Shown here: piece by piece, positions 1 through 64,000 of the stretch
Position numbering within the stretch: position 1 is the stretch's first letter
Layout: the number at the start of each line of letters is the position of its first letter
Source of the DNA: Bdellovibrio bacteriovorus HD100
Lineage (GTDB): Bacteria > Bdellovibrionota > Bdellovibrionia > Bdellovibrionales > Bdellovibrionaceae
DNA: 64,000 nucleotides
Direction of reading: 5' to 3'
NCBI RefSeq assembly: GCF_000196175.1
Contig: NC_005363.1
Location: forward strand, 3,410,001 to 3,474,000
Made by a program: the position numbers and the translations under genes
Notes under the pieces: model-generated
Told to the model about the DNA's origin: nothing
The model's database searches: none
The model's input: the letters and a program-made list of their open reading frames with translations, nothing else

Positions 1-259
1 GCACAGAAAAACAAAGTCCGTGCGCCTGACCAGGGCCATGATAAGGATCCTGCCCGACGATCACCACTTTCACTTTGTCAAAAGGAGTCAGATTCATCGC
101 CGCGAAGTAGTCATCGCCATGGGGATAAATTGTTTTACCCGCTTTGTATTCAGCAGATAAAAATTTATTCAGCTTCTGCATGCGCTCGGTTTCAAATTCG
201 AGATGCAGATGCTGCTTCCAAGATGAGTCTAATTTGATTTCTGAGTTAATATTTTCCAT
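1..259 (-). CDS. ung: Uracil-DNA glycosylase, N-terminal part (gene runs off the window)
   Basis: The enzyme removes uracil from DNA as the first step of base excision repair in the cytoplasm. The minus-strand reading gives about 86 codons ending at the window edge. They contain the family-1 active-site block [18 protein letters not shown], whose aspartate activates water, preceded by the usual [11 protein letters not shown] stretch. I start at the ATG complementing 257-259 (MENINSE); an in-frame ATG at 278-280 would add seven residues, and neither has a strong ribosome binding site. The C-terminal half, including the HPSPLS-type motif, lies outside the window. Confidence 0.93.
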
Positions 260-407
260 CTCAATCTGACACAGGTCCATGGTCCAGGTTCGGGATTCTA
301 ATGCAAACCTATTCGATTTCAAATTATTTTTTCGGTGCCAGTCTTCTTGACCAGACAAAATTCGACCCCATTGTTACACTATAACTACGAGGAAAAGGAG
401 GCCGCCT

Positions 408-809
408 ATGACGACCCTTCTCAACCCCACCATTGAGCTTATTGAGCAAAATCCTGAGGTTAAGTCCTTTATCTACCAGCAGATCGCAGAGTTTGAACAC
501 TTTGTGACTCCACAGACTGTGGTTGCGGTAGTAGCCCGGGATCCCCGAAAACTTGCGCTCCAGTATGAAACAGACGGGCGCGAATTCACCCGCGAGGGTC
601 TGAAGAAACTGTATCGTATTGCCATCGTCTTAAACGAGGGCGGCGCGAAGGCAGAGGCTGAAGGCGTCCACGAGGATATCTTCGAAGCCATTAGGCTTGC
701 TAAAGACAATCTGATGCAAAAGCTGGTGGCGATTCAGGATTCCGTGGTCAGTCAGCAAGACCGAATCATCGAAATCAATCATTACTTGCAACATCCGGTT
801 CTTCATTAA
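408..809 (+). CDS. Small RaiA/HPF-like ribosome-associated protein
   Basis: This 133-residue soluble protein has no signal peptide. Its second half (about residues 82-112, containing HEDIFEAIRLAKDNLMQKL) resembles the region of RaiA/HPF (sigma-54 modulation) proteins where DmYaAID..vdKLerQl is typical. Members bind the ribosome and help store it in inactive form. The N-terminal half does not show the usual HPF start, so it may be a divergent relative. A strong site AAAAGGAGG (393-401) lies six bases before the ATG. The gene is followed after 29 bases by the aldo/keto reductase. The assignment is by motif resemblance only. Confidence 0.6.
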   Translation: MTTLLNPTIELIEQNPEVKSFIYQQIAEFEHFVTPQTVVAVVARDPRKLALQYETDGREFTREGLKKLYRIAIVLNEGGAKAEAEGVHEDIFEAIRLAKDNLMQKLVAIQDSVVSQQDRIIEINHYLQHPVLH

Positions 810-814
810 GATAA

Positions 815-838
815 TGGGGCTTCTGCAAGGAGGCCCCG
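815..838 (+). promoter_or_regulatory. Hairpin that pairs with the ribosome binding site of the aldo/keto reductase gene
   Basis: GGGGCTTC (816-823) can pair with GAGGCCCC (830-837) over 8 bp with one G-U pair, leaving the loop TGCAAG. The 3' arm contains the GGAGG that serves the ATG at 839, so the hairpin would hide it. It may equally act as a weak intercistronic structure. Confidence 0.4.
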
Positions 839-1795
839 ATGTTCAATCCCAATATGCCTTACCGCAGCGTTGGCCGTTGCGGTCTTAAAATCGGCACCTA
901 TTCTCTGGGTGGATGGACCACCTTTGGTGGCACCGTCAAAGACTTCACTTCCGTCCGCAGCATTCTGCGCCTGGCTTATGAAGCCGGAATCAATTTCTTC
1001 GACATCGCCGACATCTACGCCAAAGGCGAATCCGAACGCATCATGGGCGGCGCTTTAAAAGATTTCCCCCGCCACGAGCTGGTGATTTCATCAAAAGTCT
1101 TCTGGCCGATGAGTGAAGACATCAACGACAAGGGTCTTTCCCGCAAACACATTCTGGAATCCGTGAACAAGTCTTTGCAACGAATCGGCACGGACTATCT
1201 GGATATTTATTTCTGCCATCGTTATGACCCCGAAACCCCGGTGGAAGAAACCGTGCGCATCATGGATGACCTCATTCATCACGGAAAGATTCTGTACTGG
1301 GGAACCAGCGAATGGACCGCAGAACAGATTCAGGAAGCCATGGATATCTGTGACAAGGGTGGTTACTACAAACCGCAAGTCGAACAGCCCCAATACAACC
1401 TGCTTGTACGCGACAAGTTTGAAACCAATGTGCAACCCAAAGCCCAACAACACGGCATGGGCCTGGTCACTTGGTCTCCGTTAGCGTCTGGCATGCTGAC
1501 CGGAAAATACGACAAAGGCGTCAGCGAAGGACGCCTGTCGCGCATCGACTGGCTGAAGGACACCTTCTATACCGAAAAGAACAGTCAGCGCGTGTGGGAA
1601 CTTAAAGGCATCGCCGACAAACTAGAATGCAGCCGCACGCAGTTGGCACTGGCATGGACCGCCGCCCAACCGGGCGTCAGCAGCGTGATCCTTGGTGCCA
1701 CCAGCATCGAACAACTGCAGGAAAATCTGGGCGCCCTGAAGGTTGAAATCACACCCGAGATCGACAAAGACATTAAAAAGATTTTCGCTTACTAA
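839..1795 (+). CDS. Aldo/keto reductase, potassium-channel beta-subunit-like
   Basis: This 318-residue cytoplasmic NADPH-dependent oxidoreductase has the catalytic tetrad in the expected places: Asp55 and Tyr60 (FFDIADIY), Lys86 (SSKVF) and His127 (CHRYD). The sequence GWTTFGG near the N-terminus and ILYWGTSEW around the strand-6 region resemble the AKR6 group (Kv-beta and YghZ-like proteins). The substrate cannot be read from sequence. The ribosome binding site AAGGAGG sits inside a small hairpin. A clear terminator follows the stop codon. Confidence 0.9.
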   Translation: MFNPNMPYRSVGRCGLKIGTYSLGGWTTFGGTVKDFTSVRSILRLAYEAGINFFDIADIYAKGESERIMGGALKDFPRHELVISSKVFWPMSEDINDKGLSRKHILESVNKSLQRIGTDYLDIYFCHRYDPETPVEETVRIMDDLIHHGKILYWGTSEWTAEQIQEAMDICDKGGYYKPQVEQPQYNLLVRDKFETNVQPKAQQHGMGLVTWSPLASGMLTGKYDKGVSEGRLSRIDWLKDTFYTEKNSQRVWELKGIADKLECSRTQLALAWTAAQPGVSSVILGATSIEQLQENLGALKVEITPEIDKDIKKIFAY

Positions 1796-1807
1796 TGAGA
1801 CACACCG

Positions 1808-1838
1808 AAAGGCTGCTGCCCCCCCGCAGCCTTTTCCC
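1808..1838 (+). terminator. Rho-independent terminator after the aldo/keto reductase gene
   Basis: AAAGGCTGC (1808-1816) and GCAGCCTTT (1826-1834) form a perfect 9-bp stem with a C-rich 9-base loop, followed by a short T-rich run. Confidence 0.85.
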
Positions 1839-1889
1839 TTCACTGCTATTTGACTGTACCCGCCGCACTCAATCTTTCAGAATAGATCA

Positions 1890-2726
1890 ATGATCAAGCG
1901 ACTTAAAGCATTCTTAATGTACATCTTGGTATTTGTAGGCGGAATCTTGGCAGCTTGGGCCTTTTGGTTAGAACCAAGCTCTCTCACCACCCAAAGATAT
2001 AGCCTTACAATGGCTCACAAAAACAACTTCAGTCCTCTTCGGATTGGAATCGTTTCTGATATTCATATTGGAAGATTTTTTGGTGATGAGAAAAGACTCG
2101 AACGAATTGTAGGAACCTTAAATGACGAAAAACCAGATATAATCGTCTTTCTCGGTGACTTCGTTGCCCAAAGAAGCGCCGAAGCATTTGTTAAATCAGC
2201 TCATCAGCTAAAGAAACTTGAAGCACCATTGGGTGTCTACGCAGTCCTTGGGAATCACGACTGGTGGTCAGGCAAAACAGACGTAGTGCAAGCCTTAACT
2301 ACAAACAATGTCCAACTAATAGACAATCAGCACATTGATCTTAAATGGAAAGGTGCGCAGCTTCGACTGATTGGCCTTGGCGACTACTGGGAGGATGAAC
2401 ATCTGTGGGACTATATAGCCGCACACAAAGCTTCTGAAATTCCGTCTATCGCAATTACACATAATCCCGACGTTTTCCCCCGCATTCCTTCTGATATTTC
2501 TTTAGTGCTTGCAGGCCATACTCATGGGGGACAGGTCAACTTTCCCATCATCAACTCACCGATTGTCCCTTCGCAGTTTCAAGATAGGTATCGCTACGGC
2601 CTAATTCATGAGGATGGCCACCACCTTCTAGTAACAAGTGGCACGGGTAACAGTATCTTACCTGTACGCTTCCGCGTCCCCCCAGAGGTAGTCATCGCTG
2701 AAGTCGCCTTTACGTCAGCCAATTAA
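1890..2726 (+). CDS. Membrane-anchored metallophosphoesterase, YaeI-like
   Basis: This 278-residue protein begins with one membrane segment (about residues 8-27) followed by a calcineurin-like metallophosphoesterase domain. The metal-binding motifs are intact: SDIH (Asp57, His59), GDF (Asp90), GNHD (Asn122, His123), THNPD (His191) and AGHTHGGQ (His210, His212). This arrangement matches YaeI and related envelope phosphodiesterases. The natural substrate is unknown; lipid precursors have been suggested for relatives. The gene is clearly AT-richer than its neighbours (two 60-base lines counted by hand gave 21 and 23 G+C), which suggests a different origin. No good ribosome binding site precedes the ATG. 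Confidence 0.88.
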   Translation: MIKRLKAFLMYILVFVGGILAAWAFWLEPSSLTTQRYSLTMAHKNNFSPLRIGIVSDIHIGRFFGDEKRLERIVGTLNDEKPDIIVFLGDFVAQRSAEAFVKSAHQLKKLEAPLGVYAVLGNHDWWSGKTDVVQALTTNNVQLIDNQHIDLKWKGAQLRLIGLGDYWEDEHLWDYIAAHKASEIPSIAITHNPDVFPRIPSDISLVLAGHTHGGQVNFPIINSPIVPSQFQDRYRYGLIHEDGHHLLVTSGTGNSILPVRFRVPPEVVIAEVAFTSAN

Positions 2727-2764
2727 TGAAACAAGGTTATACACTCAATCTCAAGGAGTATCGA

Positions 2765-3130
2765 TTGAAGGAAGTAACTCTCTTTGCCCTGATAACACTG
2801 ATTCTTTCTTCTTGTTCGAATGTACCTACGCGCGAAGAACGATTGGACGCGACGGAAAAAGCGACCAATCGCACGCTCGATCAGAACCAGGATGCTTTCA
2901 AGTCCTGCATTCAAGATGCATTAAAGAGATCGCCTGGCCTGGATGGAAGGGCAACGCTTGTTTGGATTCAAAATGAAGATGGCTTTGTAAAGAATCCGCG
3001 CATTCGCGACATGAACTTCAAAGACCCAGCATTTGAAGACTGCATTATCTCCAAAATCAAGGTGATGAAGTTTCCACCTTCCGCCGAAGACTCCCGAGCC
3101 AAGGTCAGCTTAGAGCTGCTAGTCAAATAA
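2765..3130 (+). CDS. Lipoprotein with AgmX/PglI-like C-terminal domain
   Basis: I start at TTG 2765 because AAGGAG (2753-2758) lies six bases upstream. The upstream in-frame ATG at 2726 has no such site and would put extra residues before the signal peptide. The 121-residue product has a lipoprotein signal ending ILSSC, so it is probably anchored by acylated Cys17. The remainder (CIQDALKRSPGLDGRATLVW ... DPAFEDCIISKIKVMKFP) resembles the AgmX/PglI C-terminal domain, a TonB-like fold with two cysteines common in myxobacteria and Bdellovibrio. The gene follows the phosphoesterase directly and shares its low GC. Function unknown. Confidence 0.7.
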   Translation: MKEVTLFALITLILSSCSNVPTREERLDATEKATNRTLDQNQDAFKSCIQDALKRSPGLDGRATLVWIQNEDGFVKNPRIRDMNFKDPAFEDCIISKIKVMKFPPSAEDSRAKVSLELLVK

Positions 3131-3225
3131 TCTAAGGCAGGAACAGGAGTTAAGACGAATCATGACGTCCAGAGATTTTATTTCATAAGGCTCGTTTACG
3201 AAATCGAGAGCTGGAAACACGAATA

Positions 3226-3354
3226 ATGAAAAGAACGATAACTCTGATTGCAAAAATACTTGGTATACTTCTTATTGCTGCGCTACTTACTTCTCAGATA
3301 TGGTCCTGCATGGATCGCAAGAATCCTTGGACGATCGCAAATTATTTGCAATAG
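3226..3354 (+). CDS. Possible short membrane or secreted peptide (42 residues)
   Basis: An ATG-started frame encodes a basic N-terminus and a hydrophobic stretch (about residues 5-24), then a short polar tail ending at TAG. It could be a signal peptide left over from a longer gene interrupted here, since the sequence turns abruptly into the 3' end of the opposite-strand gene. No convincing ribosome binding site is visible. It belongs to the AT-rich patch. Confidence 0.3.
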   Translation: MKRTITLIAKILGILLIAALLTSQIWSCMDRKNPWTIANYLQ

Positions 3355-3358
3355 AAAA

Positions 3359-3760
3359 CTACCACCCCATCGCGGGAATCTTACGATACCCCGACGGAAT
3401 CTCCGAGTTCTCGGTCTTGATAATGATCTCATCCCCTTCGGTCTCGAACTCATCCGGGCCGAGGGTCAGGCTTAGGCGGAAGTCGCCTTTGTATTCCAGA
3501 TTCAGCGGCAGGAAACCTTTTGGTTTGTCGTCGATTTCCAGTTGCCCTTCAGACACGTAGCCCACAGGTGGCACGCGGTTCAGGCGGGGATTTTTGATGG
3601 TGATTTTAGTGGTGACACTGCTGTTGGCTCTTTCCAGAACGTCGGTGGTTTCATCCACCACACTCAGAATGCACTCCAGATCCAGCACCAGGCTGTTGTT
3701 GTCATGCACAGCCTTCATAAGCTGAGACTTTTCAATCTCCATCATCAAATACTTAACCAA
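3359..3760 (-). CDS. Unrecognised cytoplasmic protein (133 residues)
   Basis: I do not recognise this protein. I start at the TTG whose complement is 3758-3760 because GGAGGGG lies just upstream; the longer frame starting at 3793 has no site and an unlikely Cys/Arg-rich N-terminus. The product is acidic, lacks a signal peptide or membrane segment, and from about residue 45 alternates in a way that suggests beta strands (VTTKITIKN ... GDFRLSLTLG ... EIIIKTENSEI). A PilZ-like barrel is possible but the diagnostic RxxxR is missing. It stands alone, convergent with the AT-rich patch and divergent from the gene at 3940. Confidence 0.7.
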   Translation of the reverse strand: MVKYLMMEIEKSQLMKAVHDNNSLVLDLECILSVVDETTDVLERANSSVTTKITIKNPRLNRVPPVGYVSEGQLEIDDKPKGFLPLNLEYKGDFRLSLTLGPDEFETEGDEIIIKTENSEIPSGYRKIPAMGW

Positions 3761-3939
3761 GGAACCCCTCCAGAAACATCGGCAGTATTCCACATCGCTT
3801 TGACAGCGACAAGATTCACCGCGAAAGCCGTAGTCCCCTGTCTGAACCTTAAGCAGTTCGGAAAGTTTTTCAGGCGCACGGCCCGTGATCTGGAAGGCCC
3901 ACAGGCTTTACGGTATAACCAGCGCTTTCAGGAGTACTC

Positions 3940-4470
3940 ATGAACCGCCTGCTTGTACTTGCCATGCTTTTATTCCCTGCTCTGTCCTGGGCCCATAACT
4001 GCCAAGAGTTTCTGACATCCGACTGGCCCGCTGACGAAGGTTACGCCTGCGAAGTCACGAAGCCGGACCTGGCCAAACTTCAAATGCACAAGGTGGAAGT
4101 CTGCATCGGTTCGGTGCCTTACCGCGATGGTCAGCGCTATGCCAAGGCCGAGCTGAAACACATCCCGTTGTCACAGTATGAAAACATCTATAATCGGGCC
4201 GAGGGTCTTCACACGAAGTTCCTGAGCTCCACCTACATCCACGCCTGGGCCGGTGAAGAAATGCAGGAATCCCCGGAGTTCCTGAAAGTGAATGCCCTGG
4301 AAGAGGGCTCCACCCTGACCTACACTCCGGATATCTGGAATCAACTGCAGTTGGATAAAAAGTCCCTGCAAGCCCGCCTTGTGACTCAGTCCCGCGAAGC
4401 GGCTTTGATATTCCAGAATGAGTGGCAAAAAATCTGGGACCTGCGCCTGAAATGTCAGAGAGTTTTCTGA
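3940..4470 (+). CDS. Secreted protein of unknown function
   Basis: The 176-residue product carries a clear Sec signal peptide with a probable cut after SWA (residue 18). The mature part contains four cysteines and no motif I recognise. AGGAG immediately precedes the ATG. A hairpin with a short T run follows the stop, so it is probably a single-gene unit. The product is expected in the periplasm or outside the cell. Confidence 0.8.
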   Translation: MNRLLVLAMLLFPALSWAHNCQEFLTSDWPADEGYACEVTKPDLAKLQMHKVEVCIGSVPYRDGQRYAKAELKHIPLSQYENIYNRAEGLHTKFLSSTYIHAWAGEEMQESPEFLKVNALEEGSTLTYTPDIWNQLQLDKKSLQARLVTQSREAALIFQNEWQKIWDLRLKCQRVF

Positions 4471-4485
4471 AAAAATCTTAAAAAG

Positions 4486-4508
4486 CAGGGCTAAAAACCG
4501 CCCTGTTT
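4486..4508 (+). terminator. Probable terminator after the secreted-protein gene
   Basis: CAGGGC (4486-4491) pairs with GCCCTG (4500-4505) over 6 bp, followed by TTTCC. The short T run makes it a modest terminator. Confidence 0.5.
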
Positions 4509-4622
4509 CCGATAATTTGTCGAATATGACACCTCCGCGCCGCGCAAATTTGTTTGTAAACGGTTGGTTTTCATTAAGTTGTTGCAACCACAGAATCTTT
4601 TGGAAATAACTTCATAGTGTTT

Positions 4623-4690
4623 CCCCGTATATGTTGCGAATAGGGCGCAGCGTTTCTACCAGGCACCTCAAATGCCTGACTATGGAGGTT
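4623..4690 (+). promoter_or_regulatory. Purine riboswitch, guanine type, controlling endonuclease I
   Basis: The stretch matches the purine aptamer in all parts. P1 is 4623-4629 paired with 4681-4688 (one bulged A at 4686, one G-U). P2 is GTTGCG (4633-4638) with CGCAGC (4646-4651), and L2 is AATAGGG. J2/3 contains TTTCTAC (4653-4659). P3 is CAGGCA (4660-4665) with TGCCTG (4673-4678), and L3 is CCTCAAA. J3/1 then reads ACTATG. Both loops are seven bases, and the GG of L2 can pair with the CC of L3. The base matching position 74 of the B. subtilis xpt aptamer is C (4680), which selects guanine rather than adenine. The 3' arm of P1 contains the ribosome binding site GGAGG (4684-4688), so ligand binding should block translation from GTG 4695. 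Confidence 0.92.
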
Positions 4691-4694
4691 CTTT

Positions 4695-5564
4695 GTGAAG
4701 TTGACCGCACTTTCTCTGCTGATGCTTGTGTCCACGCTATGTTGCACCTTGGTTCAAGCAGCTCCTTCTTCCGGCGATGTTCCTTATTATGGTGAAAAAT
4801 TCCACCACGATCTGGCTTCTGGAATTTCCAACGACGATCTGAAAAAGAATATTCAATTTGTCCTTCGCAGCTTCCACCTTCGTGTGAACGGCAGCTACGA
4901 TCAGATCGTAAACGGCTGCAGCGGCGACAACTGCTATCAGCATGTTTCTTTGGGCTACGACGGTGCTCGTACCTTCCTTCTGGGTTCTTTCTATTTGGTT
5001 GATGAAGGTCACGGCGACTATGCAGTGAAAGACGTTTACTGCGACTCTATCCGTGGCTCTGATGACTTCCGCGGCGGCAACGCGCCGGCTCCGGGCAGAA
5101 TCCCGGATGGCAACATCGTGAACACCGAACACACCTGGCCACAAAGCCGTTTCTCGGGTCGTCACAACAAGAACATGCAGAAAGCGGACATGCATCACTT
5201 GTACCCGACCGACAACGAAATGAACTCTATCCGCGGCAACAACCCTTTCGGTGAAGTTGTTCAGGACAGAAAAATCCTGAAATGCAAAGTGTCCCGCTTC
5301 GGTCGCGCTTCCCAAGGTGGAGCTGATGTGTTCATGCCGCCGGCAAATCACCGCGGCAACGTGGCTCGCGCTTTGTTCTATTTCTCTGTCAGATATGACC
5401 TGCCAATTGATTCCCGTCAGGAAGCGACTTTGCGCAAGTGGGCCAAAGAAGATCCACTCGATGACGAAGAAATCAGCCGCAACGACGCGATCCACAAGAT
5501 GCAAGGGAACAGAAACCCGTTCATCGACTTCCCGGGTCTTGAAGATTCTATCAGTGATTTCTAA
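4695..5564 (+). CDS. Secreted endonuclease I (EndA/NucM family)
   Basis: The enzyme cuts DNA and often RNA outside the cytoplasm. The 289-residue product has a signal peptide (cut near residue 23, VQA-AP). The family core is present: NTEHTWPQSRF, with His146 as the likely general base, and HHLYPTDNEMNSIRGNNPFG (residues 167-186), which supplies the metal-binding Asn. Cysteines at 75, 80 and 116 may form disulfides. The start is GTG 4695, seven bases after GGAGG. Expression appears to be gated by the riboswitch just upstream. In a predator, the enzyme would degrade prey nucleic acid, and guanine would be a plausible feedback signal. Confidence 0.93.
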   Translation: MKLTALSLLMLVSTLCCTLVQAAPSSGDVPYYGEKFHHDLASGISNDDLKKNIQFVLRSFHLRVNGSYDQIVNGCSGDNCYQHVSLGYDGARTFLLGSFYLVDEGHGDYAVKDVYCDSIRGSDDFRGGNAPAPGRIPDGNIVNTEHTWPQSRFSGRHNKNMQKADMHHLYPTDNEMNSIRGNNPFGEVVQDRKILKCKVSRFGRASQGGADVFMPPANHRGNVARALFYFSVRYDLPIDSRQEATLRKWAKEDPLDDEEISRNDAIHKMQGNRNPFIDFPGLEDSISDF

Positions 5565-5571
5565 AAAGCCC

Positions 5572-5587
5572 TGGAACTAGTGTTCCA
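5572..5587 (-). terminator. Small hairpin between convergent genes, possible terminator for the M14 gene
   Basis: TGGAAC (5572-5577) and GTTCCA (5582-5587) form a 6-bp stem with a 4-base loop. On the minus strand it is followed by GGGCTTTTT. It overlaps the stop codon of the minus-strand gene, so confidence is limited. Confidence 0.35.
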
Positions 5588-6467
5588 AGGCGACAGGTAA
5601 AAAGCTTGTTGGAGAGGAGGCTGTGGAAGTCTCCTCTTTTTTTTGCTCTGCAGAGGTCTCGTACTTCACCAGCGTCCCGATGATATCCTGAAGCTGTTCA
5701 AACGGCGTCAGGTTCGGCGGCAGGTTGTCTTTCAGCTCCATCGTCAGCACCGGTGTTGAACGCTCCACCCACATGTAGCGCCCCAGGCTTCCCGGATAGT
5801 TCCCCAGAGATTTCCAAGGCAGATAATCAAACTTTGGCGGTGCTTTCACTTTCGGTCCGTCGTAATCCAAAACTTTGAGCGGCGTGTGGACAGACACGAT
5901 AAAGTCCGGCTGGAAGTCACCAAGGTGCTTCATCGCGCACTTGGTTTCAGGCTCGCTGCCACCTTCTTTACCCGGAAAACGGCGCGGATTGGAGCCCGTA
6001 GAGCGTCTCCACGCAGTCAAAGCCCCCGCATCCCAATCTTTGGTTGGGAAATTGCGATTGATATCAATCTTGTTCGCGTTGTAGCGGGTTTTGTATTTCA
6101 CACCATCCGGGTTCAGCACCGGAATCACACGCCAGGAATTGCGCGGGTCGATGCCTTCCAAACGCTCCATCCAGTAACGGCCCACGGTGCCTGCCGGCGT
6201 TTCATCCCCGTGAATCATACTGAACACCAGAACCTTTTTGGCTCCTGGTGTGGAAGAGATCTTTTCGTAGTGATAGATAGGACGACCTTCAGCGCTCACG
6301 CACTGAGTATCGATTTGCACTCTGGCACAGGCCTGTTGCAAAAGCTTGTCGTCCCAAGCTCCTGGAAATTTTTTGAGCTCATTGATACAGTCTTGCTGAA
6401 GATCAGGGAAGTTCGCCTTCGCCCCAACAACTGTCATAAGGATCGCGCTAAAAATTAATGCTTTCAT
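5577..6467 (-). CDS. Secreted M14-family zinc carboxypeptidase/amidase, MpaA-like
   Basis: The 296-residue enzyme has a signal peptide (cut near KAN, residue 19) and the full M14 active site: His86 and Glu89 (HGDE), Arg138 (NRNF), third zinc ligand His194 (SVHTP) and catalytic Glu244 (MELKD). NPDG at 119-122 is also typical. This arrangement resembles murein peptide amidase MpaA and related M14C enzymes, which cleave gamma-D-Glu-meso-diaminopimelate, but the exact substrate is inferred. I start at ATG 6467 because AGAGG precedes it. The C-terminal 30 residues are low-complexity. It is convergent with endonuclease I; both are likely exported hydrolases useful on prey. Confidence 0.88.
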   Translation of the reverse strand: MKALIFSAILMTVVGAKANFPDLQQDCINELKKFPGAWDDKLLQQACARVQIDTQCVSAEGRPIYHYEKISSTPGAKKVLVFSMIHGDETPAGTVGRYWMERLEGIDPRNSWRVIPVLNPDGVKYKTRYNANKIDINRNFPTKDWDAGALTAWRRSTGSNPRRFPGKEGGSEPETKCAMKHLGDFQPDFIVSVHTPLKVLDYDGPKVKAPPKFDYLPWKSLGNYPGSLGRYMWVERSTPVLTMELKDNLPPNLTPFEQLQDIIGTLVKYETSAEQKKEETSTASSPTSFLPVALEH

Positions 6468-6639
6468 AGTCCTCTTAACCACTCAGCAATCATTATCGCT
6501 GTGTCTGCGAATTCTCTCAAGATGAGAAAACGCCTTTTTTTGAATCAAGCTGAGAATCCTTACAAATTGACTAAAGTCTTGCAGGCTTTCGTCCGTAAAA
6601 GAAAGGGTGTGACCATTAGGACTCAGTGTGGAGGCAAGT

Positions 6640-6861
6640 ATGTTGAATAGAGGTAGTTTTAGTTTCGTAGCGATGCTGGTAATCAATCCCGTCGTGATAC
6701 TGTTTTATCAAAACTGCTCGATGGCGCCGGTAAGCCACGCCAAAAACTCCACACCAATCCCTGTGATCACCCGCCAAGTGGCTTCCGAGTCACAGCCGGT
6801 GGTTGCCGATATCAAACCGGTCTGCCACGACGAAAAGAAAGAATGCCCACGTAAGGAATAA
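6640..6861 (+). CDS. Small lipoprotein (73 residues)
   Basis: GGAGG (6630-6634) lies five bases before ATG 6640. The product has a hydrophobic N-terminus ending FYQNC, a cysteine context I recognise from many Bdellovibrio lipoproteins, followed by a polar tail with two more cysteines and a lysine/glutamate-rich end. Function unknown. It is divergent from the M14 peptidase gene, and the 170 bases between them should hold both promoters. Confidence 0.65.
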   Translation: MLNRGSFSFVAMLVINPVVILFYQNCSMAPVSHAKNSTPIPVITRQVASESQPVVADIKPVCHDEKKECPRKE

Positions 6862-6926
6862 TATTCTTTACGTGCATATCTGAATTCTTTCTATACCTTT
6901 TACCTATGACGTCCTGCTTGTTAAAA

Positions 6927-6948
6927 CTAGCTATTGAAGCATAGCTAG
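6927..6948 (+). promoter_or_regulatory. Leader hairpin before the secreted-protein gene
   Basis: CTAGCTAT (6927-6934) and ATAGCTAG (6941-6948) form a perfect 8-bp stem with a six-base loop, ending four bases before the ribosome binding site AAGGAGG. It may stabilise the mRNA 5' end or be a protein-binding site. Confidence 0.4.
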
Positions 6949-6964
6949 AAACAAGGAGGCTTCT

Positions 6965-7306
6965 ATGAAAACTATCACTCTTACACTTGCCGCAATCATG
7001 GCTTTGGCAGCAACTCCTGCCCAGGCCTTTTTGTCGTCTCAGGACGAGACCACGCTGCTGGCGACCCTGAATCAGGAAAACATCACCCCGGGCGTTCATT
7101 ACAACGACATCCGCTGTTCCGTGCGCAATAAAAAGTGCCTGGTTAAAATGGAAATCAAAACTCAGAAGGCCGGTTGCCTGATTGAGCATATGAACGACGT
7201 CAGTGACCTTTATACGGAATCCACCACCCGCGACAACCAAGTCCGCATGATTCTGTCCCCTTACGCTGAACAGGCTCTGGCAGCTTGCGTGGCGGGTCTG
7301 CTGTAA
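6965..7306 (+). CDS. Small secreted protein (113 residues)
   Basis: A strong ribosome binding site AAGGAGG (6953-6959) and a textbook signal peptide (cut after AQA, residue 21) mark this as a real gene. The mature protein of about 92 residues has four cysteines (in RCSVRNKKC, AGC and AAC), which could form two disulfides in the periplasm. I recognise no family. A small leader hairpin precedes it. Confidence 0.8.
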   Translation: MKTITLTLAAIMALAATPAQAFLSSQDETTLLATLNQENITPGVHYNDIRCSVRNKKCLVKMEIKTQKAGCLIEHMNDVSDLYTESTTRDNQVRMILSPYAEQALAACVAGLL

Positions 7307-7333
7307 AGCTGGACTTGCCCGCCTTTGGAAGGT

Positions 7334-7358
7334 CTCCTAGCCTAAACAGCGCTAGGAG
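7334..7358 (+). promoter_or_regulatory. Hairpin pairing with the ribosome binding site of the secretin-domain gene
   Basis: CTCCTAGC (7334-7341) is perfectly complementary to GCTAGGAG (7351-7358). The 3' arm holds most of the AGGAGG used by ATG 7364, so the stem should restrict translation unless opened. Confidence 0.5.
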
Positions 7359-7363
7359 GATGC

Positions 7364-8032
7364 ATGCTTAAGTACGTTATCTCAAGTTTGTTTGTTTCCG
7401 TTCTTTCCGTGTCTCAGGCGTCCGCTGCCGACAAAATCAAAATGTATTTCAATAATGAAGAACTGACCAAGGTGATCGAGATCTACTCGAAGGCCACGGG
7501 GCAGAAGTTCATTATTGATCCGGGCGTGCGCGGGAAAATCTCGATCTACAATCAAGAGGCTCTTGAGCCAACAGAAGCCTTCAATCACCTGTCGATTGCC
7601 CTTGCCACCAACGGCTTTGCTATCAGCAAACAAAACGACGTGATGGTAGTGAAATCCGCGCGCAATGTGCAGCGTGATTTGATCGAGGTCAGCTCGGAAG
7701 TGCCTGCGATTTCACCTCAGCGTATGTACACCTGGGTGGCGACACTGAAGCATGTTTCTGTTTTGGATCTGAATCGTGATCTGCGCATCCTGCCTTCCCG
7801 TGATGGCGAGATGAATGTGAATGCGGCGGCCAACCAGATCATCTTCACCGATTGGGCAACGAACCTGAACCGTATCGCTGAAATCCTGAAGGCCGTCGAT
7901 AAACCGGTGGACCCTGCGACCAAAAAGCTGGTGGATGCTTCCCGCCGCCATCATGGCCCTTCCAACGGCCCAGCGCACAAAGGCCCGGCCCCGAAGCATG
8001 ACGAGGCTGGAAAAGCCCCTGAGAAGCAATAA
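7364..8032 (+). CDS. Stand-alone secretin N-terminal domain protein (N0/N1-like), periplasmic
   Basis: The 222-residue product has a signal peptide (cut after ASA, residue 21). Residues 24-100 (IKMYFNNEELTKVIEIYSKA ... FIIDPGVRGKISI) match the N0 domain of type II/III secretins and pilus secretin PilQ. Residues 125-185 (TWVATLKHVSVLDLNRDLR ... NQIIFTDWATNLNRIAEIL) match an N1-type repeat. The channel-forming C-terminal secretin domain is absent; instead there is a short basic, His/Pro-rich tail. It could be an accessory periplasmic partner of a pilus or type II system, or a competitor for its ring. No other secretion genes lie nearby. Confidence 0.8.
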   Translation: MLKYVISSLFVSVLSVSQASAADKIKMYFNNEELTKVIEIYSKATGQKFIIDPGVRGKISIYNQEALEPTEAFNHLSIALATNGFAISKQNDVMVVKSARNVQRDLIEVSSEVPAISPQRMYTWVATLKHVSVLDLNRDLRILPSRDGEMNVNAAANQIIFTDWATNLNRIAEILKAVDKPVDPATKKLVDASRRHHGPSNGPAHKGPAPKHDEAGKAPEKQ

Positions 8033-8059
8033 AACCCGCTTCCAGCGCGAAAAACAACG

Positions 8060-8094
8060 AAGGACTGGCCCAAAGGCTGGTCCTTTCTTTTTTT
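8060..8094 (+). terminator. Rho-independent terminator after the secretin-domain gene
   Basis: AAGGACTGGCC (8060-8070) pairs with GGCTGGTCCTT (8075-8085) over 11 bp with two G-U pairs and a CAAA loop, followed by CTTTTTTT (from 8087). Confidence 0.85.
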
Positions 8095-8106
8095 GAAAAT
8101 AGGCTA

Positions 8107-8147
8107 TTGACTTACACATAATTTACACTGTAAGTTCGTATGTAAGT
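8107..8147 (+). promoter_or_regulatory. LexA operator and probable promoter of lexA
   Basis: TTACACTGTAA (8123-8133) fits TTAC-N3-GTAA, the LexA box I recall for Bdellovibrio. It lies between a -35-like TTGACT (8107-8112) and the start codon, so LexA bound here would block its own transcription. Wider ACTTACA/TGTAAGT repeats surround it (8110-8116, 8130-8136 and a second TGTAAGT at 8141-8147), which suggests more than one half-site. Confidence 0.8.
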
Positions 8148-8148
8148 T

Positions 8149-8871
8149 ATGACGATGAAAACGCCCCTCCCACCACTGACACCGAAAGAAAAATCCGTCC
8201 TCGAGTTTATCGAGGCGCACATCTTAAGTTCAGGAGTTTCGCCGTCATATCAAGAAATTAAGGATCACTTCGGTCTGGCTTCGTTCAACTCGGTTCAGAA
8301 TTATCTGAAGCAGCTGACGAACAAGGGATATATCTCAAATCCCCAGAACTTGAAGCGAGCCATTCAGGTGCTCCACTCCGCTTCGGCGGTTCAGGATCAA
8401 CTGCAATCAAAAACGGTCTCGACGAAGACAGGGTCTCCTCGCACTCAGCTCCTCCAGGCTCGTGACGAGATCCTGTCACTTCCCCTTCTTGGGAAAGTGG
8501 CGGCAGGCCAACCTATTGAAGCCATCAAACACGACGAGTTCGTGGACGTCCCCCCTTCCATGGTCAGAAATCCTTCCAAATCCTTTGCGCTAAAGGTGCA
8601 GGGCGATTCCATGATCGAAGACGGGATCTTTGATGAAGACATCATTTTGATCCAGAAACAAAATTCCGCCAACAACGGCGATATCATTGTGGCAACGGTA
8701 GATAATGAAGCCACCGTGAAACGCTTCTATCTGCGCCCCCGCCCGGAAACTGGGGACGCAGATAAGATGGTGGAACTGCGCCCGTCCAATTCAACGATGA
8801 AATCCATGTGGTACACCCCTGATGAGGTTGAAATCCGTGGTATCGTTGTCGGCCTGATCCGTAAGTTCTAA
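8149..8871 (+). CDS. lexA: LexA repressor (SOS regulator, S24 peptidase)
   Basis: LexA represses DNA-damage genes and cleaves itself when RecA is activated. The 240-residue protein has a winged-helix DNA-binding domain (residues 8-75, SPSYQEIKDHFGLAS as the recognition region) and a C-terminal self-cleavage domain. Visible catalytic features are the Ala119-Gly120 cut site (KVAAGQP), nucleophile Ser154 (GDSM) and Lys191 (ATVKRF). It is longer than E. coli LexA (202) because of a linker around residues 76-105. The start is ATG 8149 or 8155; neither has a good ribosome binding site, so the message may be nearly leaderless. The operator upstream shows autoregulation. Confidence 0.96.
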   Translation: MTMKTPLPPLTPKEKSVLEFIEAHILSSGVSPSYQEIKDHFGLASFNSVQNYLKQLTNKGYISNPQNLKRAIQVLHSASAVQDQLQSKTVSTKTGSPRTQLLQARDEILSLPLLGKVAAGQPIEAIKHDEFVDVPPSMVRNPSKSFALKVQGDSMIEDGIFDEDIILIQKQNSANNGDIIVATVDNEATVKRFYLRPRPETGDADKMVELRPSNSTMKSMWYTPDEVEIRGIVVGLIRKF

Positions 8872-8939
8872 TTCCTATTAAATCCCCTTGGCACTGCCAT
8901 TGCTTTTACGTCTCCGCGAGTCGTCCATATCGGATACCG

Positions 8940-8970
8940 CAGCGGGGACGGAAAAAACCCGCTGTTTTTC
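8940..8970 (+). terminator. Rho-independent terminator after lexA
   Basis: CAGCGGG (8940-8946) and CCCGCTG (8958-8964) form a perfect 7-bp stem followed by TTTTT. Confidence 0.75.
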
Positions 8971-9024
8971 TAAAATTTAGTTCCAGCTTCTGAAAACTGG
9001 GACAGAAAACAAAGGGGATTTAAA

Positions 9025-9411
9025 ATGAAAACCATCCAACTTCTAAGCACCGTTCTTGTTATGTCCATGCTAACGGCCTGTGCCGGCGGTGGTGGCAGTG
9101 ATGAGGGCAATGCCAAAACAAATTCAGTGGATGCCAACGGCTACTGCACCCAAGAGTTCATCACCAACTACAACAATGTCCTTCTGGAGTTCAACCACCT
9201 GCAAATCCTTCTGGGTGGGATTCCGAACGAAGACAGAATCCTGGCGCAAATGAAAGCCGCCCACGGCGCCTGCAAAAGACTTTTTCCACAGCATGAAGGA
9301 GTGACATGCAAGGCTGAAGTTAAATACGAAGTCACAGACATTACCAGCGACACCTTCAAAGAAGGCTGCAAAAAGACCGAAGAGGGTTTGAAACAGTTGG
9401 GACAACTATAA
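9025..9411 (+). CDS. Lipoprotein of unknown function (128 residues)
   Basis: The N-terminus is a lipoprotein signal ending LTAC, with acylation expected at Cys19, followed by a flexible glycine-rich linker. The mature part is mostly helical by appearance and holds four cysteines (residues 41, 83, 100 and 119). I recognise no family. A short site GGGG precedes the ATG. The gene has its own terminator. Confidence 0.8.
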   Translation: MKTIQLLSTVLVMSMLTACAGGGGSDEGNAKTNSVDANGYCTQEFITNYNNVLLEFNHLQILLGGIPNEDRILAQMKAAHGACKRLFPQHEGVTCKAEVKYEVTDITSDTFKEGCKKTEEGLKQLGQL

Positions 9412-9429
9412 AGTCGATTTAATATGATT

Positions 9430-9600
9430 CTATGAATGCCAGCGCCCCGTCGTAAACGTGGGCGCTTTTTCTTCCTCAGAAAGATCACCGCGGAAGGAGA
9501 TCTCGCGACTGATTTGCGTTTCCGGCCCTTCAACTTCGATTTTCACTTTCACATCTGTCGATTCCAATTTGTAGACTTTACGATTTGCATAAAGCTGCAC
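9430..9600 (-). CDS. Small protein downstream of pirin (56 residues)
   Basis: A GTG-started frame encodes a compact, highly charged protein with alternating hydrophobic residues (VYKLESTDVKVKIEVEG), a pattern typical of beta strands. AAGGA lies ten bases before the GTG, just past the pirin stop codon, so translation may be coupled to pirin. The 3' end overlaps the hairpin that ends the lipoprotein gene on the other strand. I recognise no family. Coding status rests on composition and position. Confidence 0.5.
   Translation of the reverse strand: MQLYANRKVYKLESTDVKVKIEVEGPETQISREISFRGDLSEEEKAPTFTTGRWHS
9441..9472 (+). terminator. Rho-independent terminator after the 9025 lipoprotein gene
   Basis: AGCGCCC (9441-9447) and GGGCGCT (9460-9466) form a perfect 7-bp stem, followed by TTTTCTT. 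Confidence 0.75.
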
Positions 9601-9620
9601 CGTCTCATATTCCTTTGCGA

Positions 9621-10319
9621 TTAAGGCATGTCGAACAGAATGAATTCAGCCCCTTTGCCCCAGGAAAGCTTCAGTGCCTCAACGTCCGTGATCGCAGCCC
9701 CGTCACCCGCTGTCAGGGAATTGGAGTCCACCTGCACGTCGCCTTTGATCACCTGCACCCACAAATGTCTGTGCGGATAGGTCTTGTGATTTTTTTCACC
9801 GGCATCCTGGGCTTTCGCCACATACATGTCGACATCCTGATTCAACGTGATGGAACCACCACGGCCTTTGTGCGAAGCCACCAGAATCAAATCACTGCAA
9901 CCGAAGCTGTCAGCAAAGTTTTTCTGTGCATAGCCAGGCTCCACACCGATCTTATCCGGCTTGATCCAGATTTGCAGGAAGTGAGTTTCTTTGCCCGGAA
10001 TGTTGTTGTATTCAGAGTGACGAACCCCCGTGCCTGCACTCATGCGTTGCACTTCGCCCGGTTTGATCACGGCCACGTTACCCATAGAGTCTTTGTGGGC
10101 CAGTTCTCCGTCGATCACATAGGAAATGATTTCCATGTCACGGTGAGGATGGGTGTCGAAACCCGTGCCGCCCTGAATGCGGTCTTCGTTGATCACGCGA
10201 AGCGGGCCGTAGCCCATGAAGTTTTCGTCATAGTATTCAGCAAAAGAGAAAGTGTGTTTGGAGTTCAGCCATCCGTGTTGTGCCAGACCGCGTTCGTTGG
10301 ATTTTCTTACCTGAATCAT
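9621..10319 (-). CDS. Pirin-family protein (YhhW-like cupin)
   Basis: The 232-residue bicupin starts with the conserved RGLAQHGWLNSKHTFSFA block and has the metal-binding cluster THPHRDMEI (His57, His59) plus HSEYN (His101, Glu103) of the N-terminal cupin. Bacterial relatives such as E. coli YhhW act as quercetin 2,3-dioxygenases in vitro; the physiological role is uncertain. It is transcribed divergently from a LysR-type regulator 124 bases away, a common arrangement for regulator and target, so the LysR protein may control it. Confidence 0.93.
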   Translation of the reverse strand: MIQVRKSNERGLAQHGWLNSKHTFSFAEYYDENFMGYGPLRVINEDRIQGGTGFDTHPHRDMEIISYVIDGELAHKDSMGNVAVIKPGEVQRMSAGTGVRHSEYNNIPGKETHFLQIWIKPDKIGVEPGYAQKNFADSFGCSDLILVASHKGRGGSITLNQDVDMYVAKAQDAGEKNHKTYPHRHLWVQVIKGDVQVDSNSLTAGDGAAITDVEALKLSWGKGAEFILFDMP

Positions 10320-10443
10320 ATGTTGCTCCCTTTTTTTAAAAGTCGTGTTTATCTTTCTCTATGGACTTTACGGCTTTCAGACGATAAATAAAATTTGAAA
10401 GATTTAATCATCTTGATAAGTAAATCGTATCATTAAGGGTCCT

Positions 10444-11328
10444 ATGAACTTAGACCAGTTGGAATTCGTCAGAGCCGTTATCGAATGTGGAAGCTTCCGG
10501 GCTGCCGCCGACAAGGTGGGACGCTCCCAGCCGGCCTTGAGCGTCGCTATTAAGAATCTGGAAGACGAACTGAGCCTGACCATCTTTGACCGCTCCGAAT
10601 ACAAAGTAAAACTGACCCCGGAAGGCCAGGCGTTTTATGCCGTGGCCAAAGCCACTTTGGAATCCGCCCAATACACGGCCCGCGTGGGTATCGAACTGGG
10701 ACGCCACAAGGCCGACACCGAACTGCACATTTCTGCCGACCCGCTGATCTCTACCGAGATTCTGGAGCTGATCGCCCTGGAATGCGCACGCCCCGTGCTG
10801 CCGGTGAATCTGATCATCAGCAAATCCATTCTTCAGGGCGGCTATCAGCGCCTTTTGGATGGCGAGATTGACCTGGCCATCGCTCCGACCCCCAAGAACA
10901 ACGAAGACCTGGAAAGCATCTTCCTGGAAGACGTGATCCTGGTGACGGCCGTGTCCCGCCGCCTGCTGCAGGAAAAGCGCACACCGACCAAAGAGTTCCT
11001 CACAAAACATCCTCAGATTCTTGTCTATACCAGCCAAACAAATGAACGGCCCGATGCCACGATTCGCAAAACCGGCAAAGAGGCAGGTCACAAGATCTAT
11101 GTTCCCGATCACCACACCAAAGTGAAAATGATCGAAGGTGGTGTCGGCTGGGGCCGCATCGCCAAAAGCGAATGCACCAAAGAAAAAAATCTGGTGCTGA
11201 TTGATAAATCCATCGCTTCTGAGACCCATCTTGAGCTATGTTTGGTCCGTCCCAAAAACCGCCCTATCGGCGTCACGGCCCGTTCAGTTTGGAATGCCTT
11301 TCAGAAACGGTCCACTCAAGGGAGATAG
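10444..11328 (+). CDS. LysR-type transcriptional regulator
   Basis: The 294-residue protein has the standard layout: an N-terminal winged helix-turn-helix (residues 1-60, CGSFRAAADKVGRSQPALSVAIKNLE) and a C-terminal effector-binding domain (about 88-290). The intergenic region shared with the pirin gene includes GATTTA and TAAATC separated by 14 bases, a possible binding site. It is followed two bases later by the free-methionine sulfoxide reductase gene, so the two are cotranscribed. A link to oxidative stress is an inference from this neighbour. Confidence 0.92.
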   Translation: MNLDQLEFVRAVIECGSFRAAADKVGRSQPALSVAIKNLEDELSLTIFDRSEYKVKLTPEGQAFYAVAKATLESAQYTARVGIELGRHKADTELHISADPLISTEILELIALECARPVLPVNLIISKSILQGGYQRLLDGEIDLAIAPTPKNNEDLESIFLEDVILVTAVSRRLLQEKRTPTKEFLTKHPQILVYTSQTNERPDATIRKTGKEAGHKIYVPDHHTKVKMIEGGVGWGRIAKSECTKEKNLVLIDKSIASETHLELCLVRPKNRPIGVTARSVWNAFQKRSTQGR

Positions 11329-11330
11329 AT

Positions 11331-11828
11331 ATGCAACAGCACACGTCCATCAACTATTCAGATAAAACCAAGTTCTATAAAGAGCTGCACTCCGAAGCCG
11401 AAGGCCTGGCCGAAAAAGAATGGTTCGTGAATCTTGCGAACTTTTCTGCCCTGCTGAAACAGCACCTGCCCGAGATCAACTGGGTGGGATTTTATTTGCT
11501 TCATAACAACGAACTGCTGCTCAGCTCTTTCCAGGGACTGCCTGCCTGCACGCGCATCGCGATCGGAAAAGGTGTGTGCGGAACCGCGGCGAAAACACTG
11601 CAAACTCAACTGGTGGCAGACGTGGATCAGTTCCCAGGGCACATCGTGTGTGATGCCGCCTCTAAATCTGAAATCGTGGTGCCGTTGATTCATAACGGAA
11701 AACTGCTGGGAGTTTTGGATGTCGATGCGCCGGTTTTAAATCGTTTCGACAGCGAAGATCAAAAGGGTCTTCAAGGCCTGGTGCAGATTCTGATCAGTAA
11801 AACTGTGTGGCCGGACAGGTTTGCTTAA
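11331..11828 (+). CDS. msrC: Free methionine-(R)-sulfoxide reductase (GAF-domain fRMsr)
   Basis: The enzyme reduces free methionine-R-sulfoxide in the cytoplasm. The 165-residue protein is one GAF domain with three cysteines at 73, 83 and 107. Their spacing (10 and 24) equals that of the catalytic Cys84, Cys94 and Cys118 of E. coli fRMsr, and motifs GKGVCGTAA, HIVCDAAS and GVLDVDAP are all present. The ATG at 11331 follows GGGAG in the last codons of the LysR gene. Its place behind a regulator and near pirin suggests a redox response unit. Confidence 0.93.
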   Translation: MQQHTSINYSDKTKFYKELHSEAEGLAEKEWFVNLANFSALLKQHLPEINWVGFYLLHNNELLLSSFQGLPACTRIAIGKGVCGTAAKTLQTQLVADVDQFPGHIVCDAASKSEIVVPLIHNGKLLGVLDVDAPVLNRFDSEDQKGLQGLVQILISKTVWPDRFA

Positions 11829-11861
11829 AAGCCCACCGCGGGATCAACCCACCGAAAACAA

Positions 11862-11897
11862 AAAAGCCGGTTCGTTTTGCACAAACCGGCTTTTAAT
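11862..11897. terminator. Bidirectional terminator between convergent genes
   Basis: AAAAGCCGGTT (11862-11872) and AACCGGCTTTT (11884-11894) form a perfect 11-bp stem. A-rich and T-rich flanks let it work for msrC on the plus strand and for the secreted-protein gene on the minus strand. Confidence 0.88.
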
Positions 11898-11917
11898 AAA
11901 ACTCTTCAATAATCAAA

Positions 11918-12361
11918 CTAGTAAAGATCGCGAGAGTCTTCTTCGATCGGAGAAGTCGTCGCACCTTCAACATAAAGAACAACGCTGTTGTTGTTCAAAG
12001 AAGGGTGTTGAACCTGAACTGTGCAAGAGCTCCAGTCCGCACCCGGAGTCCAGGACACTTTCAATTCATAATCCTGAGTATAAGTTTTGGAAGCGGAATC
12101 ATAAGAGCTGTTCAGAAGGATCACGCGTTCAACATCACAAGTGAAACCATCTTGTTCAGAAGTCACAACACCTTTTGGATCAATCAAATTCAAAGCCTGG
12201 TTTTTAACAACCACGCGCAAAGAAACGATGCCATCCTGATTGGAAGCATCCACAGCTTTAACAGCCACAGTACGGCCATTTTGAACGTCTACGTATTTAT
12301 TGCTCCAGGCTTGAGCGGAAGAAGCCACCAACAATGCAGCGACAGCGGAAAGAACTTTCAT
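11918..12361 (-). CDS. Secreted protein of unknown function (147 residues)
   Basis: A signal peptide (cut after AQA, residue 18) and the site AAGGAG before the ATG support this gene. The mature part is rich in beta-strand patterns and has two cysteines (CDVERV and CTVQVQ). It ends in an acidic tail (EEDSRDLY). I recognise no family. The leader can fold so that its ribosome binding site is paired (see the element at 12365-12434). Confidence 0.8.
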   Translation of the reverse strand: MKVLSAVAALLVASSAQAWSNKYVDVQNGRTVAVKAVDASNQDGIVSLRVVVKNQALNLIDPKGVVTSEQDGFTCDVERVILLNSSYDSASKTYTQDYELKVSWTPGADWSSCTVQVQHPSLNNNSVVLYVEGATTSPIEEDSRDLY

Positions 12362-12364
12362 CTT

Positions 12365-12434
12365 TTAACTCCTTGGTTGTTTTGATGAGGGCGTTCTAGC
12401 ACAGCCCCACCTCAAAACCAACGCAACGAGTTAA
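12365..12434 (-). promoter_or_regulatory. Leader structure of the 11918 gene that can pair with its ribosome binding site
   Basis: On the minus strand TTAACTC (12434-12428) is complementary to GAGTTAA (12371-12365), and within it TTTTGA (12417-12412) pairs with TCAAAA (12385-12380). The GAG of the outer arm is part of AAGGAG, so folding would partly mask the site. Confidence 0.4.
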
Positions 12435-12458
12435 GTAGTGGTAAATTTACAGGTAATT

Positions 12459-12584
12459 ACGGTCGGTCAAAAGGGCCTCAGCGCAAGGCGGAGGCCCTCG
12501 CCCACAGCGCAGGCGTGCTCCAAGCACGTCGAAGCGAGGACGTGGGCCGACAACGCAGTCGATGAGGTCCTTTTCACCGACCGT
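12459..12584. repeat. Long imperfect inverted repeat with internal hairpins, possible structured RNA
   Basis: The 22-base arms 12459-12480 and 12563-12584 match at 20 of 22 positions. Inside, AGGGCCTC (12472-12479) pairs with GAGGCCCT (12491-12498), and CGTGCT pairs with AGCACG (near 12514-12528). The whole 126-base unit would fold into a multi-branched cruciform. It contains no gene and lies between two minus-strand genes. It may be a repeat family member, a non-coding RNA, or an elaborate terminator. Confidence 0.7.
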
Positions 12585-12673
12585 AGAAAAAACAAAGGGA
12601 TGGTCGCAAGCGCACACCATCCCTTCAAATCCCCTCGAGATAATTCTAAATCAAATACGTTTGAGCTGACGGT

Positions 12674-13045
12674 TTAGCCGCGAGCGTAGCGTTTATTCAT
12701 GGATTCGCGAATTTCAGCACCTTCGATGCTTAGGCGAGTCCAAGGAATAGCGCGAAGTCTTTCAGGCTCAATCGCCTCTTCAGTTTCTTCGCAGTAACCG
12801 AATGTGCCGCCCTCAATGCGAGCCAAGGCGCTTTCGATTTCCATCAGCTGCCCACGCATTCTTTCGTGCATGCTTAGGAATTCTTGCTCCGCTAGAACGC
12901 GAACCGTTTGGTCGCCTTCATCGCCGCCTTTTTCCTCATTCTGGTCCAAGTTCAAACGAGCTTCTTTCACTCTGTTGAGGATGTCTTGCTTCGATTGAAG
13001 AAGCTTTGCTCGACATTCCGTCACCAGCTTTTCAGAGATAGCCAT
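12674..13045 (-). CDS. DksA/TraR-family protein with a degenerate zinc finger
   Basis: DksA-type proteins bind in the secondary channel of RNA polymerase and, with ppGpp, alter promoter choice. The 123-residue product has an N-terminal coiled-coil (residues 5-75), with the tip acidic pair Asp42 and Asp45 (GGDEGDQ) in the position of the DxxD motif. The C-terminal finger retains the fold signature (GTFGYCEETEEAIEPERLRA) but only one of four zinc cysteines: positions 85, 88, 106 and 109 are Cys, Thr, Ser and Gly. I start at ATG 13045 because GAGGGGG precedes it. It may work without zinc, like DksA2 of Pseudomonas. Confidence 0.85.
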   Translation of the reverse strand: MAISEKLVTECRAKLLQSKQDILNRVKEARLNLDQNEEKGGDEGDQTVRVLAEQEFLSMHERMRGQLMEIESALARIEGGTFGYCEETEEAIEPERLRAIPWTRLSIEGAEIRESMNKRYARG

Positions 13046-13081
13046 ATTGCCCCCTCGAGTTCCTTCCAGCGTAAGTGCCAA

Positions 13082-13510
13082 TTTGGAACTGACCTATTAA
13101 GTTCTAGACCTGTAATTTTTGCAAGCAAAAAATCTTACATTAACTTAAAATTAAATAAAGCGTTGTAAACCCTGACGAATCCCTGACTGCGGCCATGGGA
13201 GCGCCACAGCGGCTGACCTCACAAACCCATCTCCCAGTCATCTTCTTACAATTATAATCCCAAACTTGATTAGATCGCCCGTCCAAATTCGCATCGCGTT
13301 AGAATTCTAGCCTTGGGTTTATAAAATGAAAATAGGAAGAGGCTTTTTCCCTCGAAGAATCTCAGTTTGAAGCGGATTTGCCGACTGACAGCGGTGGATC
13401 ATTGGAATGAACAAGACCCGAAAATAAAGAAGGCGACCTACTAAGAGGTCGCCTTGCACGATTCAGGATCGCTTCTCCCCCGAGAAGCGTCCCACAGGCA
13501 TATATAAAGA
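13082..13510. other. Gene-free stretch with dyad symmetries
   Basis: I find no convincing gene here. The part next to 13045 should hold the promoter of the DksA-like gene. Around 13180-13240, TGACT...GGGAG is mirrored by CTCCC...AGTCA, with ATGGG/CCCAT inside, so a folded RNA is possible. CGCTTCTC (13470-13477) and GAGAAGCG (13482-13489) make a perfect 8-bp hairpin with a CCCC loop. Confidence 0.5.
13430..13455 (-). terminator. Terminator of the 13511 gene
   Basis: AAGGCGACCT (13430-13439) and AGGTCGCCTT (13446-13455) form a perfect 10-bp stem. On the minus strand it is followed by CTTTATTTTC. Confidence 0.75.
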
Positions 13511-13855
13511 CTAATTAAGACAAGAAGCCACACGCGCCAGCAAATCCCCGGTTGCGGCGTTAAGCTGTGTGGCCATCTTTTTCCCCTGAACTCCGCGCGT
13601 GCGGAAGGCTTGAGCGGATTGATCCATCTCTTTAGACACGGCTTTCACAGCCGACCCCTTGGCTGTTTGCACCGTGGTGGAGTATTCCTCCAAAGAAGAA
13701 GCGAAAGTTTCGTGGTTGTTCACCAGGCTGGCCATGATCTGGGCTTGAGCCTTCTGCATGGCCTGAAGTTCTTTTTTAAGCTCTGCACACTGAGAAGCCG
13801 CCATGGAATTGGAAGCAAACAGAATCACGGCGAAGAATGTGGCGATGGTTTTCAT
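13511..13855 (-). CDS. Small secreted helical protein (114 residues)
   Basis: The signal peptide is clear (cut after SMA, residue 19). The mature part starts with a cysteine in SQC and ends with another in ASCLN; these could join the two ends of a long helical hairpin. The rest is alanine-, glutamine- and lysine-rich coiled-coil-like sequence. I recognise no family. It has its own terminator. Confidence 0.75.
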   Translation of the reverse strand: MKTIATFFAVILFASNSMAASQCAELKKELQAMQKAQAQIMASLVNNHETFASSLEEYSTTVQTAKGSAVKAVSKEMDQSAQAFRTRGVQGKKMATQLNAATGDLLARVASCLN

Positions 13856-13944
13856 GTCAGAGCCTTTCGTTGATGACTCTGACCTAAAGCAATGAGTCTG
13901 CCAGCTGAGAACGGCTTATATTCGCTCTCAGGTGACATTTTAGG

Positions 13945-14553
13945 CTAGGACTTTAGAAATTTTTCAAACTCGTTCTTTGTTTCGCCAGAAGTGTACGGCA
14001 ACAACAGGCGGGCCACATGGCGCTTACCACGCTCGATGCTGCGTTTGCCGGGCTGCTTTTCTGCGGATTCAAAGAACTGCAGGAAGGTCGTTGCCATCGC
14101 CAGCAGGGATTCGGCGATGTACTGCATTTCAGAGACTTCGGCGATTTTCACCATTTTGCCGTCCTTCACCCACTGGCGGTAAAGGATGACCATCAGTTTC
14201 ATCATTTTTTGGATGTGGTTTCTCCACATTTTCGCCAGTTGCTGGTCACGGCGGCGAAGGGCGTACATTTCGCGATGGAAGAAGCGATAGCGCCAGTACA
14301 GCTCGAAGTTGTCGCTGATGAAGACCAGCGGAGTCGACTTCTTGGCGCGGCTGGGGCGCCAGACGTCGTAGGTCTCTTTCGCCATTCTCTTGAACAGCTC
14401 AATCAGAATCTCTTCCTTGTTGTCATAGTGGAAATACAGGTTGCCCGGGCTGATATCCATGGCTTTCGCGATATGATTTGTCGTGATAGCCACGACACCA
14501 CTGCGATTGAAGAGTTCGATGGAGGTGACGAGAATACGTTCTTTAGTCTTCAT
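13945..14553 (-). CDS. TetR-family transcriptional regulator
   Basis: The 202-residue protein has the TetR DNA-binding domain at residues 4-50 (ILVTSIELFNRSGVVAITTN-HIAKAMDISPGNLYFHYDNKEEI). The C-terminal ligand domain is not specific enough to name an effector. It is divergent from the penicillin-binding protein gene 136 bases away, so it may regulate that gene, itself, or both. Confidence 0.92.
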   Translation of the reverse strand: MKTKERILVTSIELFNRSGVVAITTNHIAKAMDISPGNLYFHYDNKEEILIELFKRMAKETYDVWRPSRAKKSTPLVFISDNFELYWRYRFFHREMYALRRRDQQLAKMWRNHIQKMMKLMVILYRQWVKDGKMVKIAEVSEMQYIAESLLAMATTFLQFFESAEKQPGKRSIERGKRHVARLLLPYTSGETKNEFEKFLKS

Positions 14554-14653
14554 GCTTATTAGTCTTTAGTCCAAGTCCCCTCGAGAGTCACGAGGAATAG
14601 GCCTGAAAAGCGCACCAGAATGGCATTTCCAGTGACTTCTTCTGAGAATGCCC

Positions 14654-14683
14654 TTGAAAGCGTTAAAAAATTGGTGCTACCAT
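14654..14683 (+). promoter_or_regulatory. Probable promoter of the transpeptidase gene, possibly giving a leaderless message
   Basis: TTGAAA (14654-14659) and TACCAT (14678-14683) are 18 bases apart. The expected start of transcription, about seven bases downstream, coincides with the ATG at 14690, and no ribosome binding site is present. Confidence 0.4.
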
Positions 14684-14689
14684 AAAATA

Positions 14690-15982
14690 ATGTCATCTAA
14701 AAACAATTATAAGTTGCTAAAACTGCTCGTTTTTTCAGGAGCTTGCCTGGTAGGCCTTTATTCTCTGTTAGGTTTTACGTCCTCTGCGGACAGCCAAGAG
14801 GTTCAAGCTCACAAGAAAATCAAATCTCAACTTGAACAGCGCACTCAGCTTGCAAAAGCCATTGGTTCAAAAGTTCGCGCCAATGATCTGCCAGAGTCTC
14901 TTAAGATCCCATGGAATGGCGAAGAGCAGGCCGTGAAATTGAACTACACTATCGACGACACCCTTCAGCGCGAAGCCGACCGCCTGCTGAAGGCCTACAA
15001 ACCTGACTATGGCGCGGTCTTCATGATCGACGCAATGACCGGAGAAGTTCTGGTAATGTCGAGCTTCCAGCGTGACGATGCCGATGCTCCGAACCTGAAC
15101 CTGCAAGCGACCTTCCCGGCCGCTTCCGTCTTCAAGGTTGTCACGGCCACTGCGGCAGTTGATAAAGCCGGCGTCAGCCCCGAAAGCAAGATCCGCTACA
15201 ACGGCGGCGCTTACACTCTGTACAAGAAAAACGTTCTTTCTGACAAAGTGACCCGTTGGACCAACGTGATCACCCTGAAAGACGCCTTCGCCCGCTCGAT
15301 CAACACCGCTTTCGGTCGTCTGAGCATCGAAAACCTGCACCCGGAAGATTTGAACGAATACGCCAACCGCTTCATGTTCAATCAGGAAATCCCCGCAGAC
15401 TTCCCGGTTGAGATGGGTGTCGCTTACGTTCCACCAGGCAAAGGCTTTGAAATGGCCGAAGTGGCTTCCGGTTACAACAAAACCAACCGCATGAGCCCGG
15501 TTCAAGGCGCGATGATCGCCGCCGCTGTCGCCAACGACGGTCAGGTTGTGATCCCCTACCTTGTGCGCAACGTGACTGATGAAAAAGGCGAATCCCTGTA
15601 CGAGGGTTCAACTTTGAACAACGGCACCATCATGACCAAAGAATCCGCCGCCAAAGTGCGTGAGCTGATGGAAAGAACTGTTCTGGCAGGAACTTCCCGC
15701 CGTTCATTCCGCCCGATCACCAAAGACCGCAAATTCCGCGAAATCGAAATGGGCGGTAAAACCGGCCACCTGACTGGCGACAACCCACGTGGTCGCACGG
15801 ACTGGTTCGTGGGCTACGCCCAAGACGGCGAACGCAAGATCGCCGTTGCGGCCATCACCGTGAACAAGAAATTCTGGACGGTAAAGTCCGCGCACCTGGG
15901 TCAGTCCATGTTCCGCAAATACTTCGGCCCAGTGGTTTCGAACCAACCTAAAAACGGGCGCGTGGTTTCTTCCACCAAGTAG
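14690..15982 (+). CDS. Penicillin-binding transpeptidase, small class B type
   Basis: The enzyme cross-links peptidoglycan in the periplasm. The 430-residue product has an N-terminal signal anchor (about residues 8-28) and a transpeptidase domain with all three motifs: Ser146-x-x-Lys149 (ASVFK), Ser203-x-Asn205 (SIN) and Lys357-Thr-Gly (GGKTG). Only about 90 residues separate anchor and catalytic domain, so the usual dimerisation domain of PBP2/PBP3 is missing. It resembles PbpA-like enzymes more than FtsI or MrdA. It stands alone, without RodA/FtsW partners. A role in cell-wall remodelling is an inference. Confidence 0.9.
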   Translation: MSSKNNYKLLKLLVFSGACLVGLYSLLGFTSSADSQEVQAHKKIKSQLEQRTQLAKAIGSKVRANDLPESLKIPWNGEEQAVKLNYTIDDTLQREADRLLKAYKPDYGAVFMIDAMTGEVLVMSSFQRDDADAPNLNLQATFPAASVFKVVTATAAVDKAGVSPESKIRYNGGAYTLYKKNVLSDKVTRWTNVITLKDAFARSINTAFGRLSIENLHPEDLNEYANRFMFNQEIPADFPVEMGVAYVPPGKGFEMAEVASGYNKTNRMSPVQGAMIAAAVANDGQVVIPYLVRNVTDEKGESLYEGSTLNNGTIMTKESAAKVRELMERTVLAGTSRRSFRPITKDRKFREIEMGGKTGHLTGDNPRGRTDWFVGYAQDGERKIAVAAITVNKKFWTVKSAHLGQSMFRKYFGPVVSNQPKNGRVVSSTK

Positions 15983-16000
15983 CTCGCGAAGCGAGGCTGA

Positions 16001-16442
16001 GGCTTGGGAATAGCCTCTGCCGCTTCGGACAGTCCTCGCTCTACTTCTTCAACGCTGGCTTCCGCCGGCGTTTTTTGTTTTCGCTTGCGGAACTCGCGTC
16101 AGAGGCTATTCCCAAGCCGCATCCTCGAACGTGATTTTGTGCAAATAATATTTCAATTTCGATTGGTTCAGAAATGACGCGCGAGCGCGATGAGACTGCT
16201 TCGTTCGTTTGGGATTAAGTGCTTCTTCGTGCCGCTATACGCAGATGTCTTTGCTCTTGAATTAACTAGCGGGGCAAAGAGGGCAAGATAGATTCGAGGT
16301 TCGGAGGGGTTTGGCAGGGGGCTTTAGGCCCTTGACGCAAGTTCCGCAAGCGAACCCTAAATCCATGCGGTAGCCACAAAGACACCAACAAGAGCGAGGA
16401 CTGTCCGAAGCGGCAAGGGCCTAAAGCCTCCTGTCAAACCCC
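16001..16442. repeat. Mosaic of four nested long inverted repeats
   Basis: The stretch has no gene but holds four separate inverted-repeat pairs. A: 16001-16019 with 16100-16118 (19 of 19). B: 16019-16042 with 16391-16414 (24 of 24). C: 16080-16100 with 16334-16354 (20 of 21). D: 16306-16334 with 16414-16442 (about 27 of 29). Arms of neighbouring pairs abut: A meets B at 16019, C meets A' at 16100, D meets C' at 16334 and B' meets D' at 16414. This suggests repeated rounds of insertion or copying of the same modules. The single-copy middle (about 16119-16305) shows nothing I recognise. Confidence 0.85.
16051..16077 (+). terminator. Terminator inside the mosaic repeat, after the transpeptidase gene
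   Basis: AACGCTGGC (16051-16059) pairs with GCCGGCGTT (16064-16072), 9 bp with one G-U, followed by six T from 16071. Confidence 0.75.
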
Positions 16443-16451
16443 GGCGCAAAA

Positions 16452-17033
16452 CTAAGAGTCTTTCTTGTCCTCTTTGTCTTCGTGAGTGATTTCAAGAGGA
16501 GTGACATCAAGCACTTCGGCTTGGATTTCGCGTTCTTCTCTTACTTCTTCGAAGCCGCCGCCTTGATTTCTGAATTCGTAGTAGCGGAAGCCGTTGTTGG
16601 CTTGGCCGTTACCCATGCCGCCCATTCCGGCACCGAAGCCGAAAGGTCCGCCGCCGAAATTGAAGACTCTGGCAGAGCCTTGGGTCATTTTTTTGGCCAT
16701 GTAGGTTTTGAATCTCCAGACGGCCAAATGGCGAAGGCCTGGAAGGAACAGAATCACTGCGATGACTCGGGCGAAGAAACTTGGAATCAGGAACAGCAAA
16801 CCTGACAGGAACAAGGCACCGGAGTGAAGGATTTTATTTCCTGGCTGTTGCCCGCGCATCATGGAGGTTTGCAGACTCATCAAAGCCACGCGGCCCACGG
16901 TGGTCATGATCAGGAAGCCCAGCAGGCAGGGCAGCAAGTACAGGCCCAGCGTGTTCAGGAAACCCCACTCTTGCACGGCCAGGAAAAAGATCACCAGCTC
17001 GGCAACGATGAATGGAAATGGAATCATGATCAT
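16452..17033 (-). CDS. fxsA: FxsA-family inner-membrane protein
   Basis: The 193-residue protein shows the FxsA pattern: hydrophobic segments at about 5-20, 28-48, 70-85 and 88-103, with a conserved LRHLAVWRF-like end of the core. FxsA overproduction alleviates phage T7 exclusion by F plasmid in E. coli; its normal role is unknown. The tail (from about 120) is glycine-rich and then strongly acidic, longer than in E. coli. AAGGGG precedes the ATG. It lies 16 bases after exonuclease III in the same direction, so the two form an operon. Confidence 0.85.
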   Translation of the reverse strand: MIMIPFPFIVAELVIFFLAVQEWGFLNTLGLYLLPCLLGFLIMTTVGRVALMSLQTSMMRGQQPGNKILHSGALFLSGLLFLIPSFFARVIAVILFLPGLRHLAVWRFKTYMAKKMTQGSARVFNFGGGPFGFGAGMGGMGNGQANNGFRYYEFRNQGGGFEEVREEREIQAEVLDVTPLEITHEDKEDKKDS

Positions 17034-17049
17034 TTGTGGACCCCTTTTT

Positions 17050-17817
17050 CTAGATATCCAAAGTAGCTACGACCGGACAGTGGTCCGAGCCTTCGACTTG
17101 GTCGAGAATATCTGCTGAAGCCAGGTATTTCTCAAGGCCTTTTGAGACACAAATGTAGTCAATTCTCCAGCCGCGGTTTGAAATGCGCGCCATTTGGCGA
17201 TAATCCCACCAGGAGTAACGCTTTGCTTCGGACGGCTTGAAATAACGGAAGGTGTCGATGAAACCAAGGTCCACGAATGAATCAAACCAGGCACGCTCTT
17301 CAGGGAAGAAGCCGCTGACTTTGGACAGACGGACAGGATCATGGACATCGATGGCCTCGTGAGCCACGTTGTAATCCCCGACCACAACCACCTGACGTCC
17401 TGTCGCCAGCTTTTCTTTCAGATGATGATTCAGATCTTTCAGAAATTGTTGCTTAAAGTTGTGACGGACATCGCCAGAGCCGCCGTTCGGAAAATAGATG
17501 TTGTACAGATCAAAAGGACCATGATCGGAAATGATGATGCGCCCCTCAGATTCGTATTCTGAGATGCCCCAGCCGTATTCGACACTTTTTGGCTCTTCAT
17601 TCACAAATGTCGCAACTCCTGAATAGCCTTTTTTAACTGCTGAAGACCAGTAAGAATGATTCCAGGTGAGCTTCTTCAGTTCATTTTCCACCTGATCAAT
17701 GTGAGCTTTTGTCTCCTGAATACAGAAAATATCCGGCTTTTCCCTGTTCACAAAATCGAGAAGACCTTTCTTGTGACAAGCCCTAATTCCATTCACATTC
17801 CAAGAGATGATTTTCAC
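17050..17817 (-). CDS. xthA: Exodeoxyribonuclease III (apurinic/apyrimidinic endonuclease)
   Basis: The enzyme cuts at abasic sites and removes 3' blocks in base excision repair. The 255-residue product starts MKIISWNVNGIRA (Asn7) and has Glu35 (IQETK), the GDYNVAH block and the C-terminal SDHCPV with the catalytic His. I start at the GTG whose complement is 17815-17817 because AAGGAG lies just upstream; the longer frame adds a non-homologous N-terminus. It shares a short divergent region with the peroxiredoxin gene, so both could respond to oxidative stress. Confidence 0.95.
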   Translation of the reverse strand: MKIISWNVNGIRACHKKGLLDFVNREKPDIFCIQETKAHIDQVENELKKLTWNHSYWSSAVKKGYSGVATFVNEEPKSVEYGWGISEYESEGRIIISDHGPFDLYNIYFPNGGSGDVRHNFKQQFLKDLNHHLKEKLATGRQVVVVGDYNVAHEAIDVHDPVRLSKVSGFFPEERAWFDSFVDLGFIDTFRYFKPSEAKRYSWWDYRQMARISNRGWRIDYICVSKGLEKYLASADILDQVEGSDHCPVVATLDI

Positions 17818-17877
17818 AGTTTCTCCTTGAGTTTCCACACCATCAAAGGCATCAATTAATAGCAAGGAGACACTTCT

Positions 17878-18405
17878 ATGCCAATGATTAATCAACCCGC
17901 TCCGCACTTTGCAGCTCAGGCTGTATTTGACGGTGGCGAAGTTAAAGATATTTCACTGAACGACTTCAAAGGTAAATGGGTGGTTCTGTTCTTCTATCCA
18001 CTGGATTTCACTTTCGTATGCCCGACGGAACTGACGCAGTTCCGTGAACATCTGAAAGAATTCCAGAATGCTGGTGCCACTGTTATCGGCTGCAGTGTGG
18101 ATTCTGTTCATTCTCACAAACGCTGGTTGCGCGATGATCTGGGCAATCTGGGTTACCCGCTGATGGCCGATCTGACAAAACGTATTGCCCGTGATTACGG
18201 CGTGCTGTTTGAAGATCGTGGTATCGCAACTCGCGGCACTTTCATCATCGATCCGGATCAAAAAATCCAGTACATGGGCATCCACAATACATCTGTGGGT
18301 CGCGACGCCAAAGAAATCCTGCGTGTGCTTCAGGGATGCCAGACTGGCGAGCTTTGCCAGGCCGGCTGGAAAGCGGGCGATGAACACATCACCCCAATCA
18401 AGTAA
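17878..18405 (+). CDS. 2-Cys peroxiredoxin (AhpC/Prx1 type)
   Basis: The enzyme reduces hydrogen peroxide and organic peroxides using cysteine chemistry. The 175-residue protein has peroxidatic Cys48 (FVCPTEL) and resolving Cys160 (GELCQAGWK), with the typical PLDFTF and GTFIIDPDQKI segments. It is shorter than E. coli AhpC (187). AAGGAG precedes the ATG. A gene for an ATP-grasp-like protein starts two bases after its stop. Confidence 0.94.
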   Translation: MPMINQPAPHFAAQAVFDGGEVKDISLNDFKGKWVVLFFYPLDFTFVCPTELTQFREHLKEFQNAGATVIGCSVDSVHSHKRWLRDDLGNLGYPLMADLTKRIARDYGVLFEDRGIATRGTFIIDPDQKIQYMGIHNTSVGRDAKEILRVLQGCQTGELCQAGWKAGDEHITPIK

Positions 18406-18407
18406 CC

Positions 18408-19571
18408 ATGAATCAGAAGGCTGACTATATCCAGCAGCTTCGTTCTTCCTACAAGGGGCTTGAAAAAGAGCCCCTTGAGGACATCGTTTCTGAAAACCTG
18501 ATTTCACCGTTCACCGTGGCCCTGTCCCCGGACGTGATTCAGAAGGCGCAAAAGATCATTTCTATTTTGTACAAGATGCGCCAGCAGCCGTCTTACCTGC
18601 AGCACTATCAGTCTTTGATTGCCGAAAAAGGTCTGAAAGACCCGGGCAACAAATCCATTATGATGAGCTATGATTTTCACCTGGACGAGCATCAGAACCT
18701 GAAGCTCATCGAAGTGAACACCAACGCCGCCTTTCTGATTCTGGGTTATGAAATGTACCGCATGAAGGGCCATGCCCTTCCGGTTCCTGATTTCAGTCCG
18801 GAAGAAATCCGCCGCTCTATCGAAACTGAAATGGAGCTTCAAGGCAAAAAGGCCGGCCCTGGTTTCAAAGTGGCGATCACCGACGATGCGCCCTCTCAAC
18901 AAAGACTGTATGTCGAGTTTCTGGCTTACAACGAGCTGTTCAAATCCTTCGGCTGGGATTCCCGCATTGTCGATTATCGCGAGCTGTATAAAGACTTCCA
19001 TCCGGACTTTATCTACAACCGTCACACGGACTTTTTCCTGACCGAACCTTCAAGTTCGGCCTTGCGTGAAAAGTTCCTGAACCGCGATGTGTGCCTGTCG
19101 CCGAATCCGTTTGAATATCTGATGCTGGCTGATAAGCAGCGCCTGATTGACTGGGGCACACCCGGTTTCCTGGAAGCCCAGGGGCTTACTGGGGATGATC
19201 TTGATTTGATCCGCATCGCCGTACCGGAATCCTATGACATCAGCACGGAACGCGCCGATGAAATATGGGCCAATCGCAAAAAGTACTTCTTTAAACCAAA
19301 GAACGCCTTTGGCTCCAAGCAGTCCTACCGGGGCGGAACCATCAGTCGCAGCACCTATGATAAGATTGTGGGTCAGGATATGATTGCCCAGGAATACATG
19401 CCGGCTCCAGAACAGACTTTTGAAACACCAGAGGGCCCACAGGCCTTCAAGTACGATCTGCGCTGTTACGCCTATCAGGGCCGTATGCAGTTGGTTCTGG
19501 CCAGATTGTATCAGGGACAGGTCACAAATCTTCGCACCACTTATGGTGGCTTTGCGACGGTGAAGCTCTAG
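18408..19571 (+). CDS. Possible ATP-grasp-type protein cotranscribed with peroxiredoxin
   Basis: I do not recognise this 387-residue cytoplasmic protein with certainty. Several stretches resemble ATP-grasp enzymes: KLIEVNTNAAFL (about 104-115), YFFKPKNAFGSKQSYRGG (about 290-307, a nucleotide-loop-like region), MIAQEYMPAPE and FKYDLRCYAY (about 330-360), where metal ligands are usual. Such enzymes join carboxylates to amines. It starts two bases after the peroxiredoxin stop and has no own ribosome binding site, so translation is probably coupled. It converges on the response-regulator gene with a 4-base overlap. The link to peroxide defence is only by position. Confidence 0.5.
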   Translation: MNQKADYIQQLRSSYKGLEKEPLEDIVSENLISPFTVALSPDVIQKAQKIISILYKMRQQPSYLQHYQSLIAEKGLKDPGNKSIMMSYDFHLDEHQNLKLIEVNTNAAFLILGYEMYRMKGHALPVPDFSPEEIRRSIETEMELQGKKAGPGFKVAITDDAPSQQRLYVEFLAYNELFKSFGWDSRIVDYRELYKDFHPDFIYNRHTDFFLTEPSSSALREKFLNRDVCLSPNPFEYLMLADKQRLIDWGTPGFLEAQGLTGDDLDLIRIAVPESYDISTERADEIWANRKKYFFKPKNAFGSKQSYRGGTISRSTYDKIVGQDMIAQEYMPAPEQTFETPEGPQAFKYDLRCYAYQGRMQLVLARLYQGQVTNLRTTYGGFATVKL

Positions 19572-20257
19572 AATGTCTTTTTAGAGCGAATCCACAGTCG
19601 AAGGGGCGTCAGCTCTTTTTCCGTCAACCCCACAAAATGAACCTGAATGCGGTAGAAAGTTTCCGTCGCGGTTTTGGCTTCCTCACAGGCTGTAATCCTT
19701 AAGGGCAATTTGCTGATACCAATATCGTCATAAAGACTGCTGGAAATTCGCGTCACCATTCCTAAAGGCATCGGGATATTGGACTTGATCGTCATACCCA
19801 GCTCGGACACGGCCATGATGTCGGTCTTCGTCTCCCACTCGGCTTTTACATGCACCGGTGCTTCGACAAAGTGAGCGGTGTCCTTTTCACTTTTCGCCAG
19901 CAGGTTTTGAATCTTGGCAGAAAGCAATTCCGGATCCACCGGTTTCACCACATAGTCATTGGCACCGGACTCAATGCCTCTTTCGATGTCAGCCTTTTCA
20001 CGCTTCCCTGTCAGTAAAATCACCGGCAGCTGCGCCAGTTGCGGATTGCTGCGAACGGTGCGGATTAAAGCATAGCCCGTGGCCCCGCCGGGCATGATGG
20101 CGTCGGTGATCATCAGATCGAAATGTTCATTGGTCAGCTTATCCAACGCATCAATGGAATTGGTGCAGGCCGTGACCAGGTGGTTGTCCTTGATCAGCAG
20201 GGCCTCTAAAGTCAGCAACACACTTTTTTGATCATCCACGATCAGTATTTTAGCCAT
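19568..20257 (-). CDS. Response regulator with PilZ-like output domain
   Basis: Residues 1-118 are a receiver domain with Asp8, Asp9, phospho-acceptor Asp52 (MITDAIMP), Thr82 (LLTG) and Lys105 (VVKPVD). The C-terminal half (about 135-229) looks like a PilZ barrel (KAEWETKTDIMAVSELGMTIKSN, RISSSLYDDIGI) but lacks a clean RxxxR c-di-GMP site. It begins one base after the stop of the hybrid kinase gene and is almost surely cotranscribed with it, so that kinase is the likely phosphate donor. Confidence 0.85.
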   Translation of the reverse strand: MAKILIVDDQKSVLLTLEALLIKDNHLVTACTNSIDALDKLTNEHFDLMITDAIMPGGATGYALIRTVRSNPQLAQLPVILLTGKREKADIERGIESGANDYVVKPVDPELLSAKIQNLLAKSEKDTAHFVEAPVHVKAEWETKTDIMAVSELGMTIKSNIPMPLGMVTRISSSLYDDIGISKLPLRITACEEAKTATETFYRIQVHFVGLTEKELTPLRLWIRSKKTF

Positions 20258-20258
20258 C

Positions 20259-22775
20259 TTATGCCGCCCTCACTCTGGAGGAGTATGTCTTTAACTCCGA
20301 AAGACTTTCAAAAAACTTGCGTTCAGTTTGCTTCAGCAAAAACTCTGCTTCGGTGAAATCCTGCAGATCTTCCAGCTTCTGACAAAGCTCGGACACCTGT
20401 TTGGCCCCCAAAGTCGCCGCGCTGGATTTCAGAGCGTGCGCGGATTCAGAAACTTTTTCCAAATTCCGGCTTTCGATGCCCTCGCGGATTTCATGCAACA
20501 ACACAGGGCCGGATTGCTCCAGATCCTCGATCAGCACTTCCGTCAAACTGCGGTCGTGCGAAACTAGATCCTTCAGACTTTCCAAGGCTTTCAGATCCAG
20601 ATTTTTCTCGGACGGTTTCAACCAGCGATGCAAAGTCTCAATCAGTTTATGAAGCTCCAAAGGCTTCGTCAAAAAGTCGTCCATGCCCGCTTCATAGCAG
20701 CTCTTTCGTTCACCACTGGTGCCCTCGGCCGTGAGCGCCACCACGGGGGTTTTGCGGCCCAGGGTGTTTTCCAACAGACGAAGCTGCTTTGTCGCTTCAT
20801 AGCCATTTAAGACTGGCATCTGGCAGTCCATAAAGATCAGGTCATAAGATTTACTGCGGGCCTTTTCCAAAGCGATCTGACCATTGCCGGCGATTTCAAC
20901 TTTCAAACCCAGCTTGGTCAGATAACTTTCGGCCACCCGCTGATTGACGATCTGATCTTCAGCGACCAGCACGTGGCCTGAGAAAATCCTGGCAAAACGA
21001 ACCTCTGAACTTTGCGGCTGCACTTCCCCCGCGCATTCTTCAAGATTCACCATAAACCAGAAATTCGATCCCACACCCGGCACACTTTCAACACCGATGT
21101 CGCCACCCATCAGATCCACAAGCTGCTTGCAGATAGAAAGCCCCAGGCCGGTGCCGCCAAATTTCATTCCGGCTTTCGCTTGGAAGTATTTCTGGAACAA
21201 CGAGCGTTTTTCATGCTCTTGCAATCCCTGCCCGGTGTCCTTCACTTCAAACAACAATGCCGTTTTGCCGTCTTTGTCGCCGCGACTGGAAACTTCCAGA
21301 CGCACGAAACCTTTTTCGGTGAACTTCACCGCGTTCCCCATCAGATTCACCAGAATCTGGCGCAGACGTCCGGCATCGGCGCGGTAATGCCACAGGTTCT
21401 TGCCATCAAACCGGCACTCAAGGCCGATGTTCTTTTCCGCCACTGTGGGCTTGAACATTTCCAGCACGTCTTCCACCAGGAACTGTAAATCCAAAGGCTG
21501 GGGATCCAGACGGATCTTGCCTGCCTCGATTTTTGAATGATCCAAAAGATCATTGATCAGCATCAACAGGGATTCGGCCGAACGTTTGATATTTCCGACA
21601 TAGTCGGTTTGTTCCGGATTCAGATGTGTGTCCGCCAAAAGCGTCGTCATTCCGATCACACCATTCATGGGCGTGCGAATTTCGTGGCTCATCGCCGCCA
21701 GGAAGTCAGACTTTTTCTGAGACGCCTCCAAAGCCGCCTCCCGGGCGCGGATCCATTCCTGTTCGACCATCTTGCGACGGCTGATATCCTTAAACACAAT
21801 CAGGGCTCCGGATATGCCGCCATCAATGTCATTCAATGGACGGCTGGAAAGCGAGATATAAATGCCCTCGGGATGCTCGGAGTTTTGAACAAAGATTTCC
21901 AGATCATCCACGCGGTCCCCGCTGAGCGCACGGTACAGCGGCAGCTCTTTGCGTGTGAACGGACGGCCCTCAGCCTGATTAAAGAAACCCAACTGTTCTA
22001 CACTGGAATCGGTTGAAATTTCCTTGATCTTGGAGCCGATGATTCTTTGCGCGGCTGCATTGTAGTGGGTGAACCAGCCATTCTGATCCACAACGATCAG
22101 GGCCTCGCTCATGCTGTTCAGGATCGTATCCAGCAGAATAGATTTTCCTTGCAGGGCTTCCACGGCTTTGCGGGTTTCGTGCTGTTCTTTTCTTTGCAGA
22201 ACTCGGCTGGCAATGATCAACACAATCGCCGCACACAAACCCAGCAGGAAGTTCTGGCCTTCTTTGGTGGGTTTGAATTTGATCGCGGGCGCGGAAGCCG
22301 CCTGCATCTCGATGAGTTGATGACGAATCTGATAGCGAGTTTTATCCAGGGACTCTTCGGTCTGCGCCGGACGGCGCTGTGGAGTCATCACCTGGGTGTT
22401 GGCCGTTTCAATATGCGCCCGGATCAGATGCCCCAGCTTTACCGCCATGGCGTGCTCCCGGGGTTTGTTGCGCACCAGTTGCGACATTCTTGCCAGCTGC
22501 CCGTTCAAAGCGGTGATTTCGCTGTTATACGATTGCAGATCGGTGGGCTGACGGGACACCAGGAATCGGTCCTGTGCCGCTTCGGCACGCACCAGAATCT
22601 GCTCTGTTGTGCGAAGCACTTCGGTCATTTCATTGGAAGGTCTTTCGGAATACTGGCTCAGCTTTAAAAGCTCCGGACGCTGGAATGTGAGGAACCCCAG
22701 CCCGATTAATCCCATCAGACCGAATTCGACTCCAAAGCGAGTCAGCAGATTTTTAAGGAACGATGCTGAGCCCAT
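20259..22775 (-). CDS. Hybrid sensor histidine kinase (CHASE3-like, PAS, HisKA, HATPase, REC, Hpt)
   Basis: The 838-residue membrane kinase has two membrane segments (about 17-30 and 176-191) flanking an extracytoplasmic helical domain that resembles CHASE3. A PAS domain (210-335) follows, then HisKA with His364 (AMSHEIRTPMNG), an ATPase domain with the N box (NAVKFTEKG) and GTGLGLSIC, a receiver domain (FMDCQMPVLNG) and a C-terminal Hpt domain (AHALKSSAATLGA). It can therefore run an internal phosphorelay and pass phosphate to the response regulator encoded one base downstream. The signal is unknown. It is divergent from the gene at 22911. Confidence 0.95.
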   Translation of the reverse strand: MGSASFLKNLLTRFGVEFGLMGLIGLGFLTFQRPELLKLSQYSERPSNEMTEVLRTTEQILVRAEAAQDRFLVSRQPTDLQSYNSEITALNGQLARMSQLVRNKPREHAMAVKLGHLIRAHIETANTQVMTPQRRPAQTEESLDKTRYQIRHQLIEMQAASAPAIKFKPTKEGQNFLLGLCAAIVLIIASRVLQRKEQHETRKAVEALQGKSILLDTILNSMSEALIVVDQNGWFTHYNAAAQRIIGSKIKEISTDSSVEQLGFFNQAEGRPFTRKELPLYRALSGDRVDDLEIFVQNSEHPEGIYISLSSRPLNDIDGGISGALIVFKDISRRKMVEQEWIRAREAALEASQKKSDFLAAMSHEIRTPMNGVIGMTTLLADTHLNPEQTDYVGNIKRSAESLLMLINDLLDHSKIEAGKIRLDPQPLDLQFLVEDVLEMFKPTVAEKNIGLECRFDGKNLWHYRADAGRLRQILVNLMGNAVKFTEKGFVRLEVSSRGDKDGKTALLFEVKDTGQGLQEHEKRSLFQKYFQAKAGMKFGGTGLGLSICKQLVDLMGGDIGVESVPGVGSNFWFMVNLEECAGEVQPQSSEVRFARIFSGHVLVAEDQIVNQRVAESYLTKLGLKVEIAGNGQIALEKARSKSYDLIFMDCQMPVLNGYEATKQLRLLENTLGRKTPVVALTAEGTSGERKSCYEAGMDDFLTKPLELHKLIETLHRWLKPSEKNLDLKALESLKDLVSHDRSLTEVLIEDLEQSGPVLLHEIREGIESRNLEKVSESAHALKSSAATLGAKQVSELCQKLEDLQDFTEAEFLLKQTERKFFESLSELKTYSSRVRAA

Positions 22776-22910
22776 ATGTACTTATCGGCTTTTGGATCTC
22801 AGCATGAAGCGGAAATAAGAGCTGTCGAAACCTTTGGCAGTTTCACCAACATTTTCCCCGACCAAGAAAACTTCCCTGTGTTATCCTGTGAGCCGTACGA
22901 GGTGGTGGGT

Positions 22911-23447
22911 ATGCAATTGCAGGACGTCGTTTGGGAGTCCCTCAAAGGGGTCGGATTCGAACATCTGGTGCTTAAGAAAGCCGGAGAAAACATCTTCGCG
23001 GATTCTCTGTTGGTTTATCCCGATTCTTCCGGAAAACTTCAGCGTATCAAGTACAGCATCACCATGGATGATTCCTACAGTGTTCAGAACTTTCACGTGC
23101 AATCCCTGACCCATCCCAATCAAAAAGTCGGCGTGTCTGACCTGATCGATTCGCTGTTCGTCGATATTTTCCCGTCGCCGTTCACCAACACTTTGCCGAT
23201 TCAGTGGATGCGTTCGCAGTTTTTGCAGGTGTATGAGATTGAAGTGACCTGGGTCGATGCTTTGCAGTTTAAAACCAAAAAAGCCAGCCAGCGCTACACG
23301 GAGCTTAAAAACACCCCGGAACAAAGCGTTTACCGTTTTGAGTCCATCGACGCCAAAACAAAAGAGGTCCACTTCAGCGCGGACCTCACGGTCGATAAAG
23401 ACTGTCTGGTGCTGGAATACCCCGGCTATTTCCGTCGCCGTCTGTAA
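22911..23447 (+). CDS. Putative glycolipid-binding protein (PF06475-like)
   Basis: The 178-residue protein resembles the putative glycolipid-binding family: VVWESLKGVGFEHLVLKK near the start, KYSITMDDSYSVQNFHV in the middle, and LVLEYPGYFRRR at the end. A member from Pseudomonas was annotated as glycolipid-binding from its fold; the true role is unclear. I start at ATG 22911 because GAGGTGG precedes it and homology begins there; the open frame continues upstream to 22776 but overlaps the promoter region of the kinase gene. No signal peptide. Confidence 0.6.
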   Translation: MQLQDVVWESLKGVGFEHLVLKKAGENIFADSLLVYPDSSGKLQRIKYSITMDDSYSVQNFHVQSLTHPNQKVGVSDLIDSLFVDIFPSPFTNTLPIQWMRSQFLQVYEIEVTWVDALQFKTKKASQRYTELKNTPEQSVYRFESIDAKTKEVHFSADLTVDKDCLVLEYPGYFRRRL

Positions 23448-23469
23448 TCGCCCCACCAAAGCCCAGTGT

Positions 23470-24096
23470 TTATTTTAAATTCGGAACCGAGTCATAACGA
23501 ACGGACAGATACTGGGTCACGTTGCCTTCGGTTTTGATCAGCATCAGTTCGTACTCGGTGTGAGTCTTCTGATAGATCTTATAATGTGCCCCGCTGCTTT
23601 TGATCCAGTCCTCCAGGCTTTCACCGCCACGAAGCCCTGCGGTTTTCAGATTCCAGAATGAAAAGCGCTGGGAATCCGTCAGCAACTGGAACTGCCACAA
23701 ACTTTGTCCCACGCGGTTTTCCTTGTGTGTGTCGATCAAAGTGGGCGCCATCAATGAAAACCTCTGGCTAAGGTCCTGAGCGGTGCTGCCACAAAGGACC
23801 TTGGCAGGCGTTGCGGGAGCTTTCAAAAAGGACTGATACCCGTGCATGCGCAGATTTTCCGCGTCAGCCTTGCCTTCCACATAATATTCCACATCCCGGG
23901 CCACCAAAACCGTCTCTGGCAGGTGTTTCAGGGAACCCACGAACTCGCTACGGATCTCAGTCAGGAAGTCAGGGCGACTCTCGCAGGGTTGAGAAGCTGA
24001 AAACTGCGGTCGCAGCAGCTTTCCGGGCGGGTCGCGCTTCAGGGCAAACGAGGTTGTTGAGATCAGCACTAGAAGTAAAAAGCCAGATGTCTTCAT
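23470..24096 (-). CDS. Secreted protein of unknown function (208 residues)
   Basis: The product has a signal peptide (cut near SFA, residue 18). The mature part has two cysteines (QPCESR and VLCGS) and no motif I can name. The end is rich in aromatic and beta-type residues (EYELMLIKTEGNVTQYLSVRY). It converges on the glycolipid-binding-like gene and is divergent from the SelO-like gene. Confidence 0.75.
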   Translation of the reverse strand: MKTSGFLLLVLISTTSFALKRDPPGKLLRPQFSASQPCESRPDFLTEIRSEFVGSLKHLPETVLVARDVEYYVEGKADAENLRMHGYQSFLKAPATPAKVLCGSTAQDLSQRFSLMAPTLIDTHKENRVGQSLWQFQLLTDSQRFSFWNLKTAGLRGGESLEDWIKSSGAHYKIYQKTHTEYELMLIKTEGNVTQYLSVRYDSVPNLK

Positions 24097-24220
24097 GAAG
24101 TCCCCTTATTATGTCCAGTCTAGTATTCGGAAGAACTTTTTTAGGGCTTAATATTAAAGTGCAGGCCTAGCTTGCCGATATGAAGAGTGTCTCATTTTTC
24201 TACAAGGAGTGTGGAATCTC

Positions 24221-26077
24221 ATGACGATGAAACATAGCGGCGCGAGAAAGTTACAACAAGTGACGAACTTTTATTCGTCCTTTGATCAGCTCAACGGCGT
24301 GCATCCTTGGATGGAAGCAGTAAAAGACGGTTTCGTATCTTATAAAGTGCGTGAACTGCAAACTGGCAAAGTCGCCTACTTCAACTTCATTCTCGCAAAA
24401 GAAATGGGACTGATCCCTGCGGATCATCCTCATCAAATGACGGATGACCTTCAGGAAAAACTGATCGAGACTTTCTCTCTGCAAATCATCAACGAATACG
24501 ACGAACTCACACATCGTCGCATCGACCCTGAAACCATTAGGCCTCATGAATACATGGCCACTCGCTATCTGCAACTGCAGCACTCTAACAAACAGGGTAA
24601 AACCTCGGGCGACGGGCGTGGCATCTGGAATGGAACTGTTTACCATCGTGGCACAACCTGGGACGTTTCCAGTCGCGGCACGGGGGTGACGTGTTTGGCT
24701 CCAGGAGCGGTAGCAGCGCAGAAGCCCCTCAAAACCGGCGGCACTGAATTTGGTTATGGCTGCGGCCTGGCTGAGATCGACGAACTGCTGGGAGCTTCCA
24801 TTCTGGCGGAAGTGATGCACCTTCAAGGGGTGCGCACAGAGCGCATGTTGTGTGTGATTGATCTGGGTAAAGGTTACGGCATTGGTGTGCGTGCGGCACA
24901 AAATCTGATCCGCCCGGCCCACTTATTCTTGTATCTGAAACAAGAGCGTCTGGATAACCTGAAATCTGCCACAGACTATCTGATCGACCGCCAGGTGATG
25001 AACAAAGCCTGGGACATCAAATCCAAAGGAAACACTAAGTACGATGAAATGCTGCATGAAGTGTCCAAAGCCTTCGGCGAATTCACCGCCCTTCTGGATA
25101 CGGACTATATTTTTGCGTGGCTTGACTGGGACGGCGACAACGTTCTGGCCGACGCCGGCATCATCGATTATGGCAGTGTTCGTCAGTTTGGTATTCGCCA
25201 TGACAAATACCGCTATGATGACGTGGAAAGATTCTCGACCAATCTGAACGAGCAAAAACAAAAAGCCCGTCTGATTGTGCAGGTCTTTGCCCAAATGGTG
25301 GATTACCTTAAAACCAAAAAGAAAAAACCTTTGCGTGAATTTGCCCACCACCCGGCGGTGCAAAACTTCAACAAGGTCTTTGACAACAAACGCGCCGAAA
25401 GACTTCTGTATCGCATGGGCTTTAACGAAACCCAACGCAGCCATATTCTGGCCAAAGAAGGTTTGTTTGCCCGCTTTGACAAAGAGTACTCTTTCTTTGA
25501 AAGGGCCAAAGTCAGCGGAAACACGGAAAAAGTCGCTGACGGTGTAAATCACCCGGCCCTTTACAACATGCGCACGATCATGAGGGACTATCCAAAGTTC
25601 CTTCAGGACAGTCCGCTGCCTTTTGAAAAACGCTGGATGACTGAAAACAACTTCTTTAAGACAGTGCTGTCGGGTTTTGCCAAGGCCCGCGACGCCCGCA
25701 TGGGTGAAAAACAGCGCCGTCATATTGAAAACTTCCAGTCCCTGTACCGCGAACTGGTGCAGACGGCGGCTGGTAAAAACAAGCCCGAGCATATTCTCAA
25801 AGGCATTTCAGAACGCGCTGAAAAGCTGAACTCCGAAAAACGTATCACCGGCAACGCTCTGATCGAGATGGTTGAAGAAATCATCACCGAAAAGAAAAAG
25901 GGCCTGAGCATGGAGCAGATCCAGAAGATCATCGACAAGCTGGTCTTTGACCAGAACGGAATGCCGGAAATTCCAACCGGCCGCTTCTATCGGGAGTTGC
26001 AACAAACCCCGGCGGTCAAAATGGATCTTTACGCCCGGCTGCTCAGTCTGGTGGAAGAGCACAAGGAATCCATCTAA
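24221..26077 (+). CDS. SelO/YdiU-family pseudokinase homologue, divergent
   Basis: SelO proteins have a kinase-like fold but transfer AMP to protein side chains. The 618-residue product lines up with the family core: GDGRGI (as in E. coli GDGRGILLG), then TTWDVSSRGTGVT where E. coli has LDWHLKGAGLT, AEVMHLQGVRTERML, the metal-binding GDN (in WDGDNVLA) and IDYG (in AGIIDYG). The catalytic-loop lysine of HLKGAG is an arginine here, so activity may be altered. The C-terminal part after about residue 400 is unlike E. coli SelO and lacks the terminal Cys. I start at ATG 24221; AAGGAG is at 24204-24209. A strong terminator follows. Confidence 0.72.
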   Translation: MTMKHSGARKLQQVTNFYSSFDQLNGVHPWMEAVKDGFVSYKVRELQTGKVAYFNFILAKEMGLIPADHPHQMTDDLQEKLIETFSLQIINEYDELTHRRIDPETIRPHEYMATRYLQLQHSNKQGKTSGDGRGIWNGTVYHRGTTWDVSSRGTGVTCLAPGAVAAQKPLKTGGTEFGYGCGLAEIDELLGASILAEVMHLQGVRTERMLCVIDLGKGYGIGVRAAQNLIRPAHLFLYLKQERLDNLKSATDYLIDRQVMNKAWDIKSKGNTKYDEMLHEVSKAFGEFTALLDTDYIFAWLDWDGDNVLADAGIIDYGSVRQFGIRHDKYRYDDVERFSTNLNEQKQKARLIVQVFAQMVDYLKTKKKKPLREFAHHPAVQNFNKVFDNKRAERLLYRMGFNETQRSHILAKEGLFARFDKEYSFFERAKVSGNTEKVADGVNHPALYNMRTIMRDYPKFLQDSPLPFEKRWMTENNFFKTVLSGFAKARDARMGEKQRRHIENFQSLYRELVQTAAGKNKPEHILKGISERAEKLNSEKRITGNALIEMVEEIITEKKKGLSMEQIQKIIDKLVFDQNGMPEIPTGRFYRELQQTPAVKMDLYARLLSLVEEHKESI

Positions 26078-26082
26078 AACAA

Positions 26083-26109
26083 AAAGGCACCCACCCGGGT
26101 GCCTTTTTT
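26083..26109. terminator. Strong bidirectional terminator
   Basis: AAAGGCACCC (26083-26092) and GGGTGCCTTT (26097-26106) form a perfect 10-bp stem with a four-base loop; T runs flank it on both strands, serving the SelO-like gene and the hemerythrin gene. Confidence 0.92.
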
Positions 26110-26118
26110 GTTTGTCGA

Positions 26119-26529
26119 TTAAGCGGACTTTTTCGCGGCGATTTCACCGTACTTGGTATCGATCCCCATGATGTGCGCCGTCAGCCAGGTTTTAAGGAAC
26201 TGGAAGAACGCAGGCCCCAGGACTCCGGTTTTTTCAAACTCCGCCTGGTGTCCCTTCAAGCGTTCGATCAGATCCCGGTGGATCTTCTTGTGAACGGCGG
26301 CCTGTGAGTACGCCAGGGTGTCGAAGAACTTCTCTTCGTGTTCAAAGTGAGTCACGGTCCAGCTGGCCAGTTCACGCACGATGGACGTAAGTTCGGTCTT
26401 GGAAGCCTTGGCTTCGTTACGCTCATACAGGCGGTTCATGATTTGGATTAGTTTTTGATGTTCATGGTCCATGGCGTCCACATGTGTGGTCAGTCGCTCC
26501 TTGTCCCATTTAAAGAATGATTCAGCCAT
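26119..26529 (-). CDS. Bacteriohemerythrin
   Basis: This 136-residue four-helix protein binds oxygen at a di-iron site. All ligands are visible: His24 (DHEHQKL), His61 and Glu65 (HFEHEE), His80 and His84 (VHKKIH), His119 and Asp124 (HIMGID). It is a single-domain cytoplasmic form, as used for oxygen delivery or sensing. No membrane or signalling domain is attached. The leader region (26530-26600) holds a 15-base direct repeat of unknown meaning. Confidence 0.95.
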   Translation of the reverse strand: MAESFFKWDKERLTTHVDAMDHEHQKLIQIMNRLYERNEAKASKTELTSIVRELASWTVTHFEHEEKFFDTLAYSQAAVHKKIHRDLIERLKGHQAEFEKTGVLGPAFFQFLKTWLTAHIMGIDTKYGEIAAKKSA

Positions 26530-26649
26530 CTTTCACCTCGAAAAGTTGTTAGTTACATCCAACTTCGCCCTTAAGGTGGAGAAGCAGGATTGTTACCTCC
26601 AACTTCTCGGTGGGGTTGACCTACTTCTGCATGATGGCCGTCATGTTGT

Positions 26650-27294
26650 TCAATTTTTTCTTAAATCCGAAAGCTGGTCCCGGACCCAGCGTCTTATAAT
26701 GGGATACTCTTCATCCTTCAGGGAATGGTCCTTGTCCATCTCGACCCACTCCACTTTAAGCCCAGCATCTTTCAGTTTGTCGACACCATACTTGGTCTCT
26801 TCCAGAGGCAGAATATCATCCTGGTGACCGTGCGTGAAAAGCCATGGGGTTTTCTTCGCATCCAACGAAAGATTGTTTCTCCAACGGGGATAGAAGTTGA
26901 AGTAGCCGCTGATCCCCACCACGCCGGCCAGTTTCTTGGGATAGTTCAGCCCCACGTCGGCACTGATCAAACAGCCTTGAGAAAAACCAAACAGGAATAT
27001 TTTCTTGCTGTCCCAGCCCTGGTTTTCCAGATCGTTCAAAAGATCAAAAAGTTTTTCACGGATCTTCATCACGCCGTTGGCCTGATACGGAGGCTCGCCA
27101 TACCAAGTATAGCCATCCAGAAACTTGCGGGGCGCATTCAGCAACAGATAATTCATTTCCGGCAGATTCAATTCTTCATCAAAGGAAAAGAACGGCTTGA
27201 TGCTGTCCCCACGTCCGTGCAGCACGATCATCAGAAATTCGGATTTTCTTTTTGCTGGAATAAATTTGTGTTTAAAAAGTGTCGTCGTAATCAT
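26650..27294 (-). CDS. Alpha/beta-hydrolase, carboxylesterase/phospholipase type (YpfH-like)
   Basis: The 214-residue protein has the classical triad: Ser in GFSQGC (about residue 116), Asp in GHQDDILP and His in DKDHSL. LHGRGDS supplies the oxyanion loop. The group includes serine esterases acting on short-chain esters and lysophospholipids; the substrate is not evident. There is no signal peptide. Its ATG overlaps the stop of the S41 protease gene (ATGA), so the two are translationally coupled. Confidence 0.88.
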   Translation of the reverse strand: MITTTLFKHKFIPAKRKSEFLMIVLHGRGDSIKPFFSFDEELNLPEMNYLLLNAPRKFLDGYTWYGEPPYQANGVMKIREKLFDLLNDLENQGWDSKKIFLFGFSQGCLISADVGLNYPKKLAGVVGISGYFNFYPRWRNNLSLDAKKTPWLFTHGHQDDILPLEETKYGVDKLKDAGLKVEWVEMDKDHSLKDEEYPIIRRWVRDQLSDLRKN

Positions 27295-28847
27295 AGCCCC
27301 GCCCTCGCCACAGCCTTTGTACAGAAAAGAACCTGACGAGCTTTTGTCAGTTGTAAATCATCGGAAGGAGAACCGTCTTCCAAGTCCAGACATTCACTGC
27401 TGGACATGGATTGCGCCATCGCACGCACCTGACGTTCCGGTGCACGCAGAGGATTGATGAACTGCTCCGCCTCTCGCACGACGGAGATCTCTTCAAAGTT
27501 AACTGCCACATCCGGCTCCAGCCCCTTCATCTGTGGGGAACGTCCCGATGGCAGGTAATAGAAACCTTTGGTTTCAAACAGGGCGATTTTTTTGTTCTGG
27601 GACCAGTATTCACCCTCTTGGAAAGAGCCTTTTCCGAAAGTTCTTTCACCCACCAGCACGGCGCGATTCAGGTCACGCAAAGCACCCGCCACGATTTCTG
27701 AAGCGCTGGCGGAAGCCGCATTCACCAAGACGGCCATCGGCATGTCAAAGTGCTTCTCTTCACCGCCATAAAAGACCTCAGCCTTTTTGCTTGGATCCAG
27801 GTAACGAACTTCGAAGATCTTGTTTTCAGGACCCACGAACAGACTGGCGATACAAGCGGCTTCTTCCATCTGACCGCCGGGATTGTCACGCAGATCCAGC
27901 AACAGACCGCGCACGTGGGAACGCTTCACGATCTCAAGCGACTCTTTCACCTTTTCACAGGCACCACGGGCGAACTTGTTAATACCAATCACCGCGATCG
28001 GCTTGATGCCTTCAATCACTCGTGTGGAAACAGTCGCCACGGTGATTTCCTGACGGCGCAGGCGGAACTTCATGGCTTCACCATCACGCTCAACACGGAT
28101 GCGAACCACATCGCCGACTTCACCTTTTAACAATTCAGAAACGCGCGGCTGCATCAGGCCTTTGACTGAAGTGTCGTTGATGGAAATCAGCACATCCCCT
28201 TTTTGTATGCCGGAAAGTTTCGCCGGACTGCCTTCGGTCAGCTTGCGCACAACGTACTGGCCTTTGTGGCTCCCCAGGGTAATTCCCAAAGTCACCGAAC
28301 GGCTGTCGGCGCGGGAGATCACTTCCTGGAACTGATTTACTGGCATGAAGTATGTGTGCGGATCACGGAAGACCGAGATAAAACCATTCAACCCGAGGCC
28401 CACCATCATGGAGCTTTGTTTGGGTTTGATGTATTCAGACTTCAGTTGTTCCCATGCCTTCAAGAAAGAGATCTGCGTGGCTTTGGCAGTTTGTGAAGTG
28501 AAATATTCTTTCCACGGCTCCAGCTGTTTTTTCTCTGAGCTCATGTCGGCAGACAGGGCTTCGTGAACTGGGACCAGCTCCCCTTGCAGGTTCAGGCTCA
28601 GGTTGTAGCGATTGGCAACTGTCAGAATGGCATTGGCACACGCCAGGAAATAGCGTTCGGAACTGCCACAGGTCTGATCCTGAAGCAGGTCTTCCAGGGC
28701 TGCCGGACCCAGGCCCGTCTCAGCCCAATAGTCTTCACCGGACTTCACCTTGCTGACGTCTTTACCCGAAAGACGCACAAGATACAGGCTGGCCCCCAAG
28801 ACCAAAACCATTAAAGAGATTATGAAAAAACGTGGTGAACTGAGCAC
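27291..28847 (-). CDS. S41-family C-terminal processing protease (Ctp-like) with PDZ domain
   Basis: The enzyme cleaves proteins near their C-termini in the periplasm. I start at the GTG whose complement is 28845-28847, because GGGAGG lies six bases upstream and a membrane anchor (RFFIISLMVLVLGASLYLV) follows at once. The 518-residue product has a helical region unlike E. coli Prc (about 30-170), a PDZ domain (about 185-270, RKLTEGSPAKLSGIQKGDVL) and the S41 catalytic domain with LLLDLRDNPGG, nucleophile in NAASASASE and the lysine in TFGKGSFQ. It is coupled to the esterase gene. Prey or envelope protein turnover is a plausible role. Confidence 0.93.
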   Translation of the reverse strand: MLSSPRFFIISLMVLVLGASLYLVRLSGKDVSKVKSGEDYWAETGLGPAALEDLLQDQTCGSSERYFLACANAILTVANRYNLSLNLQGELVPVHEALSADMSSEKKQLEPWKEYFTSQTAKATQISFLKAWEQLKSEYIKPKQSSMMVGLGLNGFISVFRDPHTYFMPVNQFQEVISRADSRSVTLGITLGSHKGQYVVRKLTEGSPAKLSGIQKGDVLISINDTSVKGLMQPRVSELLKGEVGDVVRIRVERDGEAMKFRLRRQEITVATVSTRVIEGIKPIAVIGINKFARGACEKVKESLEIVKRSHVRGLLLDLRDNPGGQMEEAACIASLFVGPENKIFEVRYLDPSKKAEVFYGGEEKHFDMPMAVLVNAASASASEIVAGALRDLNRAVLVGERTFGKGSFQEGEYWSQNKKIALFETKGFYYLPSGRSPQMKGLEPDVAVNFEEISVVREAEQFINPLRAPERQVRAMAQSMSSSECLDLEDGSPSDDLQLTKARQVLFCTKAVARAGL

Positions 28848-29023
28848 TTCGGCCCTCCCGACCCGCTCCAAGAGAGCAACGGGCGTGCCCGCCCAGATCG
28901 AATTAATTGGCTCTAGGTGCCGATTTTCACCCCCGTTTTGGAAGAAATTTCCTGTTCGCACAGGCCCTGAACAACGCCCCCGGCCTTGAGCTTTTCGACC
29001 CCCTGTAATACCTTAAAATCACT

Positions 29024-29992
29024 ATGATTATTGTAACAGGCGCAAACGGTTTTATTGGCAGTGTGATGGTGTGGGAACTGAACCAAAAAGGTCTTACCGA
29101 TATCATCGCGGTGGACTCGGTAGGTCTTTCCGAACGCAATCTTCTTCGCAAACAAAAAATCACCAAGTTCCTTTTGAAGGATGATCTGTGGCCGTTCCTT
29201 GAAACCGAGGAAGCCAAGAAACAAGTCACTTGGATCATCCACATGGGCGCCTGCTCTTCCACGACAGAAACCAACAAAGAGTTCCTGTGGGAGAACAACA
29301 CTTACTACACACAAAGAATCTTTGAATGGTGCGCAGAACATGGCAAGTCCATGATCTATGCTTCCAGCGCTGCAACTTACGGAGCTGGCGAACTGGGCTT
29401 TGACGACACCACCGATCCTGAAAAACTGCGCCCACTGAATCTGTACGGTGAATCCAAAGTCCTGTTTGACCGCTGGGCGGTGAAACAGACGAAAACGCCT
29501 CCACACTGGTACGGCCTTAAGTTCTTCAACGTCTTTGGTCCGAATGAATACCACAAAGGCGCGATGTCCAGCGTGGCATTCAAAGCTTACAATCAGATCA
29601 AGGACACCGGCGCTTTGGGGTTGTTCAAGTCCGCAGACCCGAACTACAAGGACGGCGAATTCATGCGTGACTTCGTTTACGTCAAGGATGTTACGGGCTG
29701 GATGGCCGAGTTGATGGAGAAAAAACCAACGAACGGCGTTTATAACATGGGCTTCGGCAAGCCGCGCACCTGGCTGGATCTTGCCGGTGGTGTTTTCAAA
29801 GCCATGGGTAAAGACATGAAAATCAACTGGCTGGAAATGCCTGAAAACATCCGTGGTCAGTATCAGTACTTCACCGAAGCTAAAACCGACAAGTGGCTGG
29901 CCGCAGGCATGAGCCCGGCAAAATGGCCTTTGGAAAAAGCCGTCGCTGATTATATTCAGAACTATTTGTCCAAAGACGACAAAGACCTGTAA
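29024..29992 (+). CDS. hldD: ADP-L-glycero-D-manno-heptose 6-epimerase
   Basis: The enzyme makes ADP-L-glycero-D-manno-heptose for the lipopolysaccharide inner core. The 322-residue short-chain-type protein shows the nucleotide motif TGANGFIG (residues 5-12), the family block MGACSSTTE, the catalytic Tyr-x3-Lys in LYGESK, and NVFGPNEYHKGAMSSVAF, all typical of HldD/RfaD. It leads an operon with the phenylalanine hydroxylase gene (14 bases away) and the RNA methyltransferase gene. No other LPS genes are in the window. Confidence 0.95.
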   Translation: MIIVTGANGFIGSVMVWELNQKGLTDIIAVDSVGLSERNLLRKQKITKFLLKDDLWPFLETEEAKKQVTWIIHMGACSSTTETNKEFLWENNTYYTQRIFEWCAEHGKSMIYASSAATYGAGELGFDDTTDPEKLRPLNLYGESKVLFDRWAVKQTKTPPHWYGLKFFNVFGPNEYHKGAMSSVAFKAYNQIKDTGALGLFKSADPNYKDGEFMRDFVYVKDVTGWMAELMEKKPTNGVYNMGFGKPRTWLDLAGGVFKAMGKDMKINWLEMPENIRGQYQYFTEAKTDKWLAAGMSPAKWPLEKAVADYIQNYLSKDDKDL

Positions 29993-30006
29993 GAGAGCAG
30001 ACCACT

Positions 30007-31749
30007 ATGGAGACGGACTTTTTACCGCCACACTTAAGAAAATACGTCGTAGAACAACACTACGAAAAATACACTCCGGTTGATCAGGCTGTGTGGCGCT
30101 ATGTTTTGCGCCAACTGAAAGCCTTTTTATCCAAACACGCCCACGAATGTTACGTTGAGGGTTTGAATAAAACCGGCATCGACATCGAACGCATTCCACG
30201 CATTGAAGACGTCAGCAAAAAAATCCAGGAGTTCGGCTGGCGCGCATTGCCTGTCAGTGGCTTTATTCCACCAGCAGCCTTCATGGAGCTGCAATCCCTG
30301 GGAGTTCTTCCGATTGCCTCGGACATGCGCACTCTGGATCATTTGCTTTACACCCCGGCCCCGGACATTGTTCACGAAGCTGCGGGACATGCGCCGATTC
30401 TGATTCATCCTGAATTTTCCGATTACCTGCGCCAGTATGCTCAGGTCGCGAAGAAAGCCATCATCAGCAAAGAGGATCTGGATCTTTACGAAGCCATCCG
30501 TGATCTTTCTGATATCAAGGAAAACCCAGCCTCCACACCTGAACAGGTGAAGACGGCGGAAGAACATCTGGACAAGGTCGGCAAAAGCATCAGCCATATC
30601 TCGGAAGCGTCTGAGCTGTCGCGCATGAATTGGTGGACGGCGGAATACGGTTTGATTGGTGAGCTCGACAATCCAAAGATCTTTGGTGCGGGCTTGCTTT
30701 CCAGTGTTGGTGAATCCAAGTGGTGCCTAAGTCAGAAGGTGAAAAAGATCCCTCTGACTGTGGACTGCATTAAAACTTCCTATGACATTACTGAACCTCA
30801 GCCGCAATTGTTCGTGGCGAAGGATTTCAAAACTTTGGTGCGAGTGCTGGATGAAATGGCGGACCAGATGGCCTTCCGTATCGGTGGCCTGAAGGGCTTA
30901 AACAAAGCCATCGAAGCCCAGTCCGTGAACACGGCCGAGCTGAATTCCGGTCTGCAGATTTCCGGTCAGATCGTGGAAGCGATCACCGACAGCAACGGCA
31001 CCCTGGCTTATTTGCGTTTGCAAGGGCCATCGCAGTTGTCCTATCAGGATCACGAACTTCCGGGACATGATCAGAAATATCATGCCCATGGATTCGGAAC
31101 TCCGGTGGGCTTCCTGAAAGCTTATCCAAATCAGTGCCCTTCCACATTCACAGCCGACCAGTGGTCTGCACTGAATGTGGTTCCGGGCAAAGAAACGCGT
31201 CTTGAATTTGTTTCCGGCGTGGTTGTGACTGGCAAGGTTCAATCCGTTCTTGAAAAGGATGGAAAGACGCTGGTGCTGGCTTTGACGGATGCCAAAGCGG
31301 AACTCAACGGGCGCGTACTGTTTGCGCCTGAGTGGGGCACATTTGACATGGCCGTGGGATCCACGGTCCCGTCGGTGTTCGGCGGGCCTGCGGACCGCGA
31401 AGCTTATGGTGAAACCACGGACTTTGTTGCCAAACGTGTTCCGGCCCCGAAGTATTCTAACGAAGAACTGCAAAGACAAAACCTGTACGGTCAGGTTCGC
31501 AAAATTCGCGAAGATAAACTTCAGGGTGCTGCCTTAACTGACGCTTTGGAAAAAGTTCTGGCAGCTCACAAGACCCTGATGCCGACCGACTGGTTGTTGC
31601 TGATGGAATCTTTGGAGCTGGTTTTGTCCCGTCACCCTGAATCAAAACTAAAAAAACAGATCGAAGACGATCTGACGACTCTGTCCAAGAAGGATGAAAA
31701 AACCCACGGCCTGATTCAAGACGGCCTGGTATTGGCTGGAGCCCTGTAA
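30007..31749 (+). CDS. Biopterin-dependent phenylalanine 4-hydroxylase, long form
   Basis: The enzyme turns phenylalanine into tyrosine using iron, oxygen and a pterin. The 580-residue protein carries the iron triad His123 and His128 (PDIVHEAAGH) and Glu213 (NWWTAEYGL) with the SGFIPPAAFMELQ start of the catalytic core. The core ends near 300. About 280 further residues form an extra region with beta-rich and helical parts, not found in the 270-300-residue proteobacterial PhhA but, as I recall, present in Bacteroidetes-type homologues. Together with hppD in this window it gives the first steps of Phe/Tyr breakdown. It may instead act on tryptophan or tyrosine. Confidence 0.9.
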   Translation: METDFLPPHLRKYVVEQHYEKYTPVDQAVWRYVLRQLKAFLSKHAHECYVEGLNKTGIDIERIPRIEDVSKKIQEFGWRALPVSGFIPPAAFMELQSLGVLPIASDMRTLDHLLYTPAPDIVHEAAGHAPILIHPEFSDYLRQYAQVAKKAIISKEDLDLYEAIRDLSDIKENPASTPEQVKTAEEHLDKVGKSISHISEASELSRMNWWTAEYGLIGELDNPKIFGAGLLSSVGESKWCLSQKVKKIPLTVDCIKTSYDITEPQPQLFVAKDFKTLVRVLDEMADQMAFRIGGLKGLNKAIEAQSVNTAELNSGLQISGQIVEAITDSNGTLAYLRLQGPSQLSYQDHELPGHDQKYHAHGFGTPVGFLKAYPNQCPSTFTADQWSALNVVPGKETRLEFVSGVVVTGKVQSVLEKDGKTLVLALTDAKAELNGRVLFAPEWGTFDMAVGSTVPSVFGGPADREAYGETTDFVAKRVPAPKYSNEELQRQNLYGQVRKIREDKLQGAALTDALEKVLAAHKTLMPTDWLLLMESLELVLSRHPESKLKKQIEDDLTTLSKKDEKTHGLIQDGLVLAGAL

Positions 31750-31750
31750 A

Positions 31751-32536
31751 ATGAAACGTCCTTTTGAGATTCGTATTGTTCTGGTTCGCACTATCTATGA
31801 AAGAAACATCGGCGCCACATCCCGTGCCATGTCCAATATGGGGATTGAAAAGCTGATCCTGATTGATCCCAAGTGCGAAATCACCTATGAAGCGCAGCAA
31901 GCCGCAGCGACCGGCCAGACCGGTCTGCAGAACCGCACGACTTATGCTTCCTGGGACGAATTCATGAAGCAAGAACCGGAAAGCATCAAGGTCGCCTTTA
32001 CTGCCCGCGATGGCAAAGGCCGTCAAGTGCGTGATGTCGATGAAGTTCTTAAAGACATTGCCGACAAAGCCCCTCAGTTCCAGGTGGAAAGTGACGTGCC
32101 TTACGTCGTTCACTTGGTCTTCGGCCCCGAAGACTGGGGACTTGCCGGAGAAGACCTTGAGCACGCCAACTTCTGCGCCTGCATCCCGACATTCGGAGAC
32201 AACTGGAGTTTGAATCTGGCGCAAGCCACGTTGCTTGGCATGTACAGTCTGCGCCGCACCTGGGGTGGACAGCGCACGAAACTGGATGGCGGAAAAGTGC
32301 GGCGGGCCCCTCAGGGCATCGACGGTATTGACCCCGAGGCCACGCTAAAAACCTGGCTTGAGGAGATGGGCTTTGATCTGACCCGCCAAAGAAAGATCAA
32401 CGTCTTCACCGTTCTTCGCCGCATGCTTTTGCAGAACACCCCGACCAAAAAAGAACTGGTGATTCTGGAGACCGTTTTGCAGCAAAGCATTCGCAAGCTG
32501 CGTGAATGGAAAGAGTTCCAGAACCGCAATCGTTAG
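31751..32536 (+). CDS. SpoU-type RNA methyltransferase, TrmJ-like
   Basis: The 261-residue enzyme probably adds a 2'-O-methyl group to tRNA or rRNA. SPOUT motifs are present: ERNIGATSRAM (motif 1, with the catalytic Arg/Asn), LVFGPEDWGLAGEDL (motif 2) and NWSLNLAQATL (motif 3). The C-terminal helix region resembles TrmJ, which modifies position 32 of tRNA. It begins one base after the hydroxylase stop codon and has no own ribosome binding site in the gap, so it relies on coupling. Confidence 0.88.
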   Translation: MKRPFEIRIVLVRTIYERNIGATSRAMSNMGIEKLILIDPKCEITYEAQQAAATGQTGLQNRTTYASWDEFMKQEPESIKVAFTARDGKGRQVRDVDEVLKDIADKAPQFQVESDVPYVVHLVFGPEDWGLAGEDLEHANFCACIPTFGDNWSLNLAQATLLGMYSLRRTWGGQRTKLDGGKVRRAPQGIDGIDPEATLKTWLEEMGFDLTRQRKINVFTVLRRMLLQNTPTKKELVILETVLQQSIRKLREWKEFQNRNR

Positions 32537-32550
32537 TAATAAGTCTGACT

Positions 32551-32571
32551 TCTCTGTTTTTTGAACAGAGA
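32551..32571 (+). terminator. Weak hairpin after the hldD operon
   Basis: TCTCTGTT (32551-32558) pairs with AACAGAGA (32564-32571), 8 bp, but only ACCTTACC follows, so it may be a processing or pausing structure. Confidence 0.4.
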
Positions 32572-32609
32572 CCTTACCAAGCAGGAACTCTTGCCGCGAT
32601 GATAATGTG

Positions 32610-33926
32610 ATGAGCACGTCACGCCGCGAGTTCCTGGAAAACGCCACGAAATCCATGCTGATATACACAAGCCTCCCCGCGGGGCTTGCGCTGGCGGGCA
32701 ATGAATATCAGTCCGATCTTTACACTGGCAAAGTTCCCATCTGCCAGAACATGACCAATGAAATCTCGGCCCAGTTCACGATCTTGACGGAAGGAAAAAA
32801 CCCTTACGCCTACCGAGTGAAAGATGCGCAAGGGCGCGACCTTCCCGTGCGCAAATGGGACGAAGAGCACCGCAAGCATTCGGGATATGGCATCGACAAG
32901 CTGATCGCGGAAAAACTGCAGGCCGACCAATTGTACCGCCTGCAGGTCATCGACAAGGACCGCGGCACTGTGTTGGATGAACGGATCTTTAAAAGTTTAC
33001 CTTTAAATCGAAAAACAAATCTGCGCTTTGCGATGATCAGCTGTTCCTGTGATATCTATCACAGTCAGAACAGCAATATGTGGGACCGGATGTTTGCCGA
33101 ACTTCCCGAACTGGTGTTTGTGCTGGGGGACTCGGTGTACTGCGACCTGGGCAGTGACGGGACGGAAAAAGACCTGTGGCGCCGCCACTGTGAAACGCGC
33201 ATGACCTTGGCGCACTTCCGACAACCGCGGCTGATTCCAACCTTAGCCACCTGGGATGACCATGACTATGGCCGAAACAATGAAAATCGCCACTATGCTA
33301 TGAAGCATGTCTCGCGACGGATCTTTGAATGCTTCTTTGGCTCCACACCTGTCGCTGGCTATCGCAAGGGTCATGGGGTCGGTTCGGTGCTAACCGGATT
33401 TGGACAAAGATTCTTTCTTATGGATGACCGGTTCTTTCGCGATGAACCCAGAACTGGCGGCATGATGTGGGGATCAGATCAGCAGGAATGGCTGCTTCAG
33501 ACTTTAGGTGAAAACGAAAAGCCCGCATGGCTGATGAACGGCAGTCAGTATTTTTCTTCCTATATCGGCAACGATTCCTTTCAGAAAGAATACATGCGCA
33601 ACCTTTCTGATCTGACCGGAAAACTTCGCCGGTTGGATGCCCCGGTGGTCTTTGCTTCGGGGGACGTGCACTTCAGTGAAGTTTTAAAAATTGAACCTCA
33701 GCTGCTGGGGTATCGAACCTTTGAATTCACCTCCAGCGCCATGCACAGTATTAATTATCCCACCGCCTGGTACATGCGAAACCCACGAAGACTGACACAC
33801 ACCTGGAAGCATAACTTCATGATTATGAAAACAGAGACCATCAAAAATGGAATTTCAACGGACCTGTACTGCCTCGGACGAACGGGGAAAATGTTGATCA
33901 GTCACGCCGGGACTGTGCAAAGATAG
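32610..33926 (+). CDS. PhoD-like alkaline phosphatase/phosphodiesterase, Tat-exported
   Basis: The 438-residue enzyme begins with a twin-arginine signal (TSRREFLENA, then a hydrophobic stretch to about 30), so it is exported folded. Metal-binding motifs of the PhoD group are visible: LGDSVYCD (about 170), TWDDHDYGRNNEN (about 213-225), and SGDVHFSE near 350. PhoD enzymes use Ca and Fe to cleave phosphate mono- or diesters. The start ATG 32610 lies just inside a GTG at 32607; neither has a strong ribosome binding site. It is convergent with a small secreted-protein gene. Confidence 0.9.
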   Translation: MSTSRREFLENATKSMLIYTSLPAGLALAGNEYQSDLYTGKVPICQNMTNEISAQFTILTEGKNPYAYRVKDAQGRDLPVRKWDEEHRKHSGYGIDKLIAEKLQADQLYRLQVIDKDRGTVLDERIFKSLPLNRKTNLRFAMISCSCDIYHSQNSNMWDRMFAELPELVFVLGDSVYCDLGSDGTEKDLWRRHCETRMTLAHFRQPRLIPTLATWDDHDYGRNNENRHYAMKHVSRRIFECFFGSTPVAGYRKGHGVGSVLTGFGQRFFLMDDRFFRDEPRTGGMMWGSDQQEWLLQTLGENEKPAWLMNGSQYFSSYIGNDSFQKEYMRNLSDLTGKLRRLDAPVVFASGDVHFSEVLKIEPQLLGYRTFEFTSSAMHSINYPTAWYMRNPRRLTHTWKHNFMIMKTETIKNGISTDLYCLGRTGKMLISHAGTVQR

Positions 33927-33935
33927 AAGATCAGA

Positions 33936-34181
33936 CTACAGCTTGCAGGTGCGGATTTTAAACAGACGCGCATCGAAAGTGAAAAGCACCGGATCCTGCG
34001 ACTTCATGGCCTTATGCAGACACAGATACTCGGGGCCCTTGTCGACTTCCAAAGGACTGTCGACACTTTCCATGCGAACCAGATAGTTGTTTTTCAGGGG
34101 ATTCTTTTGCAGGCTCACGACTTTGCCCGTGAAGGCAAAGTCAGCCGAAGCGATAAAAGGAAGAAGCAACCACCATCCCAT
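33936..34181 (-). CDS. Small secreted protein at the end of the PspC operon
   Basis: The 81-residue product has a short signal peptide (MGWWLLLPFIASADFA) and a mature part with two cysteines, probably a small beta-rich periplasmic protein. Its ATG overlaps the stop of the coiled-coil gene (TGATG on the minus strand), so translation is coupled. I recognise no family. Confidence 0.65.
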   Translation of the reverse strand: MGWWLLLPFIASADFAFTGKVVSLQKNPLKNNYLVRMESVDSPLEVDKGPEYLCLHKAMKSQDPVLFTFDARLFKIRTCKL

Positions 34182-34600
34182 CAGGATGTCAGAAGCTCCT
34201 CATTCAGTTTGTCTTCCTGTTCACGGATACTGCGAAGCTGCTTGTCCAGTTTCTGCAGGGCTTGCGCCATGCTTTGACCCAAGTCATGCAGCTCATTGAT
34301 ACGGACCATGGTTTCATCCTCTTCACCACCGACCAGGCGCAGGCTTTCCAGCTTCGCCGAATTCAGGTCGATCTCTTTGGACAAGGATTCCAGTTTTTGA
34401 TTGAGCTTTTTGCGGTCCTCGACCAGAGCCTTGGTCATCTCGCGGATCTGTTCCAGATCCAGAACTTCCAGTTGGCCCGTGGCAAAGGCGTCTTGCGACG
34501 GTTTGGTTTCATCAGCGTCTTCGCCCTGGAAAGCTTCCAAAAACAAAGACCATTCGTTTTTCAGGGATTTTACGATCGACCTACTACTGTCATCACCCAT
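34181..34600 (-). CDS. Coiled-coil protein in the PspC operon
   Basis: The 139-residue product has no signal peptide or membrane segment. Residues 48-137 form a nearly continuous heptad-like coiled coil, broken by a glycine/acidic patch (VGGEEDE) near 90. The N-terminal part is acidic. It starts five bases after the PspC-gene stop codon. By position it could be a cytoplasmic partner of the PspC membrane protein, loosely comparable to the coiled-coil PspA beside PspC, but I see no sequence similarity to PspA. Confidence 0.7.
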   Translation of the reverse strand: MGDDSSRSIVKSLKNEWSLFLEAFQGEDADETKPSQDAFATGQLEVLDLEQIREMTKALVEDRKKLNQKLESLSKEIDLNSAKLESLRLVGGEEDETMVRINELHDLGQSMAQALQKLDKQLRSIREQEDKLNEELLTS

Positions 34601-34605
34601 ATATA

Positions 34606-35022
34606 TTAAAATACTCCTGCGCTCTTTGAGCGACTTGCGGGTTCGTCAGCCTTGGGAATAAGAAAGTAACAAAGGCCGTAACCCAGGATCGCAGCACCGA
34701 AAGTGACCAGCATGAACAGAACAAATCCTGTTCTTACTACTCCCACTTCGATGTGGTACCGTTTAGCTATTCTAGCACACACGCCAAGAAGCTTTCTATC
34801 TAGAGCTTGGTCCAGTCTGTCGACACGGGGCAAGCAAACTGCCAGGATCAAATAAAACAGGATCCCACTGCCAAACCAGAGAACCGCAACCAGCCAAATG
34901 ACGCGCAGTATCCAAGTTTCGATACCCAAAGCGTCGCCCAAACCCTTACATACGCCAGCTAAGGCGCCTTTATCGGATCGAACCCAACGATAGTCCAGTT
35001 TCTGTGTGTTTTGCTCGGTCAC
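34606..35022 (-). CDS. Tandem PspC-domain membrane protein
   Basis: The 138-residue protein contains two copies of the PspC fold: residues 17-65 (GALAGVCKGLGDALGIETWI followed by a hydrophobic hairpin ending CLPR) and residues 76-126 (RKLLGVCARIAKRYHIEVGV followed by hydrophobic segments ending CYFLIPK). PspC senses envelope stress in enterobacteria. The tandem form is unusual, as most have one domain. It heads a three-gene operon with a coiled-coil protein and a small secreted protein, which may together form an envelope-stress module. Confidence 0.85.
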   Translation of the reverse strand: MTEQNTQKLDYRWVRSDKGALAGVCKGLGDALGIETWILRVIWLVAVLWFGSGILFYLILAVCLPRVDRLDQALDRKLLGVCARIAKRYHIEVGVVRTGFVLFMLVTFGAAILGYGLCYFLIPKADEPASRSKSAGVF

Positions 35023-35096
35023 TTACGGCCTCCATCAATACAGCTTCAACAAAAGGGAGAGTTTTAGCACCCCTGCCTTCGAAAAGTAAGCTGTAC

Positions 35097-36281
35097 CTAT
35101 AAGGTCCCCGTGATCATGAAATCGTTACCGAAGGTCAGATAACGAGGGTTCTTCAGTTGGATCTTGTCCGTCATAGCGGAAATACGAACACTTTCCGTCC
35201 AAGAGCGGGAGCCTCCAGAGCCCATGATGATAGGGGCCTGGAACATATAAAGTCGATTTACAAGGTGGTAACTCACAAAGGAGCTGGCGGTGAACGCGCC
35301 CCCTTCAACCATCACGGAACGAAGCCCCTTTTGGTAAAGCTGCGCCAGCAGGTCTTCCAGATCCAAATCGCCACCGACACGGGTTTTTACGTAAACCACA
35401 TCCGGGGATTTCACCAAAGTGCCGCGCAGTTTTTCAACCTTTTCACGCAATTCTTCCGCCACACACCAAATCACATCCTCGGAAGCGTGCACTTCTGAAA
35501 GCTTCAGCTTGGTGAAATTCGGAAGCAGCTCGGCTTCACCATCGACCACGATCACTTTGTTCTTTTTCGTGATCTGCGGGTGACGGATGTTCAAAGACGG
35601 ATTGTCAAAATCAATGGTGCCCTTACCAACCAGAATTCCATCATGGCAGGCACGGATATAGTGAACGTATTCACGGGACTCAGGCCCCGTGATCCACTGG
35701 CTTTCACCCGAACGAAGAGCCACCTGCCCGTCAAGGCTGGAAGCCATCTTCAAAGACACGAAGACTTTCTTTTTGCGGAAGTTCCACAGGAACGCTTCGC
35801 AGACTTCTTCCAGTTCGGTTTTGATTTTTGCATCCAGAACCGGATTCGCGGAAGAAAACACCTCGGCCTCAATCCTCGCCTGGCGCAGGATTTCAGCCCC
35901 CTGACCGGCCACCAATGGATTGGGATCGATCAGACCGAAGGTTACTTTTTTCAGAGGAAGTTTTGCCATCATCTTGGCGCAGGACGGGGTTTTCCCTTCG
36001 TGCGCGCAAGGCTCAAGCGTGACAAAGGCATGGGCGCCTTTCAGCTGTTCCGGCGAAAGATTTTTCAGCGCATTCACTTCCGCATGGGGGCCGCCGTAAA
36101 ATTCGTGATGACCGGCAGACAAAAATCCACCCTGAGCATCCAGAACCACCGCACCCACCAGCGGGTTGGGACTGACTCGCGCTGCTCCCTGATAGGCCTC
36201 GCTGATGGCAAGGCTCATGGCTTCTTCAGCCGTGAGCTTGGTTCCAATAGCAGGCAAAGACAAAGAGCGAATCAGTTCCAT
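35097..36281 (-). CDS. ribD: Bifunctional riboflavin deaminase-reductase RibD
   Basis: RibD carries out two steps of riboflavin synthesis: deamination and then reduction of the pyrimidine intermediate. The 394-residue protein has the zinc deaminase domain first, with His66 and Glu68 (PHAEVNA) and Cys92 and Cys101 (EPCAHEGKTPSC). The reductase domain follows (about 170-394, KMASSLDGQVALRSGESQWITG ... SVMVEGGA). It lies eight bases after hppD in the same direction, with GTAGGTGA before the ATG. Other rib genes are not in the window and I see no FMN riboswitch upstream. Confidence 0.95.
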   Translation of the reverse strand: MELIRSLSLPAIGTKLTAEEAMSLAISEAYQGAARVSPNPLVGAVVLDAQGGFLSAGHHEFYGGPHAEVNALKNLSPEQLKGAHAFVTLEPCAHEGKTPSCAKMMAKLPLKKVTFGLIDPNPLVAGQGAEILRQARIEAEVFSSANPVLDAKIKTELEEVCEAFLWNFRKKKVFVSLKMASSLDGQVALRSGESQWITGPESREYVHYIRACHDGILVGKGTIDFDNPSLNIRHPQITKKNKVIVVDGEAELLPNFTKLKLSEVHASEDVIWCVAEELREKVEKLRGTLVKSPDVVYVKTRVGGDLDLEDLLAQLYQKGLRSVMVEGGAFTASSFVSYHLVNRLYMFQAPIIMGSGGSRSWTESVRISAMTDKIQLKNPRYLTFGNDFMITGTL

Positions 36282-36289
36282 CAGATCAC

Positions 36290-37348
36290 CTACGTCAAAT
36301 AGCCGCGTTCGCGCTGATCGCGTTCGATCGCATCAAACAAAGCCTGGAAGTTTCCGTCGCCGAAACCATCGTGGCCTTTACGCTGAATCAATTCATAGAA
36401 GATCGGACCGAAAGTGTTTTTCGTGAAGATCTGCAGCAGGTATTTTCCTGTTTTGTCGCCATCCACAAGGATCGCATTCTTTTCAAGACGGCTGATGTCT
36501 TCAGTCACGCCCGGAACGCGCTCAGGAATCATCTCATAGTAAGAGTGCGGCGGCGGAGTCAGGAACTGAATCTCGCTGTTTTTCAAAGATTCCAGAGAAT
36601 AGTTAATATCATGAGTCAGCAAAGCAATGTGCTGGATGCCGGAGCCTTTATATTCATCCAGATATTCCTGGATCTGGGATTTTTCCTCGGTCGGTTCATT
36701 GATCGGCACCGAGAATTTTCCGCAGGGAGATCTCATAGCGCGAGAAAGAAGACCTGTCTTGCTGCCGCGGATGTCGAAGTACTTCGCTTCATAGAAGCCG
36801 AAGATGTCTTCATAGAAGTGCTGCCACTTGTCCATTTCACCTTTAGGCACGTTGTTGGTGAAGTGATCCACCACGGTGAAGCCCACGCCCACGGGTGCTT
36901 TGTCTTCCGGTTTCACCTGGAAGATTTCATTGTAAAGTTTGTCCTGGTTCTTCTGATCCATGAAATAGATCAAAGAGTCGCCGATACCATAGATCGCCGG
37001 GAATGGAGTCGCACCTTTTTGGTGTTCGTTGCCTTCATAAGGGCGCGCACCACGAGCCACAGCCGTTTTAAAGGCCTGATCAGCATCGATCACGCGGAAG
37101 CCGGTCGCATTCACGCAAGGGCCGTGAAGTTTTGCAAAGTCAGTTGCGAAGGTATGAGGTTCACAGTTCAGGATAAAGTTGATGTCGCCTTGGCGGAAAA
37201 GTTTGATGTTTTTGCCGTGGACCTGGCCAACTTCTTTAAAGGCATAGCGTTTGAACACTTGTTCAAAAAAGTGGGCGTCAGGACCGGAGTATTCGATAAA
37301 ATCAACTCCGTTAAGACCCACTGGATTTTTCTCGGTAACTTGAGCCAT
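36290..37348 (-). CDS. hppD: 4-Hydroxyphenylpyruvate dioxygenase
   Basis: The iron enzyme converts 4-hydroxyphenylpyruvate to homogentisate in tyrosine breakdown. The 352-residue protein shows ligands His162 (VVDHFTNNV), His240 (GIQHIALLT) and Glu319 (FYELIQRKGHDGFGDGNFQ), plus the family C-terminus ALFDAIERDQ. AGGAGGAGCC precedes the ATG. It is cotranscribed with ribD. With the phenylalanine hydroxylase at 30007 it covers two non-adjacent steps of the Phe to homogentisate route; homogentisate dioxygenase is not in this window. Confidence 0.97.
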   Translation of the reverse strand: MAQVTEKNPVGLNGVDFIEYSGPDAHFFEQVFKRYAFKEVGQVHGKNIKLFRQGDINFILNCEPHTFATDFAKLHGPCVNATGFRVIDADQAFKTAVARGARPYEGNEHQKGATPFPAIYGIGDSLIYFMDQKNQDKLYNEIFQVKPEDKAPVGVGFTVVDHFTNNVPKGEMDKWQHFYEDIFGFYEAKYFDIRGSKTGLLSRAMRSPCGKFSVPINEPTEEKSQIQEYLDEYKGSGIQHIALLTHDINYSLESLKNSEIQFLTPPPHSYYEMIPERVPGVTEDISRLEKNAILVDGDKTGKYLLQIFTKNTFGPIFYELIQRKGHDGFGDGNFQALFDAIERDQRERGYLT

Positions 37349-37580
37349 GGCTCCTCCTAAAACTTATATACGATGCGCTGACAGTAGCCCCAAATGGGGC
37401 ATTATTCAAGCATGAATAAATTAAGGTATATCAGACACTTAGGGCGTTTTTATGGGCCCAACCTAGGGGCTGGATCAGACATACAGGCGATGTTCACAAA
37501 GGTATTACAGTGGTGAAATTTCAACCACATCCAGTTTATACATTCCGCACTAAACCCGATGAAGATTACCAAGAGGGCTG

Positions 37581-37697
37581 ATGTCGAAAGCACCAACGAA
37601 AAAACAACCCACCTGGTTCTACATTGTGTTGGTACTGCAAACACTGGGAATCATCATTGCGATTGGAATGCTTCGCGATCTGATGTGGATTTTTTAA
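37581..37697 (+). CDS. Small single-pass membrane protein (38 residues)
   Basis: AAGAGGG lies just before ATG 37581. The product has a basic, polar N-terminus (MSKAPTKKQP), one hydrophobic helix (about residues 12-30) and a short tail ending at TAA, overlapping by four bases the end of the convergent outer-membrane gene. The ribosome binding site and charge pattern argue for a real gene. Function unknown. The 200 bases upstream contain a GCCCC/GGGGC hairpin (37387-37400) and probably the hppD promoter on the other strand. Confidence 0.6.
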   Translation: MSKAPTKKQPTWFYIVLVLQTLGIIIAIGMLRDLMWIF

Positions 37698-38836
37698 TAA
37701 GCCACATTGCTTGAGAACATAAATCCGTAGCTCGAATACTCAAATGCATCATCACCCTTCGGCACCGACGCCATGTAATAGCCACCCAGAATCAGCTCAC
37801 TTCGACCACGCACAATCGCAACTCCGGCACTGGTCAGATGATTTGTACTGTTATTGATTGAAGTATGACTGTAGCCCGCCATGGGCTGCCAGCTTTCAAA
37901 ACTTTTGTTTCTCCAGCCAACAGAATAGACAACGAACGACTCTTCATTTTCGACAACACCATCTGCGTCCCTCAACGAGGATTCGGAGGTATAGGTCACA
38001 TCAACAAACAGGTCATTCCCTGCAAGCAGATTAAAGCCATTGGCCAAACGCAGATAGTAGGGGGACTGCTTCACAGGTTCATAAGAAACCGCCTCTTCAT
38101 TCACCGTGTTTGGCGTCGCCACATAGTGAACAGCGGTATATTCAACCGCTTTTGATTCCAGCATCACAGGCATGAACTGCGCAGAGAAACCCACCGTCCA
38201 GTTTGCCACAGGCTTTATCTGGATTCCCGGCAGAACAAAAAGGCCTTTGTTCTTGTTTTCTGTTTCAGTAAACATGGTGGCATAAAGATTTCCCCCCGTG
38301 CTGATCTTGTTATAACTGTGAGTTCTGGAATCACCCAACTGCAAGCCTGCAGAAATCCCCCAGGAAAGGCTGTCATTGACAGCCGCACCAAATGCCGCCC
38401 CGACCTTCAGAAGCTGACTGTCCAAGCTGGTCAGTGAGGACGTATTGTAGGAACCACCCTGCGTATTCATCAGGCCACCCAGGCTTAGCATCATCGGGCT
38501 TGCCACAAAAACAGCCCCCGTCCCCCACTCTGTGGGATAAATTCCAGAAGCCAGCAAGGGGCGCACAGAATAATCACTGGGACTCAAATCGCTGCTGTTA
38601 TTTTTCATTTGGTGACTGGTGAGCGCGGTCCCACTGACCGAAAGTGACAACTTATTCGTGGAGCGAAACCCCAAGCCCGCAGGATTGTACAAAGCATTTC
38701 CCGGCGAAGACTCCATCGCACCACCGGCATTACCCATAAAGGATTCACGATGCCCCGCTGGTAACGGAAAATAAATTGCAAAAGCAGAGGACGCTACAGA
38801 TAGAAGCCCGGTGAAAAGCACTACTTTCAAAAACAT
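37694..38836 (-). CDS. Outer-membrane beta-barrel protein, OmpP1/FadL-like
   Basis: The 380-residue protein has a signal peptide (cut after AFA, residue 20), then the FadL-type start (GHRESFMGNAGGAMESSPGNALYNPAGLGF). Alternating hydrophobic strands run to a C-terminus SSNVAY that ends in an aromatic residue as barrels do. FadL-type proteins pass hydrophobic compounds. Its ATG overlaps the stop of the helicase gene upstream (TAATG on the minus strand), so translation is coupled to a DNA helicase, an odd pairing. Confidence 0.8.
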   Translation of the reverse strand: MFLKVVLFTGLLSVASSAFAIYFPLPAGHRESFMGNAGGAMESSPGNALYNPAGLGFRSTNKLSLSVSGTALTSHQMKNNSSDLSPSDYSVRPLLASGIYPTEWGTGAVFVASPMMLSLGGLMNTQGGSYNTSSLTSLDSQLLKVGAAFGAAVNDSLSWGISAGLQLGDSRTHSYNKISTGGNLYATMFTETENKNKGLFVLPGIQIKPVANWTVGFSAQFMPVMLESKAVEYTAVHYVATPNTVNEEAVSYEPVKQSPYYLRLANGFNLLAGNDLFVDVTYTSESSLRDADGVVENEESFVVYSVGWRNKSFESWQPMAGYSHTSINNSTNHLTSAGVAIVRGRSELILGGYYMASVPKGDDAFEYSSYGFMFSSNVAY

Positions 38837-40095
38837 TAAAGACCTTCAAACTGCTTATAAAAATGCAAAACTTTTGGATCGACGATGATGGATCGCGGGT
38901 TCCACCCAATCAGATGCAATCCCTTGGCGCTTCTCAGACGGCTGAGAGCCACATATGCCTGTCCCGGTTCCCACAGCTGACTGAGATCACACCACAGGTC
39001 ATCCAGGGTGGCGCCCTGGCTTTTGTGAATGGTGGTGGCGTAAGCCAGTGTCAGCGGGAACTGTTCCACCTGTGCCATGATGTTGCCTTCGGCATCCTGA
39101 ATGGCAAAAGAGGATTTGCTGACCTGAACCTCGCGGCCGCGGTCCTTGCGCACGGTGATCTGGTCTGCCGTGATATCCACAACAGTTCCTCGGGTGCCAT
39201 TCACCCAGCGGCGCTGAGGATCATTTTGCAGGAACATCACCTGACAGCCGATTTTTAAAATCAGCTTTTCCGCGATCGGCGAGGCCTTTTTCAGCGTTTC
39301 AATATGCCGTTCCGATCCGCTGTAAATGGATTCAATCACGACTTCGGTTTCATCAATTTCAGCAAGTTTTCGTTCGTTGAACTTTTCGGCGTTGATCTTG
39401 CGCGGGAACAGACGTGTGCCGGGATCGTCTTCATCGTGATCCTGAACGTGTTCATTCAGAAATTCCCGAACACGCTCGGTGACCTTGCCATGGCGAACGT
39501 CGCTTAGCACATCCAAAAACAGATTGTCCGAAACCCGCTGGTTGTGTGAAAGCATCACGGTCTGAAAACCGCTGACTTCCCAGACGCCATTCAGAAAACA
39601 CCAGTCGCGCTGACCTGTGTGAGTCACCGGAGGCAGCTGGGCAAAATCCCCCACCGCGATCACACGCATGCCACCCCAGGGAAGTTTGGATTCCCGTGCT
39701 CGTTGTGACAAAGCTTCGGCGATCATCAGGGCCTGGCCGGGAATCATCGAAATTTCATCAATGATCACCCCTTCGACTTTGCGCAGACGGGACATCAGAC
39801 GCTTGTCTTTGCTGGCCCGTTCATAGGTGGCGTCCGCGCCACCTTCCATAATTCCCAGACCAAAGAAGCTGTGGAAAGTCCGGCCGCCCAATAAAACGGC
39901 GGCAGCCCCTGTGCTGGCCAGAATCGGCATTTCTTTCGGATCCAACTCACGCATGAACTGGCGAATCAGAAAACTTTTTCCGCTGCCTGCCCCACCTGTC
40001 AAAAAAACATTCTCTCCGGATCTTAAAAGATCCAAAGCGGAGGCTTGTTCGGGAGAAAGTTCGATTTCGTGCACAGGCATAAGTCCTGCGATCAT
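38836..40095 (-). CDS. Pif1-like DNA helicase (superfamily 1B)
   Basis: The 419-residue ATPase shows Walker A (LTGGAGSGKS), the Pif1 motif ASTGAAAVLLGGRTFHSFFG, Walker B (VIIDEISM), GDFAQLPPV, and the C-terminal UvrD-like part with TLAYATTIHKSQGATLDDL and AYVALSRLRS. Pif1-type enzymes unwind 5'-3' and clear G-quadruplexes or R-loops. The start is uncertain: an ATG at 40095 (GGGAAG before it) or at 40080; the frame stays open to 40155. It overlaps the next gene for an outer-membrane protein and is divergent from the M13 peptidase gene. Confidence 0.9.
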   Translation of the reverse strand: MIAGLMPVHEIELSPEQASALDLLRSGENVFLTGGAGSGKSFLIRQFMRELDPKEMPILASTGAAAVLLGGRTFHSFFGLGIMEGGADATYERASKDKRLMSRLRKVEGVIIDEISMIPGQALMIAEALSQRARESKLPWGGMRVIAVGDFAQLPPVTHTGQRDWCFLNGVWEVSGFQTVMLSHNQRVSDNLFLDVLSDVRHGKVTERVREFLNEHVQDHDEDDPGTRLFPRKINAEKFNERKLAEIDETEVVIESIYSGSERHIETLKKASPIAEKLILKIGCQVMFLQNDPQRRWVNGTRGTVVDITADQITVRKDRGREVQVSKSSFAIQDAEGNIMAQVEQFPLTLAYATTIHKSQGATLDDLWCDLSQLWEPGQAYVALSRLRSAKGLHLIGWNPRSIIVDPKVLHFYKQFEGL

Positions 40096-40173
40096 GCCAC
40101 TTCCCAGTCTTGCGAAGCAAATATAAAAACGATAGCATTTGGACTCTGAATTCATAACAAAGGACTGTTGTTG

Positions 40174-42162
40174 ATGCTGAAGCTTCTCTTACCCCTGCTG
40201 GTGACTCCTCTGATGGCGCAGGCCACAAAACCCGCCCCAAAATCCAGTTCTGAAATTCCGGCCAAACGTGAATTCCCCCTGAATTCTGAGATCAGCCCAT
40301 GCCAGAACTTCCATCAGTATGTGTGCTCCAAAGCGGAAGGCGCCTTCAAACTGCGCGAGGACCGCAGCCGCCACCTGTTTGCTTTCAGTGATTCCCGTGA
40401 ACGCCTGCTTGAAACCCAGATGAAATTCATGAAAGAGCTTCCGCACCAGAAAAATCTGGATGAGCGCACCGCCCAGGTTCGCGATTACTATCTGGCGTGC
40501 ATGGATTCCACCGCCAAGGCCCGTGATGAAAAGGCGGAAGTCAAAAAGCTAAAAGCCGAGCTGGATCAGATCAAATCCCTGGAAGAGTTCATTCTTTACG
40601 CCCACGCCCAGATGCCGCGCGGATTGGGAGGTCTGATTCGCCTGTGGCCGACGAACAATCTGGATAATCCCAAAGAGATCGACGCCATGTTGTACTCAAG
40701 CCTGATGGAGCTTCCGGATCACAAGTACTATGAACAAAAAGACCTGATGGCGGATTATGAAAAACAACTGGTGCTGTTCTTCCAGTCGGTGGATCCTAAG
40801 ATCAAAAAAGCCGACGCCGTAAAAAAAGCCCAGGCCCAAATCGCGCTGGAGCAGGATTTTATCAAAGTCTTCCCGGTGACAGCAGTTCGCCATCAACGCT
40901 GGAGCGAAAAGCGCGTTGCTTCCCAGAAGGATCTGGTTAAGAAGTATCCGAACCTGAAGCTGGATGTTTTGTTCAAATACGCGCCGGAAAAACTGGCCGT
41001 GAACACGCCGATTCCAGAATCGTTGGACTTCCTGAATGCCGAACTGCCAAAGCGTGATCTGCAAATCTGGAAAGATGCCTATTTGTACGGCGCCCTGAGC
41101 GGCGTGATGGATGACGGTTATCCGAAATTCTTTGCTTCGCAATTCGCCTTTGAAAAGAAGTTCTTCGGCGGCCCGGCCCAGCGCCCGGTTCGTCAGGAGC
41201 GCTGCACTTCGGAAGCCACCCGTTTGTTCTCGAAAGAAATCGATGCGGTTCTGATTGAAAAAGTGTTCCCGAATTTTGACGAAAGCAAAGTCAACGAAGT
41301 GGCGTCCCGCATTCGCACGAGCATCCTGCAAGGCTTGGAAAAGAACACCTGGCTTTCCAAAGATGGCAAAAAAGAAGCTCTGGCCAAAATCCGCACGGCA
41401 CGCCTGCAATTGGTGAAACCCCACAACGACCGTGAATGGGACTTCCTGCCGGTGAAAAAGTATTCCATCAAACAGGCCATTCAGAATCTGCGCACTTACC
41501 GCGAAGCCCGCTGGGAAAAATCCATGCAGGAAATGCGCGAACCCGCCAACATGGATGCCTGGGGCATGAGCCCACTGACCGTGAATGCTTACTACAGTTC
41601 GAACGAAAACAAGTTCGTGCTGCCGATCGGGATCCTGCAGTTCCCGTTCTATGACAAGGATGGCTCTGTGATTGAAAATCTGGGTGCTGTCGGCGCTGTC
41701 GTCGGTCACGAGTTGGGTCACAGCATTGATGACAGTGGTTCCAAATATGATTCCCAAGGACGACTGCGCACCTGGATGACCACCAGGGACATCATGGAAT
41801 TCAACCTGCGTGGCCAGAAAATGATTGAGCAGTTCAACAAAGCTGATCATGACGGAAAACTGACCTTGGGTGAAAACGTGGCGGACCTCGTCGGACTGAC
41901 TTTTGCCTACAATGCCGCCTTCCCCGAAGGCAAGGGCAGCGAGAAAGACAAAAAAGATTTCTTCGTGGCCTATGGACGCCTGTGGTGTGAGGTGATCCGC
42001 CCGGACAACGCCAAACTGCTGCGCAAAACCGACCCGCACTCTTCCGGTCCGGCCCGCATCAACGAACAGGTGAAACAACAGCCCGCTTTCGCAGAAACCT
42101 TCCAGTGCAAAGCCGGAGATCCGATGACTCTTCAGGAAAAAGACCGGGTTCAAATCTGGTAG
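40174..42162 (+). CDS. Secreted M13-family zinc metallopeptidase (neprilysin/PepO-like)
   Basis: The 662-residue enzyme has a signal peptide (cut near MAQA, residue 17), and the family N-terminal helical domain (SPCQNFHQYVCSKAEGAF). The catalytic domain has zinc ligands His512 and His516 (HELGH) and Glu567 (GENVADLVG), plus substrate-binding VNAYYSS and the C-terminal CKAGDPM with its CxxW-like end. M13 enzymes cleave peptides up to about 40 residues. The start ATG 40174 follows AAAGGA. It is probably periplasmic or secreted and suits use of prey peptides. Confidence 0.95.
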   Translation: MLKLLLPLLVTPLMAQATKPAPKSSSEIPAKREFPLNSEISPCQNFHQYVCSKAEGAFKLREDRSRHLFAFSDSRERLLETQMKFMKELPHQKNLDERTAQVRDYYLACMDSTAKARDEKAEVKKLKAELDQIKSLEEFILYAHAQMPRGLGGLIRLWPTNNLDNPKEIDAMLYSSLMELPDHKYYEQKDLMADYEKQLVLFFQSVDPKIKKADAVKKAQAQIALEQDFIKVFPVTAVRHQRWSEKRVASQKDLVKKYPNLKLDVLFKYAPEKLAVNTPIPESLDFLNAELPKRDLQIWKDAYLYGALSGVMDDGYPKFFASQFAFEKKFFGGPAQRPVRQERCTSEATRLFSKEIDAVLIEKVFPNFDESKVNEVASRIRTSILQGLEKNTWLSKDGKKEALAKIRTARLQLVKPHNDREWDFLPVKKYSIKQAIQNLRTYREARWEKSMQEMREPANMDAWGMSPLTVNAYYSSNENKFVLPIGILQFPFYDKDGSVIENLGAVGAVVGHELGHSIDDSGSKYDSQGRLRTWMTTRDIMEFNLRGQKMIEQFNKADHDGKLTLGENVADLVGLTFAYNAAFPEGKGSEKDKKDFFVAYGRLWCEVIRPDNAKLLRKTDPHSSGPARINEQVKQQPAFAETFQCKAGDPMTLQEKDRVQIW

Positions 42163-42178
42163 ATCAAGCTTCCTTTCT

Positions 42179-42207
42179 GGATCGTTTCACTCTGAAACGA
42201 TCCTTTT
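42179..42207 (+). terminator. Terminator after the M13 peptidase gene
   Basis: GGATCGTTTCA (42179-42189) and TGAAACGATCC (42193-42203) form a perfect 11-bp stem with a CTC loop and TTTT after it. Confidence 0.85.
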
Positions 42208-42282
42208 GGGATCTCGTGGAATATCACAACTTCCCGCCGGACAGCTCTTTACGATTCTTTGATGGAGTCCGAAGAGTCCACC

Positions 42283-43239
42283 ATGACTGGAAGTAAGTTC
42301 GCGATCCCTGTTTTATGCCTGATTTCCCTGCTGCTTTCTGCGTGCACCCTGGATCTGAAAAAAGAAGACGGCAGCACGGACGAAGAGGCCATTATTGAGG
42401 AAACTCTTTATTCCTGCCCAGAGAACTATGTCTATGTACCTTCACCGGCGGGATCTCCCCCACCGGGTTTCTGTGTCGCAAAATACGAAATGAAAGATGT
42501 GGGATCTGTCGCGACTTCGCAGGCCGGCGGGGCTCCGTGGGGCGCGATTGACCGCGACGATGCGGCGGCGGCCTGTCAGGCGCTGGGTGCGGATTTTGAT
42601 CTGATTTCCAATGCCCAGTGGAATCAAGTGGCACGGAATCTGGGGTCAGTTTCGACCAATTGGAATTCAGGCGCGGTGACTTCGGGGGCTTTGAATCGCG
42701 GCCACTTCAACGATGATTTCGGATACTTGCTGGCTGCAGGTGGCGATGATCATCCTTGTTATGGCTTGGATCTGGACCAGGACTCAAACCCTGACAGCCT
42801 GGCCTCTTTGGATGCTGTGTGCAGTCCGACGCTGTGGCATGAGAACCGCCGCACTCATCAGCTCTCCACGGGAAAGGTTCTGTGGGATTTTGCCGGGAAC
42901 GCCTGGGAATGGACCAAGGATGACTATGCGGGGGGCGCGGCCGCTTCGAATGTTTATATTTCCGAGCTGATCACCTTGGCTGATTCCTTCACCACACTGT
43001 TTGCTCCGGCGGCCAGCGTGCTGTGCGCCGACCCGAACTTGAACGACTTTTGCGGGATGGGCTTTGCGTGGATCAACGGTCCGGGTGGAGCGGTTGCCCG
43101 CGGCGGCAGTCTTTACAATGGCACTCAGACGGGGATTTTCTCGATCGATCTGGACAACAGTGCGTCTTATACCGCCAATCATCTGGGTTTCCGCTGTGTC
43201 TCTGCGGCCACTCCCATCCTGCCATCTGCTTCCAATTGA
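42283..43239 (+). CDS. Lipoprotein with formylglycine-generating-enzyme-like (SUMF1) domain
   Basis: The 318-residue protein has a lipoprotein signal ending LLLSAC (acylation near Cys20). The rest resembles the FGE-sulfatase/SUMF1 fold: FCVAKYEMKD near 65, NAQWNQVARNLG, VLWDFAGNAWEWTKDDY and ARGGSLYNG...HLGFRC at the end. The pair of cysteines needed for formylglycine formation is not evident, so it is more likely a binding or structural member of this C-type-lectin-like fold, as common on the surface of Bdellovibrio and its relatives. GAAGAG lies six bases before ATG 42283. Confidence 0.75.
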   Translation: MTGSKFAIPVLCLISLLLSACTLDLKKEDGSTDEEAIIEETLYSCPENYVYVPSPAGSPPPGFCVAKYEMKDVGSVATSQAGGAPWGAIDRDDAAAACQALGADFDLISNAQWNQVARNLGSVSTNWNSGAVTSGALNRGHFNDDFGYLLAAGGDDHPCYGLDLDQDSNPDSLASLDAVCSPTLWHENRRTHQLSTGKVLWDFAGNAWEWTKDDYAGGAAASNVYISELITLADSFTTLFAPAASVLCADPNLNDFCGMGFAWINGPGGAVARGGSLYNGTQTGIFSIDLDNSASYTANHLGFRCVSAATPILPSASN

Positions 43240-43244
43240 TTTAC

Positions 43245-43268
43245 AGGTCCTAAAACAACTTAGGACCT
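43245..43268. other. Intergenic hairpin before the rhodanese gene
   Basis: AGGTCCTAA (43245-43253) and TTAGGACCT (43260-43268) form a perfect 9-bp stem with a six-base loop. No T run follows on either strand, so it may be a factor-binding or processing site. Confidence 0.5.
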
Positions 43269-43365
43269 AAATCTGCTACGCGCCGAGCCTGACTGGTTCT
43301 TGCTGTCTTTTCCGGCAGATGCTATGGTTAGAGTCTTGGCTCTGATGCCGGAGGAAGACGTCACA

Positions 43366-43725
43366 ATGAAATTCGTCAACTTTACTTCAAAAACTGAAAA
43401 TCCTCATTTTGAGGGAATCTACGATATTGGCCCTGCTGAGCTTCTGCAGAACAAGGCCAATGTGGTGATGATCGACGTGCGCCAGCCTGAAGAATACGTC
43501 GGCGAACTGGGTCACGTTGAAGGCTCCTCCCTGATGGTTCTGGACACTCTCCCTGAGCAACTGGGCACCCTGCCCAAAGACAAAACTGTGGTCTTTATCT
43601 GCCGCAGTGGCGGTCGCTCTGCCAAGGCCACAGCCTTTGCCAAGATGAACGGCTTTGAAGAAGTATACAACATGCAAGGGGGCATGCTTCTTTGGAATGA
43701 TCTGCAGCTCCCTGTCACCAAGTAA
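43366..43725 (+). CDS. Single-domain rhodanese (sulfurtransferase)
   Basis: The 119-residue protein shows the rhodanese signature: VVMIDVRQPEEYVGELGHVEG and the active-site loop ICRSGGRS with Cys79. Such proteins carry persulfide sulfur. I start at ATG 43366, eleven bases after GGAGG, because the upstream open frame shows no homology. It is followed eleven bases later by the 5'-nucleotidase gene and is likely cotranscribed with it. Confidence 0.93.
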   Translation: MKFVNFTSKTENPHFEGIYDIGPAELLQNKANVVMIDVRQPEEYVGELGHVEGSSLMVLDTLPEQLGTLPKDKTVVFICRSGGRSAKATAFAKMNGFEEVYNMQGGMLLWNDLQLPVTK

Positions 43726-43736
43726 GAAAAGAAAAT

Positions 43737-45110
43737 ATGCCTGGAAAAGTATTTGTTAACAGAACATTGAATCTGAAAAAAATCCGCTACATCGGCGTGG
43801 ACATGGACCACACATTGGTTCGCTATAACAGCGAAAACTTTGAACGTCTGTCCCACACCACCATGATCGACAAACTGGTGAAACGCGGTTATCCCGAAAC
43901 TTTGCGCAAGCTGGTGTTCGACTATAACTTCGCCATCCGTGGTCTGGTTATTGACCGCAAGATGGGAAATCTGCTGAAGCTGAACCGCTACACAGCCATC
44001 CGCGCCAGCTATCACGGTCTGAAGCCTCTGGACTTCAAAAGCCACCAGAAGCTTTACAAGTCCACTTACATCGACCTGTCCAATTCCGACTATCTGGCGG
44101 TGGACACGTCTTTCTCGATCTCTCTGGCGAATCTGATCGCTCAGATCGTGGAACTGAAGGATTCCGACACGGCCAACAAGTATCCGGAGTACGCGCAGAT
44201 CGCTGACGACGTGTTGGATGCTTTGGATGAAGCGCACCGCGATGGCTCTTTGAAAGACGTCGTGAAACAGAATCTGGATCACTTCATCATCAAAGATCCA
44301 ACCCTGGTGCACACGCTGGAAAAATTCCGTCGTCACGGGAAGAAGATCTTCGTTTTGACGAACTCGGATTTCCACTACACGAAATTGCTTCTGGACTATG
44401 CGATTCAGCCATTCCTGAAAGAGCACAAGTCCTGGGAAGATCTGTTTGAGTTCGTGATCACGTTTGCTTCCAAACCAAAGTTCTTCTATGAGAATCAGAA
44501 GTACCTGCGCGTGAATCCGGCTGACGGCACCATGACCAACATGGAAGGCAAACTGACTCCGGGGATCTATCAGGGCGGTAACGCGAAGAAATTCACGGCC
44601 GATCTGGATCTGGCGGGGGATGACATCCTTTACGTGGGTGACCATATCTACGGCGACATCCTGCGCTTGAAAAAAGACTGCAACTGGAGAACCGCGATGG
44701 TTATCGAGGAACTTGACGTTGAAGTTGAAAACAACAAGCAGGCCGAACCGATCAATCAGGAAATCGAAACCCTGATGAAGAAAAAAGAGCCCCTGGAAGA
44801 CGAACTGACCGACATCATGACCCGCAAGATTGAAAAGTCTGTGGCGGCCAATGAACCTCAGATCGAAACTTTGCAGAAGACTATTTCTGAGATCGACTCC
44901 CAAATCAGCCAGCTGATCAAAAAGCAGCAGGCCATGTACAATTCCAACTGGGGTCAATTGATGAGAGCCGGCAACGAAGAAAGTTACTTTGCCTACCAAC
45001 TGGACCGCTATGCCTGCGTTTACATGCAGAAGCTGAGCGACCTGCTGGATCTGTCACCAAGAACTTACTTCCGGGCGCCTCGCCGCCCGCTGGCCCACGA
45101 AATCTTCTAA
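43737..45110 (+). CDS. HAD-superfamily cytosolic 5'-nucleotidase (IMP/GMP type)
   Basis: The 457-residue enzyme belongs to the large HAD-IG family related to human cytosolic nucleotidase II. Nucleophile Asp22 and Asp24 are in VDMDHTLVRY, motif II is FVLTNSDFHY, and motif IV is LYVGDHIYGDI. A long helical segment (about 325-400), strongly charged and partly coiled coil, is inserted near the C-terminus. Family members prefer purine mononucleotides such as IMP and GMP. This suits a predator processing prey nucleotides, but specificity is inferred. A strong terminator follows. Confidence 0.88.
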   Translation: MPGKVFVNRTLNLKKIRYIGVDMDHTLVRYNSENFERLSHTTMIDKLVKRGYPETLRKLVFDYNFAIRGLVIDRKMGNLLKLNRYTAIRASYHGLKPLDFKSHQKLYKSTYIDLSNSDYLAVDTSFSISLANLIAQIVELKDSDTANKYPEYAQIADDVLDALDEAHRDGSLKDVVKQNLDHFIIKDPTLVHTLEKFRRHGKKIFVLTNSDFHYTKLLLDYAIQPFLKEHKSWEDLFEFVITFASKPKFFYENQKYLRVNPADGTMTNMEGKLTPGIYQGGNAKKFTADLDLAGDDILYVGDHIYGDILRLKKDCNWRTAMVIEELDVEVENNKQAEPINQEIETLMKKKEPLEDELTDIMTRKIEKSVAANEPQIETLQKTISEIDSQISQLIKKQQAMYNSNWGQLMRAGNEESYFAYQLDRYACVYMQKLSDLLDLSPRTYFRAPRRPLAHEIF

Positions 45111-45146
45111 AAGGTTCCTGGTTCTAATTCAGGTCCCTGCCGCGTC

Positions 45147-45177
45147 AAAGCCATCCCTTCGGGGATGGCTTTTTTAT
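45147..45177 (+). terminator. Terminator after the rhodanese/5'-nucleotidase pair
   Basis: AAAGCCATCCC (45147-45157) and GGGATGGCTTT (45162-45172) form a perfect 11-bp stem followed by TTTTATTTT. Confidence 0.92.
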
Positions 45178-45211
45178 TTTCTTTGCCGAATCCCCCAAGT
45201 ACCATTTCCAA

Positions 45212-46150
45212 ATGAAGAAAAATTCCTCGCAGATTCTGATTGTCGTGGCTGTCGCTGCTGTCGCAGTTGTTTCGTTTTCTCTCGGGCGCTCCACCGCTCC
45301 GACTTCGACTGCCTCGGCGGTCATCGCCGAGCAGGTCAAATCAGAACTGATTTCGCTGACTCAGAAAGACTTTGAAGAATACCAGAATCTTAAAACTCTC
45401 GAAGAACGCTACAAAAAGGCCGACGAGATTCTGGGAAAGATCGTCACCGTCTTTTTGGCGGAGCTGGGAGTAAAGCTGGCGTTTAAATCCACAAACCCGG
45501 CAATGCTTGAAGGCTCATGCACTATTCCCGCAGCGCAGGCGCAAACTCCGGCCCCGACTGCTCCTGCAATGACTTCACACCCCGCTCCGACCGAAGGCGA
45601 TCCGTCATCGCCACAAGCGCTGACAGCATCAAAGCCTGGAAATGAATGGATCAGCCACGAAAAAGCACTTCTTGAAGTCCGTGACGAAAACCTGGCACTG
45701 GAAGAACTGAAGAAAATGGAGATCAAAGATCTGTTCTCAACACTCACTTCGAGTTCAACGCTTTCTACAAAAAATTCAAGTGGCATCCAGGGTGTCTACA
45801 ACGGAGAGATCAACTTCTTCGATCGCAAAACACACAAATCAGACTGGCTCATCACCTGGGATGTCCGCCTTAGACAGCCCAACAAGGAAGATGCCTACGC
45901 CCTGGTGATCCTTTCTAAAAAGGACAGTGGCGAAGTCATCAGCCGATCCCAGACATCCAGCGGGCCTTTGCAGGATTATATGACCGTTTCTGGCAGCGCC
46001 GCCCTGATCGTCAATATCCGCGCTGACAAAGCCTATATTCAAATCTATCCGTTGAATGGAAACACTCAAGTTTGGGTGGGCAACGTCTATGAACAGAAAA
46101 AACGTGGTGAATACATCATGACCGGGCAGGTCCGCCTGAACAAACAATAG
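45212..46150 (+). CDS. Membrane-anchored protein of unknown function (312 residues)
   Basis: The product starts with an uncleaved-looking anchor (residues 8-27, ILIVVAVAAVAVVSFSLG). A helical charged part (35-85) and a Pro/Ala/Thr-rich linker (105-145) follow. The C-terminal domain (about 175-312) is beta-rich (GVYNGEINFFDRK ... WLITWDVRL ... GEYIMTGQVRLN). I recognise no family. The next gene, for an outer-membrane barrel, begins nine bases on; the two may span the periplasm together. Confidence 0.75.
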   Translation: MKKNSSQILIVVAVAAVAVVSFSLGRSTAPTSTASAVIAEQVKSELISLTQKDFEEYQNLKTLEERYKKADEILGKIVTVFLAELGVKLAFKSTNPAMLEGSCTIPAAQAQTPAPTAPAMTSHPAPTEGDPSSPQALTASKPGNEWISHEKALLEVRDENLALEELKKMEIKDLFSTLTSSSTLSTKNSSGIQGVYNGEINFFDRKTHKSDWLITWDVRLRQPNKEDAYALVILSKKDSGEVISRSQTSSGPLQDYMTVSGSAALIVNIRADKAYIQIYPLNGNTQVWVGNVYEQKKRGEYIMTGQVRLNKQ

Positions 46151-46159
46151 AGAGATCCG

Positions 46160-47245
46160 ATGAAGTCCATTTTTTGCTGTCTTACACTACTTCTGATTTC
46201 TTCAACAGCGCTGGCGCAAATACTGCCCATCGGACTTTACGAAGGCATGATGGCCAACACGGGCGTCGCAACCACTCATTCCAAGGCGGCATCCTATTAT
46301 AATCCCAGTCTGCTTCGGCAAAGACAGGACAATGCCTTCAGCCTGAATGGAAACTCGATTGGTGCGATCAATTCAAAGAATGAAGGCCAGACATTTTCAT
46401 CGTCTCTGGGGCTAGCACCTTCTTATCTGAGCAACCTGGTGGTCGGCGAAGACCTGATCCATGAGTTCTTTGTCGCCAACACTTTGCAGGGTTTGTTTTC
46501 ATGGCAGTCCAACAAGAATGAGAGTTCCTTTGATGCCGAGGCCAACATCAACCGGATGGTGTCAGGCTACTCGATGGCCTTTAAAGCCATTCCCCTGGCC
46601 ATACAGTTTTTGGCGCGCTATTCGGAAGTAAAAACCTTTGGGGTCGGCGAAAGCTCTTTCCCCGCGCAAGACATCTATGTCGTTTCCAAAACCAAGTCCG
46701 ACTACAAGAATCTTAATGTCGCCCTGGGGCTTTCGACGCATTTCCAATTTGAACACTACACACTGGGCGTGAATTTCAACTCACGGGGCCTGTCCTTGTA
46801 CAATCAGAACAAAGGCTCTTCCAAAGTATTCACCCACGGCTCCCCTCCCGGAGACTTCACCGTCAGCGAAAGTGATGACGCCAGAGCCAGTGTCACCAAC
46901 GAAGAGGGCAAGCTGCTGATTGGTCATGGATTCAAAGTGGGGCATCACGAATTTCTGACTGATTCTTCTTTCGTCGAAGAATCGGGGAATCTGGATCGCT
47001 ACGTGTTCTCACAAAGTTTTGGTTATCGCTATGGAGCCGCCGATGGACATCAACTTCTGTGCGGGATTTCTCACCGCTTTGGTACTGATGTCGACTATTT
47101 CGGCCAAAACTTCAATACATCCGTCGGATATTCATGGAAAACACGGGCCCTGCGATCCGCACTCGGCTTTTACTATGGCAAAGAAGACACGACGGTTGAA
47201 AGCTCTGCCATCGGCATTGTGTTTGGGAGCGAATATGAATACTAG
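46160..47245 (+). CDS. Outer-membrane beta-barrel protein, OmpP1/FadL-like
   Basis: The 361-residue protein has a signal peptide (cut after ALA, residue 19). Near the mature start, NTGVATTHSKAASYYNPSLL resembles the NxA..S..YYNPA motif of FadL-type barrels and of the protein encoded at 37694. Strand-like alternation runs through to a C-terminus EYEY, ending in an aromatic. It is cotranscribed with the membrane-anchored protein upstream. Transported compound unknown. Confidence 0.75.
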   Translation: MKSIFCCLTLLLISSTALAQILPIGLYEGMMANTGVATTHSKAASYYNPSLLRQRQDNAFSLNGNSIGAINSKNEGQTFSSSLGLAPSYLSNLVVGEDLIHEFFVANTLQGLFSWQSNKNESSFDAEANINRMVSGYSMAFKAIPLAIQFLARYSEVKTFGVGESSFPAQDIYVVSKTKSDYKNLNVALGLSTHFQFEHYTLGVNFNSRGLSLYNQNKGSSKVFTHGSPPGDFTVSESDDARASVTNEEGKLLIGHGFKVGHHEFLTDSSFVEESGNLDRYVFSQSFGYRYGAADGHQLLCGISHRFGTDVDYFGQNFNTSVGYSWKTRALRSALGFYYGKEDTTVESSAIGIVFGSEYEY

Positions 47246-47259
47246 ACCCGCGGCGGCCT

Positions 47260-47276
47260 AAGGCCAGACTAGCCTT
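47260..47276 (+). terminator. Possible terminator after the barrel gene
   Basis: AAGGC (47260-47264) and GCCTT (47272-47276) form a short 5-bp stem followed by TTTC. The stem is short, so it is uncertain. Confidence 0.35.
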
Positions 47277-47327
47277 TTTCGCAGTTTCAGTTTGCCGGAT
47301 CAGACCCATTTATTAACAATAGAGTTC

Positions 47328-48098
47328 ATGATTCTTCTGAACATCCTTTTTTCGATGATGTTTGCGCACGCCAAAGATCCTTGCGAAAGACGTTTCGTAC
47401 TGGGCTTCATGGACAATGCCCCCTCTTACTTCGTCGAAAATGGAACCAAAAAAGGTCACTCTTACGTCGTGATCAAAGACATCATCAGCCACTTGGAATG
47501 CCGGGAAACCGAAGTCCCGGGATCCTATGCCGCGAACAAAGAAAAGCTGATCAACAACCGCATCGACATCATGGGTCTGGCCTTACAGGATCCGGAAATG
47601 GACAAAGCGGCTGAATTCATCCCCGCCTATCGTGTGCCCCGCATGCTGATTGTTGAGAAAAAGATGTTCAATTCGAAGTACTCGGTTGAAGACTATGTGA
47701 AAAATTCCAAGGCCGTCTTTGCCACATTGATTGGCGCCGGCTTCTTCATGTCCGGGCAGGAACGCGAAATTCTGTTTAAACAAAAACGCCTGTTTGAAGT
47801 GCCCGGCCCCGCAGACGTTTTTGCAAGCCTGTTAAAAGGGCGCGCGCAGGCCAGCTTCTCAACACCTTTGTTCACGCATCATTATTTGTCGCGCCAGGGA
47901 CTGGACGGAAACTTTGCCATCATCGCCGATGCGTCTCACACCCAGGAACTGGGAATTTATGTCTCAAAGGCGCGTGTGTCCGAACAGGATCGGATGAAGA
48001 TCAAAGATATCATCAAAAAAATGAAAGCCGACGGATCACTGGCTCGTTCTGCCAAGGATTACGTGCGCGCTGAAGACCTGAAATTCTATAAGAACTGA
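47328..48098 (+). CDS. Periplasmic solute-binding protein, amino-acid type (SBP_bac_3)
   Basis: The 256-residue protein has a short signal peptide (cut near AHA, residue 15) and the two-lobe binding fold: RRFVLGFMDNAPSYFVENGTKKGHSYVVIKDI, INNRIDIMGLALQDPEMDKAAEFIPAY, and a second lobe with VFASLLKGRAQASF. Bdellovibrio genomes carry many such proteins without ABC permeases, and none is beside this one. The ligand is unknown. The start ATG 47328 has only a weak ribosome binding site. The stop abuts that of the convergent dehydrogenase gene. Confidence 0.82.
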   Translation: MILLNILFSMMFAHAKDPCERRFVLGFMDNAPSYFVENGTKKGHSYVVIKDIISHLECRETEVPGSYAANKEKLINNRIDIMGLALQDPEMDKAAEFIPAYRVPRMLIVEKKMFNSKYSVEDYVKNSKAVFATLIGAGFFMSGQEREILFKQKRLFEVPGPADVFASLLKGRAQASFSTPLFTHHYLSRQGLDGNFAIIADASHTQELGIYVSKARVSEQDRMKIKDIIKKMKADGSLARSAKDYVRAEDLKFYKN

Positions 48099-48809
48099 TT
48101 ACCAGTTTATGGCTTCGCCATCCTGGAAGAAGCCGCCATTGGGACCGCCCTTGGGCAAGGTCGCCGCCCAAAGAAGACCTTTGATTCCCTGCTCGACCGA
48201 ACGATCCGCGTGGGGACCACCCATATCGGTGCGCACCCAGCCCGGTGAAACCGAATTCACGCAGATGTCTTCACCGTCCACTTCCGAGGCGAAAAGATTC
48301 GTGACCATATTCAGACCCGTTTTGGAGATCCGATAAGACGCCGATGCCGTCTGTTTTTCAGAAAGCTGGGCCATGCCGCTGGAAACATTCACGATGCGTC
48401 CGTAGCCCTCTTGCTTCATCAATGGAAAGATCTTCTGGGTCAACAGGAACGGCCCCAGGGTGTTCGTGACAAAAGTCTTCTGCAGCGTAGAGGCTTTGGT
48501 TTTGAACAGTGAGGAATTCCCACCATCTTCACTGTCAATCAGGATGCCAGCGTTATTGATCAGCACATCGACAAAACCGTATTCGCGTTTGACCACCTCG
48601 ACAAAGTCAGTGATGCTTTTTTCCTGGGACAGATCAAGCTTCATCGGTACGACATCCAGGCCCTTCATGGTCAGACCGTTCAGGGTCTTTTGCGCTTTGT
48701 CCGGATTTCTCATGGCCATCAGAACCTTGAAGCCCCGTTGCGCCAGGGCCTCGCTCAAAGCAAGCCCCAAACCCCGATTTGCACCAGTGACAACAGCGAT
48801 TTTTTTCAC
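48099..48809 (-). CDS. Short-chain dehydrogenase/reductase
   Basis: The 236-residue NAD(P)-dependent enzyme has TGANRGLG (residues 8-15), NNAG (85-88), Ser143/144, Tyr159 and Lys163 (YRISK). NRGLG and DVVPMKLDLS resemble carbonyl-reductase-type members, which often use NADPH. The substrate is not evident. The start is GTG 48809 with AAGGA eight bases upstream. Confidence 0.92.
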   Translation of the reverse strand: MKKIAVVTGANRGLGLALSEALAQRGFKVLMAMRNPDKAQKTLNGLTMKGLDVVPMKLDLSQEKSITDFVEVVKREYGFVDVLINNAGILIDSEDGGNSSLFKTKASTLQKTFVTNTLGPFLLTQKIFPLMKQEGYGRIVNVSSGMAQLSEKQTASASYRISKTGLNMVTNLFASEVDGEDICVNSVSPGWVRTDMGGPHADRSVEQGIKGLLWAATLPKGGPNGGFFQDGEAINW

Positions 48810-48821
48810 GAAGAAATCCTT

Positions 48822-49382
48822 TTAGTTGGGACGAGGAACCGGGCGTTCGCCGGCCGGGAACAATTCATTGGTCACCCAGTTGCGCTGGTTGATCACACAT
48901 TCAGAAGAAATCACTCTCCAGCGCTCTACAGGGTAGGAATAAACAGTCTCAACCCAGCCCCAGCCATTCCAGTCGATCACACGGCGATAGTGACGGCCGC
49001 CGTTTCCATCACGCACAGAGCGTGTTTCGCGGTGGAAGGTCAAAAGAGGATAGTGAACTTTCAAAGTGCCATCCATCGTCAGCTGAGCTTGCGCGTGTTC
49101 ATCAAACACACAGCCATAATAACCATCCAAACTGCGCAGACGCCCCTGAAGCGTTTCTCCCGGGCGCACATCACGGCCTTCGGGCATCCAGAATTCGAAG
49201 AAGTAATCTGAAGGGGCGCCGTTGGAATAATAGCTGCGGGTGTTCAGCGTCAGTTTGCCGTTGAACTCAATAAAACGGATGATATTGCGACCATCAGCAC
49301 TTTGCCAAGGTTGCTCAAGAACGCTGCGGGCTTCCGCCGTGAAACCTGCCAACAGAGACAAAACAAGTATCATCGTTTTCAT
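48822..49382 (-). CDS. Secreted protein of unknown function (186 residues)
   Basis: AGGAG precedes the ATG and a signal peptide (cut after AEA, residue 18) follows. The mature protein is beta-rich and aromatic (NGKLTLNTRSYYSNGAPSDYFFEFW) with two cysteines (YGCVFD and SECVIN). I recognise no family. It lies 12 bases before the dehydrogenase gene on the same strand and may be cotranscribed. Confidence 0.78.
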   Translation of the reverse strand: MKTMILVLSLLAGFTAEARSVLEQPWQSADGRNIIRFIEFNGKLTLNTRSYYSNGAPSDYFFEFWMPEGRDVRPGETLQGRLRSLDGYYGCVFDEHAQAQLTMDGTLKVHYPLLTFHRETRSVRDGNGGRHYRRVIDWNGWGWVETVYSYPVERWRVISSECVINQRNWVTNELFPAGERPVPRPN

Positions 49383-49438
49383 CTATCTTCTCCTCTTTTA
49401 TAACGCTCTATAGACCCTAAAAAGAACCAGGAACCTTT

Positions 49439-50173
49439 TTAGCGAGGGCTGGCGTTGCGGTTTAGTAGCACGATGTAGTCTTTGGCGCCGGTTTGTTCCA
49501 TCATGCCTGAGTATTTGTTTTCTTCAAATTTCTTGCGATAGGTTTTTCTAGCCACTTCGCGCACCATACAGCCCAGATGTCCGGTGCCTGCCAGATCGCG
49601 GGTTTCATCCAGATCACACACCGGCTGGAAGGCTTCTTCCTGCTCGCGGGTCACTGGGAACTTCATGACCGAAAAACTTGTCACGTCCATTTTGTACTCT
49701 TCCTTCAAGCGATTGGCAGGGCCTTTTTTCACAAGTTGCGAAGAATAAATGTAAGGGACAATCACCACCACACGCAGACCCTGCGCGCGAGCATTATTCA
49801 CACCTTCAACAAAACGGGACATTTCTTTTTGGACATCCAGGCGCATGGTGGAATTGAAAAGCTCCACGTAAGGCAGTTGCGGGTCCACGACAATGACGTC
49901 GTACTTTGAGCCTTGTTCTTGATTGGCTTCCATAAAGCCTCTCCACAGCTCCAAATCCTCGATTTGGCCCGGAGTCACACCCAGAAACACGATCGGCGCA
50001 TTTTTGACTTCCATGCGCAGTCGTTCGTAGATGCCTTTTCCCAATGTTTCGGGAACTTCAACCTGAGAAAATTTGATCTTGGGAATCGAACGCTCCTGAA
50101 TCTGAAAATTCATGGAGAAAAACACACCCAATGCAATCACAGCGACGGCGCTGACCCAATACAAGTATTTCAT
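49439..50173 (-). CDS. Membrane-anchored protein of unknown function (244 residues)
   Basis: I start at ATG 50173 (MKYLYW) because a signal anchor (about residues 4-22) follows directly; the longer frame has no supporting site. The soluble part shows alternating strands and helices (APIVFLGVTPGQIEDLELWRGF, YDVIVVDPQLPYVELFN, LRVVVIVPYIYSS), like a Rossmann-type or SGNH-type fold facing the periplasm. I cannot name a family. The gene is divergent from the pantothenate operon. Confidence 0.7.
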   Translation of the reverse strand: MKYLYWVSAVAVIALGVFFSMNFQIQERSIPKIKFSQVEVPETLGKGIYERLRMEVKNAPIVFLGVTPGQIEDLELWRGFMEANQEQGSKYDVIVVDPQLPYVELFNSTMRLDVQKEMSRFVEGVNNARAQGLRVVVIVPYIYSSQLVKKGPANRLKEEYKMDVTSFSVMKFPVTREQEEAFQPVCDLDETRDLAGTGHLGCMVREVARKTYRKKFEENKYSGMMEQTGAKDYIVLLNRNASPR

Positions 50174-50321
50174 GAGCGGAACTTTACTTAGTTTAAGAGC
50201 TAAGTCCAGCGCCCACGGCCGCATTTACGCATATTGGCAAGAATCGTTGAAATCTGCTAGAATTGTGTTAGGTTGCGAACATTACAGAGGACTTGATCCC
50301 GCAAAGGACAGGTACCCACAT

Positions 50322-51041
50322 ATGAATGCGACAAAGACTGTACCTACATATCTTATTATTGGCTCTGGCCGTGTCGCACGACATGTTGCCCACTATTTCC
50401 ACTTACTCAATTTAAAATATCAAACCTGGGACCGCAGCGAGGACATCTCTGCTTTGGCGGGCAAAGTTTCTGCGTGCTCGCACATTCTGCTGGCGATCAG
50501 CGACAGCTCTTTGGAGTCTTTCTATCAAGAGCATCTGGCAAAGCACGAAGATAAAACGCTCGTGCACTTCTCGGGTGCTTTGTATTTCAAAGGAATGATC
50601 GCGGCACACCCGCTGATGACCTTTGGTCCGGACCTTTACGATCTTTCGACCTACCAGCAGATTCATTTTGCTCTGACTGGATGTGATTCCCTGGATGAAG
50701 CCCTGCCGGGACTTTCCAATCCTTATTCCAACATCTTCGCCTTTGAAAAAGCCCGCTATCACGCCTTATGTGTGCTGGGTGGAAACTTCACCACTTTGTT
50801 GCTTGCCAAGATGCTTGAAGGCTTTGCCGAGATGAAAATACCGCAAAGTGCCGCCAAGCCTTATATTGAAAGAGTGATACAGAACACTTTGGCGAACCCT
50901 GGAGATGCCTTCACCGGCCCGTTGGCGCGCAAAGATGCTGCCACAGTCGAAAAGAATCTGCAGGCTCTGAAAGACGATCCTTATCAGGCCGTTTACAAAG
51001 CCTTTCTAGAAACCCTTTGGCCTGAGTATCCGCGAAAGTGA
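50322..51041 (+). CDS. Rossmann/DUF2520 protein at the head of the pantothenate operon, candidate ketopantoate reductase (PanG-like)
   Basis: The 239-residue protein has an N-terminal NAD(P)-binding fold (YLIIGSGRVARHVAHYF, residues 9-25) and a C-terminal helical dehydrogenase-type domain (ALCVLGGNFTTLLLAKMLEGF onward, ending in GPLARKDAATVEKNLQAL) that fits DUF2520. It stands seven bases before panB in an operon that lacks panE. A non-PanE ketopantoate reductase, PanG, was described in the pantothenate operon of Francisella (from memory). This gene is therefore the best local candidate for reducing ketopantoate to pantoate with NADPH. Start ATG 50322; AAAGGA is about 13 bases upstream. Confidence 0.7.
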   Translation: MNATKTVPTYLIIGSGRVARHVAHYFHLLNLKYQTWDRSEDISALAGKVSACSHILLAISDSSLESFYQEHLAKHEDKTLVHFSGALYFKGMIAAHPLMTFGPDLYDLSTYQQIHFALTGCDSLDEALPGLSNPYSNIFAFEKARYHALCVLGGNFTTLLLAKMLEGFAEMKIPQSAAKPYIERVIQNTLANPGDAFTGPLARKDAATVEKNLQALKDDPYQAVYKAFLETLWPEYPRK

Positions 51042-51048
51042 GGGCCCT

Positions 51049-51840
51049 GTGAAAACCATCCTCGATTTCCACGACAAGAAAAGCAAAAAGCAAAAGATCT
51101 CGATGATCACTTGCTATGACTATTCCTTCGCCCGCATTGTGGCCGACAGTGATATCGACTGCATTCTGGTCGGAGACTCTTTGGCGATGGTGATGCTGGG
51201 TCATTCCACCACGCTGGATGTTTCCGCCAGTGTCATGGCTCATCACACAGCCGCCGTTGTGCGCGGGGCGGGTGATAAGTTTGTGATCGCGGATCTGCCA
51301 TTCATGAGTTACCGCAAAGGCCTGACCGCCAATATGACGGCTGTTGAAAAAGTGATGAAGGCCGGTGCTCACGCCGTGAAGCTGGAAGGCGCTGCCGGAA
51401 ATTTGAAACTGGTCCGCCATCTGGTGGATTCAGGTGTGCCGGTGATGGGACATCTGGGCCTGACTCCGCAATCAGTCAATCAACTGGGTGGATTCAAGGT
51501 TCAGGGCCGTGATGAAAAAGCCCAAAAGAAAATTCTGGAAGCCGCTCTGCAACTGCAGGACGCCGGGGCTTTTTCCGTGGTTCTTGAATGTGTCCCTTCG
51601 AAACTGGCCAAAGAAATCACCGCAGCCCTGGAGATTCCAACTATCGGAATCGGTGCGGGCGTGGATTGCGACGGACAGGTGCTGGTACTGCAAGATATGC
51701 TCGGCATGAACCAAGGCTTCAAACCGAAGTTCGTGAAAACATACCTTGATGGCTTTAACACCATTAAAGGTGCCTTGAACCAGTATCATCAGGAAGTCAG
51801 CACCGAAATCTTCCCGTCCGAGAAAGAGAGCTATTCATGA
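51049..51840 (+). CDS. panB: 3-Methyl-2-oxobutanoate hydroxymethyltransferase
   Basis: PanB adds a hydroxymethyl group from methylene-tetrahydrofolate to 2-ketoisovalerate, giving ketopantoate. The 263-residue protein has the metal-binding region VGDSLAMVMLGH, ADLPFMSY, the AVKLEGA segment and VPVMGHLGLTPQS, all typical. The start is GTG 51049 with GAGGG just upstream. Its stop overlaps the panC start (ATGA). Confidence 0.97.
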   Translation: MKTILDFHDKKSKKQKISMITCYDYSFARIVADSDIDCILVGDSLAMVMLGHSTTLDVSASVMAHHTAAVVRGAGDKFVIADLPFMSYRKGLTANMTAVEKVMKAGAHAVKLEGAAGNLKLVRHLVDSGVPVMGHLGLTPQSVNQLGGFKVQGRDEKAQKKILEAALQLQDAGAFSVVLECVPSKLAKEITAALEIPTIGIGAGVDCDGQVLVLQDMLGMNQGFKPKFVKTYLDGFNTIKGALNQYHQEVSTEIFPSEKESYS

Positions 51841-52592
51841 CCCAAGTCCTGCGCTCTCCTTCTGAATTTCAAGCCTGGCGCCGCAAGCAATCCGGCACGG
51901 TGGGTTTTGTTCCCACCATGGGGGCTTTGCACACGGGTCACGAGGAACTGATCAAACAAGCCCGCAAGAACAACGACCTTGTGGTGCTTTCCATTTTCGT
52001 GAACCCGACCCAGTTCAATGACCCAAAAGATTTGGAAAAATATCCACAGACCTGGGATCAGGATCTGGCGATGGCCGAAAGAAACAACGTCGATGCGATC
52101 TTTTTTCCGCGCTATCCTGACATGTACCCGGACAATTACCGCTATAAAGTTTCTGAAAACGAATATTCCACCCTGCTGGATGGCGCCCACCGCCCGGGTC
52201 ACTTTGATGGAGTGCTGTCGGTGGTGATGAAACTTTTCAATGTGGTTCGCCCGACCAAGGCGTATTTCGGAGAAAAGGACTTCCAGCAATTGACCCTGAT
52301 TCAAGGCATGGTGGAAAGCTTCTTTATGGACCTGGAAATCGTTCCGGTCCCGACCGTGCGTGAAGAAGACGGCCTGGCAAAAAGTTCGCGCAATCTGCGC
52401 CTAACTCCGGAAGAGCGAAAGAAAGCTCCGGCCATCTTTAAAGCCATTACGAATAGCAAAACCGCTGCGGAAGCTGCGGCTTCTTTGTCAGCTCAAGGAT
52501 TTATCGTGGATTATGTGACGGATGTGGGAAACCGCCGCTTCGTCGCCGCCAAACTCGGTGAAGTGAGGTTGATCGACAATGTCCAAATCTAA
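51837..52592 (+). CDS. panC: Pantothenate synthetase
   Basis: PanC joins pantoate and beta-alanine using ATP. The 251-residue protein carries VPTMGALHTGHEELIKQAR (ATP-binding HxGH motif), NPTQFN, the pantoate-binding DGAHRPGHFDGV, AYFGEKDFQQ and KSSRNL (KMSKS-like). It is about 30 residues shorter than E. coli PanC at the C-terminal domain. It overlaps panB by four bases and coaBC by fourteen. Confidence 0.97.
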   Translation: MTQVLRSPSEFQAWRRKQSGTVGFVPTMGALHTGHEELIKQARKNNDLVVLSIFVNPTQFNDPKDLEKYPQTWDQDLAMAERNNVDAIFFPRYPDMYPDNYRYKVSENEYSTLLDGAHRPGHFDGVLSVVMKLFNVVRPTKAYFGEKDFQQLTLIQGMVESFFMDLEIVPVPTVREEDGLAKSSRNLRLTPEERKKAPAIFKAITNSKTAAEAAASLSAQGFIVDYVTDVGNRRFVAAKLGEVRLIDNVQI

Positions 52593-53850
52593 AGTTCTCT
52601 TCATGATGACAGGCTCTATTGCCTGTTACAAAGCCTGTCATGTGGTTTCGCGTCTGGTGCAGAATAACTGTGACGTTCAGGTTGTGGCATCCCCGTCGGC
52701 CTTGAAGTTTGTCGGCAACGCCACCCTGGAAGGCCTGACGGGCAAACCCGTCATCAGCGATATGTATGCCATGGGGAACGTCATGGATCATATCCACCTG
52801 ATGCGTTGGGCGGATGTGATTTTGGTGGCACCAGCCACCGCAAATTTCATCAACAAAGCCGCGCAAGGTGTGGGTGATGATTTGTTGCAGACTCTGTTCC
52901 TGGCACATGACTTTAAAAAACCATTCCTGGTGGCGCCAGCCATGAACACCAGCATGTACCTGCACCCGGTGACTCAAAAATCCCTGACCGCTCTTAAAGA
53001 AATGGGCGTGCAGATCCTGGACACCGCTTCCGGCATTCTAGCCTGTGGTGAAGAAGGCTGGGGCAAACTGCTGGAACCGGATCTGATTCTGAAAATGACT
53101 TTGGAAGCACTTCATAAACCAGCACAGGACACCGCAGTAGCTTCGGTCGCTCCGAAGTCTTCTGCTCTTTCCAAAGTGAAAATCCTGATCACCGCCGGGG
53201 GCACGCAAGAGCCCATCGACACGGTTCGTGTGATCAGCAATCTCAGTTCGGGCCGCACCGGCATTGCCCTGGCTGAATACATGACTCAGATGGGTTTTGA
53301 TGTGACTTTGCTGCAAGCCCACGCTTCGCCCAAGACGGAACACGTCACCCGCCGCGATCAGTTTGTCAGTTTTGCAACTTTGGATGAAAAGATGAAACAC
53401 TACCTTTCCACCGAGGATTTCACCCACGTGATCCATGCGGCGGCCGTAAGTGACTATTCTGTCGACCACATCGAAGTCGATGGCCAAAGCTTCCGTCCGT
53501 TTGAGGTGAAAAAAGTCAGCTCTGACGCAGACAAGATGAGCATTCACCTGAAGCGCAACCACAAGATTGTGGACCGCCTGAAGGACTATTCCAAAAACAA
53601 GGACCTGAAGGTGATTGCGTTTAAACTGACCAGTCACGCCACTCCAGAACAACGAACCCGCGCCGTGGAAAAGCTTTTTGCCAACTCCCACGCCGACTTC
53701 GTCGTTCACAATGATTTAAGCGAAATTGATATCGTCAACCGCACCCACAAGTTCACGCTGTTCAATCACGAAGGCTTTGTTGCCTGTGAAAATCTGGATC
53801 AACTGACCAGTGAACTGATTCGTGTGGTTCTGCCAAAGGATTCTTTATGA
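52579..53850 (+). CDS. coaBC: Bifunctional phosphopantothenoylcysteine synthetase/decarboxylase
   Basis: The enzyme couples cysteine to phosphopantothenate and then decarboxylates the product to 4'-phosphopantetheine. The N-terminal flavin decarboxylase domain (CoaC, residues 1-180) shows [16 protein letters not shown] (catalytic His), [10 protein letters not shown] and APAMNTSMY, with the Cys loop [10 protein letters not shown]. The C-terminal synthetase (CoaB, about 195-423) has [20 protein letters not shown] and AAAVSDY. Start ATG 52579 lies inside the end of panC, and the stop overlaps the coaX start. Confidence 0.96.
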
Positions 53851-54617
53851 TTTTGTGTCTTGATGTGGGTAACACCCAGATTTATGCCGGGCTTTTTGAC
53901 AAGGACAAGATGGTTCTTTCTTTCCGTAAGAACTCCAAAAGCGGGGCTTCTTCCGATGAAACCGGCATTTTCCTGCGCACGGCCATCCGCGAAAATGGAT
54001 TTGATCCGGCGAAGGTAAAACAAATCGCCATCTGCAGTGTCGTTCCGGAGGTGATCTATTCCCTGCGCGGCGCCTGCATGAAGTACTTCAATATCAATCC
54101 GTTCATCCTGCAGGCCGGGGTTAAAACCGGCCTGAAGATCAAGTACAGAAACCCACTGGAAGTCGGCGCCGATCGTATTGCCAACTCGATTGCGGCGACT
54201 CACCTGCACCCGGGTAAAAATCTGATCCTGGTGGACTTGGGCACGGCCACCACATTCTGTGCGGTTTCCAAGGACAAGGACTATCTGGGGGGATCCATCG
54301 TGGCGGGTTTGCGTCTTTGCATGGAGGCCCTGGAAAGCAAAACGGCCAAGCTTCCGTCCGTGGAAATCGTGGCGATGCACGAGGCCCTGGGGCGTGCGAC
54401 AATCGAAAGCATCCAGTCCGGTCTGTACTATGGCCATCTGGGCACCATCAAAGAACTGACGGAGCGAATCACCAAAGAATGCTTCCAAGGGGAACGTCCG
54501 ATGGTGATCGGCACCGGTGGTTTTTCGTATTTGTTTGAAAAAGAGAAAGTATTCGACGAAATCGTGCCGGACCTTGTTCTTAAAGGCATGCTGATCGCTC
54601 TGCAACACAACGCTTAA
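53847..54617 (+). CDS. coaX: Type III pantothenate kinase
   Basis: CoaX phosphorylates pantothenate, the first committed step to CoA, and is not inhibited by CoA like type I kinases. The 256-residue protein has the ASKHA phosphate motifs [13 protein letters not shown] (residues 5-17) and [11 protein letters not shown], with [16 protein letters not shown] between them. Its ATG overlaps the coaBC stop (ATGA). This kinase type needs a monovalent cation. Confidence 0.96.
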
Positions 54618-54627
54618 GGATTTATTT

Positions 54628-55002
54628 ATGAATATCTCATTGCTTAGAACCAAAATTCACCGCGCCACCGTTACCGGAGCCGATCTGAACTATGAGGGCT
54701 CCGTCAGCATCTGTCCGGATCTGATCAAAGCCTCTGGTTTGCTGATGAATGAACGTGTGGATATTTACAACTGCAACAACGGCGCCCGCTTTTCCACGTA
54801 CGTGATCAAGGGTAAAAAAGGTGAAATCTGCCTGAATGGGGCTGCTGCCCGTCACGTGCAAAAAGGCGATCTGGTGATCATCTGTTCTTACTGTGGTCTG
54901 AGCATGGATGAAGCCAAGAAACATGAGCCGACAGTGGTTTTTGTAAACGCAAAAAACAAAGTCACTGAAAAGCGCAAAGAAGACCGCAAGAACAACAAGT
55001 AG
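54628..55002 (+). CDS. panD: Aspartate 1-decarboxylase
   Basis: PanD makes beta-alanine from aspartate. The 124-residue proenzyme shows the self-cleavage site Gly24-Ser25 (NYEGSVSICP), which generates the pyruvoyl cofactor, and NGAAARHVQKGDLVIICSY. It closes the operon ten bases after coaX. The lysine-rich tail after residue 110 is an extension. Two hairpins follow. Confidence 0.97.
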   Translation: MNISLLRTKIHRATVTGADLNYEGSVSICPDLIKASGLLMNERVDIYNCNNGARFSTYVIKGKKGEICLNGAAARHVQKGDLVIICSYCGLSMDEAKKHEPTVVFVNAKNKVTEKRKEDRKNNK

Positions 55003-55013
55003 CCTTAAAAAAC

Positions 55014-55071
55014 GGCGGGCAACCCGCCTAGGTTCCAAAAAGAACGGGAAGCCCGCCAAAGGGCCTTCCCG
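55014..55071 (+). terminator. Two hairpins ending the pantothenate/CoA operon
   Basis: GGCGGG (55014-55019) pairs with CCCGCC (55023-55028), and CGGGAAG (55045-55051) pairs with CTTCCCG (55065-55071). Neither has a long T run, so termination may be shared or partly Rho-dependent. Confidence 0.55.
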
Positions 55072-55110
55072 CTCTTGACCCCGCGACGAAATTCCTTCAG
55101 TTTAGGCCGT

Positions 55111-56943
55111 ATGGCTATCACTCTTCTGCAACTGCAATCCGGCCACAAGGCCTTTGGCGCCAAAGTTCTCTTTGACGATGCCACTTTCGCGATCAACGAA
55201 GGTGAACACGTCGGCGTCATCGGTCCCAACGGCGCCGGCAAATCCACTCTGTTTAAAATTCTGGTCGATCAGGAACATCTTGATGAAGGGATCGTGACCA
55301 AATCCCAGCAGCTGCGTCTGGGCTATCTGGAACAGGAATCGGACTGGGACGTCGATCAAAAGGTCGAAGAGTATCTGGAAAAAAACTGCATCAAGCCCCT
55401 GTGGGAACTGAAACAGTTCGGCCTGAAGCTGGGTCTGACGGAAGGCCACTTCCAGTCTCATCTGAAACAGCTCAGCGGTGGCTACCGCATGCGCGTGAAA
55501 CTTTTGTACCTGATCGGACAAGAGCCCAACCTGCTATTACTGGATGAGCCGACGAACTTTCTGGATCTGGAAACACTTTTGGTTCTGGAAAGCTTCCTGC
55601 AGGAATACAAGGGCGCGTTCCTGCTGATTTCGCACGACCGCGAATTTCTGCGTCGGGTGACGGATCATATTCTGGAAGTCGAATCCGGTGACATCGTAAA
55701 GTTCCCCGGAAGTCTTGATGACTATTTCGAACAAAAACAAATGCTGGCTGAAATCCTGCAAAAGCAGGTTCTAAGCCAACAAGCCAAAAAGAAATCCATC
55801 ATGGACTTTGTGACCCGTTTCGGGGCCAAAGCCACCAAAGCCCGCCAGGCGCAAAGCCGCTTGAAGGCTTTGGAAAAAATGGAGGTCATCGAAGTCAAAG
55901 CCGCACCCACCCATTCACATATTTATATTCCACCAGCCTCCCCGACCGGGAAGATGATCCTGGAAGTGGAAAATGTCGAATGTGGTTATGGCGACAAGGT
56001 GATTCTGAAAGATGTGACCCTGCGCCTGGAGCGCGGCAACCATCTGGGCATCGTCGGACTGAACGGCGCCGGCAAGTCCACTTTGTTAAAATCCCTGGGC
56101 GAGCAGATCCCGCTGGTGCGTGGATCCATCAAATGGGGCCATCAGGTCAGTCTGTCTTACTTTGCCCAGCATACTCCGGAGTCTCTGAACCCCGAGCACA
56201 CTGTTTTGGAGGCCATGGCTTCTGCCGCCCACAAAGAGGTGACCCAGCAGGATGTGCTGAACATCGCCGGAAGTTTGCTTTTCTCAGGCGAAAATGTTCA
56301 CAAGAAGGTCAAAGTCCTTTCCGGTGGCGAAAAGTCCCGCGTGGCTTTGGGACAGATTCTGCTGCAGAAATCACCGTTGCTGTTGCTGGATGAACCGACG
56401 AATCACCTTGATTTTGACACGGTCGAGGCCTTGACCACCGCTTTGGAAAAATACGAAGGCACCATCATCACGGTCAGCCACGATCGCGGCTTTATCGGCC
56501 GCGTGGCCAACAAAATCTTGGAGGTGAACCACGGGAAGCTGACCTTGTATCCCGGCACCTATGATGAATACGTCTGGAGTCTGCAAAAAGGCTTCCTGGC
56601 AGAACGGGACCTGAACGAGGGCGCGGCAACGCAAAAAGTCAGTTCCGAAAAAGCCACTGAGGCTCCGAAGTTCAACTACAAGGAAGAACGAAAGAAGCTA
56701 GAGACCCAGATCAAAAAGGCCCAGAAACTGATTGAAGACTGTGACAAGAAGATTGCCGATCTCACTAAAAAGAGAGACGCTTTAAATGAAAATCTGATGA
56801 CCGCGGCCGGAGACAAAGCCGCTGGCCTTGCCAAAGAACTGCATGAACTGAGCGGGGCCATTGAAGACCTGGAATCCTCCATGCTGCAAGCGATGGAAGA
56901 CCAGCAGAAATTTGAGGACGAGCTGAAACAGCTTGTGGGGTAA
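55111..56943 (+). CDS. ABC-F ATPase, Uup-like with C-terminal coiled coil
   Basis: ABC-F proteins act on the ribosome rather than in transport. The 610-residue protein has two ATPase cassettes: GPNGAGKST, LSGGYRMRVKL and LLLLDEPTNFLD in the first, and GLNGAGKST, LSGGEKSRVAL and LLLLDEPTNHLD in the second. The charged linker between them lies near 220-280. A C-terminal coiled coil (about 530-610) matches Uup, which binds DNA and ribosomes. I start at ATG 55111, where homology begins. Its stop overlaps the ATG of the lipoprotein gene downstream (TAATG). Confidence 0.93.
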   Translation: MAITLLQLQSGHKAFGAKVLFDDATFAINEGEHVGVIGPNGAGKSTLFKILVDQEHLDEGIVTKSQQLRLGYLEQESDWDVDQKVEEYLEKNCIKPLWELKQFGLKLGLTEGHFQSHLKQLSGGYRMRVKLLYLIGQEPNLLLLDEPTNFLDLETLLVLESFLQEYKGAFLLISHDREFLRRVTDHILEVESGDIVKFPGSLDDYFEQKQMLAEILQKQVLSQQAKKKSIMDFVTRFGAKATKARQAQSRLKALEKMEVIEVKAAPTHSHIYIPPASPTGKMILEVENVECGYGDKVILKDVTLRLERGNHLGIVGLNGAGKSTLLKSLGEQIPLVRGSIKWGHQVSLSYFAQHTPESLNPEHTVLEAMASAAHKEVTQQDVLNIAGSLLFSGENVHKKVKVLSGGEKSRVALGQILLQKSPLLLLDEPTNHLDFDTVEALTTALEKYEGTIITVSHDRGFIGRVANKILEVNHGKLTLYPGTYDEYVWSLQKGFLAERDLNEGAATQKVSSEKATEAPKFNYKEERKKLETQIKKAQKLIEDCDKKIADLTKKRDALNENLMTAAGDKAAGLAKELHELSGAIEDLESSMLQAMEDQQKFEDELKQLVG

Positions 56944-57761
56944 TGACGATGTTGCGCGTGATGGTACTGACTGTATTGGCATTTCAATTGGCGGGTTGTG
57001 CAAGTTACTTCAAGAAGAAAGACTGCGAATCCATCAACTGGTTTGAACACGGACAAAAAGTGGCGATGCGCGGTCAATGGCTGAATGCAGATCCGGTGCT
57101 GAATGAATGTCGCAAAGTCGAAGCCGACATTCAGGAATCCCAACTGGACAAAGGCTTCAAAAGTGGTGTTGAAAAGTACTGCACCAACACCAACGCTTAC
57201 ATCATCGGAAAAAGCGGTGATTTCTTTTCTCGCGACATCTGCGAAGGACCCCAGATCAATGTTCTAATCGGCGAACATCGCAAAGGCACCCTCGATTACT
57301 GCGCCAAATCCAACGGATTTACGGCCGGCACTTCCGGAAAAAAGTATCAGAATGTCTGCCCGAAAGAGCTTGAACCGGCATTCCTGAGCGAATACCGCAA
57401 AGGTCGCAAAAAATACGTTCAAAGCCTGATCGACAGCAAGTCTTCAGAAATCCGCAGTCTTGAGATGGATATTCTGCACAAGCGCAACAATTTAAGTTTT
57501 GCTCGCAGCAGTTTAAGTGCCATGGAGGCGGAAAAAAGCGGTCTGGAATCCAGCAAGTCCTCTGCAATGCTAAATCAGCAAGGCCATCTGGTGACGCACT
57601 TCAACTCTCAGATTTCGGTGCTTGATGGGAATATCAACAGCAAAAAATCCGAGGTGTTTTCGCTGCAAAGTGATTTGAATAGCCTGGAAAACACCCGAGA
57701 AAAACTGCAGAAGGACATTTCGACTTTCAAAGAAGAGTTGCCAAGCCTGGACAACCCTTAA
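56943..57761 (+). CDS. DUF2799-type lipoprotein with coiled coil
   Basis: The 272-residue lipoprotein has the signal LAGC (acylation at Cys19). Residues 30-145 show the DUF2799 pattern of repeated WFEHG, YC, DICEG, EHRKGTLDYC, VCP and EYRKGRKKYV blocks with paired cysteines. A long coiled coil (about 160-265) follows, giving an extended shape that could reach the cell wall. It is translationally coupled to the Uup-like gene, and ends four bases inside the convergent gene. Function unknown. Confidence 0.8.
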   Translation: MTMLRVMVLTVLAFQLAGCASYFKKKDCESINWFEHGQKVAMRGQWLNADPVLNECRKVEADIQESQLDKGFKSGVEKYCTNTNAYIIGKSGDFFSRDICEGPQINVLIGEHRKGTLDYCAKSNGFTAGTSGKKYQNVCPKELEPAFLSEYRKGRKKYVQSLIDSKSSEIRSLEMDILHKRNNLSFARSSLSAMEAEKSGLESSKSSAMLNQQGHLVTHFNSQISVLDGNINSKKSEVFSLQSDLNSLENTREKLQKDISTFKEELPSLDNP

Positions 57762-59311
57762 TTCGGCATCCGGAACCACTCAATGGCATCCACGAAGGCC
57801 TTTGGCTGATAAGCATTGGCCTGTTCACTCCAGTGAACCTCGCGCCAGCCCAGACTCTTGAAGGACGGGCTTTCCACATCGCGTTTCTGAATGAATTCAA
57901 AGACATTTGAAACCTGTTCAAGCTCGGCCTTTTTCATCAGCAAGGACGGCAGATGGAACTGCACAAACGCGGTCCCTTTGTTCTGAGCGCCAAAACCTTC
58001 AGCCCCCTCAGACAGATAACGGGAATACTGAATTTCTTTTTTGGCGTCACAATGATCAACCACCAGCAGTTTTTCAGTCTCTTCCGCATAGTCCATGACA
58101 TAGCTGAAGTTGTAACCACCGCATTTTTCCACCACCGTACGAACTGATTTGATCTGACCAAAGGACTTCACCGGCACCGGATAACGGGATGGGAGCATCC
58201 ACAGGTTGACGCCATCACGCACGGCCATTTGAAGCTTCGGCTGGGCTTTGGCAATTTTCATAAACTGCTGCAGCACCTTGGATTTTTCCGTCAGGGGCCC
58301 CTGCGAAACATAAAGAACATCAAACGAAGCTTCCGCAAAGGCATCATGGAAGCCGTTCATACGAAGCTCATTGGTAAAATTCGAAAGGAACAGACGATGA
58401 GTTTCTGAATCCTTGATCGCGTTGGTTTTAGAGACAAACAAGTTCACGTTCTTGATGGCTTCCGCCGCTTTCATCAGAGCGGTGTTGGACATCAGTGCCT
58501 CGGCACTGCCCACAATCGGCAGCGGCTCGGAATGCTCTGCGCGCAACAGCTGTGGCAGATTCTGGGTGAACTCAAAGCGCTCTTTCATCGTCAACTGGCG
58601 GTAAGCATTCACCCAGCTGGTGACCAGCAGCGGACGAAGACTCATCTCCACCACCTGCTGATTCAGTTCATGAGCCGCCTCGGCCTTGTCCTGACAAAGA
58701 GCGAAGTGCTCAGACTGCTTCCACGGGGAATCACAGTATGCCGCCACGGACTTCAGCACAAAAGGCCATTTCACTTTGCGCAGAGCTGTCTTAAGACGCG
58801 TGTCAGGATCACCAATATCCAGATCACCCAGATCCAAATACACCAGGAAGTCGGTGAAAACCTCTTCCATCAGATCCTGCTGCACAAACAGTGAATCATT
58901 TCGCTCGCGGTACCAGATTTTAGCCAGGGCTTTTTCCAGATGCCCCGGGGCCTCCAGCAGCTTCTGTCCAATAAAGATGTGCTGACCTTGCACACGGTAC
59001 AAGTACGGACGATCCGGGAAGATCGTCAGCTGCACCTTCTTGCGGAATGGTTCAAAGCTCTCCAACAGGCGTTCGGTCTTTTGAATGCGATAAGTGAGGT
59101 CCCGGCTTTGTTCACCAAAATAGGTGCTGTAAGCCGTTTCTCGGTTCACAGCACAGCGATAGATGGTGTCCGTGGATTGAGGCCCCAGCCTGTCGATTCT
59201 TTCGACAACCTTGGATTCAATACAGAGCGGCCTTCTTGTCATCTGAACGACAAAAAGGCTAAGTAAGCCAAAACACACAAAAGAAAGAACAGTGAACCAA
59301 CGAGCAAACAT
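57758..59311 (-). CDS. Membrane-anchored protein of unknown function (517 residues)
   Basis: The product begins with an uncleaved-type anchor (about residues 7-23) and is otherwise soluble, probably periplasmic. It holds about seven cysteines and no motif I can name. HIFIGQKLLEAPGHLEKALAKIWY near 110-133 hints at a degenerate zinc-peptidase-like helix, but no HExxH is present. Length and codon use look normal for the region. It converges on the DUF2799 lipoprotein gene. Confidence 0.7.
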   Translation of the reverse strand: MFARWFTVLSFVCFGLLSLFVVQMTRRPLCIESKVVERIDRLGPQSTDTIYRCAVNRETAYSTYFGEQSRDLTYRIQKTERLLESFEPFRKKVQLTIFPDRPYLYRVQGQHIFIGQKLLEAPGHLEKALAKIWYRERNDSLFVQQDLMEEVFTDFLVYLDLGDLDIGDPDTRLKTALRKVKWPFVLKSVAAYCDSPWKQSEHFALCQDKAEAAHELNQQVVEMSLRPLLVTSWVNAYRQLTMKERFEFTQNLPQLLRAEHSEPLPIVGSAEALMSNTALMKAAEAIKNVNLFVSKTNAIKDSETHRLFLSNFTNELRMNGFHDAFAEASFDVLYVSQGPLTEKSKVLQQFMKIAKAQPKLQMAVRDGVNLWMLPSRYPVPVKSFGQIKSVRTVVEKCGGYNFSYVMDYAEETEKLLVVDHCDAKKEIQYSRYLSEGAEGFGAQNKGTAFVQFHLPSLLMKKAELEQVSNVFEFIQKRDVESPSFKSLGWREVHWSEQANAYQPKAFVDAIEWFRMPN

Positions 59312-59357
59312 AGCGAAGCTTGCTCATTGCAAAGGGCGGGCCCTGTTTTTGGGGGCC

Positions 59358-60887
59358 CTAGCCGATCTCCAGCACGGCCTCCACCCCTATGTTCTGCAAG
59401 AAAACCTCATCGTGGGATACCACCAGCAACGCCCCGGCAAACTCCCCCAGAGCTGACTCCAGAACCCTCAGACTGGTCAGATCCAGATTGTTGGTGGGCT
59501 CATCCAGAATCAGCAATTGCGGTACGGGCTGGGACATCAGGATCTTTGCTAAAGAGGCCTTCAGCTTTTCGCCTCCGCTCAAGTCCCGGGTCTTGCGATG
59601 AACCATGTCACCAAAGAACTGAAACTGGGCCAGACGGTTGCGGGTCTCAATAAGATCAAACCTTGATTTTTCCATCACGTTTTCAAGCACTGAATGATCC
59701 GCACTCAGCAGAGAATACTGTTGATCCAGCACCTGCACCGGAACTTCACCCAAGCGACAGACGCCTGTGGTGCGCACGGCTTTTGAACGGCTGAGCAGGC
59801 AATCCAGCAACGAGGTTTTTCCGGCTCCATTCTTTCCATACAAGGCCCAGCGGCGCGGCCCGCGCATGGCACAAGTCAACGGCTCTTCCCAAAGAAAGGA
59901 TCCTTCAGCAGAATAGCTTAAGTTGAACTGATCCAGTTCGAAAACCAGCTTCCCCTCCGGCAGGGCTGCGGCGTCCAAATCCAGTCCCAGACGGCTTTCC
60001 AGCTTCTGGGACTGAACCAGTTCGCGCAAGTTTTCCTGCGACTTTTCCACACGCTTTTCCTCATTCACGTTGATGCGTGCATGGGTTTCCTGCGCCCGGC
60101 GCTTGAGTCCGCCGACTATAATCCGGGGAATCCCGCCCTTGGCGGCTTTGGCGTCGCCTGCACGCATGCGTTTTTCCTGAGATTGCAGTTTGTCGTGATG
60201 TTCCCGCTCCAGTTTCTTTTTCTCGCGTCTTGCACGGTCGATTTTTTCTTCCAAGAGCTCTCTTTCGGCCCGCTTTTGTTCTTCGTAAAACGAATAGCTG
60301 CCGCCATAACTTGCCAGACCCTGACTGGAAAGTTCCCAGATGCCGTCGACTTCTTCCAGCAATTCACGGTCGTGACTGATCAGCAGCAAACAGCCCGGAT
60401 ATTCGCGCACGAAGCGATACACCAGTTCTCGCGCCTCGCGATCCAGATTGTTTGTGGGTTCATCCAGAATCAGCAATCCCCCACCGCGCCCCAGGGCTTC
60501 GGCAATCCGCACACGAGTCCACTGGCCACCACTCAGGGATTTCAGATTCTGCTCCAGAGGAATATCCTGCAGCAGCAAGCCCCACACCGCCGGGTCGGCC
60601 ACCGGGCTTTCCCACAAGCTGTTCAGATACTCGCCGACCGTTTGATCCAACGGCTCACTGACCTGCTCAAGATAAACCACGCCCTGAGAACAGCGCAGTT
60701 CACCACATTGGGGCGCCAGAACTCCCGCAAGAATCTTCGCCAATGTGGTTTTTCCCACGCCATTGGGCCCCACCAAAGCACACCGGCGGAAGTTCCAAGT
60801 AAATGAAATGTCGTTAAGCAGCTTCGCCCCATGGGGAAGCTCATAGAACAGGGACCTTCCGGTCACCTGAAATAAATTGTTTTGCAT
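59358..60887 (-). CDS. ABC-F ATPase, second type (antibiotic-resistance-like)
   Basis: The 509-residue protein has two ATPase cassettes: GPNGVGKTT, SLSGGQWTRVRIAEAL and LLILDEPTNNLD; then GKNGAGKTS, LSGGEKLKASLAKI and LLILDEPTNNLD. The linker between cassettes (about 195-290) is long and very basic, as in ribosome-protection factors. There is no C-terminal coiled coil, unlike the Uup-like protein nearby. I start at ATG 60887 (MQNNLF). A dyad in the leader may attenuate expression. Confidence 0.9.
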   Translation of the reverse strand: MQNNLFQVTGRSLFYELPHGAKLLNDISFTWNFRRCALVGPNGVGKTTLAKILAGVLAPQCGELRCSQGVVYLEQVSEPLDQTVGEYLNSLWESPVADPAVWGLLLQDIPLEQNLKSLSGGQWTRVRIAEALGRGGGLLILDEPTNNLDREARELVYRFVREYPGCLLLISHDRELLEEVDGIWELSSQGLASYGGSYSFYEEQKRAERELLEEKIDRARREKKKLEREHHDKLQSQEKRMRAGDAKAAKGGIPRIIVGGLKRRAQETHARINVNEEKRVEKSQENLRELVQSQKLESRLGLDLDAAALPEGKLVFELDQFNLSYSAEGSFLWEEPLTCAMRGPRRWALYGKNGAGKTSLLDCLLSRSKAVRTTGVCRLGEVPVQVLDQQYSLLSADHSVLENVMEKSRFDLIETRNRLAQFQFFGDMVHRKTRDLSGGEKLKASLAKILMSQPVPQLLILDEPTNNLDLTSLRVLESALGEFAGALLVVSHDEVFLQNIGVEAVLEIG

Positions 60888-60892
60888 AATAA

Positions 60893-60957
60893 ATAATCCG
60901 TCCAAACCCGATCGGGCCGATGTGAGTTCTTAATAAAAGAATAAGATGACGGATTAA
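60893..60957 (-). promoter_or_regulatory. Leader dyad of the second ABC-F gene, possible attenuator
   Basis: AATCCGTC near 60895-60902 is repeated in inverse as GACGGATT near 60950-60957, about 50 bases apart, with a CCCGATCGGG palindrome between them. On the minus strand a minimal open frame (ATG AGA AAT TAA) begins just before the distal arm. ABC-F resistance genes are often controlled by such leaders; here it is only suggestive. Confidence 0.35.
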
Positions 60958-61057
60958 TTTCTCATAGACGTCGGATTTAGAGCCCGACAAGAACCACTCT
61001 ACACCATCTGAGACCTTCCCACAATAGCCCCCCCGGGCATTGACTTAAAATTGGATT

Positions 61058-61687
61058 GTGAGAAGGTCTAAGGGCTTGAAACTAAAATTTTGGATTCTAT
61101 TATCAGTTGTATTGCATCTGCTGGCGGTCACGGCCCTGCAGTGGGGCGCTTCACCGGATTCTCCGGACTTGGGAACCGTGGTGGATCTGACTGTCACAAG
61201 CCCCGCAGGCATCTCAGGACCGCCGTCAGCAGCTCCGGCTTCTGTCGGTAAACCTGCGCCGACTGTTCCGTCGGAATCGGTAAAAAGTGAAGCCAATGAA
61301 GCAACACCCGTCGCCAGTGCAAACACTGACAGCACCGCTAGCGCCGCCAACGCAGACGCGGGTGCTGCCGGTGATGGCGGAGATTCCAACTCCCCGGTGG
61401 GCTTCAGCGAAATCACCCGTCTGCCTAAAGTAAAGCGTGAATTCAAAGCCCAGTATCCGGAAGAAGCCAAAAAAGCTGCTGTGGACGGGCCGGTCATTCT
61501 GGAAATCCTGATCGACCGGGAAGGCAAAGTCCGTCATGTGCAAGTTCTAAGCGGACCGGGTCACGGCTTGAATGAATCTGCCGTGGAAGCACTGAAAAAA
61601 TTCGAATTTCAACCAGCTTTCAAAGGCGAAGAATCTGTTGCTGTTAAGATCCGTTACACCTATAGATTTAAGTTAGAAGTAAATTAA
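61058..61687 (+). CDS. TonB-like energy transducer
   Basis: The 209-residue protein has one membrane helix (about residues 10-30, FWILLSVVLHLLAVTAL), an Ala/Pro/Ser-rich periplasmic linker (40-120) and a C-terminal TonB domain (about 130-209, YPEEAKKAAVDGPVILEILIDREGKVRHVQVLSG ... AVEALKKFEFQPAFKGE). TonB passes proton-motive energy to outer-membrane receptors. The start is GTG 61058; a TTG at 61076 is an alternative. The receptor gene follows 28 bases later. ExbB and ExbD are not in the window. Confidence 0.92.
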   Translation: MRRSKGLKLKFWILLSVVLHLLAVTALQWGASPDSPDLGTVVDLTVTSPAGISGPPSAAPASVGKPAPTVPSESVKSEANEATPVASANTDSTASAANADAGAAGDGGDSNSPVGFSEITRLPKVKREFKAQYPEEAKKAAVDGPVILEILIDREGKVRHVQVLSGPGHGLNESAVEALKKFEFQPAFKGEESVAVKIRYTYRFKLEVN

Positions 61688-61715
61688 GTCTTGCACCGGT
61701 TCAAAGGATTTATCA

Positions 61716-63548
61716 GTGAAATATTCAGTTCTGCTTGCCAGCCTGTTCCTGGGTTTGGCCGTTCACGCTCAAGAAGCCGTTCCCAGTTTTGAAACCGTTG
61801 TTGAGGATGTTGTATTTAACACCTCCAACAAAGTTGTGATCGACGAAAAGACCATCAAGAATTCTCGTGCTCCGAGCATCACCAGCCTGCTTTCAAGCCA
61901 GGCCAACATCACGGTCGTCAGCACACCCTTTCAGCCCAATTCCATCTTCATCCGCGGCGGAGACTCTGGACACGTGATGATCATCGTCGACGGTGTCCCG
62001 TTCTATGACGCCTCCACGGTGCAAAGAACCTTTAATCTGAATTCTCTGGATATCAAATCAGTCCGTCGCATTGAAATCATCAAAGGCGGCCAGACGGTGC
62101 TTTACGGTGGCCAGGCCTTGTCCGGCGTAATCAAGATCGACACCATTCCTCAGGAAATCAAAAGCCAAAGCTCTCTGCAAGGACAGATCGGCACCCAGAA
62201 CTTCCGTGACGTGACGGTTGCCCACACCGAACCTCTGAACGAAAGCAACGCCCTGGTTCTGCGTGGTCATGGCGCATGGAAAGACGCCGAATCCCCGGTG
62301 CTTGATTCCAGCGAGACCTATTCCCGCAACAACTGGAATGCCGAGGGGGCTTATGTGTGGAAAGGGGCTGTTGACGGAAATATGAAAGCCCTGTTCCTGC
62401 AGGACTTCAACAACTCGCCAACCACAGACCGCACCACCAACCAGGTGATGGACACCGAGGACCTGGAAATGTTCACCCGTCAGATCGGCGGCTCCACTTA
62501 CATGAAGTTCAATGAACTGCCGCTGGAACCGCGCCTGGCTTTGAGCATGCAAAACTCCCTGCGCACTTATGACTGGCCGGTTGTTCCTGTGCAGAATCCG
62601 ACGGGTACCGACCAGGACTATGGCGCGAACCTTCGTACGGCCCGCCTGGATCTGACTCCGTACAAATCTGAAAAGATCAGCGTGGCTGCGGGGCTCAGTT
62701 ATCTGTATGAAGACTTCACTTACCGCGACAAGGGTGTGGAGTCCGTGAATACGTTCTCTGAGCAGCGTGGTGTATTCGCCAAGGCTGACTATGAATTTCA
62801 TCCGGGCTTTTCTTTGGTCGTGGGTGGTCGCGTGGAAAACTGGGCCGATCAGGATGCGGTCAGCACTTATCAAGTGGGTCTGACTTTATTTGAGCACACC
62901 AAACTGGAAGTGGCTTCGGGCTATAAGATCCCCTCTCTGTTCCAGCTGTACTCCTCTTATGGCAATCCGGATCTGAAAGCAGAACGTGCGGTTCAGTACA
63001 GCCTGATGCAGGAATTTGAGATCTCTGACAGCCAAAGTGCTTCCATCACGTTCTTCCGATCTGATTTCACGGATCTGATCCAGATTTCCGGCTCATTCCC
63101 CAGCATCAAGTACGAAAACGTTTCCAAAACTGAAACCCGTGGCGTGGACATCAGCTACACTCTCCGCCCATGGACTGGTGGCACATTTGTCGCCACTTAC
63201 GGTTACCAGGAACCCCGCAACGTGGATACCGGCACCTGGTTGCTGCGTCGCCCGCTTGTGAACGGCAGTCTGAAGTACATCCAAAACCACGACAAACACA
63301 CCGCCGCCGTGGAACTGGTGGGGGCTGGCGAACGCATGGACAACGGGGCACCGATTTCCATGACCACTTATGCCACCACGGCAATCCCGGGCTATGTGAC
63401 TGCTAATGCTGCTTATTCCTATCAATGGAATAACAACATCAATGTCTTCACCCGCCTGAACAATCTGGCGGACCACCGCTATGAAGAGACTTACAGCTTC
63501 TATTCAGAGGGCTTCTCTGGCTCTCTGGAAGCGGAATACCTGTTCTAA
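61716..63548 (+). CDS. TonB-dependent outer-membrane receptor (BtuB/FepA-type fold)
   Basis: The 610-residue protein has a signal peptide (cut near VHA, residue 18) and a plug domain (about 35-150: PNSIFIRGGDSGHVMIIVDG, IEIIKGGQTVLYGGQALSG). The 22-strand barrel ends in the classical phenylalanine (EAEYLF). The size is close to BtuB. There is no cobalamin or iron riboswitch or Fur box that I can see upstream, so the ligand is open. The start is GTG 61716 after AAAGGA. It is cotranscribed with its TonB. Confidence 0.93.
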   Translation: MKYSVLLASLFLGLAVHAQEAVPSFETVVEDVVFNTSNKVVIDEKTIKNSRAPSITSLLSSQANITVVSTPFQPNSIFIRGGDSGHVMIIVDGVPFYDASTVQRTFNLNSLDIKSVRRIEIIKGGQTVLYGGQALSGVIKIDTIPQEIKSQSSLQGQIGTQNFRDVTVAHTEPLNESNALVLRGHGAWKDAESPVLDSSETYSRNNWNAEGAYVWKGAVDGNMKALFLQDFNNSPTTDRTTNQVMDTEDLEMFTRQIGGSTYMKFNELPLEPRLALSMQNSLRTYDWPVVPVQNPTGTDQDYGANLRTARLDLTPYKSEKISVAAGLSYLYEDFTYRDKGVESVNTFSEQRGVFAKADYEFHPGFSLVVGGRVENWADQDAVSTYQVGLTLFEHTKLEVASGYKIPSLFQLYSSYGNPDLKAERAVQYSLMQEFEISDSQSASITFFRSDFTDLIQISGSFPSIKYENVSKTETRGVDISYTLRPWTGGTFVATYGYQEPRNVDTGTWLLRRPLVNGSLKYIQNHDKHTAAVELVGAGERMDNGAPISMTTYATTAIPGYVTANAAYSYQWNNNINVFTRLNNLADHRYEETYSFYSEGFSGSLEAEYLF

Positions 63549-63563
63549 GCAGTCACTTTGCAT

Positions 63564-63592
63564 CTGAGGGGTCCAGTGCCCCTCAGACTTTC
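63564..63592 (+). terminator. Probable terminator after the receptor gene
   Basis: CTGAGGGG (63564-63571) and CCCCTCAG (63579-63586) form a perfect 8-bp stem with a 7-base loop, followed by ACTTTCC. Confidence 0.55.
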
Positions 63593-63667
63593 CCGGAACA
63601 GGACCTTCCCCGCCATTTGACACAAACTGGCCTTAATTTCAGAGTCTTTTTCATTTAAATTAAGACT

Positions 63668-64000
63668 ATGAGACCGTTCATTGTTGGCGCTTTTATATTT
63701 CTGTTACAAGCAGTCAGTTATGCATCCACCGAGGCGGTCATGCCTATCGGGGCCTTGCCGAAGAATTCTTCAGTCAAACTTCAGGCTGTCAAAGAAGGCA
63801 CTCGCTTTATCACCCCTCAATACGAAGGTAACAGCGGTTTCCTCAAAGACGTTGATCAGAACTCTCTTTATCAGGTCACCGATATCAGCGGCACGGAAGA
63901 CACCTCCGACAACGCCGATCTGCAAGCTCTGGCCAAATCCTCCAATCTGGTCGTGCAAAAATCTGATCTGGGCACGAACTCTGCCACCTGCTCCAGCGGC
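63668..64000 (+). CDS. Secreted protein, N-terminal part (gene runs off the window)
   Basis: An open frame of 111 codons starts at ATG 63668 and is still open at the window end. It begins with a signal peptide (cut near SYA, residue 19). The mature part (AVMPIGALPKNSSVKLQAVKEGTRFITPQYEG) is not a family I recognise. A TTGACA (63617-63622) lies upstream, but the -10 region is weak. Near the edge, SSNLVVQKSDLG and a cysteine (NSATC) are visible. Confidence 0.75.
   Translation, partial: MRPFIVGAFIFLLQAVSYASTEAVMPIGALPKNSSVKLQAVKEGTRFITPQYEGNSGFLKDVDQNSLYQVTDISGTEDTSDNADLQALAKSSNLVVQKSDLGTNSATCSSG

Follow-up and report, generated by a model that had tools for sequence, protein, structure and literature searches.

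A purine riboswitch aptamer lies directly ahead of the secreted Endonuclease I gene bd3507 of Bdellovibrio bacteriovorus HD100, with the Shine-Dalgarno sequence of the gene inside its stem P1; its pocket bases are of guanine type, and the element recurs ahead of exported nuclease-type genes across Bdellovibrionota. It is likely a translational OFF switch with a guanine-class aptamer, belonging to a purine-hunger regulon of exported nucleases; ligand binding, the OFF direction and the feedback logic are inferred, without binding or reporter data. Positions given below are those of the window, the whole 64,000-nucleotide (64-kb) stretch of DNA that was analysed, unless another record is named.

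Anatomy of the aptamer and its ribosome binding site

A cmscan search of the window matched the Rfam Purine family (RF00167) at 4605-4702 on the plus strand over the full model, with 65.5 bits and an E-value of 3.4e-9, clearing the gathering score of 37 bits. The E-value was 9.5e-12 when only the 181-base region was searched, and no other RNA family was matched in the 64-kb window. An earlier note, made from sequence alone, had read a guanine-type purine riboswitch here and named an Rfam purine search of the region as a check; the covariance-model score of that search is significant. The features are listed below, with aptamer bases (U22, U51, C74 etc.) following xpt numbering.

4605-4702, plus strand, purine riboswitch aptamer and expression platform (covariance model, 65.5 bits)
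4622-4629, plus strand, 5' strand of P1, partner of the ribosome binding site, pairing with 4681-4688
4630 (T), plus strand, U22 (sequence)
4633-4651, plus strand, P2 hairpin, strands 4633-4638 and 4646-4651 (covariance-model alignment, fold)
4639-4645, plus strand, loop L2, AATAGGG, inside the P2 hairpin (sequence)
4652-4659, plus strand, J2/3, GTTTCTAC, with U47 at 4653 and U51 at 4657 (T), ligand pocket
4660-4678, plus strand, P3 hairpin, strands 4660-4665 and 4673-4678 (covariance-model alignment, fold)
4666-4672, plus strand, loop L3, CCTCAAA, inside the P3 hairpin (sequence)
4679, plus strand, A73 (sequence)
4680, plus strand, C74, the guanine-pairing base, which distinguishes guanine from adenine riboswitches (sequence)
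4681-4688, plus strand, 3' strand of P1, TATGGAGG, containing the Shine-Dalgarno sequence GGAGG (4684-4688)
4695, plus strand, GTG start codon (sequence)
4695-5564, plus strand, exported Endonuclease I of 289 aa with a GTG start, identified as bd3507
5611-5639, plus strand, terminator-like hairpin 3' of bd3507 (consensus scan; alone no evidence of function)

Base-by-base reading gave six pairs each for P2 and P3 and seven bases for both L2 and L3, with GG and CC available for a loop-loop contact. U22, U51 and C74, at 4630, 4657 and 4680, are all guanine-type pocket bases, and the U74 of adenine riboswitches is not present, a C being found at 4680. P1 is imperfect, with one G.U pair and A4686 mismatched or bulged, but four of the five GGAGG bases were nevertheless paired in a ViennaRNA fold of the leader. 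Six nucleotides separate GGAGG from the GTG, which stands 14 nt past U75. The folding energy of the leader was unremarkable compared to shuffled sequences (z -1.35), so it is the covariance model and the comparisons between genomes, not energy, that carry the case. The three stems, both 7-base loops, the TTTCTAC core, C4680 and the coordinates claimed in the earlier note all held against the sequence and the covariance model, as did its placing of the GGAGG within P1, A4686 apart. Its guanine-type assignment was likewise supported by the covariance model and by pocket bases that are invariant in 148 of 148 elements (see below). By sequence, the aptamer is a canonical, ordinary member of the guanine class, with guanine binding inferred in the absence of binding data.

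It could be argued that the ligand is not guanine but 2'-deoxyguanosine, xanthine or another purine. In favour of this, 2'-dG-II riboswitches have been reported ahead of endonuclease I and ComEC (PMC8872408), and a DNase yields deoxynucleosides, which would make 2'-deoxyguanosine a logical signal. Against it, the 2'-dG classes carry C51, and class II also has a G-C pair at the P1 junction and a two-base J3/1 insert (PMC8872408), whereas U51, C74 and U75 are invariant across the scorable elements and the window element shows A73 and C74 followed by the A21-U75 pair, with neither a J3/1 insert nor a G-C junction pair. We consider this alternative unlikely, and a 2'-dG-type pocket in particular was rejected on U51 (4657) and the missing J3/1 insert.

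Terminator/antiterminator control is the usual mode of Firmicutes guanine riboswitches, and the aptamer might accordingly be supposed to act on transcription. The short distance from U75 to the start codon and the lack of any plus-strand terminator-like site between aptamer and gene make this very improbable, and transcription termination was rejected for the nuclease class because too little room is left before the start codon.

Further upstream, a G+C-rich hairpin (4486-4505) was observed between the preceding gene (3940-4470) and the riboswitch, which scored as a minus-strand terminator-like site and has TTT after it when read on the plus strand. This arrangement suggests a separate promoter for bd3507. 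A consensus promoter scan found no convincing promoter upstream of bd3507, with one match where 0.9 was expected.

Exported nucleases behind the element across Bdellovibrionota

Searching 369 Bdellovibrionota genomes with RF00167 gave matches in 93, above the Rfam cut-off in 92. The 148 sites fetched and the window made up 149 elements, which were grouped by the first downstream gene:

HNH-like, 76
Endonuclease I, 38, window included
PD-(D/E)XK-like, 11
EEP/DNase-I-like, 6
EndoU, 2
DUF3465-like, function unknown, 4
EamA transporter, 11
No ORF downstream, 1

Genes for exported known or predicted nucleases of five kinds thus stood behind 133 of the 149 elements, and by a simple rule a hydrophobic N-terminus was present in 136 of the 137 non-transporter proteins. 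Every one of the 24 genomes of the genus carries a nuclease-linked copy, with Endonuclease I in 22 and the HNH type in 23. In one family of the phylum (f12), the element was found in just four genomes, and in three of these it precedes the transporter; so few nuclease-linked elements there indicate that not every relative depends on the switch for its lifestyle and that the link to nucleases does not hold throughout the phylum.

The identities of these nucleases differ in firmness. Representatives of Endonuclease I, EEP and EndoU were identified by Pfam, one of the two EEP representatives falling just below the cut-off. For the HNH-like family, the two members scanned out of 76 gave no Pfam match above cut-off, only a weak match to HNH_5 being found; a conserved motif (IDHxIPLxxGGxNxxxNLWP) is present, and a confident structure model (pLDDT 93) has HNH domains as its best solved matches (E 0.05). 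The PD-(D/E)XK-type proteins carry the motif GELD...EVK, and their model, of moderate quality (pLDDT 68), best matched NucC and restriction-type nucleases (E 0.015). The gene identity is therefore firm for Endonuclease I, while the HNH-like and PD-(D/E)XK-like nucleases are predictions that have not been demonstrated.

Comparison of the elements showed that U22, U51, C74 and U75 are invariant in all 148 that could be scored; U22, U51 and C74 are the bases contacting guanine (PMC9295807). Of 136 nuclease leaders, 132 have their start codon 11-18 nt from U75, and in 133 the Shine-Dalgarno sequence begins inside P1. These geometry counts are approximate, as start codons were assigned automatically and only roughly in a few cases (L080, L085, L121 and L123 among them, with the J3/1 register misassigned). 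In 98 non-redundant leaders, the six P1 pairs from 19-77 to 14-82 were paired in 69.7% of cases, compared to at most 51.4% when the strands were slid and 54.2% (maximum 59.2%) when strands were swapped between relatives, indicating that P1 pairing is kept as the sequences change.

These data bear on the possibility that the window element is a decayed or chance look-alike without a regulatory role, for which the imperfect P1 and the unremarkable folding energy might speak. This is all but ruled out by the E-value of 3.4e-9, the invariant pocket, the P1 pairing retained despite sequence change, the recurrence ahead of unrelated nuclease folds and the nuclease-linked copy in each genome of the genus.

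The layout was also sought without regard to genes, by scanning 84,980 species genomes for the aptamer core and then for GGAG and ATG at set distances, a scan from which near relatives of the genome analysed may be missing. Forty layouts were found, and the next protein was of exported nuclease type in 39, the exception being an element of Fusobacteriaceae, behind which a 16-aa ORF lies. Bdellovibrionota, including Pseudobacteriovorax and Oligoflexales, accounted for 38 of the 39 nuclease layouts, the other (L203) being placed only as Proteobacteria. A further unrelated fold, an S1/P1-type nuclease, was found behind the P1-buried layout in two records (L208, 7414-7998; L216, 3973-4875). Such a scan offers a gene-blind route to uncharacterised exported nucleases.

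Together, our data suggest that the purine element likely governs a set of unrelated exported nucleases as a regulon across Bdellovibrionota, with regulation itself inferred. This regulon was not seen in the earlier note.

Two further classes of downstream gene were observed. Four DUF3465-like exported proteins (L057, L071, L106 and L146) stand behind the same riboswitch, and by this association they are candidates for nucleases or for proteins that assist in digesting nucleic acids. The elements before EamA transporters (L040, L100, L119, L141, L142, L144, L153, L154, L172, L174 and L178) mostly have GTCTCTAC as J2/3, and their start codon is some 47 nt away from P1, which is itself extended in several cases (GTTAATA...TATTAAC). 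From the spacing and the extended P1, their expression platform must differ from that of the nuclease class.

Bd3507 and the predicted OFF switch

The product of 4695-5564 matched PF04231 (Endonuclease_1) with an E-value of 7.2e-33 and 114.7 bits against a curated cut-off of 25, and the solved Vibrio-type structural relative 1oup with an E-value of 3.3e-14. Exactly three Endonuclease_1 genes were found in the genome, and bd0934, bd1244 and bd3507 are given as Endonuclease_1 genes in the published HD100 table (PMC3593177); because the chromosome order of the three fits this table, the gene was identified as bd3507. Bd3507 is secreted into the bdelloplast, its transcript is maximal at 1-2 h, and its deletion raises extracellular DNase activity, with the greatest increase when bd0934 is also deleted and without a clear transcript cause (PMC7925074). 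No riboswitch is mentioned in that expression and secretion work (PMC7925074). In a proteome study, Bd3507 protein was raised at 3 and 4 h (FC 5.35 and 5.17), and amidophosphoribosyltransferase, of purine synthesis, was strongly down during predation (PMC12546842). The claim of the earlier note that the output is a secreted endonuclease I thus held, on the Pfam match, the published secretion of Bd3507 and the same layout across the phylum.

The genome has only one other purine riboswitch, on the minus strand at 2004836-2004933 (about 2.0048 Mb). The gene behind it encodes a 159-aa exported protein of the HNH-like family (L003, 3363-3842, minus strand), which is not among the 20 nucleases tabulated for HD100 in the literature.

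Ligand binding stabilises P1 in the purine riboswitch class, and with the Shine-Dalgarno sequence located in P1 the layout therefore predicts that guanine represses translation. In the proposed mechanism, guanine (or hypoxanthine) plentiful in the cytoplasm would be bound and would stabilise P1; as the 3' strand of P1 serves as the Shine-Dalgarno sequence, translation of the exported nuclease would be blocked. At low guanine, P1 would open, and the nuclease would be made and secreted, freeing nucleotides from nucleic acid of prey or of the environment. The inference would be that these bacteria produce nucleases only when short of purines. Members of the phosphoribosyltransferase and nucleoside phosphorylase families are present in the genome, making free guanine a plausible metabolite. 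The suggestion of the earlier note that guanine released from prey turns the nuclease off is compatible with this only as inference in three parts, namely guanine binding, the OFF direction and the prey source.

In an equilibrium folding model, Shine-Dalgarno exposure was lower with P1 formed in 67 of 117 leaders, a small effect, and no large change in exposure was found between the P1-open and P1-formed states, so that the OFF direction rests on anatomy. Conversely, guanine might activate nuclease translation, prey nucleic acid thereby inducing its own digestion. Supporting such an ON switch, Bd3507 is produced during consumption of prey nucleic acid (PMC7925074, PMC12546842), and the guanine-II riboswitches found in Paenibacillus have been predicted to act as ON switches (PMC9295807). 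However, the Shine-Dalgarno sequence itself lies in the ligand-stabilised P1 in 133 of 136 nuclease leaders, and a non-exhaustive search found no conserved alternative pairing that the ligand could break, leaving an ON switch with very little support.

Two published observations can be set beside the OFF switch. The bd3507 mRNA peaks at 1-2 h and the protein is up at 3-4 h, a lag that fits release upon depletion but may simply reflect a secreted protein building up. Deletion strains show raised DNase activity without a clear transcript change, which fits the OFF-switch model as well, compensation by other nucleases being another possibility. If the riboswitch model is right, the 159-aa HNH-like protein is the likely source of the extra DNase.

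A bolder reading is that the guanine riboswitch serves as a phylum-wide governor of digestion and a metabolite timer of the predatory cycle. Several unrelated exported nuclease folds would each have been placed under one translational purine sensor, and the attack on prey nucleic acid would be throttled at purine plenty and released once prey purines run out. Our judgement falls slightly against this extended version. The narrower OFF-switch reading already opens two questions to testing, namely how digestion of prey DNA is timed in Bdellovibrio and why bd3507 deletion increases extracellular DNase activity, and it provides a natural translational switch for Bdellovibrio genetics.

Relation to known riboswitches

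The literature searched gave no account of exported nucleases under the control of a guanine-class riboswitch, although a prior mention cannot be excluded; a paper on lysine riboswitches (PMC5584792) names both Bdellovibrio and the purine riboswitch and draws no link between them. As far as could be checked, the nuclease regulon and the P1-buried ribosome site are new, whereas the aptamer class itself is known.

Burial of the ribosome binding site in P1 occurs in SAM-I riboswitches, which differ from the window switch in aptamer, ligand and genes; in a survey of this layout it was commonest in TPP, preQ1 and SAM-I riboswitches, and purine riboswitches were not named. The 2'-dG-II riboswitches of Bacteroidetes share the scaffold and occur ahead of endonuclease I and ComEC, both acting on DNA (PMC8872408), which softens the claim of the earlier note that such an output is unusual. 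They sense 2'-deoxyguanosine and carry C51, a G-C junction pair and a J3/1 insert, sequence features that the window element lacks.

With the guanine(-I) class (RF00167, xpt-pbuX type), the window element shares the three-stem junction, the GG/CC loop-loop contact, U22, U51 and C74 and, by prediction, repression by guanine. Known members of that class commonly control purine synthesis, salvage and uptake (PMC9295807), whereas here the genes controlled are those of exported nucleases, and P1 itself serves as the ribosome binding site. In predators and their relatives, the presence of the switch before several unrelated nuclease folds points to repeated recruitment. Different from textbook guanine riboswitches, which regulate intracellular purine metabolism, the sensor here appears to govern extracellular digestion.
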